NCBI GenBank assembly: GCA_029255645.1
Contig: JANLJE010000034.1
Coordinates: forward strand, 1-34,022
DNA: 34,022 nucleotides
From: Comamonadaceae bacterium
GTDB lineage: Bacteria; Pseudomonadota; Gammaproteobacteria; Burkholderiales; Rhodocyclaceae
Direction: 5' to 3'
Shown here: piece after piece, positions 1 to 34,022 of the stretch
Position numbering within the stretch: position 1 is the first letter of the stretch
Layout: the number at the start of each line of letters is the position of its first letter
Made by a program: the position numbers and the translations under genes
The notes under the pieces: model-generated
What the model was told of the DNA's origin: nothing
The model's database searches: none
Seen by the model: the letters and a program-made list of their open reading frames with translations, nothing else

Positions 1-954
1 TACCGGCCCGAGCGCGAGGCCCAGGTGCTGCGCCGCCTGCAGGAACTCAATCAGGGGCCCTTGCCGGATGAGAGCATCACCTTGTTCTTCCGCGAAGTGA
101 TGTCCGCCTGCCTCTCCCTGGAAGAGCCTTTGGGCGTGGCTTTCCTCGGCCCTCCGGGCACCTTTTCCGAGTCCGCCGCCATCAAGCAGTTCGGTCATGC
201 CGTCCGGCTCCTGCCCTGTGCCTCCATCGACGAGATGTTCCGGGAGGTGGAGGCGGGGCATGCGGAATACGCGGTGGCACCGGTGGAAAACTCCACCGAA
301 GGCGCCGTGGGCCGCACCATGGACCTGCTCCTGCAGACGCCTTTGCAGATCTGCGGCGAGGTGGTGGTGCGCATCCACCAGAATCTCCTCTCCAGGGCGC
401 CGGACCTGAAGTCGGTGACCAAGGTCTATTCCCATGCCCAATCCCTGGCCCAGTGCCATGAATGGCTGAACCGGATGCTGCCCGGGGTGGAGCGCATCGC
501 CGTGGCCAGCAACGCCCTGGCGGCCCAGATGGCAGCCCAGATGGCAGCCGAGGAACCCGGCGCGGCCGCGATTGCCGGAGAGGCGGCGGGGGAGCGTTAC
601 CGGCTTCAGGTGCTGGCCGCCAACATCGAGGACGAGCCGAACAACACTACCCGCTTCCTGGTGTTGGGCCGGCACGATGCCGGCATTTCCGGGCACGACA
701 AGACTTCCCTGATCATGTCCGCCCCCAACCGTTCCGGCGCCCTGCATGATCTGCTCAAGCCTTTTGCCGAAGCCGGCGTCTCCCTGACCCGGCTTGAATC
801 CAGGCCGGCCCGCCAGGGCCTGTGGGAGTATGTCTATTACGTGGACGTGGAGGGCCATCGCCAGTCTCCCGCCCTGGGCGCTGCCTTGCAGGAACTGGCC
901 GGCCGGGCGGCCTACCTGAAGGTGCTGGGCTCCTATCCCATTGCTGTCTATTGA
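1..954 (+). CDS. pheA: Bifunctional chorismate mutase / prephenate dehydratase (P-protein), 5' end cut by window edge
   Basis: Converts chorismate to prephenate and then to phenylpyruvate in phenylalanine synthesis; cytoplasmic. The reading frame is open from base 1, so the gene starts outside the window; 317 residues are visible and the family has about 355 in all. The first 35 or so residues are the end of the AroQ chorismate mutase domain (PLPDESITLFFREVMSACL). Next comes the prephenate dehydratase domain, beginning at GVAFLGPPGTFSESAA and containing PVENSTEGAVG and the NNTTRFLVLG motif, then a C-terminal ACT domain with the ESRP phenylalanine-binding motif (SLTRLESRPAR). It is followed by hisC after 16 bases and is probably the head or middle of a serC-pheA-hisC-tyrA-aroA operon. 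A 12-base in-frame duplication (bases 523-546) adds AQMA. Confidence 0.96.
   Translation, partial: YRPEREAQVLRRLQELNQGPLPDESITLFFREVMSACLSLEEPLGVAFLGPPGTFSESAAIKQFGHAVRLLPCASIDEMFREVEAGHAEYAVAPVENSTEGAVGRTMDLLLQTPLQICGEVVVRIHQNLLSRAPDLKSVTKVYSHAQSLAQCHEWLNRMLPGVERIAVASNALAAQMAAQMAAEEPGAAAIAGEAAGERYRLQVLAANIEDEPNNTTRFLVLGRHDAGISGHDKTSLIMSAPNRSGALHDLLKPFAEAGVSLTRLESRPARQGLWEYVYYVDVEGHRQSPALGAALQELAGRAAYLKVLGSYPIAVY
523..546 (+). repeat. 12-bp in-frame tandem duplication inside pheA
   Basis: Two identical copies of gcccagatggca, read as A-Q-M-A twice, lie in the prephenate dehydratase domain just before the EPGAAAIAG segment. The frame is kept, so it is a four-residue insertion and not a disruption. 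Confidence 0.85.
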
Positions 955-970
955 AAATTCCGAGGTATCC

Positions 971-2059
971 ATGTCCCTAGCCGATCAGGCCCTGCCCTAT
1001 GTGCGGGCCATTTCCCCCTATCAGCCCGGCAAACCCATCACTCAGCTTGCCCGGGAGATGGGCCTGCCCGTGGAGCGCATCGTCAAGCTGGCCTCGAACG
1101 AAAACCCTCTGGGCATGAGCCCGCTCGCCAGGGCGGCCGTCCAGGCGGCGATGGATGGCATCGAGCGCTACCCGGACCCCTTTGAGCTGATCCAGGTCCT
1201 GGCCGAGCGTAATGGGGTGGAACCCGGCCAGGTGGTGCTCGGCAACGGTTCCAACGACGTGCTCGACCTGGCGGCCCGGGTGTTTCTCGACAGCGGCCGC
1301 TCCGCCGTCTCGGCCCAGCATGCCTTTGCCGTCTATGCCATTGCCACCTTGTCGGTGGGGGCCGAGAACGTCGTGGTTCCGGCCCGCCATTTCGGCCATG
1401 ATCTGGAGGCCATGGCCGCCGCCATCCGCCCCGATACCCGGCTGGTGTGGATCGCCAACCCCAACAATCCCACCGGAACCTTCCTGCCCCGAGAGGCCCT
1501 GCGCGGCTTTCTTGCCAAGGTGCCGGCGGAGGTGATCGTGGTGCTGGATGAAGCCTACAACGAATATCTGGCCCCGGCCGACCGGCACGATACCGTGGCC
1601 TGGGTGAAGGAATTCCCGAACCTGATCGTCATCCGCACCTTTTCCAAGATCTACGGCCTGGCGGGCCTGCGCATCGGCTACGGCATTGCTGCGGCGCCGG
1701 TGGCGGAGCTGATGAACCGGGTGCGCCAGCCCTTCAACTGCAACAACCTGGCCCTGGCCGCCGCCCAGGCCGCCCTGGACGATCACCTGTTCGTGGCCGA
1801 GAGCTACGAACTCAACCGCCAGGGCATGGAGCAGATCGTGGCGGGCCTGAAGCGCCTGGGCCTGGAACACCTTCCTTCCCATGGCAACTTCGTCACGTTC
1901 AAGGCGGGCGATGGGGCGGCGGTGAATCAGAAGCTGCTGCAGCAAGGCGTCATCGTGCGGCCGATCGGGGCTTACGGCATGCCCGAGTGGCTGCGGGTGA
2001 CCATCGGCACGGCCCCCGAGAACCGCCGCTTCCTGGAAGCCCTGGAGCAGGCCCTCTGA
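971..2059 (+). CDS. hisC: Histidinol-phosphate aminotransferase
   Basis: PLP-dependent class I/II aminotransferase that converts imidazole acetol phosphate to histidinol phosphate in histidine synthesis; HisC paralogs in this gene order often also serve phenylalanine and tyrosine transamination. It has 362 residues, normal for the family. Visible motifs are KLASNENPLG near residue 35, the NPNNPTGT segment, DEAYNEY, and the Schiff-base lysine in RTFSKIYGLAGLRIGYG. The start chosen is ATG 971, with GAGG at 962-965 just upstream. An in-frame TTG at 941 would overlap pheA and has no better ribosome site. It sits between pheA and tyrA, as in many betaproteobacteria, so a role in aromatic amino-acid transamination is plausible but inferred. 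Confidence 0.95.
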   Translation: MSLADQALPYVRAISPYQPGKPITQLAREMGLPVERIVKLASNENPLGMSPLARAAVQAAMDGIERYPDPFELIQVLAERNGVEPGQVVLGNGSNDVLDLAARVFLDSGRSAVSAQHAFAVYAIATLSVGAENVVVPARHFGHDLEAMAAAIRPDTRLVWIANPNNPTGTFLPREALRGFLAKVPAEVIVVLDEAYNEYLAPADRHDTVAWVKEFPNLIVIRTFSKIYGLAGLRIGYGIAAAPVAELMNRVRQPFNCNNLALAAAQAALDDHLFVAESYELNRQGMEQIVAGLKRLGLEHLPSHGNFVTFKAGDGAAVNQKLLQQGVIVRPIGAYGMPEWLRVTIGTAPENRRFLEALEQAL

Positions 2060-2065
2060 ACCCCT

Positions 2066-2081
2066 GCCGCCGGCTGGCGGC
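2066..2081 (+). other. GC hairpin in the hisC-tyrA spacer
   Basis: A perfect 6-bp stem (GCCGCC / GGCGGC) with a GGCT loop is followed by only three T residues. It could be a weak or partial terminator or an mRNA stabiliser inside the operon. It is too short on T residues to be called a full terminator. Confidence 0.35.
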
Positions 2082-2108
2082 TTTGCCAAGGATGCCGGAT
2101 ACCGATAT

Positions 2109-3029
2109 ATGCCGGATAACGACATGAACGACTCTCCCGCTGCTTTCGAGCATGGCCCTGAATTCGGCAAGATCGTGATCTTTGGTGTCGGCCTGATCGG
2201 CGGCTCCTTTGCGCTGGCCTTGAAGTCGGCCCGGGCCGTGGGTGAAGTGGTGGGCTTCGGCCGCCGTCCCGCCAGCCTGCGCGAGGCCCAGGACATGGGC
2301 ATCATCGACCGGGCCGGCATCAATCCGGCCCACGAGCTGGGGGATGCGGACCTGGTGCTGATTGCCACTCCCGTCGGGCAGATGCCGGACATCTTCGCCC
2401 AGATCGCCCCCTACCTCGGCCCCAATACCGTGGTGACCGACGGTGGCAGCACCAAGGCCGACGTGGCCGCCGCGGCCCGGGCTGCCTTCGGGGATCGCCT
2501 CGGGCAGTTCGTGCCGGCCCACCCGATTGCCGGGGCCGAGAACAGCGGCGCCGCGGCTTCCCGCAGCGACCTCTACCAGGGCCGCAAGGTGGTGGTGACG
2601 CCCCTGCCGGAAAATGGCGACGAGCAACTCGACCGGGTCAAGCGGGCCTGGTCCCTGTGCGGCGCCGACATCTACGAATTGACGCCCGAGCAGCACGACC
2701 GGGTATTTGCCGCCGTCAGCCATCTGCCCCACCTCCTGGCCTTCGCCCTGGTGCGGGACCTGGCCGGGCGGCCCGATGCGCAGTTGTTCTTCGATTTTGC
2801 CGCTTCCGGCTTTCGGGATTTCACCCGCATTGCCGCCAGCCATCCGGAAATGTGGCGGGACATCTGCCTGGCCAACCGGGAAGCCCTGCTGGGAGAAATC
2901 GATGCCTATCAGGCCCAGTTGAACGACTTCAAGGCGGCCCTGGCCCGCAACAACGGCGACTATCTGCTGCAGAGCTTTGCGGTAGCCCGGGAGGCCCGCC
3001 GGGCCTGGGGCGACCAGCAGATGCGCTGA
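2109..3029 (+). CDS. tyrA: Prephenate dehydrogenase (TyrA family)
   Basis: Oxidatively decarboxylates prephenate (or arogenate) in tyrosine synthesis with NAD(P). The protein has 306 residues. The Rossmann glycine motif is IFGVGLIGGSFALALK at about residues 21-36. The catalytic-region HPIAGAENSG lies near residue 138 and the helical dimer domain carries HLPHLLAFAL and FRDFTRIAASHPEMWRDI. It stands alone, with no chorismate mutase or ACT domain, as in other betaproteobacteria. ATG 2109 is used; ATG 2124 is an equally possible start, and neither has a strong, well-spaced ribosome site. aroA-cmk follows after 41 bases. Confidence 0.95.
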   Translation: MPDNDMNDSPAAFEHGPEFGKIVIFGVGLIGGSFALALKSARAVGEVVGFGRRPASLREAQDMGIIDRAGINPAHELGDADLVLIATPVGQMPDIFAQIAPYLGPNTVVTDGGSTKADVAAAARAAFGDRLGQFVPAHPIAGAENSGAAASRSDLYQGRKVVVTPLPENGDEQLDRVKRAWSLCGADIYELTPEQHDRVFAAVSHLPHLLAFALVRDLAGRPDAQLFFDFAASGFRDFTRIAASHPEMWRDICLANREALLGEIDAYQAQLNDFKAALARNNGDYLLQSFAVAREARRAWGDQQMR

Positions 3030-3070
3030 TCTTTCTTGGCAGCTCACTCAACTGATTAGGACGACACGGC

Positions 3071-5014
3071 ATGGAATTCATCGACCTGCCCCAGATGATC
3101 TCGGCTTGCGGCACGCTCCGCCTGCCCGGTTCCAAGAGCATTTCCAACCGGGTGCTGCTGCTTGCCGCCCTGGCCGAGGGCGAAACCGAGGTGCGCGACC
3201 TGCTCGCCTCCGACGACACGGCGCGGATGCTGGAGGCCCTGCGCAGCCTGGGCATTGCCGTCACCGAACTCGGCGAGGGCGCCTGGCGCATCCGCGGCTG
3301 TGGCGGCAACATCCCCGTCCGGCAGGCCGAGCTTTTTCTCGGTAACGCCGGCACCGCCTTTCGACCCCTGACCGCGGCCCTGGCCCTGGCCGGGGGCGAC
3401 TATGTGCTCAAAGGGGTGGCGCGCATGCACGAGCGGCCCATCGGCGACCTGGTGGACGGCCTGCGCCAGCTTGGCGCCGATGTCGGCTATCTCGAGAAGG
3501 AGGGCTACCCGCCCTTGCGCCTCAAGCCCGCCCAGATCCGTGCCGGCAACGTGGTGCGGGTGCGCGGCGATGTCTCCAGTCAGTTCCTCACCGGGCTATT
3601 GATGGCGCTCCCCCTGGCCGGGGCAAGGACCACGGTGGAGGTGGTGGGGGAGCTGATCTCCAAGCCCTATATCGAAATCACGCTCGCCACCATGGCCCGT
3701 TTCGGCGTCCGGGTCGAGCGCCAGGGCTGGCAGTCCTTTACCGTGCCGGAGGGGGCGAGGTATGTGTCGCCCGGTAGCCTCTACGTCGAAGGCGATGCCT
3801 CCTCGGCCTCTTACTTCCTCGCCCTGGGCGCCATTGGCGGCGGTCCGGTGCGGGTGGAAGGGGTGGGGCGGGATTCCATCCAGGGGGATGTGCGTTTTGC
3901 CGAGGCCCTGGCAGAGATGGGCGCGGTGATCCGCATGGGCCCCAACTGGATCGAGGCCCGCGCCCCGGCCGAAGGGCTTACGGGCATCACCCTGGACTGC
4001 AATCACATCCCCGATGCCGCCATGACCCTTGCCACCACCGCCCTCTTTGCCCGGGGCGTGACCCGGCTCGAGAACATCGCCAGCTGGCGGGTCAAGGAAA
4101 CCGACCGCATCGCCGCCATGGCAAAAGAGCTGGGCAAACTCGGCGTGACCGTAAACGCGGGGCCCGACTTTCTCGAGGTGCAGCCTCCGTCCCCTGAGCG
4201 GCCGCTTCGGCCTCAGGCCATCGACACCTATGACGACCACCGCATGGCCATGAGTTTTTCCCTCGCCGCCTTCGGTACGCCCTTACGCATTCATGATCCG
4301 GGCTGTACCGCCAAGACCTTTCCCGATTACTTCGAGCGGTTTTCCGAAGTGACCCGGCCGGCCCCGGTGATCGCCATCGACGGCCCCACCGCCTCGGGCA
4401 AAGGCACCGTCTCCGCCCGGGTGGCGGCGGCCCTGGGCTTTCATTATCTGGATTCTGGCGCCCTCTATCGGCTCACCGCCCTGGCGGCCCGAAAGGCCGG
4501 GGTGGCCTGGAGCGATGAACGGGCCCTGGCCGAAGTGGCGGCGGGCCTCGAGGCGGAATTCCGGGACGGCCGCGTTTTCCTCGCGGGCGAAGAAGTGGGG
4601 GAGGCCATCCGCAGCGAGGAAATGGCGGACGGGGCCTCGCAGGTCGCGGCCCTGCCGGCCGTGCGCGCAGCCCTGCTGTTTCGCCAGCGCGCCTTTCACC
4701 GGGCGCCGGGCCTGGTCGGGGATGGGCGGGACATGGGCTCCGTGGTGTTTCCCAAGGCTACCCTCAAGGTCTTTTTGACCGCCAGCGCCGAAGTGCGCGC
4801 CGAGCGGCGCTACCAGCAGCTGCGGCAGGCCGGCCAGCCGGCCGACCTGGCCGCCATCCTGGCCGAGCTGCAGGCCCGCGACGCGCGCGACAGCCAGCGG
4901 CCGGTCGCCCCCCTGCGCCAGGTGCCCGACGCCGTCTTGCTCGATACCGATCATCTGGGGATTGAAGCGGCGGTGCAACAGGTGCTTGACGGATACGCCG
5001 CGGCCGTCCCGTAA
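3071..5014 (+). CDS. aroA-cmk: Fused EPSP synthase / cytidylate kinase
   Basis: One 647-residue protein carries two enzymes. Residues 1 to about 428 are 5-enolpyruvylshikimate-3-phosphate synthase (shikimate pathway), with [28 protein letters not shown] and YDDHRMAM motifs. From about residue 430 onward is CMP kinase, with the P-loop in [11 protein letters not shown] (about 435-445), [19 protein letters not shown], and the C-terminal RDARDSQRP. There is no stop or start between the two halves, so this is a true gene fusion. Fused forms are known in Rhodocyclaceae. ATG 3071 is preceded by TTAGGA at a good distance. In most proteobacteria cmk is followed by rpsA; here phaC follows instead. Confidence 0.95.
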
Positions 5015-5034
5015 TCCATCATTGCCGCTGCGAA

Positions 5035-5063
5035 TTGACAGTCTCATGGCTGACAGGGAGAAT
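5035..5063 (+). promoter_or_regulatory. Probable sigma-70 promoter for phaC
   Basis: A perfect -35 hexamer TTGACA (5035-5040), a 17-bp spacer and a moderate -10 GAGAAT (5058-5063) lie 20-50 bases after aroA-cmk. Transcription would begin near 5070, which fits the phaC start at 5109 and argues against upstream in-frame ATG 5046. Confidence 0.5.
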
Positions 5064-5108
5064 CGGCAGGCTCTGGAGTTTGATGCCAATTGCCCACAGG
5101 AGTCGTAT

Positions 5109-6851
5109 ATGTCGAAGGCAGAGGGAAGTAACGACGCGGTCCATCCGATGTTTCAGCAATTTTTTCAGGCCGGTCAATCCATGGCCCAGGGCTTCATGGC
5201 CTTTCTCAACCAGATGCCCCGGGATGGCGGCTTCACGCCCCCAGCGGTGCAGCTCCCACCGCAGGCAGAGGCGCTGAAATCCCTGCAGCAGGAATTCATG
5301 GCCCAGCAGGCAAAGCTCTGGCAGGCCATGCTGGCCCGCAGCCAGGGGGGACAACCCGAATTCCAGGTGGCGCCCGAAGCCGGCGACCGCCGTTTCTCGG
5401 CCCCCGAGTGGTCCGAAAGCCCCATTTACGATTACATCCGCCAGAGCTATCTGCTCAACGCCCGCTACCTGAAGGAACTGGTGGAAAAGGTGCCGCTGGA
5501 AGATGAGCGGGCCCGGGAAAAGCTGCGCTTTGCCGCCCGTCAGTACGTGGATGCACTGGCCCCCTCCAACTTTGCCGCCACCAACCCTGAATTCGTCAGG
5601 CTGGCGGTGGAAACCAAGGGCAAGAGCATCACCGACGGCATCAACAACCTGATCGCCGACCTGGAAAAAGGCCGTATTTCCATGACCGACGAATCGGTCT
5701 TCGAGGTCGGCAAGAACATCGCCACCACCCAGGGCGCGGTGATCTTTGAAAACGAGCTGATGCAGCTGATCCAGTACGAGCCCCTGACCGCCAAGGTGGC
5801 CAAGCGCCCCTTGCTGGTGGTGCCGCCCTGCATCAACAAGTTCTACATCATGGACCTGCAGCCGGAAAATTCCCTGATCCGCTTCATGGTGGAGCAGGGC
5901 CATACGGTGTTCCTGGTGTCCTGGTGCAACCCCGGCGCCGAGCAGGGCCACCTGGGCTGGGACGACTATCTGGAGCAAGGTCCCATTACCGCCATCCGGG
6001 TGGTGCAGGACATCAGCCGCCAGAAGGAAATCAACACCCTGGGTTTTTGCGTCGGCGGTACGCTGCTGGCTTCGGCCCTGGCCGTGCTGGCCGCCCGGGG
6101 CGAACAGCCAGCCGCTTCGCTGACGCTGCTCACCACCTTGCTCGACTATTCCGATACCGGCGAGATCGGTCTGTTCATCGACGAGCAGTTCCTGGCCGCC
6201 CGGGAGGCCGCCATCGGCAAGGGCGGCCTGCTCCAGGCCCGGGAACTGCAGAATACCTTCTCGGCCTTGCGGCCCAACGACCTGATCTGGAATTACGTCG
6301 CCAACAACTATCTCAAGGGCCAGAAGCCCCAGGCTTTCGATCTGCTCTACTGGAATTCCGATTCCACCAACCTGCCCGGGCCCTTTGCCTGCTGGTACAT
6401 GCGCAACCTCTACCACGACAACAGCCTGCGCATTCCGGGCAAGCTGGAAATGTGCGGCGTCAAGGTCGACCTGAGCAAGCTGGAAATGCCCACCTACCTG
6501 TTTGCCGCCCGGGAAGATCACATCGTTCCCTGGCATTCTGCTTATCAGAGCACCCGTTTGCTCTCGGGCCGGACCCGTTTCGTACTGGGGGCTTCCGGCC
6601 ACATTGCCGGGGTCATCAATCCGGCATCCAAGAACAGGCGCAGCTACTGGATTCATGACGACGTGAAAATGGATTCCGAGTCCTGGCTGGGCGCCGCCCA
6701 GGAACAGAAGGGCAGCTGGTGGAACGACTGGGCGCTGTGGATCAAGGAACATGGGGCGGGAGAAAAGGCGGCGCCCAAGAAACCGGGCAATGCCAGATAC
6801 AAGGCCATCGAGGCCGCACCCGGACGTTATGTAAAGGAAAGAGTGGTTTGA
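5109..6851 (+). CDS. phaC: Class I polyhydroxyalkanoate synthase
   Basis: Polymerises (R)-3-hydroxyacyl-CoA, mainly 3-hydroxybutyryl-CoA, into PHA on the surface of cytoplasmic granules. It has 580 residues, close to the usual length of class I enzymes. The N-terminal part matches the PhaC N domain. The lipase-like box GFCVGGT holds the catalytic Cys314, Asp470 is in AAREDHIVPW, and His498 is in ASGHIAGVINP, so the whole triad is present. ATG 5109 is chosen because AGGAG lies at 5098-5102, six bases upstream; the in-frame ATG 5046 has no such site. Unlike the classical phaCAB cluster, no thiolase gene (phaA) follows. The stop codon lies inside a tandem repeat (6847-6912). Confidence 0.96.
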   Translation: MSKAEGSNDAVHPMFQQFFQAGQSMAQGFMAFLNQMPRDGGFTPPAVQLPPQAEALKSLQQEFMAQQAKLWQAMLARSQGGQPEFQVAPEAGDRRFSAPEWSESPIYDYIRQSYLLNARYLKELVEKVPLEDERAREKLRFAARQYVDALAPSNFAATNPEFVRLAVETKGKSITDGINNLIADLEKGRISMTDESVFEVGKNIATTQGAVIFENELMQLIQYEPLTAKVAKRPLLVVPPCINKFYIMDLQPENSLIRFMVEQGHTVFLVSWCNPGAEQGHLGWDDYLEQGPITAIRVVQDISRQKEINTLGFCVGGTLLASALAVLAARGEQPAASLTLLTTLLDYSDTGEIGLFIDEQFLAAREAAIGKGGLLQARELQNTFSALRPNDLIWNYVANNYLKGQKPQAFDLLYWNSDSTNLPGPFACWYMRNLYHDNSLRIPGKLEMCGVKVDLSKLEMPTYLFAAREDHIVPWHSAYQSTRLLSGRTRFVLGASGHIAGVINPASKNRRSYWIHDDVKMDSESWLGAAQEQKGSWWNDWALWIKEHGAGEKAAPKKPGNARYKAIEAAPGRYVKERVV

Positions 6852-6912
6852 TTCCAGCTTGAATCTAGCTTGAGTCCAGCTTGAATCCAGCTTGAATCCA
6901 GCTTGAATCGAG
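6847..6912. repeat. 11-bp tandem repeat, six copies, overlapping the phaC stop
   Basis: Six units of consensus cttgaatccag run head to tail (6847-6857, 6858-6868, 6869-6879, 6880-6890, 6891-6901, 6902-6912); the outer copies have diverged and the inner ones are near-identical. The first copy contains the phaC stop codon. The rest of the phaC-phaB spacer (6913-7102) shows no gene and no convincing promoter. Confidence 0.9.
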
Positions 6913-7102
6913 TGAGGCGGTTTCTTTTGCGTGTCATCCTCAGGTGAGACAATATTTTGATGAGGCGGCCTTTGTCACGAATGCCAATGCACGGGCGCCA
7001 GTATTTCCATGAACGGAGGCTGGCACATGTTCTGAAGCAGAACGGTGCCTTCTCTGTTAGTTTGTCGTTGCAATAACTCAATCAACAAAGGAAGGAAAGT
7101 CT

Positions 7103-7846
7103 ATGACCCAACGTGTAGCTCTCGTAACTGGTGCAATGGGTGGTCTTGGTACCGCCATTTGTCAGGAACTGGCCAAGGCTGGCCACAAGGTGGTTGCTGC
7201 CTATCATCCTCAATTTGATAACAAGGATGAGTGGCTGAAGGAAATGGAAGCTGCCGGCTTCAAGGATTTCATTCCCGTGGCAGGCGACGTCGCCGATCTG
7301 GCCTCCGTCCAGGCCATGGTGGCCGAGGCCGAAGCCAAGGCCGGCCCCATCGACATCCTGGTCAACAACGCCGGCATCACCCGCGACAAGATGTTCGCCA
7401 AGATGGAAAAGGAACAGTGGGATGCCGTCATCTCCACCAACCTGACCAGCCTGTTCAACGTCACCAAGCAAGTTTCCGCCAAGATGGCCGAGCGTGGCTG
7501 GGGCCGCATCATCAACATCTCCTCCGTCAATGGGGTCAAGGGTCAGGCCGGTCAGACCAACTACTCGGCCGCCAAGGCCGGCGTCATCGGTTTCACCAAG
7601 GCCCTGGCGCAGGAACTGGCCGCCAAGGGCGTGACCGTCAATGCCATTGCCCCCGGCTATGTGGCGACCAAGATGGTCATGGCCATCAAGCCTGAAATCC
7701 TGCAAACCATCATTGATTCCGTGCCCATGAAGCGCCTGGCCAAGCCCGAGGAAATCGGTTTTGCCTGTGCCTTCCTGTCTTCCGACCTGTCCGGCTTCAC
7801 CACCGGCGCCACCCTGAACATCAACGGCGGCCTGTACTACCAGTAA
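7103..7846 (+). CDS. phaB: Acetoacetyl-CoA reductase
   Basis: NADPH-dependent short-chain dehydrogenase that reduces acetoacetyl-CoA to (R)-3-hydroxybutyryl-CoA, the monomer for PhaC. It has 247 residues. Visible are the nucleotide-binding glycine motif VTGAMGGLGTAIC (residues 8-20), LVNNAGITRD, the catalytic serine in NISSVNG and the YSAAK catalytic Tyr-Lys pair. NLTSLFNVTKQV and the NNAGITRD segment are typical of PhaB rather than FabG. ATG 7103 has an excellent AAGGAAGGAAAG ribosome site just upstream. It is separated from phaC by 251 bases with a tandem repeat, so it may have its own promoter; a good terminator follows it. Confidence 0.95.
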   Translation: MTQRVALVTGAMGGLGTAICQELAKAGHKVVAAYHPQFDNKDEWLKEMEAAGFKDFIPVAGDVADLASVQAMVAEAEAKAGPIDILVNNAGITRDKMFAKMEKEQWDAVISTNLTSLFNVTKQVSAKMAERGWGRIINISSVNGVKGQAGQTNYSAAKAGVIGFTKALAQELAAKGVTVNAIAPGYVATKMVMAIKPEILQTIIDSVPMKRLAKPEEIGFACAFLSSDLSGFTTGATLNINGGLYYQ

Positions 7847-7869
7847 GCCTGTTGCCTCGCAAGGTGATG

Positions 7870-7895
7870 GCGGGCTCTCCGGGGCCCGCTTTTTT
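7870..7895 (+). terminator. Rho-independent terminator after phaB
   Basis: Stem GCGGGC (7870-7875) pairs with GCCCGC (7884-7889) and is followed directly by six T residues (7890-7895), 24 bases after the phaB stop. Confidence 0.85.
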
Positions 7896-7899
7896 CATT

Positions 7900-7905
7900 T
7901 ATAAT
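7900..7905 (+). promoter_or_regulatory. -10 element of the probable phaR promoter
   Basis: A perfect TATAAT lies 37 bases upstream of the phaR start and just after the phaB terminator. No good -35 hexamer is seen at 17 bp, so it may need an activator or be a weak promoter. The bases that follow (tgctgcgctgca) are TGC-rich, which resembles reported PhaR targets. Confidence 0.45.
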
Positions 7906-7941
7906 GCTGCGCTGCACACAAAAACCCTCCAGGAATATTCC

Positions 7942-8493
7942 ATGATAGAACCGGTCCGGCTGATCAAGAAGTATCCCAATCGCCGCCTCTATGACACCAA
8001 GACCAGCGCCTACATCACCCTTGCCGACATCAAGGAACTGGTACTGAAGTTCGAGAATTTCAAAGTGCTGGATGCCAAGACTCAGGAAGACCTGACCCGC
8101 AGCATCCTGTTGCAGATCATCCAGGAAGAGGAAACCGGCGGCGTGCCCATTTTCTCCACCGAACTGCTGGGCCAGATGATCCGTTTCTACGGCAATGCCA
8201 TGCAGGGCATGCTGGGCAAGTACCTGGAAAACAACATCAAGATTTTCGTGGAGTTCCAGCAGAAGCTGCAGGATCAACCCCGTTCCCTGTATGGCGAGAA
8301 CCCCCAGATGCAGACCGATTTCTGGGCCCAGTTCCTCAATTTCCAGCAGCCGGCCATGCAAAGCATGATGTCCGCCTACATGGACCAGAGCAAGAAGATG
8401 TTCCAGCAGATGCAGGACCAGATCCAGAGCCAGACCCGCAACATATTCACTGGCGTTCCCCCCCACCCTCCTGCCGGAGACGACAAGCCGTAA
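7942..8493 (+). CDS. phaR: PHA synthesis repressor / granule-associated regulator
   Basis: DNA- and polymer-binding repressor that controls phasin genes and its own gene in PHB-forming bacteria, released from DNA when granules form. It has 183 residues. The N-terminal PHB accumulation regulatory domain is clear (IKKYPNRRLYDTKTSAYITL, residues 8-27), followed by the PHB_acc region (TELLGQMIRFYGNAMQGMLG) and a Gln/Met-rich C-terminal half likely to contact granules. ATG 7942 has AGGA at 7931-7934. An ORF extension upstream to 7852 would read through the phaB terminator and is rejected. It sits downstream of phaB, as in Cupriavidus, but with its own promoter. Confidence 0.95.
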   Translation: MIEPVRLIKKYPNRRLYDTKTSAYITLADIKELVLKFENFKVLDAKTQEDLTRSILLQIIQEEETGGVPIFSTELLGQMIRFYGNAMQGMLGKYLENNIKIFVEFQQKLQDQPRSLYGENPQMQTDFWAQFLNFQQPAMQSMMSAYMDQSKKMFQQMQDQIQSQTRNIFTGVPPHPPAGDDKP

Positions 8494-8530
8494 GACCGGC
8501 CCGGCTCGGTTCGGCAGCGCCGCGGCCCGT

Positions 8531-8559
8531 AAAAAGCCCATCCCCCGGAGGGAATGGGC
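8531..8559 (-). terminator. Terminator for the minus-strand phoX gene
   Basis: Read on the minus strand, GCCCAT and ATGGGC (8536-8559) form a stem extended by an inner CCC/GGG, followed by five T residues (8531-8535 on the plus strand are A). It lies in the 89-base spacer between the convergent phaR and phoX genes. Confidence 0.7.
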
Positions 8560-8582
8560 GGCAGGGGTAAGGCGGGGAAGGA

Positions 8583-10805
8583 CTAGACGCCGACCGGGCC
8601 GCCGTCGTTACGGGTAATCACCAGCGTGGTGGAGCGGGGCCGGGCCGTGCCGCCATCCGGGTAGTGGCTCTCGTAATGGGCCGGGGTGCCGATGTCGGCG
8701 GCGGCGGTGTTTTCACCCGGGTGCTGGATGTTCACGAACAGGGCCTTGCCGTCCGGCGTTTCGGTGATGCCGGTGAGCTCGCAGCCCTTGGGGCCGACCA
8801 GGAAGCGCTTTAGCTGGTCGCCGGGCGCCTTGCCGACGTAGGTGCTGACGTTCTGATCCGCGTCGCCATGGGCGGGGACAACCTTGCTGGTCACCGTGAC
8901 GGCGCCGCCATCGCCGACCGTGCCGGGGAGGGCGGCCAGGAGCATGCAGTTACTCACGTCCGTGTAGGCGCCATCGTCGGTCTGCAGCCACATCAGGCCC
9001 GGAGTCTTGCGACTGAACCAGAGTCCGTCAGGGCTGGAGAAGTCGTTGTCGTCGGTCAGGTCGGAGAGGTTGATGTGGGCCTGGTAGAAGGCGTCGTCAT
9101 AGTTCACGTGGGCGGCATCGGCCTTGGCCTGGGCCCCGAACAGGTACACGTCCCAGACGAAGCTCAGGGCGGTGGGGTCGCTGCCGTTTTCGCGCCAGCG
9201 CACGATGTGGCCATTGACGTTGCCCTTGTTGGGCGCCTTGCCGCCCTTGCTGTCCTGGTAATAGCGGGGGTTGGCCGCGTCCAGGCCCTTGCCGGCGGAG
9301 CCGCGGCTGGCGTTGTTGGTCAGGGTCACATAGACATCGCCATTGACCGGGTGGATGCCGGCCCATTCGGGACGATCCATCTTGGTGGCGCCCAGGGCGT
9401 CGGCCGCCAGGCGGCAGTGGATCAGGACATCGGCCTGGTCGCTGAAGCGGTAGGTGGCGTAGCCGGCGATGGCGGCCTCGGTGATGTCCAGCTTCAGCCA
9501 GTTGCCGCTGCCGTCGGCGTTGAAGCGGGCCACATAGAGGCTGCCGTGATCGAGGTACTTGTCCCCGGCAGCCAGGCCCTTGCTGGCGTCGGCCGGGTCC
9601 CAGTTGGCGGTGGAGACATACTTGTAGATGTACTCGTTCTGGGCATCGTCGCCCATGTAGAACACCAGGGGCTTACCGGCGGTGACCTTGGCACAGTTGC
9701 AGCCCTCGTGGCCCATGCGCCCCAGGGCGGTACGCTTGCGCGGTGCAGCCGTGGGGTTGAAGGGATCCACCTCGACCACCCAGCCGAAGGTGTTGGTGAT
9801 GTTGCGGTAGTCCAGGTTGGCGCTGGCATGGGTGACGCTGGCATTCCAGCGCTCATGGAGGTCGCCGGCGGGAGTGGCGTTGGCCCAGCCGTAGCTGCCG
9901 TTGCTGCTGGTGATGCCGTAACGCTGCATGGCCAGCTGTTCCTGGGCGGTGTGGGTGGCAACGCCGCTCTTGAAATAGCCGGCCCAGTTTTCCTCGCAGC
10001 TCAGGTAGGTGCCCCAGGGGGTGTCGCCGTTGGCGCAGTTGTTGAGCGTGCCCCGGGTCTGGGTGCCGTCGGGGGAGTAGGCGGTGACCATCTGGGCATG
10101 GCCCCGGGCGGGACCATGGAGGCCACAGGGCGTGGCGGCCGTGATGCGGCGGTTGAAGCCGGAGGCGGTATGCAGTGCGAACGCCCCGGATTGCTTCTGG
10201 ATCTCGATGACGGACACCCCGTGGGCATGGACTTCCTTGTCCACCTCGGCGGCAACCCGGGCGCTGACGTCGTAGGCGGCCACTTCGGCCGGGGTGTGCA
10301 GGAAGATGCGGGTGATGTTCTCGTGGTTGATGCAGAGGATGCCGCGCTCGGAATTGCCCGCATCCCAGCCCTTGCCGGCGCGGTCGAGACCGAAGTAGCT
10401 CATGCCGTCGTTGTGGTCGCCGCAGCGGGACTGGAAGCTCTCGGCCGTATCGCTGCCGTCGTTGGCGTAGGCGGGCGTGCGGGGGTCGATGGGGTCGCCC
10501 AGGCGGTAGAGGGGCGTTGCGGTATAGCCGGCGGGAAGCACGACCCTGTCGGCCAGGCTCTTGGCGACGGGATTGAAGCGCAAGGTGAACGGCGGGGGCG
10601 GGGCGGGGCGGTCGGCATCCTTGCCGCGGGCGAGGCCAGGGACGAAGAAGGCGGTGCTCAAGAGGCCGAGGCTGCCCTTGAGCAGGCTGCGGCGGCTCAT
10701 GCGGGCTTCCAGGATGTCGGCAAAGCTGGGGCCGGCGCTAAAGTTTTGGCCGGTATCGTCAGCGCTCTGGAATTCGCGCTTGGTCATGGGGAGTTTGTCG
10801 TGCAC
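8583..10805 (-). CDS. phoX: PhoX-family (DUF839) Tat-exported phosphatase
   Basis: A 740-residue protein of the PhoX/DUF839 family: periplasmic alkaline phosphatases that use Ca and Fe cofactors and release phosphate from organic esters. A twin-arginine signal ([18 protein letters not shown], residues about 37-54) follows an unusually long N-terminal leader. Family motifs include HENITRIF, a region ending [18 protein letters not shown], and [10 protein letters not shown]. The start is GTG at 10805 because AAAGGAG lies six bases upstream; ATG 10787 lacks a ribosome site. Transcribed alone, with a terminator at 8531-8559. No clear Pho box was seen upstream, so phosphate control is only an expectation from the family. 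Substrate range cannot be judged from sequence. Confidence 0.9.
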
Positions 10806-10890
10806 GCAGAGCTCCTTTGCTCGGTAAAACCTCGGAATCTAGAGCGTCTCGGTTACGCTTTCATGTTGCCAGGAGGGCGGGGATCGAAGT

Positions 10891-10932
10891 GGAGCCGTCG
10901 GGCCGGAGCCGTCGGGCTGAACCCGTCGGGCC
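10891..10932. repeat. 14-bp tandem repeat, three copies
   Basis: Units ggagccgtcgggcc (10891-10904), ggagccgtcgggct (10905-10918) and gaacccgtcgggcc (10919-10932) lie in the phoX-rimO spacer. Confidence 0.85.
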
Positions 10933-10959
10933 GGATCTCTCCCGATGGCGATATTGTTC

Positions 10960-10992
10960 GCGCCGCCGTTGCGCCGCCGTTGCGCTGCCGTG
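10960..10992. repeat. 11-bp tandem repeat, three copies
   Basis: Units gcgccgccgtt (10960-10970), gcgccgccgtt (10971-10981) and gcgctgccgtg (10982-10992) lie 28 bases after the previous repeat and have a different sequence. Confidence 0.8.
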
Positions 10993-11138
10993 ATGCCTCG
11001 GGATTTCCCTCTGCCATGCGGGCCCGGAAAAGGGGCGTGACTGGGCGCGGCAAGGAGGAGGCGCCGCCTCGAAGGCGGCGGCGTGTCCCGGGGGCGGCAG
11101 GCGGTATACTCCCGGCTCGTTCATTTGCTTTTTTTGCC

Positions 11139-12452
11139 ATGTCTCAATCCAAACGTGTAGGGATGGTCTCCCTGGGCTGCCCGAAAGCTTCTTCCGACGC
11201 GGAGCAGATTCTCACCCGTCTCAGGGCCGAGGGCTACCTGATCGCTCCTTCCTACGAGGATGCCGACCTGGTGGTGGTCAACACCTGCGGCTTCATCGAT
11301 GCGGCCGTGGCCGAATCCCTCGATGCCATCGGCGAGGCCCTGGCCGAAAACGGCAAGGTGATCGTCACCGGCTGCCTGGGCGCCCGGGAAAATGTGGTGC
11401 TGGAGGCCCATCCCCAGGTGCTGGCGGTGACCGGCCCGCATGCCACCGAGGCGGTGATGGCAGCCGTGCACCAGCATCTGCCGCCCCGCCACGATCCCTT
11501 CACCTCCCTGGTGCCGCCCCAGGGCATCCGCCTCACGCCGGACCACTTCGCCTATCTGAAGATTTCCGAAGGCTGTAATCACGACTGCACCTTCTGCATC
11601 ATTCCCTCCCTGCGCGGCCCCCTGGAGTCCCGGCCGGTGGGCGAGGTGCTGGAAGAAGCGAGAAAGCTGGCCGAGGCCGGGGTCAAGGAATTGCTGCTGA
11701 TCTCCCAGGATACCAGCGCCTATGGCGTCGATCTCAAGTACCGCACCGGCTTTTGGGGCGGCAGGCCCGTCAAGACCCGCCTGAAGGAACTCTGCGAAGC
11801 CCTGGCGACTTTGGGCATCTGGGTGCGGCTCCATTACGTCTATCCCTATCCTGCCGTGGATGAGCTGATTCCCCTGATGGCCGAAGGCAAGCTGCTGCCT
11901 TATCTCGATGTCCCCTTCCAGCACGCCAGCCCGCGCATCCTCAAGGCCATGAAGCGGCCGGCTGCGACCGAGAACACCCTGGCGCGCCTTCGCCGCTGGC
12001 GCGAGATCTGCCCGGACATCACCATCCGCTCGACCTTCATCACCGGTTTTCCCGGCGAGACCGAAGCAGAGTTCCAGGAACTCCTCGATTTCCTCGTGGA
12101 AGCCCAGCTGGACCGGGTCGGCGCCTTTGCCTACTCGCCGGTGGCGGGGGCCGCCGCCAATGAAATTCCCGGCCTGCCCGCCGAGGAAGTCCGGGAAGAC
12201 CGCCGCCGCCGCCTGATGGAATTGCAGGAGGACATCAGCGCCGACAAACTTGCCGCGAAGATCGGCCGGGAAATGACGGTGCTGGTCGATGCGCGGGACG
12301 AAGAGGGCGTCATGGCGCGCACGCCGGGCGATGCGCCCGAGATCGACGGCCTCGTGTATGTGGATGGCTTTTTTGATGCCGAACCCGGCGATTTCATCGA
12401 GGTCCGGATCGTGGATGCGGATGAGCATGACCTCTACGCCGAAGCCCTCTGA
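11139..12452 (+). CDS. rimO: Ribosomal protein S12 methylthiotransferase
   Basis: Radical-SAM enzyme that adds a methylthio group to the conserved aspartate of ribosomal protein S12. It has 437 residues, normal length. The N-terminal UPF0004 domain carries three cysteines for an auxiliary 4Fe-4S cluster ([24 protein letters not shown]). The radical-SAM motif CNHDCTFC has Cys146, Cys150 and Cys153, and a TRAM domain ends the protein. Residues GCPK near the start and the LRGPLESRP segment match RimO rather than MiaB. The start is ATG 11139; the frame stays open far upstream only because it runs antisense to phoX. The 3' end overlaps the next gene by 26 bases. Confidence 0.96.
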
Positions 12453-13854
12453 GACTTCCCGCTTCCTGGAGCGGCTCGCCGCCATCGTCGGCCCCGGACA
12501 TCTTTGCACCGACCCGGCCGATCTCGACCCCTGGCTCACCGACTGGCGCGGCCGCTACAAGGGCCGCGCCCTGGGCCTCGCCAGGCCCGGCAGCACGGCG
12601 GAAGTCCAGGCCCTGGTCCGGGCCTGTGGCGCAGCAGGAGTGCCGATGGTGCCCCAGGGCGGCAACACCGGCCTGTGCGGCGGCGCCACCCCGGATACTT
12701 CCGGCCGCGCCCTGCTCATCCAGCTCGGGCGGCTGAACCGCATCCGCAGCCTGGATGCCGGCAATCACTCCCTGATCGCCGAAGCCGGCTGCACCCTGGC
12801 CCAGGTCCAGGAGGCGGCGCAGCAGGCGGGCTTGTTGTTTCCGCTTTCCCTGGCTTCGGAAGGTAGCTGCCAGATCGGCGGCAACCTCTCCACCAATGCG
12901 GGCGGGGTGCAGGTGTTGCGCTACGGCACTACCCGGGAGCTCGTCCTGGGTATCGAGGCGGTGCTGCCCAATGGCGAGTGCTGGGAGGGCCTCCAGGCCC
13001 TGAGAAAGAACAATACCGGCTATGACCTCCGGCAGCTCCTCATCGGCGCCGAAGGCACCCTGGGCATCATCACGGCCGCCGTGCTAAGACTCTTTCCCCC
13101 GCCCAGCATCCGGGTCACCGGCTGGCTGGGCGTGGCCTCCCCGGCCGCCGCCGTCACGCTGTTGAACCGCTTTCAGCAGCGTTTCGATGCCCATCTGACG
13201 GCCTTCGAGCTGGTCTGCCCGCTCTCCCTCGCCCTGGTGCGGCGCCACATCGGCGGCATTCCTAAGCTCCCCGATGCTCCCTGGCATGTGCTCTGCGAGC
13301 TGGGGGAGAGCGATTCAGCCGCCGATCTGCAAGCCAGGGTGGAAGCCTTTCTGGCGGCAGGCTGCGAGGCGGGCGAGCTGACCGGCGCCGTGCTTGCCCA
13401 GTCGGACAGCCAGCGCCAGGGGCTCTGGCGCATCCGGGAAACTATTTCCGAGGCCCAGAAGCAACAAGGCCCCAGCATCAAGCACGACCTCGCCCTACCC
13501 ATCTCCGCCATCGCCGCCTTCCTGGAGCAGGTCGCCCAGCCGCTGCAGCAGGCGTTTCCCGGCATACGCCATGTAGCCTTCGGGCATCTGGGGGATGGCA
13601 ACCTGCACTTCAACCTGTCGATGGCCGATGCCGCCGCCAACCGCGCCCTGCTCGAACGCCAGGCCGAAGCCAACCGCATCGTCCATGACCTCGTGCATGC
13701 ACTGGGCGGCAGCATTTCCGCCGAACATGGCCTGGGGCAGTTGAAGCGGGAGGAGATCCGGCGCTACAAGTCCGCCGTGGAGATGGCGGCCATGCAGGCC
13801 ATCAAGAACGCCCTCGACCCGGCGGGCCTCATGAATCCGGGCAAGGTCCTGTAA
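12427..13854 (+). CDS. FAD-binding 2-hydroxyacid dehydrogenase-like oxidoreductase
   Basis: A 475-residue flavoprotein of the VAO/PCMH fold: an FAD-binding domain (residues about 40-220, with [18 protein letters not shown] and [20 protein letters not shown]) and a C-terminal FAD-oxidase domain with [12 protein letters not shown] and [14 protein letters not shown], ending in the typical [12 protein letters not shown]. Relatives oxidise D-2-hydroxyglutarate, D-lactate or glycolate; the sequence alone does not choose between them, although PQGGNTGL is common in D-2-hydroxyglutarate/D-lactate types. ATG 12427 overlaps the rimO end by 26 bases, so translation is probably coupled; ATG 12421 and 12415 are also in frame. 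Its 3' end overlaps the toxin remnant on the other strand. Confidence 0.88.
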
Positions 13855-14264
13855 CGGCTTGCAGAGCCCCTGCGGTCTTTTTCAACATCTTGATGATCGT
13901 GTCGCTGTAGAGTGCCAGCAAGGGATCATGGGGCATCAGCCGGATCGGCTCGACAAGCGCCTGGGCCACGAGGATGCGGTCAAACGGGTCTTGCTGGTGC
14001 GCAGCGAGTTCTTCAACGGCGAGCGCATGTTCGGTCTCGATTGCCAGGAAACGATCGCCGGATTCGCCAAAATAGCGCACGGCATCCTGGCTAGAGACGG
14101 GCATGTTCCCCCGGCCAAGGGCGTACTTGATGGCAATCTCCCACACGCTTGCGGCGCTAATCCAGACGGTCGTCTTCGGAGACAGAATCCGTTCCCGTGT
14201 ACGGCAGCTTCGGGCTGTCCGTGATCGCCCATAGGGCAACATGGGTGTCCAGCAACAGGTTCAA
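13829..14264 (-). pseudogene. vapC: Frameshifted PIN-domain (VapC-family) toxin
   Basis: PIN-domain toxins are Mg-dependent RNases paired with an antitoxin. Here the protein is split across two frames. Starting at TTG 14264, overlapping the antitoxin stop, one frame reads LNLLLDTHVALWAITDSPKLP and stops at TAG 14157-14159. The rest (RERILSPKTTVWISAASVWE onward, then AIKYALGRGNMPVS and DPFDRILVAQAL) lies in a second frame ending at 13829. The junction is near 14185-14205; total length implies a net one-base insertion or two-base deletion. The acidic residues of the PIN site (D in LLLDTH, E in VWEIAIK, D in DPFDR) all survive, but in separate frames. A sequencing error is the main alternative. 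The 3' end overlaps the FAD enzyme gene by 26 bases. Confidence 0.8.
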
Positions 14265-14509
14265 GCTTGCTCCCCACCCATGAAGAAGCGTGCCACTTCC
14301 TCGTCATGGGCATCGATGGTGTCCAGCACCTCGAACTTCCCCTTGGCGACACCGCTACGCTGAGCTGTCGGCACCGTATCCATCGGAGCCTGTTTGGCTG
14401 CCGGGCGCCCATTGCGGGCAATGACGATTTCGCGCTCCTGGCCTTGCTCGATAGCGTCCACCAAACGGGACAGCGAGGACTTGGCTTGCAACATATTGAC
14501 GGCTTGCAT
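14261..14509 (-). CDS. Phd/YefM-type antitoxin
   Basis: An 82-residue protein resembling Phd/YefM antitoxins, which bind their own promoter with the N-terminal part and neutralise the toxin with the C-terminal part. The N-terminus MQAVNMLQAKSSLSRLVD and the REIVIARNGRPAA segment match the family. ATG 14509 is chosen because GGAG lies six bases upstream on the minus strand; an extension to 14527 has none. Its stop overlaps the TTG start of the toxin, the usual antitoxin-first arrangement. With the toxin frameshifted, the antitoxin may be a relic or act alone as a repressor. Confidence 0.82.
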   Translation of the reverse strand: MQAVNMLQAKSSLSRLVDAIEQGQEREIVIARNGRPAAKQAPMDTVPTAQRSGVAKGKFEVLDTIDAHDEEVARFFMGGEQA

Positions 14510-14554
14510 GGCATGCTCCAAAAACAATGCGCTCAGTCTAGTCTAGCCAAGCAC

Positions 14555-14596
14555 TGAAGATCAGCGCATGAAGATCAGCGCGTGAAAACCAGCGCA
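14555..14596. repeat. 14-bp tandem repeat, three copies
   Basis: Units tgaagatcagcgca (14555-14568), tgaagatcagcgcg (14569-14582) and tgaaaaccagcgca (14583-14596) lie in the spacer upstream of the antitoxin on one side and the small membrane protein gene on the other. The rest of this 237-base spacer holds no visible gene. Confidence 0.85.
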
Positions 14597-14746
14597 ACTC
14601 GCCATCCGCCCGACACCTTTGACGCTATCCTCATAGCAAAAAATTAAGCCAAACCACATTTTCCGGTCATTTTCTTGTCATTCCCGTTACTGATAATCTG
14701 CCTTCGGACCCGGTGGATTTGTTGTGGGTCAAAACAAGGAGGTCCC

Positions 14747-14947
14747 ATGAAAAGCTACGACACGGAGCCGCAGAACGGAACTCTTGCCAACCGCCCTGAT
14801 GCCCTGGAAATGGGCTTGATCGGAATCATCGAAGTCCCTGCCAAGGAAGTCGAATTCGTGGAGCGGGCCTACCGTTCCAGCATCTTCTGGCTGATTGGTA
14901 TGGGAGTCGGCTGCCTGGGGCTCGTCGGTTTCGGCTTCCTGGCCTGA
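14747..14947 (+). CDS. Small single-span membrane protein, function unknown
   Basis: A 66-residue protein with a hydrophilic, acidic N-terminal half (residues 1-43) and one hydrophobic segment at the very C-terminus (IFWLIGMGVGCLGLVGFGFL), that is, a tail-anchored layout with the N-terminus probably in the cytoplasm. ATG 14747 has a near-ideal AAGGAGG ribosome site (14737-14743), good evidence that it is translated. The transmembrane part is rich in glycine (GMGVGCLGLVGFGF), which favours helix packing with a partner. It stands alone between the toxin-antitoxin remnant and convergent hslO. I do not recognise the family. Confidence 0.75.
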   Translation: MKSYDTEPQNGTLANRPDALEMGLIGIIEVPAKEVEFVERAYRSSIFWLIGMGVGCLGLVGFGFLA

Positions 14948-14977
14948 AACCCGGGCTGGGAGCCGGGGCTGTCCCTG

Positions 14978-15868
14978 TCAGTGCAGGGGCTTCTTGGCAA
15001 ACAGGGCGGCTATCTCTTCGGGCGTGAAGTGGTACTCCCGGTTGCAGATGTCGTCCTTCACCAGGATTTCCCCATGCTCGGCCAGGATGGCCTCGGCTTC
15101 CTCGCGGCCCAGGGCAAGCAGCATGTTTTCCACCTTTTCCCGATCCTCCGGGCAGTGGTGGGTGACCGGACGGGGATCATAGAGCCGCACTCCCTTGCTG
15201 CCGTCCTGTTCGCCCTGGAGGATTTCCTCGTGAAACAGACGGCTCAGCAGAGTGGCTGCGTCCAGTTCCAGCAGTTCATCCTGTTTCATCGTGGCGGCCA
15301 GGTGGCTGATCCGCGTCCAGCCGTCTGGGTCGAGGGCATCGGCACCGGGCATTTTCTGCAGAAAGAGGCAGCAGGCAGCCTGGCCGCTGGCGGCCAGGAA
15401 CAGGCGGGCGGGCAGCTGTTCGGACTGCTCCAGGTAGTGTTCGAAGATGCTGGCGATGGAATCCCCTACCAAAGGCACGAAGCTCTGGTAGGGATGCCGG
15501 GCCGTGGGGAAATCGAGGTTGAGCATCAGCTGGCCGCCCTTGTCGGCACCCAGCAGCTGCGGTACCGGGGCCGGGGTCAGACCCGGCGCGGCCCGGGCCA
15601 TGCCGCGCAGGCGCAGCTGTTCGTCGCAGTCCATGATCAGCAGGGAAATGGGGCCTTCGCCGCGCAGCTGGAAGGTGAGCCGGCCCGGCTGCTTCAGCTG
15701 GGCGGCGATGAGCACGGTGACGGCGGCCATCTCGCCTAGCAGCCGGGCTTCCACCGGGCCGTAGCCCCGGCCCTTTTGCAGACTCTGCCAGCAGGGGCCG
15801 AGGTGCACCAGGGCGCCGCGGATATCGAGGCCCTCGAACAGGAAACGGGTGACGGAATCCGGGCTCAC
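14978..15868 (-). CDS. hslO: Hsp33 family redox-regulated chaperone, incomplete cysteine switch
   Basis: Hsp33 is a cytoplasmic holdase activated by oxidation when a Cys4 zinc site is lost. The 296-residue protein fits the family in length and shows GALVHLG, LLGEMAAVTVLIAAQLKQPG and the C-terminal EILAEHGEI region. The canonical switch is CxC followed by CxxC. Here the first pair reads HHC (first cysteine replaced by His) and the second reads DDIC (first cysteine replaced by Asp), so only two of the four cysteines remain. The start is GTG 15868, overlapping the stop of the upstream arsC-like gene as GTGA, implying coupled translation. Zinc binding through His/Asp is conceivable but unproven. 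Confidence 0.88.
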   Translation of the reverse strand: MSPDSVTRFLFEGLDIRGALVHLGPCWQSLQKGRGYGPVEARLLGEMAAVTVLIAAQLKQPGRLTFQLRGEGPISLLIMDCDEQLRLRGMARAAPGLTPAPVPQLLGADKGGQLMLNLDFPTARHPYQSFVPLVGDSIASIFEHYLEQSEQLPARLFLAASGQAACCLFLQKMPGADALDPDGWTRISHLAATMKQDELLELDAATLLSRLFHEEILQGEQDGSKGVRLYDPRPVTHHCPEDREKVENMLLALGREEAEAILAEHGEILVKDDICNREYHFTPEEIAALFAKKPLH

Positions 15869-16209
15869 GGCAGCTCCCTGGCGTATTGTTCCGGGTCGAA
15901 ACCCACGAGCAGGGTCTTGCCCGTATCGAGCACCGGGCGTTTGATCAGGGCCGGATAGCGGGCCATCAGGGCCTGGGCCTTGGCGGCGTCCACGTCGGCC
16001 CGCTCCGCCTCCGTGAGCTTCTTCCACATCAGGCCCCGGGTGTTGAGCAGGATCTTCCAGTCGCTCCTTGCCATCCAGTCGGGCAGCTGGCTTGCGGCCA
16101 CGCCGGGCTTCTTGTAGTCGATGAATTCGTAGGCGATGCCCTGTTCGTCCAGCCAGCGCATGGCCTTCTTCATGGTGTCGCAGTTCTTGATGCCGTAAAT
16201 CTTCAACAT
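15865..16209 (-). CDS. ArsC/Spx-family thioredoxin-fold protein (YffB-like)
   Basis: A 114-residue protein of the ArsC/Spx superfamily. The N-terminus MLKIYGIKNCDTMKKAMRWL has the single active-site cysteine (Cys10) in NCDT, which is typical of the YffB branch rather than true arsenate reductases. The C-terminal ALIKRPVLDTGKTLLVGF carries the family Arg-Pro. Such proteins are thought to be glutathione-dependent reductases of unknown substrate; arsenate reduction should not be assumed, as no other ars gene is near. ATG 16209 has GGAG five bases upstream. It overlaps hslO by four bases, tying it to a redox-stress chaperone. Confidence 0.85.
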   Translation of the reverse strand: MLKIYGIKNCDTMKKAMRWLDEQGIAYEFIDYKKPGVAASQLPDWMARSDWKILLNTRGLMWKKLTEAERADVDAAKAQALMARYPALIKRPVLDTGKTLLVGFDPEQYARELP

Positions 16210-16300
16210 GGGAACTCCAGAATGCGTTGCGGCCCGCTCCGGGGGCGCTTGGGGGCAAATGATAGCAGGGCGGGCCAGCCCCTGGCAGCCTGGGCGGCGC

Positions 16301-16765
16301 TTACAGGAAGCGCATCAGGAATTTGCGGCTCTGGTGATCCAGGGCCTGGCGGTCGCGGATCAGGTACTGGAGACCGTGGTGGTCGGCGATGATCAGGGCG
16401 CTTCCCCCCAGGCGGCGGATGTCTTCTTCACCTTTCAACACCAGCCGGGTGGGGCCCCGGTCGGTGTCCACTTCCCAGGTGCTGGGCGTGGCGAAGCTGC
16501 TGACGTGGCGGATGGCGCGGATTTCCGGCATGAATTCCCGCTGTTCCAGTTCTTCTTGCAGGAGCCGGGCCATGGTTTCCGGCAGTGCCGCCAGGGTGTC
16601 GATCCAGAGTAGTTCGTGGCCTTCCGGGCTCATCAGGGCCAGGCCCTGGTCGGGGGCGGTGATGGCGAAGGCGCGCACGGGCACCACGCCCGTGTGGCGC
16701 TGGCCAGCCGCGTCGGTGAACACCAGCTGGCCGAAGGCGTTGCGTTCCAGTTGCAGGGTCTTCAT
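16301..16765 (-). CDS. DUF1854 protein associated with cyanophycin metabolism
   Basis: A 154-residue cytoplasmic protein with no signal peptide or membrane segment. It matches DUF1854: the N-terminal VVPVRAFAITAPDQGLALM, then HELLWIDTLAAL, an acidic helix (LLQEELEQREF) and a conserved C-terminal part with WEVDTDRGPTRLVL and ALIIADHHGLQYLIRD. RefSeq uses the name cyanophycin metabolism-associated DUF1854 protein because the gene travels with cphA. It begins 11 bases after the ABC transporter gene, with a GAGGA ribosome site, so the two form one transcript. Its activity is unknown; a cytoplasmic partner or regulator of the transporter is the simplest inference. Confidence 0.85.
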   Translation of the reverse strand: MKTLQLERNAFGQLVFTDAAGQRHTGVVPVRAFAITAPDQGLALMSPEGHELLWIDTLAALPETMARLLQEELEQREFMPEIRAIRHVSSFATPSTWEVDTDRGPTRLVLKGEEDIRRLGGSALIIADHHGLQYLIRDRQALDHQSRKFLMRFL

Positions 16766-16776
16766 GGTGGGGGTCC

Positions 16777-19029
16777 TCAGGCTTCGGCGGGCGCCGGGTC
16801 CGATACTGCGCCCAGCACTTCGTCCAGCTGCTTGGTCTGGGCCTGGTAGAGGCGGTAATAGTGGTCTTTGCGCGCCATCAGTTCGTCGTGATTGCCGATC
16901 TCCACGATCTGGCCCCGGTCCATGACCACCAGCCGGTCGGCCTTTCTCAGGGTGGAGAGGCGGTGGGCGATGGCGATGGTGGTGCGGCCCTGGATCAGGT
17001 TGTCCAGGGCGGCCTGGATTTCCAGTTCGGTTTCCGTATCCACGGCGGAGGTGGCCTCGTCCATGATCAGGATCTTCGGGTCGATCAGCAGGGCCCGGGC
17101 AATCGAGATGCGCTGGCGCTCGCCGCCGGAGAGGGCCTGGCCCCGTTCGCCCACCAGCGAGTCGTAGCCGTGCGGCAGGCGCAGGATGAATTCGTGGGCG
17201 TGGGCGGCCCGGGCGGCGGCGACGATTTCTTCCCGGCTGGCGTCGGGGCGGCCATAGGCGATGTTCTCGGCGATGGTGCCAAAGAACAAGAAGGGCTCTT
17301 GCAGCACGAGGCCGATGTGCTTCCTGTACTCGGCCACGGGCAGGCTGCGGATGTCCACCCCGTCGATACGGATGCTTCCCTCGGTCACGTCATGGAAGCG
17401 GCAGATCAGGTTCACCAGGGTGCTCTTGCCGGAACCCGAATGGCCCACCAGGCCGATCATCTCGCCGGGGCGGATGTCCAGGTCCACGCCGCGCAGCACG
17501 GTGCGGCTGCCGTAGCGAAAGCCCACCCGCTCGATGCTGATATGGCCTTCGACCCGCTCCAGGTGCTGGGGCCGGGTGGGCTCGGGGACGCTGGAGACAT
17601 GGTCGAGAATGTCGAAGATGCGCTTTGCGGCGGAGGCGGCCTTCTGGGTCACCGAGACGATGCGGCTCATGGAATCGAGCCGGGTATAGAAGCGGCCGAT
17701 GTAGGCGAGGAAGGCGGCCAGCACGCCGACGGTGATTTGATCGTGGGCCACCAGCCAGATGCCAAAGCCCCAGACGATCAAAAGCCCGACTTCGGTCAGC
17801 AGGGTGACCGTGGGGGTAAACAGGGACCAGATGAAATTGACCCGGTCATTGACCGTCAGGTTGCGCCGGTTGGCTTCCCGGAAGCGGGCGACCTCGCGCT
17901 TTTCCTGGGCAAAGGCCTTGACCACCCGGATGCCGGGGATGGTATCGGCCAGCACGCTCGTGACCTCGGCCCAGACCCGGTCGGCCTGCTCGAAGCCGTG
18001 CCGCAGCTTGTCGCGCACGAAGTGGATCATCCAGGCGATGAAGGGCAGGGGCAACAGCGTCACCACGGCCAGCCAGGGGTTGATGGAGATCAGGATGGCC
18101 GCGGTCATGGCGATCATCAGCACGTCGGTGGCGAAATCGAGCAGGTGCAGCGACAAGAAGACGCAGATCCGGTCCGACTCGCTGCCGATCCGGGTCATCA
18201 GGTCGCCGGTGCGCTTGCCGCCGAAGTATTCGAGGGAGAGGCCCTGCAGGTGTTCGTAGGTGGTGGTGCGCAGGTCGGCGCCGATGCGTTCCGAAACCAG
18301 GGCCAGGATGTAGGTCTTGGCCCAGCCCAGGGCCCAGGCCATGAGTGCGGCCAGCAGGAGTCCGCCCAGGTAGAGGGTCACCTTGTCCTGGTCGATGGCC
18401 TGGCCGTTCTGGTAGGGAATCAGCACCTCGTCCATGAGCGGCATGGTCAGGTAGGGGGGCACCAGGGTAAAGGCGGTGGCCGCCAGCGTCAGCAGGAAAC
18501 CGGCCAGGAGCCGCCCCTGATAGGGTTTGGCAAAGCGCCAGAGGCGCAGCAGGGTCCAGGTGGAGGGGGGCTGCAGCAGGGCCTTGGCGCAGGTCGGGCA
18601 CTCTTCCTGGCCGGGCACCATGGGGTTGTGGCAATGTTCGCAGAGAATTTCTTCCGGCGCCTCGGGAGCCTGGCCGGTCGTCAGTTCGTGGATGCGGGCG
18701 GCGAAGGCATCCATCAGCCGCCGGGCCAGCATGTCCTGCCCCAGGGTGTAATGCCAGAAGGCCAGCCGGCCATGGGCATCCATGAGTTCCAGGGTCACCA
18801 CCCCGGCATGGTCCCGGCGCCGCAGGGCGAGGCCGGGCTGGCAGGTCCATTCCCGGATCGGGCCGGTGCCGCATTGGCTCAGCAGCCGCCGGGCGCTGAG
18901 CAGCAGCAGGCCGGGGGTGAAATGCAGGTTTTCATCGAGGTCGAGGGTCATGCTGGCCAGAACGCTTTCTTCCGGACTCAGCAGGGATTCGAGACGCTTG
19001 CGCAGATCGTCAAAGGGCATGGGTTGCAT
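16777..19029 (-). CDS. ABC exporter (fused permease-ATPase) associated with cyanophycin metabolism
   Basis: A 750-residue half-transporter. Residues 1 to about 125 form a non-membrane N-terminal domain of unknown fold. A zinc-ribbon motif CEHCHNPMVPGQEECPTC follows at about 130-150. The type I exporter membrane domain spans about 165-460 with six hydrophobic segments. The ATPase domain carries Walker A (GHSGSGKST), Q-loop LQEPFLFFGT, signature LSGGERQRIS, Walker B ILIMDEATSAVD and the H-loop AIAHRLS, all intact. RefSeq names such proteins cyanophycin metabolism-associated ABC transporter; the substrate is not known. ATG 19029 or 19020 may be the start; neither has a clear ribosome site. DUF1854 follows after 11 bases. 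Confidence 0.88.
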   Translation of the reverse strand: MQPMPFDDLRKRLESLLSPEESVLASMTLDLDENLHFTPGLLLLSARRLLSQCGTGPIREWTCQPGLALRRRDHAGVVTLELMDAHGRLAFWHYTLGQDMLARRLMDAFAARIHELTTGQAPEAPEEILCEHCHNPMVPGQEECPTCAKALLQPPSTWTLLRLWRFAKPYQGRLLAGFLLTLAATAFTLVPPYLTMPLMDEVLIPYQNGQAIDQDKVTLYLGGLLLAALMAWALGWAKTYILALVSERIGADLRTTTYEHLQGLSLEYFGGKRTGDLMTRIGSESDRICVFLSLHLLDFATDVLMIAMTAAILISINPWLAVVTLLPLPFIAWMIHFVRDKLRHGFEQADRVWAEVTSVLADTIPGIRVVKAFAQEKREVARFREANRRNLTVNDRVNFIWSLFTPTVTLLTEVGLLIVWGFGIWLVAHDQITVGVLAAFLAYIGRFYTRLDSMSRIVSVTQKAASAAKRIFDILDHVSSVPEPTRPQHLERVEGHISIERVGFRYGSRTVLRGVDLDIRPGEMIGLVGHSGSGKSTLVNLICRFHDVTEGSIRIDGVDIRSLPVAEYRKHIGLVLQEPFLFFGTIAENIAYGRPDASREEIVAAARAAHAHEFILRLPHGYDSLVGERGQALSGGERQRISIARALLIDPKILIMDEATSAVDTETELEIQAALDNLIQGRTTIAIAHRLSTLRKADRLVVMDRGQIVEIGNHDELMARKDHYYRLYQAQTKQLDEVLGAVSDPAPAEA

Positions 19030-19073
19030 CAGCAAGGGAGGGCGGCAGGGCGCCCTGAGGGGATACCGGGGGC

Positions 19074-19093
19074 GGCATTATCCGTAAAATGCC
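19074..19093 (-). promoter_or_regulatory. Inverted repeat upstream of the ABC exporter gene
   Basis: GGCATT (19074-19079) and AATGCC (19088-19093) are separated by eight bases, 45 bases before the ABC start on the minus strand. A GATAAT box that could be a -10 element overlaps the half-site nearest the gene. This placement suits an operator, but no regulator can be named. Confidence 0.3.
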
Positions 19094-19117
19094 GGATGCC
19101 AGGGTTAACTGGCGATG

Positions 19118-19140
19118 GGGCCCCAGGTTGACCAGGGCCC
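19118..19140 (-). other. GC hairpin after the GGDEF/EAL gene
   Basis: GGGCCC pairs with GGGCCC through a short imperfect inner stem in the 135-base spacer after the GGDEF/EAL stop. There is no T-run on either side, so it is at most a weak terminator. Confidence 0.3.
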
Positions 19141-19164
19141 GGGGTTTATTTGCCGGGCCGGGGC

Positions 19165-21135
19165 TCAGAAGGGTTCCGGCTGGTGCAGGGCATAGCCCTG
19201 GGCGTAGTCCACGCCCAGTTTGCGCAGGATGGGCAGGAGTTCCGGCACGGCCACGTATTCGGCCACGGTTTTCAGCCGATGGGCGCGGGCCAGGCCGACG
19301 ATGGCTTCCACCGTGGCCCGGTCGATGGGGTCCTGCAGCAGATTGTGCACGAACTGGCCGTCGATCTTCAGGTAATCCACATGGAAGCGCTTCAGGTAGC
19401 CGAAGGAGGACAGGCCGCTGCCGAAGTCGTCCAGGGCCATGGTGGCGCCCATGCGGTGGGCATCGGCGATGAAGGCCAGGGCGCCGGCCAGATTGCCGAT
19501 GGCCTGGCTTTCGGTGATCTCGAAGCAGATCAGGCGGGGGTCGATGCGGTAATGGGTGATGCGCTCGGCGATGAAGTGGCGCAGTTCCTCCTCGGCCAGG
19601 CTGCCGCCGGAAAGGTTGATGTTGAGATGGTGAAAGGGTAAATCTCCCGCATCGAGCCGGGCCCGGATGCGGGCCAGGGCATGGTCGATGACCCAGCGGT
19701 CGATGAAGGGCATCAGATTGTAGCGTTCGGCGGCCGGGATGAATTCGCCGGGAGGCACGACGTGATCATCCTGGCCGCGCATGCGGATCAGGATTTCGGC
19801 GTGATCGGCGCTGCGGCCATCCAGGCTGCTGATACGCTGATGGTAGAGCACGAAGCGATCTTCCTGCAGGGCGGCGGTGATGCCGGTCAGGGATATGAGT
19901 TCCTGCTGGCGCTGGCGGAAATAGTCATCGCCCGGCGCATAGACTTCCACCCGGTTGCGGCCATGCTCCTTGGCGGCATAGCAGGCGGTATCGGCGGCAA
20001 TCAGCAGGCTGGTCACCGTGTTGATCTGGGGCGAGGCCTGAACGAGGCCGATGCTGGCGCCTAGCTGGAAAGACTTGTCTTCCCAGATGAAGGGCAGGGT
20101 GCGGATCTCCTCGGTCATCCGCTGGGCGCTCTGGCGGGCCTCTTCCTGGGTCTGGTTGAGGAGGACGAGGCCGAACTCGTCGCCCCCCAGGCGGGCCACG
20201 AAATCGGCGTCGAAGCGCTCGCTCATGACCTGGGCCAGGTTCTGCAGCAGGCGGTCCCCGGCGGCGTGGCCGCAGCTATCGTTGACGGCCTTGAACTGGT
20301 CCAGGTCGAGATAGAGCACATACAGGGGCTGGTTGCGGCACAGGCGCAGGGCTTCCTCGAGATAGGCCTCGAAGGCGCGGCGGTTGTGCAGCCCGGTGAG
20401 GGGGTCGTGGCCGGCCTGGTGGGCCAGTTCTTCCACCCGGGTTTCCACGGCGCTGGTCATGGCGTTGAAACTGCGGGCCAGAAGGCCGATTTCATCCTGG
20501 GTGGGGATGTCCACATGCACCTGGTAGTCGCCTTCGGCAACCCGGCTCGCCGCTTCGGCCAGGGTGCGCAGGTGGCGGGTCAGCCACAGGCTGCTGACAA
20601 GGAGCATGAGGGCCGTGAGGACGATGCCCGCCAGGGCCACGCTCAGGCCCTGCCAGATCTGGCGGCTGCGGGCGGCGGCAATGAATTCGGTCGAAAGGCC
20701 GAGCTGCACTTTGCCATAGGTCTGGCCGAGGTAGCTGACCGGAAAGCGCACGTGCAGGGTCTGCCCCCAGGGGACGCTGGCCTGGGGCTCCGGCAGGGTC
20801 TGGCCGGCAGCGATGCCGGAGGCGGCGAGGATCCGGCCCTGGAGGTCGCTCACCGCGATGTAATGCAGTTCGTCGGTCTGGCGCCAGCCATCGAGAATGT
20901 CGCGCAGGGTGGCATAGTCGCGGGCCACCAGCGGCACCGAAATGGCGGTCTGATAGGCTCGTTCGAGGGAAACCACATGCTGCTGCAACTGGCGGCCGAG
21001 TTCCTCCTCCATGCGCAGCAGGCCGCTGAACAACATGCCGGCCAGGGCCAGGAGTTCGACAACGAGGGCGGCAAAGAGGAGGCGGGAACGCAGGGAGCGG
21101 AAAAAGGGGACGGCGCTCATGCCATCCTGTTTCAT
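19165..21135 (-). CDS. Membrane GGDEF/EAL (c-di-GMP) signalling protein with periplasmic sensor
   Basis: A 656-residue inner-membrane protein: a transmembrane helix (about 18-38), a periplasmic sensor region (about 40-170), a second helix (about 175-197), a HAMP linker (about 198-250), a GGDEF domain and an EAL domain. The GGDEF site is canonical (RLGGDEFG, about residue 315), so diguanylate cyclase activity is possible. In the EAL domain the signature reads EIL, but the catalytic residues are present: FEITES, ALDDFGSG, YLKIDGQ, TVAEYV and YAQGYALHQP, so phosphodiesterase activity is also possible. ATG 21135 overlaps the stop of the upstream binding-protein gene as ATGA. This coupling suggests that the binding protein supplies the signal for the sensor region. 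Confidence 0.92.
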   Translation of the reverse strand: MKQDGMSAVPFFRSLRSRLLFAALVVELLALAGMLFSGLLRMEEELGRQLQQHVVSLERAYQTAISVPLVARDYATLRDILDGWRQTDELHYIAVSDLQGRILAASGIAAGQTLPEPQASVPWGQTLHVRFPVSYLGQTYGKVQLGLSTEFIAAARSRQIWQGLSVALAGIVLTALMLLVSSLWLTRHLRTLAEAASRVAEGDYQVHVDIPTQDEIGLLARSFNAMTSAVETRVEELAHQAGHDPLTGLHNRRAFEAYLEEALRLCRNQPLYVLYLDLDQFKAVNDSCGHAAGDRLLQNLAQVMSERFDADFVARLGGDEFGLVLLNQTQEEARQSAQRMTEEIRTLPFIWEDKSFQLGASIGLVQASPQINTVTSLLIAADTACYAAKEHGRNRVEVYAPGDDYFRQRQQELISLTGITAALQEDRFVLYHQRISSLDGRSADHAEILIRMRGQDDHVVPPGEFIPAAERYNLMPFIDRWVIDHALARIRARLDAGDLPFHHLNINLSGGSLAEEELRHFIAERITHYRIDPRLICFEITESQAIGNLAGALAFIADAHRMGATMALDDFGSGLSSFGYLKRFHVDYLKIDGQFVHNLLQDPIDRATVEAIVGLARAHRLKTVAEYVAVPELLPILRKLGVDYAQGYALHQPEPF

Positions 21136-21989
21136 CGGGTTTCGAGGCGCATCTGCTGGCGCACGATGGCGACATAGGGCGTCAGGGCCTCGAGATCGGC
21201 ATGACTGACCGGCTCATAGCCCTGGTAGCCGGTATCCTGGAAGAAACGCTGGCCTTCCGGGCTTTCGGCAAAGTTCCAGAGGGCCTTCCGGATCGCGGCG
21301 ATGCGCGGGTCGCCGAGGCGGCGGTGGGCGAGAGTCATCAGATGCGGCACACGGATTTCCAAGGGCAGTTCCACCACCTTGTTGCGTACATCGGGAGGGA
21401 TCTGCTGCAAAGGGGTGTAGGTGGTCAACGCGGCATCGGCCTCACCCACTGCCACCGCGGCGATGGCGGCGCCATGGGTGGGATATTCGCGGATGCGGTA
21501 GTCGCGCCCGGCCTGCATGCCCTTGTCCGCCAGCCATTTCATGCCGCCGATGGAGGAGACGGAAAACAGGCTGGACAAGGCGACGACCCGGCCGCGCAGG
21601 TCCCTGGCGGCCTCGATGCCGCTCCCCGGGCGGATCACGAAGATGGGCTGCAGGGTGGCCCGGTAACGGACCAGGGGCACATAGCCCTTTTCCACTGACA
21701 TCACCGCGAAATGGGGGCCGGTGATCAGCAGGTCGTAGCGTCCGGCCAGGGATTCGCGCACGAAGCGGGTATAGTCGGGGGCCGTATAGACGTCGATGGG
21801 GGTGCCCAGCTGCGCTTCCAGAAACTGACGCAGGGGCTGGTGGGTCTTGATCAGGGCCAGGGCGCTGTTGAAGGGCATGATGCCCAGGGTGAGGCGGGCG
21901 CCGGTATCGGCCTGGGCTCCGGCAAGCAGCAGCGGCAGAACGGCCAATCCTGCCAATCCTGCCAGGAGGGTCCGGCGGTCTGTATTCAT
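21132..21989 (-). CDS. PhnD-type periplasmic substrate-binding protein, likely sensory
   Basis: A 285-residue exported protein of the phosphate/phosphonate (PhnD-like) binding family. The signal peptide is MNTDRRTLLAGLAGLAVLPL with cleavage near AQA. The mature part has LGIMPFNSALALIKTHQPLR, APDYTRFVRE, YDLLITGPHFAVMS and the second-lobe VGEADAALTTYTPLQ. ATG 21989 is preceded by GGGAGAGAAG; an upstream in-frame ATG at 22055 would place the signal peptide internally. No permease or ATPase for uptake lies next to it, and its stop overlaps the GGDEF/EAL start. The likely role is therefore a ligand sensor for that protein and not a transporter subunit. The ligand is unknown; PhnD-like sensors bind phosphonates, amines or other small anions. 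Confidence 0.85.
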   Translation of the reverse strand: MNTDRRTLLAGLAGLAVLPLLLAGAQADTGARLTLGIMPFNSALALIKTHQPLRQFLEAQLGTPIDVYTAPDYTRFVRESLAGRYDLLITGPHFAVMSVEKGYVPLVRYRATLQPIFVIRPGSGIEAARDLRGRVVALSSLFSVSSIGGMKWLADKGMQAGRDYRIREYPTHGAAIAAVAVGEADAALTTYTPLQQIPPDVRNKVVELPLEIRVPHLMTLAHRRLGDPRIAAIRKALWNFAESPEGQRFFQDTGYQGYEPVSHADLEALTPYVAIVRQQMRLETR

Positions 21990-22012
21990 CTTCTCTCCCG
22001 GTTTTTTTTCGC

Positions 22013-22041
22013 AATCTAGCACTTCGGACCGGGTTTGTCTT
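22013..22041 (-). promoter_or_regulatory. Possible promoter of the binding-protein/GGDEF-EAL operon
   Basis: On the minus strand, AAGACA (-35, plus positions 22036-22041) and TAGATT (-10, plus 22013-22018) are 17 bp apart, each with four of six consensus bases, 24 bases before the ATG at 21989. Confidence 0.3.
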
Positions 22042-22075
22042 GCGCTCCTTTTCATGCCAAATGCATCATCCGGGG

Positions 22076-22103
22076 TCTCCGGGGCGTCCTCTCCGGGGCG
22101 TCC
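22076..22103. repeat. 14-bp tandem repeat upstream of cphA'
   Basis: Two exact copies of tctccggggcgtcc (22076-22089, 22090-22103), with a partial copy before them, lie in the divergent spacer between the binding-protein gene and cphA'. No good promoter for cphA' could be picked out in 22104-22218. Confidence 0.8.
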
Positions 22104-22218
22104 ATCCGGAGGGTGGACAACAATTATTTCCAGGGTGGGTAAACCGGGCGCCGGGTGGCGCGTTTATTTCGGCACCGATATGCTCGGCAACATGGCACTG
22201 CTGAAACCTCACGACGAC

Positions 22219-24393
22219 ATGACCCATAAAAGCATCGAATTTCGCCGCATCCAGTATCTGCGTGGTCCCAATGTCTGGACCTACCGCCCGGTTCTGGAGG
22301 CCTTGGTGGATATTGGCGAACTGGAGGATTTTCCCTCCAGCAAGATTCCCGGTTTCTACGAGCGTCTGTCGGCCTGGCTGCCCTCGCTGATCGAACATCG
22401 CTGCAGCTATGAAGAACGCGGCGGTTTCCTGCGCCGGGTCCAGGAAGGCACGTGGCCCGGCCATATCCTCGAACATGTGACCCTGGAACTGCAGAACCTG
22501 GCCGGCATGCCCGGCGGCTTCGGCAAGGCCCGGGAAGTTTCCGAACGGGGCGTCTACAAGGTGGTGGTGCGGGCCTGGAACGAGCACGTGACCCGCGCCG
22601 CCCTCCAGTACGGCCGCGATCTGGTGATGGCGGCGATCGAGGACAAGCCCTTTGATGTGGCGGCCTGCGTCGACCACCTGAAGGACCTGGTCGATGCCCA
22701 TTGCCTGGGTCCGAGCACCGGCTGCATCGTCGATGCCGCCGACGACCGGGGCATTCCCGCCATCCGCATCACCGACGGCAACCTGGTGCAACTCGGCTAC
22801 GGCTGCCGCCAGCGCCGCATCTGGACGGCGGAAACCGATCGCACCAGCGCCATTGCCGAGAGCATTTCGCGCGACAAGGACCTCACCAAGACCCTGCTCC
22901 AGTCCTGCGGCCTGCCGGTCCCCGGGGGACAACTGGTGAGCACGCCCGAGGCTGCCTGGGAAGCGGCCGAGGACATCGGCCTGCCGGTGGTGGTCAAGCC
23001 CGATGACGGCAACCACGGCCGGGGCGTGTTCCTCGACCTGAACAGCCGGGAAGAAATCGAGGCCGCCTACCGGGTCGCCAGTGAAGAAGGTAGCCATGTC
23101 ATCGTCGAGCGTTACATTCCCGGCAGCGAACACCGGCTCCTGGTGGTGGGCAGCCAGGTCGTCGCCGCCACCCGGGGCGAAATCGCCGAGGTGGTGGGGG
23201 ATGGCCGGCACAGCATCCGCGCCTTGATCGACCTGCAGATCAATGCCGACCCCCGCCGGGGCCGGAGCGAGGAGCATCCCCTCAACTTCATCGGCCTCGA
23301 TTCCGCCGTGCGTCTGGAACTCCAGCGCCAGGGTTTCACCCCCGATGACGTGCCGGCAGCAGGCCGGAAAGTGGTGGTGCAGCGCATCGGCAACCTGGCC
23401 ATCGACTGCACCGACGCGGTGCACCCGGATACGGCCCGTGCCGTGGTGCTCGCTGCCCGCATCGTCGGTCTCGACATCGCCGGGGTGGATCTGGTGGCGC
23501 AGGACATTTCCCAGCCCCTGGAGGCCCAAGGGGGGGCGATCGTCGAGGTCAATGCCGGCCCCGGCCTCCTGATGCATTTGAAACCCGCCGAGGGCAAGCC
23601 CCGGCCCGTGGGCCAGGCCATCGTCGAACTGCTGTTCCCCAACGGCGACAGCGGCCGGGTGCCCGTGGTGGGCATCACCGGGGCCCGGGGCAAGACCGCC
23701 ACGGCGCGCTTGCTGACTCATATCCTCGACCTCACCGGTCAGTACATCGGCATGGCCTGCAGCGACGGCATCTTCCTCAACCGTCGCCAGGTGGAAACTG
23801 GAGCCCGGACCGCCAAGGTCCAGTGGGAGGCGGCCCGCCGGGTGCTGATGAACCGCCAGGTCCAGGCCGCCGTGATCGAAAACGGCGCCGATGCCATCCT
23901 GCAAGAGGGCCTGGCCTATGACCGCTGCCAGGTGGGCATCGTCCTGAACAGCGCTCCCATGGCCGATCTTTCCCACCATTACGTAGAAACGCCCGAGCAA
24001 ATCTGCAACGTGCTGCGCACCCAGGTGGACGTCGTGCTCGAAGGGGGCGCCGCCGTGCTCAATGCGGCGGATGCCCAGGTGGCCGACATGGCCCGTCTGT
24101 CCGATGGCGAGGTGATCTTCTTTGCCCGGGACGGGGAGCTGCCGGTGCTGCGCGAACATGGCGTCCAGGGGGGGCGGGCGGTGTTCATCCGCGCCGGCCA
24201 GCTGGTGCTGTCCGAGGCCGGTCACGCAACCCCGTTCCTGGAGATGGCCAGCCTGCAGCCCCATCGGCTGGCCGGCGGCATGGCCAGCGACATGGCCGAC
24301 AGCCTGCTGGCCGCCGTGGCCGCTGCCTGGGCCCTGGGTCTGGGCACCGACGTGATCCGCGCCGGCCTGGAAACCTTCCCTGCTGCGGCCTGA
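22219..24393 (+). CDS. cphA': Cyanophycin synthetase-like protein CphA' (C-terminally short paralog)
   Basis: A 724-residue relative of cyanophycin synthetase, which builds the Asp-Arg storage polymer. The N-terminal domain (about 1-160) has the HILEH motif (His82, Glu85, His86), matching the HxxEH metal site reported in many CphA1 N-domains. The ATP-grasp domain follows with VVVKPDDGNHGRGV and EVNAGPGLLMHLKP. The Mur-ligase-like domain is altered: the P-loop reads GARGKTAT, ENGADAIL replaces ETARGGVL, the DHLG histidine motif is gone, and the protein ends where the C-terminal Mur domain would begin. It probably keeps only one ligase activity, like cyanobacterial CphA2. ATG 22219 fits family N-termini; ATG 22192 and 22180 are in frame. 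cphA follows after 37 bases, with an A8 run. Confidence 0.9.
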   Translation: MTHKSIEFRRIQYLRGPNVWTYRPVLEALVDIGELEDFPSSKIPGFYERLSAWLPSLIEHRCSYEERGGFLRRVQEGTWPGHILEHVTLELQNLAGMPGGFGKAREVSERGVYKVVVRAWNEHVTRAALQYGRDLVMAAIEDKPFDVAACVDHLKDLVDAHCLGPSTGCIVDAADDRGIPAIRITDGNLVQLGYGCRQRRIWTAETDRTSAIAESISRDKDLTKTLLQSCGLPVPGGQLVSTPEAAWEAAEDIGLPVVVKPDDGNHGRGVFLDLNSREEIEAAYRVASEEGSHVIVERYIPGSEHRLLVVGSQVVAATRGEIAEVVGDGRHSIRALIDLQINADPRRGRSEEHPLNFIGLDSAVRLELQRQGFTPDDVPAAGRKVVVQRIGNLAIDCTDAVHPDTARAVVLAARIVGLDIAGVDLVAQDISQPLEAQGGAIVEVNAGPGLLMHLKPAEGKPRPVGQAIVELLFPNGDSGRVPVVGITGARGKTATARLLTHILDLTGQYIGMACSDGIFLNRRQVETGARTAKVQWEAARRVLMNRQVQAAVIENGADAILQEGLAYDRCQVGIVLNSAPMADLSHHYVETPEQICNVLRTQVDVVLEGGAAVLNAADAQVADMARLSDGEVIFFARDGELPVLREHGVQGGRAVFIRAGQLVLSEAGHATPFLEMASLQPHRLAGGMASDMADSLLAAVAAAWALGLGTDVIRAGLETFPAAA

Positions 24394-24430
24394 TCATCCG
24401 AAAAAAAAGAATATCCCGAGGATTCCCGTC

Positions 24431-27010
24431 ATGGAAATTTCCCGTATCCGCGCCCTGCGCGGTCCCAATCTCTGGAGCCGGCACACCTCCATCGAGGCCA
24501 TCGTCAGCTGTGAGGAAAGCGAGCGGCAACTGAGCCGTCATCATCCGCAATTCGAAACCCGCCTGCGGGCCCGCTTTCCCGAGATCGGCCTGGTTGCCCT
24601 GGCCGACACGGCCCAGACCTATTCCCTGGCCCACGCCCTGCAGCTGTCCGCCCTGGGGCTGCAGGTCAGCGCCGGCTGCCCGGTGACCTTCGGGCGCACC
24701 ACCCAGACCGTGGAGCCCGGGGTGTATCAGGTGGTGGTGGAATACACCGAGGAAGCCGTGGGCCGCCGCGCCCTGGCCCTGGCCGAGGACTTGTGCCGGG
24801 CCGCCCTCGCTGACAGGCCCTTTGATCTGGAAAAAGCCCTGGCCGAGCTGCGCGAACTCGACGAGGACGAGCGCCTGGGGCCCAGCACCGGCGCCATCGT
24901 CCATGCCGCCATCGTCCGCAACATTCCCTGCCGCCGCCTGACTTCCGGCAGCCTCGTGCAGTTCGGCTGGGGCAGCCGCCAGCGCCGCATCCAGGCGGCC
25001 GAGATCGACCAGACCAGCGCCATTGCCGAGGCCATCGCCCAGGACAAGGATCTGACCAAGGATCTGCTCCGGGCCGCCGGGGTGCCCGTGCCCCTGGGGC
25101 GGGCCGTGCAGGATGCCGAAGAGGCCTGGGCCGCCGCCCAGGAAATCGGCGGGGCGGTGGTGGTCAAGCCCCAGGACGGCAACCAGGGCAAGGGGGTGGC
25201 GGTGAATCTCGGCAGCCGCGCGGAAGTGCTGGCCGCCTATGCCGTGGCAGCCGGGATCAGCTCGAAGGTGCTGGTGGAACGCTACCTGCCGGGCCAGGAT
25301 TTTCGCCTCCTGGTGGTGGGCAAACAGATGGTGGCCGCCGCCCGGCGCGATCCGCCCCAGGTGATCGGCGACGGCGTGCATACCATCCGCGAACTGGTCG
25401 ATCAGGTCAATAGCGACCCGCGCCGGGGGGAAGGCCATGGCACGGCGCTCACCAAGATCCGCTTCGATGACATCGCCCTCGCCACCCTGGAAAAGCAGGG
25501 CTACCAGGCCGACAGCGTGCCCCCCAAGGGCGCCCTCGTGGCGCTCCGTAACAATGCCAACCTGTCGACCGGGGGCGCCGCCACCGATGTCACCGACGAT
25601 GTGCACCCCGAACTCGCCGCCCGGGCCGTGGATGCGGCCCAGATGGTGGGGCTCGACATCTGCGGCGTGGATGTGGTCTGCCAGACCGTGCTGAAACCGC
25701 TGGAAGAGCAGGGCGGCGGCATCGTCGAAGTGAATGCGGCGCCGGGCCTGCGCATGCATCTGCAACCTTCCTTCGGGCGCGGCCGGCCGGTCGGCGAGGC
25801 GATCATTTCCCTCTTGTTCGAGGACGGCAACAATGGCCGCATTCCCGTGGTGGCCGTGGCCGGCACCAACGGCAAGACCACCACCGTGCGCCTGATTTCC
25901 CATTTGCTCACCGGCAACGGGCTGCGCGTCGGCATGACCACCACCGACGGGGTTTACATCCAGGATAAACGCATCGACACCGGGGACTGCAGCGGCCCAC
26001 GGAGCGCCCGCAACGTGCTCATGCACCCGGAGGTCGATGCCGCGGTGCTGGAAACCGCCCGGGGCGGCGTGCTGCGCGAAGGGCTGGGTTTTGACCGCTG
26101 CAATGTCGCCGTGGTCACCAATATCGGCCAGGGCGACCATCTCGGCCTGGCCTACATCAACAGCGTCGAGGACCTGGCCGTGGTGAAGCGGGTCATCGTC
26201 GAGAACGTGGCGCCGGACGGCATGGCCGTGCTCAATGCCACCGACCCGGTGGTGGCGAAGATGGCCGAACACTGTCCGGGCGGCGTCACCTTCTTTGCCC
26301 AGGACCCGCATCATCCGGTGCTGTCCACCCACCTCGCCCAAGGCAAGCGGGGGCTTTATGTCGCCGACGGCCAGATCGTCTGCTTTGCCGGGGGCGAAGA
26401 GCAGCAGCGCCTGGCCCTGGCCCAGGTGCCCCTCACCCAGGGCGGCCGCATCGGTTTCCAGGTCGATAACGTCCTGGCTGCCGTGGGCGCCGCCTGGGCC
26501 CTGGGCCTCGACTGGCTCACCATCCGCCGCCAGCTCTCGAGTTTCGTCAGCGATGCCAGCACCGCGCCGGGCCGTTTCAACCTGTTCGACTACAAGGGCG
26601 CTACCCTGATCGCCGATTACGGCCACAACCCGGATGCCATCCAGGCGCTGGTGCAGGCCATCGCGACCCTGCCTTCGCGGCGCCGGGTGGTGGTCATCAG
26701 CGGGGCGGGGGACCGGCGTGACGAGGACATCCGCCAGCAGACCCGGATCCTTGGCGCCGCCTTTGACGATGTGATTCTCTATCAGGACCAGTGTCAGCGC
26801 GGCCGGGCCGATGGCGAGGTGCTGAGCCTGCTGCGCCAGGGCCTGGAAGGGGCGAGCCGCACCACCCATGTGGATGAGGTGCGGGGCGAGTTTCTGGCCA
26901 TCGACCGGGCCCTGGAGCGGCTGGGCGAAGGGGACATCTGCCTGATCCTGGTGGATCAGGTGGAAGAAGCCCTGGCTCATATCGCCAGCCGGGTACAGCC
27001 GTCCGCATGA
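24431..27010 (+). CDS. cphA: Cyanophycin synthetase
   Basis: ATP-dependent polymerase that adds Asp to the backbone and Arg to its side chains, making cyanophycin granules for nitrogen storage. It has 859 residues, full length. After an N-terminal domain (about 1-160) come the ATP-grasp domain (VVVKPQDGNQGKGV, EVNAAPGLRMHLQP) and the complete Mur-ligase-like domain: P-loop GTNGKTTT (about 478), VLETARGGVLREGL, NIGQGDHLG, and the C-terminal GRFNLFDYKG and ADYGHNPDAI. The HxxEH position reads HALQL (His68, Gln71, Leu72), so the N-domain metal site is lost. ATG 24431 has GAGG upstream. Its stop overlaps the acyltransferase start. No cyanophycinase gene lies in the window. Confidence 0.96.
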   Translation: MEISRIRALRGPNLWSRHTSIEAIVSCEESERQLSRHHPQFETRLRARFPEIGLVALADTAQTYSLAHALQLSALGLQVSAGCPVTFGRTTQTVEPGVYQVVVEYTEEAVGRRALALAEDLCRAALADRPFDLEKALAELRELDEDERLGPSTGAIVHAAIVRNIPCRRLTSGSLVQFGWGSRQRRIQAAEIDQTSAIAEAIAQDKDLTKDLLRAAGVPVPLGRAVQDAEEAWAAAQEIGGAVVVKPQDGNQGKGVAVNLGSRAEVLAAYAVAAGISSKVLVERYLPGQDFRLLVVGKQMVAAARRDPPQVIGDGVHTIRELVDQVNSDPRRGEGHGTALTKIRFDDIALATLEKQGYQADSVPPKGALVALRNNANLSTGGAATDVTDDVHPELAARAVDAAQMVGLDICGVDVVCQTVLKPLEEQGGGIVEVNAAPGLRMHLQPSFGRGRPVGEAIISLLFEDGNNGRIPVVAVAGTNGKTTTVRLISHLLTGNGLRVGMTTTDGVYIQDKRIDTGDCSGPRSARNVLMHPEVDAAVLETARGGVLREGLGFDRCNVAVVTNIGQGDHLGLAYINSVEDLAVVKRVIVENVAPDGMAVLNATDPVVAKMAEHCPGGVTFFAQDPHHPVLSTHLAQGKRGLYVADGQIVCFAGGEEQQRLALAQVPLTQGGRIGFQVDNVLAAVGAAWALGLDWLTIRRQLSSFVSDASTAPGRFNLFDYKGATLIADYGHNPDAIQALVQAIATLPSRRRVVVISGAGDRRDEDIRQQTRILGAAFDDVILYQDQCQRGRADGEVLSLLRQGLEGASRTTHVDEVRGEFLAIDRALERLGEGDICLILVDQVEEALAHIASRVQPSA

Positions 27011-28056
27011 GCGGCCCCGCTCAGCGCCTGGTCTTTGTCGATCTGCTCAAGGCGGGTGCGGTGCAACTGGTGGTGTTGCACCACCTGGCCTTGTACGGCC
27101 CCCTTTCGGATTCGGCGGCAGAACTGCTGCCCGAACTGATGGCATGGCTGAGCCAGCAGGCCCGCATCGCGGTGCAGGTGTTTCTCGTGGTGGGCGGCTT
27201 TCTGGCGGCCCGTGGCCTTGCGCCCGATGGCGTCTGGAAGCCGGGTCGCCGGCTGCTGCCCCTGATCGCGCAGCGCTACCTGCGCCTGGCCGGCCCCTAT
27301 GTGATCGCCCTGATGCTGGCCGTGGCCGGTTCTGCCCTGGCCAGCCAGTGGATGGAGCACGATTCCATCCCGGCGCCGCCGGGGCCGGGGCAGTTCCTGG
27401 CCCATGTGCTGCTGTTGCATGACCTGCTTGGTTTCGAGGCGCTCTCCGCCGGGGTCTGGTACGTGGCGATCGACTTTCAGCTTTACAGCTTGTTGGTGCT
27501 GCTGCTCTGGCTGGGGCAAACCGGCAGGTGGCGCGGGCCGATCCTGGTGACGGCGCTGGTGCTGGCCTCCCTGTTTCATTTCAACCGGGATGCCGACTGG
27601 GATGTCCTGGCCCTGTACTTTTTCGGGTCCTACGGACTCGGCGCCCTGGCCTGGTGGTGCACAAGGCAAGCCGGAAACAGATGGCTGGGGGTGCTGACGC
27701 TGGCTCTGGCCTGCCTGGCGCTGGCTCTGGACTTCCGCAGCCGCATTGCCGTCGCCCTGATCGTCGCGACGAGTCTGGCCATGGTGCAGTTCAGCGGCCT
27801 GCAGCAACGCTGGGCCGGTCATCCGCTGATCGCCTGGCTTTCCCGTATTGCTTACGGAGTATTCCTGGTTCATTTCCCGGTTTGCCTGGTGGTGAATGCG
27901 GCCTTCACCCGTTTCGTGCCGCTGACGCCTGAACGGGCGCTGTTGGGCATGGCCCTGGCCTGGGCGTTCAGCCTCCTGGCTGGGGCCCTGTTCCATTACC
28001 GGGTTGAGCAGGGCGTCGGCTGGCGTGGATTTGTGCGCCTGGATCCGGCCGGGTGA
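27007..28056 (+). CDS. Membrane acyltransferase 3 family protein
   Basis: A 349-residue integral membrane protein of the acyltransferase 3 family (OafA/NodX type), with about ten hydrophobic segments. The N-terminus RLVFVDLLKAGAVQLVVLHH has the family's histidine-containing first helix, and the central WYVAIDFQLYSLLVLLLW and the late IAYGVFLVHFPVCLV are typical. Such enzymes transfer acyl groups across or at the inner membrane to sugars, lipids or proteins. ATG 27007 overlaps the cphA stop (ATGA), so it is co-translated with cphA. A link to cyanophycin metabolism is suggested only by this coupling; the acceptor is unknown. The gene ends 134 bases before rcnB-like. Confidence 0.82.
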   Translation: MSGPAQRLVFVDLLKAGAVQLVVLHHLALYGPLSDSAAELLPELMAWLSQQARIAVQVFLVVGGFLAARGLAPDGVWKPGRRLLPLIAQRYLRLAGPYVIALMLAVAGSALASQWMEHDSIPAPPGPGQFLAHVLLLHDLLGFEALSAGVWYVAIDFQLYSLLVLLLWLGQTGRWRGPILVTALVLASLFHFNRDADWDVLALYFFGSYGLGALAWWCTRQAGNRWLGVLTLALACLALALDFRSRIAVALIVATSLAMVQFSGLQQRWAGHPLIAWLSRIAYGVFLVHFPVCLVVNAAFTRFVPLTPERALLGMALAWAFSLLAGALFHYRVEQGVGWRGFVRLDPAG

Positions 28057-28190
28057 GGTTTGCAAAAGTGGGCAATCAAAAGTTGCCAATCCTTTGTTTG
28101 CGATTCACCGTCCTGGGCATAGACTTCATCGACCCGCACCCCAAAAGCAGCACCACGAGCCGTGGCTGCGTTTCTCACTGGAGGCACATC

Positions 28191-28769
28191 ATGCAGAAAA
28201 ACGAATTCAACTCCCTCAAGGCGGCAATCCTTGGCCTGGCCCTGGGCTTGATGGCGACCCCCGTACTGGCCGACAAGCCGGATCACGCCGGGCAGGGCGG
28301 CGCCCAGCATGGCGAACGGGGGCAGAATCAAAAAGACCACAAGGGACGCGGGGAGAACCAGCAGGGCAAGGGGCATGGGGTGCAGCACGAATACTCCACC
28401 CAGGACCGGCGTGATGACCGGGGCCATGATGGTGACCGGGGCCATTCACCTGCCGGCACCTACTTTCACGCGGACAAGCGGGTCGTGGTGCGCGACTACT
28501 TCGACCATGAAATCCGTTCCGGCCATTGCCCACCGGGCCTGGCCAAGAAGCACAACGGCTGTCAGCCCCCCGGACAAGCCAGGAAATGGCGTAAAGGCTA
28601 CCCCTTGCCCCGGGATGTGGTCTATTACGATCTGCCTGAAGCCCTCATCATCCAGTTGGGCCGTCCGCCCGCCTCGCATCGCTATGTCCGGGTCGGCGCC
28701 GACATCCTGCTGATCGCCATCGGCAGCGGCATGGTGGTCGATGCCATCGAGGATCTGGGAAATCTGTGA
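28191..28769 (+). CDS. RcnB/CigR-family exported protein
   Basis: A 192-residue protein with a Sec signal peptide (LKAAILGLALGLMATPVLA). A long hydrophilic linker (about residues 30-100) is rich in His, Gly, Asp, Arg and Gln, and the conserved C-terminal domain has CPPGLAKKHNGCQPPGQARK, YPLPRDVVYYDLP and a hydrophobic end (ADILLIAIGSGMVVDAI). This is the RcnB family: in Escherichia coli RcnB tunes nickel/cobalt export, and CigR is an effector regulator in Salmonella. The His-rich linker fits metal binding, but no metal transporter is nearby. ATG 28191 has GGAGG six bases upstream; an in-frame extension to 28053 would bury the signal peptide. Confidence 0.82.
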   Translation: MQKNEFNSLKAAILGLALGLMATPVLADKPDHAGQGGAQHGERGQNQKDHKGRGENQQGKGHGVQHEYSTQDRRDDRGHDGDRGHSPAGTYFHADKRVVVRDYFDHEIRSGHCPPGLAKKHNGCQPPGQARKWRKGYPLPRDVVYYDLPEALIIQLGRPPASHRYVRVGADILLIAIGSGMVVDAIEDLGNL

Positions 28770-28780
28770 AAGGCGGGTCG

Positions 28781-29164
28781 ATGCCGCTGCCAAACCGTTT
28801 TTCAAACCAGGGCTGCCCCTTCTTTGCCCTCTTCTTTGCCCTCTTTCTTGCCTTCTTCCTGGCCGTTGTGCCTTGCCCGGTCATGGCGCAGCAAGAGGAC
28901 TTGGCGATGCCCGATGCGAAGGCGACGGACAGTAAATTCCTGGAAAAGGAACTGCAATCCCTCGATTGGGCCCAGTTCAGCTTCGTGTTGCACAGCGTGC
29001 CGCAGCTTCGCGCCGAGGTGGATGCTTACGGTCCCCTGGGCTGGCAGTATGTGGAGCGCCATTACCGCCGTTATGGCTGGAGCCGTTCCCTCGACAAGCT
29101 CGATCAAGCCCGGCGGCGCGAACTGGCGGATCTCATCGTCCGGGCCAGGGCCGTTACCCGCTGA
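28781..29164 (+). CDS. Hypothetical exported protein
   Basis: A 127-residue protein with a very hydrophobic, Phe-rich signal peptide (PFFALFFALFLAFFLAVV) and likely cleavage after VMA. The mature part is about 90 residues, charged and helical, with DWAQFSFVLHSVPQLRAE, GPLGWQYVERHYRRYGWS and a basic C-terminus. I do not recognise the family. ATG 28781 has AAAGGCGGG upstream; the alternative GTG 28766 overlaps the rcnB-like stop (GTGA), and either start suggests co-transcription with that gene. The signal peptide is encoded by repeated ctttgcc units, probably a low-complexity duplication. It ends 11 bases before hslR. Confidence 0.65.
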   Translation: MPLPNRFSNQGCPFFALFFALFLAFFLAVVPCPVMAQQEDLAMPDAKATDSKFLEKELQSLDWAQFSFVLHSVPQLRAEVDAYGPLGWQYVERHYRRYGWSRSLDKLDQARRRELADLIVRARAVTR

Positions 29165-29175
29165 CCGGAGTCCGC

Positions 29176-29544
29176 ATGCGTCTCGACAAATGGCTCTGGG
29201 CCGCCCGCTTTTTCAAGACCCGCAGTCTGGCCAGCACAGCGGTAGCCGGCGGCAAGGTGCGGCTCAATGGCCTCTCGCCCAAACCTGCCAAGGAAGTGAA
29301 GCCGGGGGACGAACTGCAGATTCGGGCCGGGGAACAACTCTGGACCGTGATCGTCCAGGGCCTTTGCGAACAGCGCCGCCCGGCCCCGGAAGCCCGGCTG
29401 CTCTATCAGGAAACCCCGGAAAGCCAGCAGGAGCGGGAGCGCCAGGCCGAATTGCGCAAGGTGGCGCCCGCCCCTCTGGCCGATCACAAGGGGCGGCCCA
29501 CCAAGCGGGAGCGGCGCCAGCTCATCACCTTCCGTCAGGGCTGA
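29176..29544 (+). CDS. hslR: Heat shock protein Hsp15 (S4 RNA-binding domain)
   Basis: A 122-residue S4-domain protein. Hsp15 binds free 50S subunits that carry a nascent chain after translation has aborted and helps recycle them. MRLDKWLWAARFFKTRSLA at the N-terminus is the S4 start and GGKVRLNGLSPKPAKEVKPG is the RNA-binding loop. The basic C-terminal tail (GRPTKRERRQL) is typical. ATG 29176 has CGGAG at 29166-29170. It is slightly shorter than the 133-residue E. coli protein. It follows the two exported-protein genes closely and is probably transcribed with them. Confidence 0.93.
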   Translation: MRLDKWLWAARFFKTRSLASTAVAGGKVRLNGLSPKPAKEVKPGDELQIRAGEQLWTVIVQGLCEQRRPAPEARLLYQETPESQQERERQAELRKVAPAPLADHKGRPTKRERRQLITFRQG

Positions 29545-29604
29545 CGGGGCCCCAACCCCCGCCATTCTCCCGGCGCCGCTCAACGCCAGCCAACCCCGCC
29601 CTGA

Positions 29605-29626
29605 AAGTGGGCATCAAGTGGGCATC
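29605..29626. repeat. 11-bp direct duplication
   Basis: Two exact copies of aagtgggcatc (29605-29615 and 29616-29626) follow hslR. Confidence 0.8.
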
Positions 29627-29752
29627 CTGAGTCTCGACGAGGCCGTGCAGCAAGGCATTTCCCGCTGCCAGGACAAGCAGCAGGCCGCCGCCAGCCTGCG
29701 CCGGATTCTGGCGGGTCTCCCGGGGTTTGGATACCCGCATCGAAGCCCGGCG

Positions 29753-29783
29753 TTGACTGGGGTGCGCCGGGTAGGGATATACT
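29753..29783 (+). promoter_or_regulatory. Probable promoter of icd
   Basis: TTGACT (29753-29758) and TATACT (29778-29783) both match five of six consensus bases, but the spacer is 19 bp, longer than ideal. It would give a leader of about 155 bases containing both repeats before the icd start at 29946. Confidence 0.45.
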
Positions 29784-29842
29784 TCCGATCTTGCCGCCAG
29801 ACCGAGGGCGAGGGAATGCGCACTGCCAGAGCGGGAGCGCAA

Positions 29843-29890
29843 CCGGAGTTGCAACCCGGAGTTGCAACCCGGAGTTGCAACCTGGAGTTG
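29843..29890. repeat. 13-bp tandem repeat in the icd leader
   Basis: Three copies of ccggagttgcaac (29843-29855, 29856-29868, 29869-29881) and a diverged partial copy (29882-29890). Confidence 0.9.
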
Positions 29891-29906
29891 GTCTGGCCCG
29901 GATCAA

Positions 29907-29936
29907 TCAATCAAAACCGAGTCAATCAAAACCGAG
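29907..29936. repeat. 15-bp tandem repeat reaching the icd ribosome-binding site
   Basis: Two exact copies of tcaatcaaaaccgag (29907-29921, 29922-29936). The end of the second copy supplies the first part of the GAGGG ribosome-binding site (29934-29938) for ATG 29946. Confidence 0.9.
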
Positions 29937-29945
29937 GGAATGTCA

Positions 29946-32189
29946 ATGGCTTCAGGGAAATCCAAGATCATCTACACACTCACGGACGAAGCGCCGCTCC
30001 TGGCGACCTGTGCGTTCTTGCCGATCATCCGGACCTTCACGGGTCCCGCCGGCATCGAAATCGAGAAGGCGGACATTTCCGTTTCTGCTCGTGTTCTCGC
30101 CGAATTCCCTGAATATCTGACCGAAGCGCAGCGCGTTCCCAATACCTTGTCCGAACTGGGCAAGATGACCCTGGACCCCGACGTCAACATCATCAAGCTG
30201 CCCAACATCAGTGCTTCCCTGGCGCAGTTGAAGGCCTGCATCAAGGAACTGCAGGAGAAGGGCTACGCCATTCCCGACTATCCTGAAGCGCCTTCCAGTG
30301 ACGAGGAAAAGGCCATCAAGGCCCGCTACGACAAGTGCCTGGGCTCTGCCGTGAATCCGGTGCTGCGCGAGGGGAATTCGGACCGTCGTGCGCCCCGGGC
30401 GGTAAAGGAATACGCCCGCCGCCACCCCCATGCCATGGGTGAATGGAAGCAGTGGTCCCAGACCCATGTTTCCCACATGAATGGCGGTGACTTCTACCAC
30501 GGGGAAAAGTCGATGACCCTGGACAAGGCCCGCCGCGTGCGCATGGAGCTGATCGCCAGGGGCGGCAGGATCACCGTGCTCAAGCCCGAGACCCGGCTGC
30601 TGGAAGGCGAGATCATCGACTCCATGTTCATGAGCAAGAAGGCGCTGTGTGATTTTTATGAGCGGCAACTGGAAGACTGCCGCGAAGCCGGCATCCTCTT
30701 TTCCCTGCACGTCAAGGCCACCATGATGAAGGTGTCCCATCCCATCGTGTTTGGCCACTGCGTCAGGATCTACTACAAGGATGCCTTCGAGAAGCACGCC
30801 AAGACTTTTGCCGAACTGGGCGTCAATGTGAATAACGGCATGGTGGATCTGTACGAGAAGATCAAGACCCTGCCCGAATCCAAGCGCGACGAGATCATCC
30901 GCGACCTGCATGCCTGCCAGGAGCACCGGCCCCGTCTGGCCATGGTGGATTCGGCCAAGGGCATCACCAACTTCCATTCGCCCAACGACATCATCGTCGA
31001 TGCCTCCATGCCGGCCATGATCCGCGCCGGCGGCAAGATGTGGGGGGCCGATGGCAAGCAGTACGATGCCAAGGCCGTCATGCCTGAATCCACCTTCGCC
31101 CGCATCTATCAGGAGATGATCAACTTCTGCAAGTGGCACGGCAATTTCGACCCCCGCACCATGGGAACCGTGCCCAACGTCGGTCTGATGGCCCAGCAGG
31201 CCGAGGAATATGGTTCCCATGACAAGACCTTCGAGATTCCCGAAGCGGGCATCGCCAACATCGTCGACATCGACACCGGGGAAGTGCTGCTGACCCAGAA
31301 TGTGGAAGAGGGCGACATCTGGCGCATGTGCCAGGTCAAGGATGCGCCGATCCGCGACTGGGTGAAGCTGGCCGTGACCCGTGCCCGCAACTCCGGCATG
31401 CCCGCCGTGTTCTGGCTCGATCCCTATCGTCCGCATGAAAACGAGCTGATCAAGAAGGTCGAGAAGTATCTGGCCGAGCATGACACCACCGGTCTTGAAA
31501 TCCACCTCATGTCCCAGGTGCGCGCCATGCGTTACACCCTGGAACGAGTCTTCCGCGGCCTCGACACCATCTCCGTCACCGGCAACATCCTGCGCGACTA
31601 TTTGACCGACCTGTTCCCGATCATGGAACTGGGCACCTCCGCCAAGATGCTCTCGATCGTGCCCTTGATGGCAGGGGGCGGCATGTATGAAACCGGCGCT
31701 GGCGGTTCTGCCCCCAAGCATGTGCAGCAACTGGTCCAGGAAAACCACCTGCGCTGGGATTCCCTCGGCGAGTATCTGGCCTTGGCGGCCTCCCTGGAGG
31801 ACCTCGGCATCAAGGTAGACAATCCGCGCGCCCGGCTGCTGGCCAAGACCCTCGATGCCGCCACCGGCAAGCTGCTCGATAACGACAAGTCTCCCTCTCC
31901 CAAGACCGGCGAGCTGGATAACCGCGGCTCCCAGTTCTATCTGGCCATGTACTGGGCCCAGGAACTGGCGGCCCAAAAGGAAGATGCCGAACTGGCCGCC
32001 CATTTCGCCAAGCTGGCAAAGACCCTCACCGAGAACGAAGCCCAGATCGTGGCCGAGATGAAGACGGTGCAGGGTAAGCCCGTGGATATCGGCGGCTATT
32101 ACAAGGCCGATCCGGAAAAGTGCAAGGCGGTCATGCGCCCGAGCCCCACCTTCAATGCCGCGCTGAAATCGGTCCGGGCGGCAGCCTGA
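29946..32189 (+). CDS. icd: Monomeric NADP-dependent isocitrate dehydrogenase
   Basis: Cytoplasmic TCA-cycle enzyme that oxidatively decarboxylates isocitrate to 2-oxoglutarate with NADP. It has 747 residues, the size of the monomeric (IDH-II) type, which is unrelated in length to the 45-kDa dimeric enzyme. Family segments include [20 protein letters not shown] at the N-terminus, [38 protein letters not shown] and [16 protein letters not shown] 29946 is preferred because GAGGG is seven bases upstream; ATG 29940, also in frame, is only one base from it. It is followed by a strong terminator facing convergent metY. The repeats in its leader are the unusual feature. Confidence 0.96.
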
Positions 32190-32205
32190 GCGGCTTTGCA
32201 GCAGG

Positions 32206-32242
32206 AAAAACGCCAGGGCGGCTGACCCCTGGCGTTTTTTTT
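32206..32242. terminator. Bidirectional terminator between icd and metY
   Basis: AAAAACGCCAGGG (32206-32218) and CCCTGGCGTTTTT (32227-32239) are perfect inverted repeats with an eight-base loop. The A-run on one side and T-run (to 32242) on the other allow it to end both convergent transcripts. Confidence 0.93.
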
Positions 32243-32262
32243 ACCCCTTGTTTTACCCCTTG
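32239..32262. repeat. 12-bp tandem duplication next to the terminator
   Basis: Two exact copies of ttttaccccttg (32239-32250, 32251-32262) lie between the terminator and the metY stop. Confidence 0.8.
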
Positions 32263-32276
32263 GGCAGGGGCGGGTT

Positions 32277-33560
32277 TCAGGCTGCCTGGAGGGCCTGGTC
32301 GAGGTCGGCGATCAGGCCGTCGATGTGCTCGATGCCCACCGAGAGGCGGATCATGTCTTCCGAGACGCCGGCCGTGGCCAGTTCTTCCGGCGAGAGCTGG
32401 CGGTGGGTGGTGGAGGCCGGGTGGCAGGCGAGGGTCTTGCAGTCGCCGATGTTGACCAGCCGGGTCACCAGTTTCAAGGCATCCTGGAACTTGCCGCCGC
32501 CTTCGCGGCCGCTGCAGTTCGTTCCCTTCACGCCGAAGTTGAGGATGCCGGACGCGCGTCCGCCCATGTACTTTTGCACCAGGGCGTGATCCTTGTGCTC
32601 GGGCAGGCCAGCGTAGTTTACCCAGCTCACCTTGGGGTGGTTCTCGAGGAAGCGGGCGATCTCGAGGGCGTTGTCGCAGATGCGTTCCATGCGCAGTGCC
32701 AGGGTTTCGATGCCCTGCAGGATCAAGAAGGCGTTGAAGGGGCTGATGGCGGCGCCCATGCTGCGCAGCGGCACGACCCGGGCGCGGCCGATGTAGGCGG
32801 CAGGGCCGAGCGCTTCGGTATAGACCACGCCGTGGTAGGAGACATCGGGTTCGTTCAGGCGCTTGAACTTTTGCTTATGCTCGGCCCAGGGGAATTTGCC
32901 GCTGTCGACGAGGATGCCGCCGAGGGAATTGCCGTGGCCGCCCAGGTATTTGGTCAGGGCATGCACGACGATGTCGGCGCCGTGTTCGAAGGGGCGGCAC
33001 AGGTAGGGCGAGGGTACGGTGTTGTCGACGATGACCGGCACGCCATGACGGTGCGCCACATCGGCGAGCTTCTCGAAATCGGTGATGTTGCCCAAGGGAT
33101 TGCCGACCGATTCGCAGAACACGGCCTTGGTTTTGGCGTCGATCAGCTTCTCGAAGGCTTCCGGGTCGCGGTAGTCGGCAAAGCGCACTTCGATGCCGTA
33201 CTGGGGCAGGGTGTGGGCAAACAGGTTGTAGGTGCCGCCGTACAGGGTGCTGGAGGTGACGATGTTGTCACCGGCCTCGGCGATGGTCTGGATCGAGGCG
33301 GTGATGGCGGCCATGCCCGAGGCCATGGCCAGGGCGGCGATACCGCCTTCCATGGCGGCGACGCGCTTTTCCAGCACGTCCTGGGTCGGGTTCATGATGC
33401 GGGTGTAGATGTTGCCCGGTACCTTCAGGTCGAACAGGTCGGCGCCATGCTGGGTGTTGTCGAAGGCATAGGAGGTGGTCTGGTAGATGGGCACCGCCAC
33501 GGCCTTGGTCGTGGGATCGGGGGAATAGCCGCCATGCACGGCCAGGGTTTCGAGTTTCAT
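32277..33560 (-). CDS. metY: O-acetylhomoserine sulfhydrylase (aminocarboxypropyltransferase)
   Basis: PLP-dependent Cys/Met metabolism enzyme that makes homocysteine (or methionine) from O-acetylhomoserine and sulfide (or methanethiol). It has 427 residues, the usual length of MetY and longer than MetB/MetC at about 390. The N-terminus TLAVHGGYSPDPTTKAVAVP, then YTRIMNPTQDVLEKRVAAME, ASGMAAI and the PLP lysine in HALTKYLGGHG (Lys204) are clear. The extended C-terminal segment HPASTTHRQLSPEELATAGV is typical. ATG 33560 has GAGGAG just upstream. It is convergent with icd and transcribed alone. No SAM riboswitch or other leader element was recognised in the repeat-filled upstream region. Confidence 0.95.
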   Translation of the reverse strand: MKLETLAVHGGYSPDPTTKAVAVPIYQTTSYAFDNTQHGADLFDLKVPGNIYTRIMNPTQDVLEKRVAAMEGGIAALAMASGMAAITASIQTIAEAGDNIVTSSTLYGGTYNLFAHTLPQYGIEVRFADYRDPEAFEKLIDAKTKAVFCESVGNPLGNITDFEKLADVAHRHGVPVIVDNTVPSPYLCRPFEHGADIVVHALTKYLGGHGNSLGGILVDSGKFPWAEHKQKFKRLNEPDVSYHGVVYTEALGPAAYIGRARVVPLRSMGAAISPFNAFLILQGIETLALRMERICDNALEIARFLENHPKVSWVNYAGLPEHKDHALVQKYMGGRASGILNFGVKGTNCSGREGGGKFQDALKLVTRLVNIGDCKTLACHPASTTHRQLSPEELATAGVSEDMIRLSVGIEHIDGLIADLDQALQAA

Positions 33561-33636
33561 GTCACTCCTCTGAGAGGCTGGTTTGGGAAAAATGAAAGTC
33601 TAGCAGGTGCAGGAAAACCGTTCAGATGGCTTGCCT

Positions 33637-33654
33637 ATATCCATATCCATATCA
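33637..33654. repeat. 6-bp tandem repeat, three copies
   Basis: Units atatcc, atatcc and atatca, head to tail. Confidence 0.8.
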
Positions 33655-33728
33655 TCCCGAATCCGGCCGTTACCCCGTCGATGCGAGCGGCTCTGGCGGG
33701 AGCCAGGGCGGGGCGGTCGGGTGATTTC

Positions 33729-33792
33729 CGCCACCCCTTCGTTTCGCCACCCCTTCGTTTCGCCACCCCATCGTTTCGCCACCCCATCGTCC
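33729..33792. repeat. 16-bp tandem repeat, four copies
   Basis: Two copies of cgccaccccttcgttt, one of cgccaccccatcgttt and one ending in cc (33729-33744, 33745-33760, 33761-33776, 33777-33792). The t/a change splits the copies into two adjacent pairs, which suggests stepwise duplication. Confidence 0.92.
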
Positions 33793-33961
33793 ACGAACGC
33801 CTTCCAGCGCCTGGCCTGGGGCAACGGCTCCGCAACTGCGCTGACATGGCGCAAGGCCGCCCGGATATGGGCGATGCGCGCCACCCGCTTGTCCACGGCG
33901 GCAGGCATCGGCGTCACGCTCCCCGGCAATTGGGCACGAGCCGGGCCTGGCTTTGCGCTTG

Positions 33962-34022
33962 GCTCAGGGCTCAGGGCTCAGGGCTCAGGGCTCAGGGCTC
34001 AGGGCTCAGGGCTCAGGGCTCA
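33962..34022. repeat. 7-bp tandem repeat, at least 8.7 copies, cut by window edge
   Basis: Perfect gctcagg units run from 33962 to the last base, so the true length is unknown. Perfect copies point to recent or ongoing expansion. Confidence 0.95.

Follow-up and report, generated by a model that had tools for sequence, protein, structure and literature searches.

Complementary losses of active sites in tandem cyanophycin synthetases of beta-proteobacteria

Described synthetases and the pair in the window

The closest described systems are the cyanophycin synthetases SuCphA1 and TeCphA1, in which three sites, an N peptidase, a G ATP-grasp ligase and an M Mur-type ligase, lie on one chain. Sharon and co-workers argued in passages of PMC9262961 that, with both activities on one chain, expression offers no way to balance cutting against building. 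The same passages report that SuCphA1 cleavage yields mainly tetramers. They also report that a primer-dependent CphA1 works primer-independently when it is given, in trans, either the N domain of SuCphA1 by itself or a SuCphA1 whose G and M domains are dead. Primer-dependent TmCphA1 of Tatumella morbirosei lacks the N-domain motif Cx19HxxEH, and those passages mention no N-site partner for it. Beta-proteobacteria are the group with the largest number of CphA1-encoding complete genomes in PMC10206079 (903). The 'Group 1' cphA cluster of activated sludge bacteria (NF052233/NF052234) also has two cphA genes, an ABC transporter and no cphB. In the passages available from PMC10687191, complementary active sites go unmentioned, and the figures give one summed expression value for the two copies.

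The window, i.e. the whole stretch of 34,022 nucleotides analysed here, carries two synthetase genes in tandem, CphA' and CphA (Table 1). Both are homologous throughout to SuCphA1 and TeCphA1, with the same N-G-M order. The sites, however, are divided over two proteins: the N site is found in CphA' and the ligase domains in CphA, so that, unlike in the single-chain case of Sharon and co-workers, cutting and building would lie on separate chains. The pair also differs from SuCphA1 and TeCphA1 in being accompanied by an ABC transporter and a DUF1854 protein, usually without a recognised cyanophycinase.

Table 1. Positions of the synthetase pair, its altered sites and the accompanying genes in the window
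Feature	Position	Strand	Evidence
Cyanophycin metabolism-associated DUF1854 protein	16301..16765	-	NF052234 233 bits vs cut-off 150; PF08909
Cyanophycin metabolism-associated ABC transporter	16777..19035	-	NF052233 1383.6 bits vs cut-off 880; PF00664, PF00005
CphA', CphA1-like, 724 aa	22219..24393	+	ORF; NF010623 1063.5 bits; 7lg5 E=1e-150
CphA' Cx19HxxEH motif (C62, H82, E85, H86)	22402..22476	+	SuCphA1 alignment; invariant in 196/196 complete pairs
CphA' Gly320 at TeCphA1 Arg323 position (incoming-aspartate pocket)	23176..23178	+	Alignment
CphA' NLSTGG loop (TeCphA1 Ser396 loop) deleted	23380..23406	+	Ser396 column a gap in 196/196 CphA'
CphA' Leu451 at TeCphA1 Arg458 position	23569..23571	+	Alignment
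CphA, 859 aa, full-length synthetase with its ligase domains but no N site	24431..27010	+	ORF; TIGR02068 1003.5 bits (over cut-off)
CphA HxxEH remnant HALQL (residues 68-72)	24632..24646	+	Alignment

Active sites of CphA' and CphA

CphA' contains the N domain PF18921 and scores 755.3 bits against TIGR02068, under the family cut-off of 850. The sequence-only reading of this DNA had pointed to HILEH (His82, Glu85, His86) in the N domain. This proved to be part of the published Cx19HxxEH motif, of which C62 had been overlooked, as had H60 just ahead of it. That reading had called for an alignment with a CphA1 structure; on alignment to Synechocystis CphA1 (PDB 7lg5), H60/C62/H82/E85/H86 fall on the SuCphA1 site residues H57/C59/H79/E82/H83. 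All five are present in 196/196 CphA' proteins from complete tandem pairs (the pattern had already emerged from an initial 81 pairs), as are the equivalents of F67, R70, E87 and Y110. Near the site, the positions of SuCphA1 E90, R100 and T101 are changed in most CphA'; those of E90 and R100 vary in solo CphA1 too, that of T101 does not.

The closest structural match of an AlphaFold2 model of CphA' was again 7lg5. Its N domain was well modelled; domain placement was uncertain (rmsd 15.8 to 7lg5), and residue equivalence was taken from the sequence alignment to 7lg5. Helix 80-94 of the model carries H82, E85 and H86, and C62 sits in the loop ahead of it. Alignment and model together predict an inverzincin-like HxxEH site with Cys, His and His as putative Zn ligands and Glu as putative base, the last three on one helix.

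In CphA the HxxEH position indeed reads HALQL, as had been noted, and the columns of SuCphA1 H57 and C59 are gaps; a full N site occurs in 0/196 CphA. The aspartate pocket of the G domain is kept in 196/196. CphA carries PF08245 and PF02875, and its M domain is complete (P-loop, ETARGG, DHLG and C-terminal lobe). The claim that CphA has all ligase motifs is slightly off, since His267 of the G domain is Gln here and in 194/196 CphA. TmCphA1, which resembles CphA in the absence of Cx19HxxEH, differs in having His267. An Ala mutant of His267 in SuCphA1 has a dead G domain (passages of PMC9262961), and the activity of CphA on its own is uncertain because Gln replaces this residue. The AlphaFold2 model of CphA was weak (mean pLDDT 69.5) and was left out of the analysis. 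A plasmid search with CphA as query returned 23 records, none of them cyanobacterial.

The losses described for the Mur-like M domain of CphA' are real: ENGADA stands for ETARGG, DHLG is absent and the C-terminal lobe is missing. The P-loop of this copy still reads GARGKT. Across the 196 pairs, CphA' retains the P-loop Lys in 104 and the Arg of ETARGG in none, and the DYxHN and GDRRD columns are gaps in 142 and 161.

Changes extend to the G domain of CphA', a point that the sequence-only reading had left unmentioned. The position of TeCphA1 Arg323, a residue of the incoming-aspartate pocket (PMC9427784), is Gly in 188/196 CphA' and Arg in 196/196 CphA; that of Arg458 is Leu in 192/196 CphA' and Arg in 196/196 CphA. 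The ATP-grasp residues persist in nearly all of the 196 CphA' (K261 195, H267 193, R309 195, D431 195, E450 194, N452 195). By alignment, the G domain of CphA' apparently still has its ATP site but no longer the pocket for the incoming aspartate.

These residues bear on whether CphA' might also be a ligase that uses a different acceptor, for example by joining beta-Asp-Arg dipeptides as cyanobacterial CphA2, a beta-Asp-Arg polymerase, does. ATP-grasp residues kept in 193-195 of 196 proteins, a G-domain dN/dS of 0.074 and the uniform rather than random replacement of Arg323 and the Ser396 loop argue for such an activity. CphA2, moreover, also lacks the M lid and the M P-loop (PMC9427784), and CphA' mostly lacks the lid and has a ruined M site. 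However, Arg458, near the alpha-carboxylate of the incoming Asp, should be needed for a dipeptide too and is Leu in 192/196 CphA', and Ala mutants of TeCphA1 Asn394, Arg323 or Arg458 are impaired (PMC9427784). We consider a ligase role conceivable and unlikely. The earlier proposal of a CphA2-like joining of Asp-Arg dipeptides by CphA' is unsupported as stated: the aspartate-holding residues are lost (a comparison drawn from the CphA' side alone), and the N peptidase motif kept by CphA' is absent from CphA2 according to passages of PMC9262961.

Conservation and origin of the split

The survey of other tandem pairs that had been suggested gave the identical complementary pattern in 196/196 complete pairs, with neither protein holding all three sites on one chain. 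The order CphA'-CphA on the same strand was found in 201/201 pairs, with median gaps of 60 and 34 bp in two sets. All 21 solo CphA1 loci of the order and class samples retain the residues of all three sites; their D585 column is a gap through an alignment shift that leaves H586 unaffected. The complementary split is a rule and no oddity. An oddity of one window or a sequencing artefact is ruled out by 196 concordant complete pairs. Ascertainment bias from the CphA' query was likewise rejected, as an even family-model sample of the order and a class sample gave the same result and also brought up solo loci.

In a G-domain tree, CphA' and CphA form separate clades (100* and 95*) and the three-site solos fall outside both. 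This is compatible with a single duplication and complementary loss afterwards. As all of them descend from one duplication, the 196 pairs cannot be counted as so many independent events.

Constraint was compared as dN in disjoint close locus pairs. N-domain dN was lower in CphA' than in CphA in 51/65 locus pairs, whereas dN was lower in CphA for the G domain (47/64) and the M core (54/63). Constraint is thus swapped, with a slower N domain in CphA' and slower G and M domains in CphA. Together with the 196 pairs and the paralog clades, this bears out at the sequence level the division of labour that had been proposed. The relaxed M core of CphA' (median dN/dS 0.153 vs 0.068 in CphA) would also suit a dead scaffold or regulator whose conserved N site merely binds polymer. 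Binding would not need every catalytic residue, however, and 196/196 CphA' have both the catalytic Glu and all metal ligands, which makes this reading very improbable. Within CphA', the N and G domains are under near-equal constraint (dN/dS 0.072 and 0.074), so that a pure peptidase is a poor fit unless the G domain serves folding or assembly.

Five CphA-only loci occur in the order sample. In four of them (L152, L209, L240, L253) the locus reaches a contig end or stops no more than 0.7 kb short of it; the fifth, L196, has other DNA upstream, and its genome (87% completeness) gave no CphA' match. In two further pairs (L172, L222) CphA' is cut by a contig end and its N site is out of view. An apparently single CphA in G091 was rejected as such, since beside it lies a CphA' that is divergent but carries the N motif. 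A divergent CphA-like protein in G230 (L105) has none of the motifs by the patterns used.

Given the observed split, its conservation, a phylogeny compatible with one duplication, swapped constraint and co-inherited ABC transporter and DUF1854 genes, we think it probable that the two genes together encode a split cyanophycin synthetase, with CphA' as a dedicated endo-cyanophycinase acting in trans on CphA chains. A three-site CphA1 would have been duplicated once. Arginine ligation and the aspartate pocket would then have disappeared from CphA', leaving its N-domain endo-cyanophycinase, and CphA would have given up the N site but not the two ligase domains. Chains built by CphA would be cleaved in trans by CphA', probably to pieces of about four dipeptides as with SuCphA1, and these short pieces would be open to re-extension. 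From the published work on SuCphA1 we infer that the N site of CphA' cuts cyanophycin and acts in trans; that CphA' supplies primers for CphA is plausible by the same precedent. The split would allow the cell to tune cutting against building, an option closed to a single-chain enzyme. It also suggests that half of the enzyme would be overlooked in such bacteria if only the ligase copy were assayed.

The transporter, the DUF1854 protein and cyanophycinase

The ABC transporter, the DUF1854 partner and the usual absence of a cyanophycinase had gone unmentioned in the sequence-only reading. In a search of 399 genomes of the order, which scored two candidates per genome for synthetase and transporter and could miss further copies, the transporter was found in 133/136 genomes classed as split, in 0/11 genomes with a solo three-site CphA1 and in 0/252 others. 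The NF052234 DUF1854 protein was present in 132/399. In the wider class the transporter occurred in 3/3 split genomes and 0/11 solos. Scoring about 20 candidates in 37 genomes (the 11 solos and 26 more that lacked it) again gave 0/37, with a model that does match in the 399-genome and class searches. The transporter gene adjoins CphA' in 78/80 named loci, at 108-617 bp; in the window, two other genes separate them.

The 136 split genomes are the 151 matching genomes less 11 solos and four whose matches are all weak. In 125 of them the pair itself was observed, 120 in the regions examined plus G000, G107, G224, G379 and G539. The other 11 comprise five with CphA only (G373, G417, G652, G723, G748), one with CphA' only (G397), one with neither clearly (G501) and four whose loci were left out of the examined regions (G442, G506, G562, G708). 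The three split genomes that lack the transporter are G487, which has the pair, G501 and G652.

A cyanophycinase over the family cut-off was found in 7/69 split genomes tested, compared with 11/11 solos in the order and 11/11 in the class; two of the 62 split genomes with none over the cut-off have a weaker match. Likewise, cyanophycinase is unrecognised in 97% of the 903 beta-proteobacteria with CphA1 (PMC10206079). The split touches the question of why these bacteria mostly lack the recognised enzyme. CphA' could be its substitute, the N site degrading stored polymer during mobilisation. However, the N site of SuCphA1 is slow and releases oligomers rather than dipeptides (passages of PMC9262961), and the tight tandem with a synthetase favours a joint role in synthesis. 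We regard substitution as improbable.

Because of the transporter, the DUF1854 protein and the usual absence of cyanophycinase, storage-polymer primers are doubtful as the sole purpose of cutting. We tentatively raise the possibility that CphA' trims CphA chains and that the resulting short oligomers are exported by the co-inherited transporter, with no storage system involved. The distribution of transporter and cyanophycinase, the position of the transporter beside CphA' and the mainly tetrameric products of SuCphA1 are consistent with export. So is the report that no cyanophycin was seen in wild-type Ralstonia eutropha H16, a beta-proteobacterium with two cphA homologs (Adames 2013, via passages of PMC11362209). 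On the other hand, the name given to NF052233 by NCBIfam denotes association only, neither transport direction nor substrate; the transporter is non-adjacent in the window; and short oligomers would double as primers, so that the roles overlap. Activated sludge, moreover, made cyanophycin in work cited in PMC10687191, the passage naming no producing cells. More broadly and somewhat speculatively, DUF1854, ABC transporter, CphA' and CphA may form a beta-proteobacterial four-gene system that makes, cuts and exports an arginine-aspartate oligomer. This would be a second, non-storage CphA lifestyle, one that in most genomes does not occur together with the storage type, a three-site CphA1 with a cyanophycinase.

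The reported lack of cyanophycin in R. eutropha, despite its two homologs, also speaks against the split-synthetase reading; the likeness to our pair is one of description rather than sequence, and our literature searches turned up no mechanism of the split kind for it. With two genes to express in E. coli, the old puzzle of cyanophycin genes in bacteria that show no cyanophycin becomes directly testable. Four genomes of one genus (G422, G634, G663, G745) carry, in addition to a split pair, a second locus beside a cyanophycinase, where two full-length synthetases each lack the N site.

The putative peptidase site of CphA'

CphA' and CphA lie in adjacent reading frames on the same strand of the window, 37 bases apart. 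Against TIGR02068 (cut-off 850 bits), CphA scored above the cut-off (1003.5 bits) and CphA' under it (755.3 bits). Residues 12–723 of CphA' aligned with Synechocystis CphA1 (SuCphA1, PDB 7lg5), and the final lobe of the Mur-type ligase (M) domain was absent.

Features of the window
Feature	Position	Strand	Remark
class I PHA synthase	4962-6851	+	
'cyanophycin metabolism-associated' DUF1854 protein	16301-16765	-	NCBIfam, 233 bits
'cyanophycin metabolism-associated' ABC transporter	16777-19035	-	NCBIfam, 1383.6 bits
GGDEF-EAL protein and PhnD-like binding protein	19165-22055	-	
CphA'	22219-24393	+	724 aa reading frame
CphA	24431-27010	+	859 aa reading frame

The peptidase-like (N) domain of SuCphA1 carries a metallopeptidase-like site, Cx19HxxEH, formed by C59, H79, E82 and H83 with H57 in support, which cleaves cyanophycin mainly to four-dipeptide pieces that are used as primers (Sharon et al. 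2022, PMC9262961). This site acts in trans: SuCphA1 with dead ATP-grasp ligase (G) and M sites, or the isolated N domain, suffices, and the primer-dependent TmCphA1 became primer-independent upon addition of the SuCphA1 N site in trans (PMC9262961). The sequence-only reading had located HxxEH in CphA', and alignment to 7lg5 bore this out. The motif falls on the SuCphA1 site, the equivalents being H60, C62, H82, E85 and H86, and Cx19HxxEH is complete and correctly spaced. CphA of the window has HALQL at the HxxEH position and gaps in the H57–C59 columns. In an AlphaFold2 model of CphA' (32 sequences; mean pLDDT 80.9, and 80–97 by ten-residue blocks in the N domain), helix 80–94 bears H82, E85 and H86, with C62 in the loop before it. 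CphA1 structures matched this model best, SuCphA1 7lg5 at the top, and CphA2 structures ranked below. By analogy with SuCphA1, CphA' would bind zinc at its N site and would cut, in trans, chains built by CphA. Such cuts may yield primers, export-size oligomers or mobilised polymer.

Adjoining cphA copies are already known from the beta-proteobacteria Sideroxydans (PMC5178258) and from Accumulibacter (PMC10687191), and Ralstonia eutropha has two cphA homologs (PMC11362209). In an open-licence library holding few of the subscription papers, we found none that places the peptidase site on one copy and the ligase sites on the other; the short genome paper PMC12509546 added nothing on this assignment, and the words tandem, paralog, proteobacteria, Ralstonia and Cupriavidus are absent from the main text of PMC9262961.

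Conservation of the divided sites

A GTDB genome search with CphA' gave 329 related stretches, of which the best 80 were retained (the named loci). CphA' and CphA adjoined in all 80; with the window included, the five N-site residues were present in 81/81 CphA' and the full motif in 0/81 CphA. Because these loci had been found with CphA' as query, an even sample of the order was drawn using the family model, which matched in 151 of 399 genomes. From 135 of these we fetched 140 regions: 119 held a pair with the N motif present in CphA' and absent from CphA, in 10 the N motif lay in a solo CphA1, and the remaining 11 were edge cases and exceptions. No CphA of an order-sample pair carried the N motif.

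When complete pairs of both sets were pooled, equivalents of H57, C59, H79, E82 and H83, as well as of F67, R70, E87 and Y110, were found in 196/196 CphA', and the H57 and C59 columns were gapped in 196/196 CphA. The complementary N-site pattern that had been described for the window alone therefore recurs in every complete pair surveyed. All 21 solo CphA1 from the two samples, order and class, kept N-, G- and M-site residues. CphA' was upstream of CphA on the same strand in all 201 pairs (80 named loci and 121 from the order sample), with a median gap of 60 bp in the named loci (78 measured) and 34 bp in the order sample (120 measured).

Several loci departed from these arrangements. One genome (G723, locus L196) had CphA without CphA' and other DNA upstream, with the ABC transporter and DUF1854 genes on a different contig; it is a candidate for recent CphA' loss or a mis-joined contig. 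Another (G230; L105, L266) encoded a divergent 884-aa CphA-like protein with none of the searched motifs and a second, shorter CphA-like protein. Four genomes (G167, G265, G361, G594) had, near a three-site CphA1, proteins matching only about 475–860 (the Mur part) of the CphA model.

Ligase sites, origin and constraint

In TeCphA1 the incoming aspartate is bound, next to Ser396, by Asn394, Arg323 and Arg458, and changing any of these three to Ala impairs the enzyme; Lys261, Asp431 and Glu450 serve ATP and magnesium, and His267 and Arg309 the acyl phosphate (PMC9427784). Among 196 CphA', Lys261 was kept in 195, His267 in 193, Arg309 in 195, Asp431 in 195, Glu450 in 194 and Asn452 in 195. The Arg323 position was Gly in 188/196 and the Arg458 position Leu in 192/196, and the Ser396 loop was deleted in 196/196. 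Asn394 was Asn in 185/196, but its role is uncertain because the column sits at the edge of this deletion. With its ATP residues kept, Arg323 and Arg458 replaced and the Ser396 loop deleted in nearly every copy, the CphA' ATP-grasp domain is more than a decaying relic; it would use a different acceptor or serve a structural function.

Judged by its residues, the M site of CphA' is ruined: the P-loop Lys was present in 104/196, the ETARGG Arg in 0/196 and Asp585 in 61/196, and the lid-lobe columns were gapped (DYxHN in 142/196, GDRRD in 161/196). The S603 and E607 positions, M-domain polymer contacts at the SuCphA1 N site, were Arg and Asp in 196/196 CphA'. Across the 196 pairs, CphA retains the aspartate pocket and the M site. 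Its G-domain P-loop residue His267 was Gln in 194/196, whereas it was His in 193/196 CphA' and all 21 solos; H267A is a G-dead mutant of SuCphA1 (PMC9262961). Glu215, which in TeCphA1 extends into the neighbouring subunit's G site (PMC9427784), was Glu in 193/196 CphA', 195/196 CphA and 0/21 solos, a pattern that would fit a G–G dimer of either kind, mixed or like-with-like.

In a G-domain tree (75 rows, quick method, N domain excluded), 23 CphA' formed one branch (100*) and 23 CphA a separate one (95*); both stood apart from the three-site solos and an odd four-genome group (94). The split pairs are related by orthology and do not count as independent repeats. When rooted on the solo side, a midpoint placement rather than an inferred root, the tree fits a single duplication of an enzyme with three sites and then complementary loss. 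Domain constraint is swapped between CphA' and CphA.

Constraint by domain. Identity is the mean over 4,000 random locus pairs; dN/dS is the median over 69 disjoint close locus pairs (62–68 usable per cell); Wilcoxon p ignores kinship
Domain	Identity, CphA'	Identity, CphA	dN/dS, CphA'	dN/dS, CphA	dN lower in CphA'	p
N	67.7%	62.1%	0.072	0.088	51/65	3e-6
G	69.2%	71.8%	0.074	0.053	17/64	3e-7
M core	50.5%	70.2%	0.153	0.068	9/63	2e-9

Transporter and cyanophycinase

Across the 399 genomes, kinship ignored, the ABC transporter was present in 133 of 136 split-class genomes (the pair itself was observed in 125), 0/11 solo genomes and 0/252 others. The three split-class genomes without it were 79–86% complete. 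A repeat search with more candidates scored, covering all 11 solos, these three and a further 23 genomes, found it in 0/37. DUF1854 was present in 132/399 genomes, which a comparison of the tables shows to be the transporter's minus G678. The transporter was upstream of CphA' in 78/80 named loci, at 108–617 bp (70 divergent, 8 co-directional); one of the remaining two had no upstream flank. Given these distances, the GGDEF-EAL and PhnD-like genes between transporter and CphA' seem inserted in the window.

Cyanophycinase exceeded the family cut-off in 11/11 solo genomes of the order and 7/69 split genomes tested, with a weaker match in two more; none was found in the window's own genome. Four of those 7 adjoin an extra synthetase locus of one genus (L124, L125, L130, L133; G422, G634, G663, G745). 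There, besides the split pair, a second locus encodes two full-length synthetases, neither with an N site. In the wider class, outside the order, 3/3 split genomes had the transporter and no cyanophycinase, and 11/11 solos had cyanophycinase and no transporter; G230 matched neither in the class searches. All these counts ignore kinship; presence was patchy inside at least four families (f1, f3, f192, f205), so it does not merely mark a single clade. An earlier study already describes two cphA copies accompanied by an ABC transporter, lacking cphB and flanked by insertion sequences (PMC10687191). Among 903 beta-proteobacterial genomes with CphA1, 2.8% were reported to have a recognised cyanophycinase (PMC10206079).

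The transporter has ABC_membrane and ABC_tran domains on one chain, and its next-best NCBIfam matches were MsbA-like and type I secretion. Transporters of this architecture are usually exporters. The transporter and the usual lack of cyanophycinase argue against an ordinary storage role. The PHA synthase in the window gives the host a gene for a carbon storage polymer as well.
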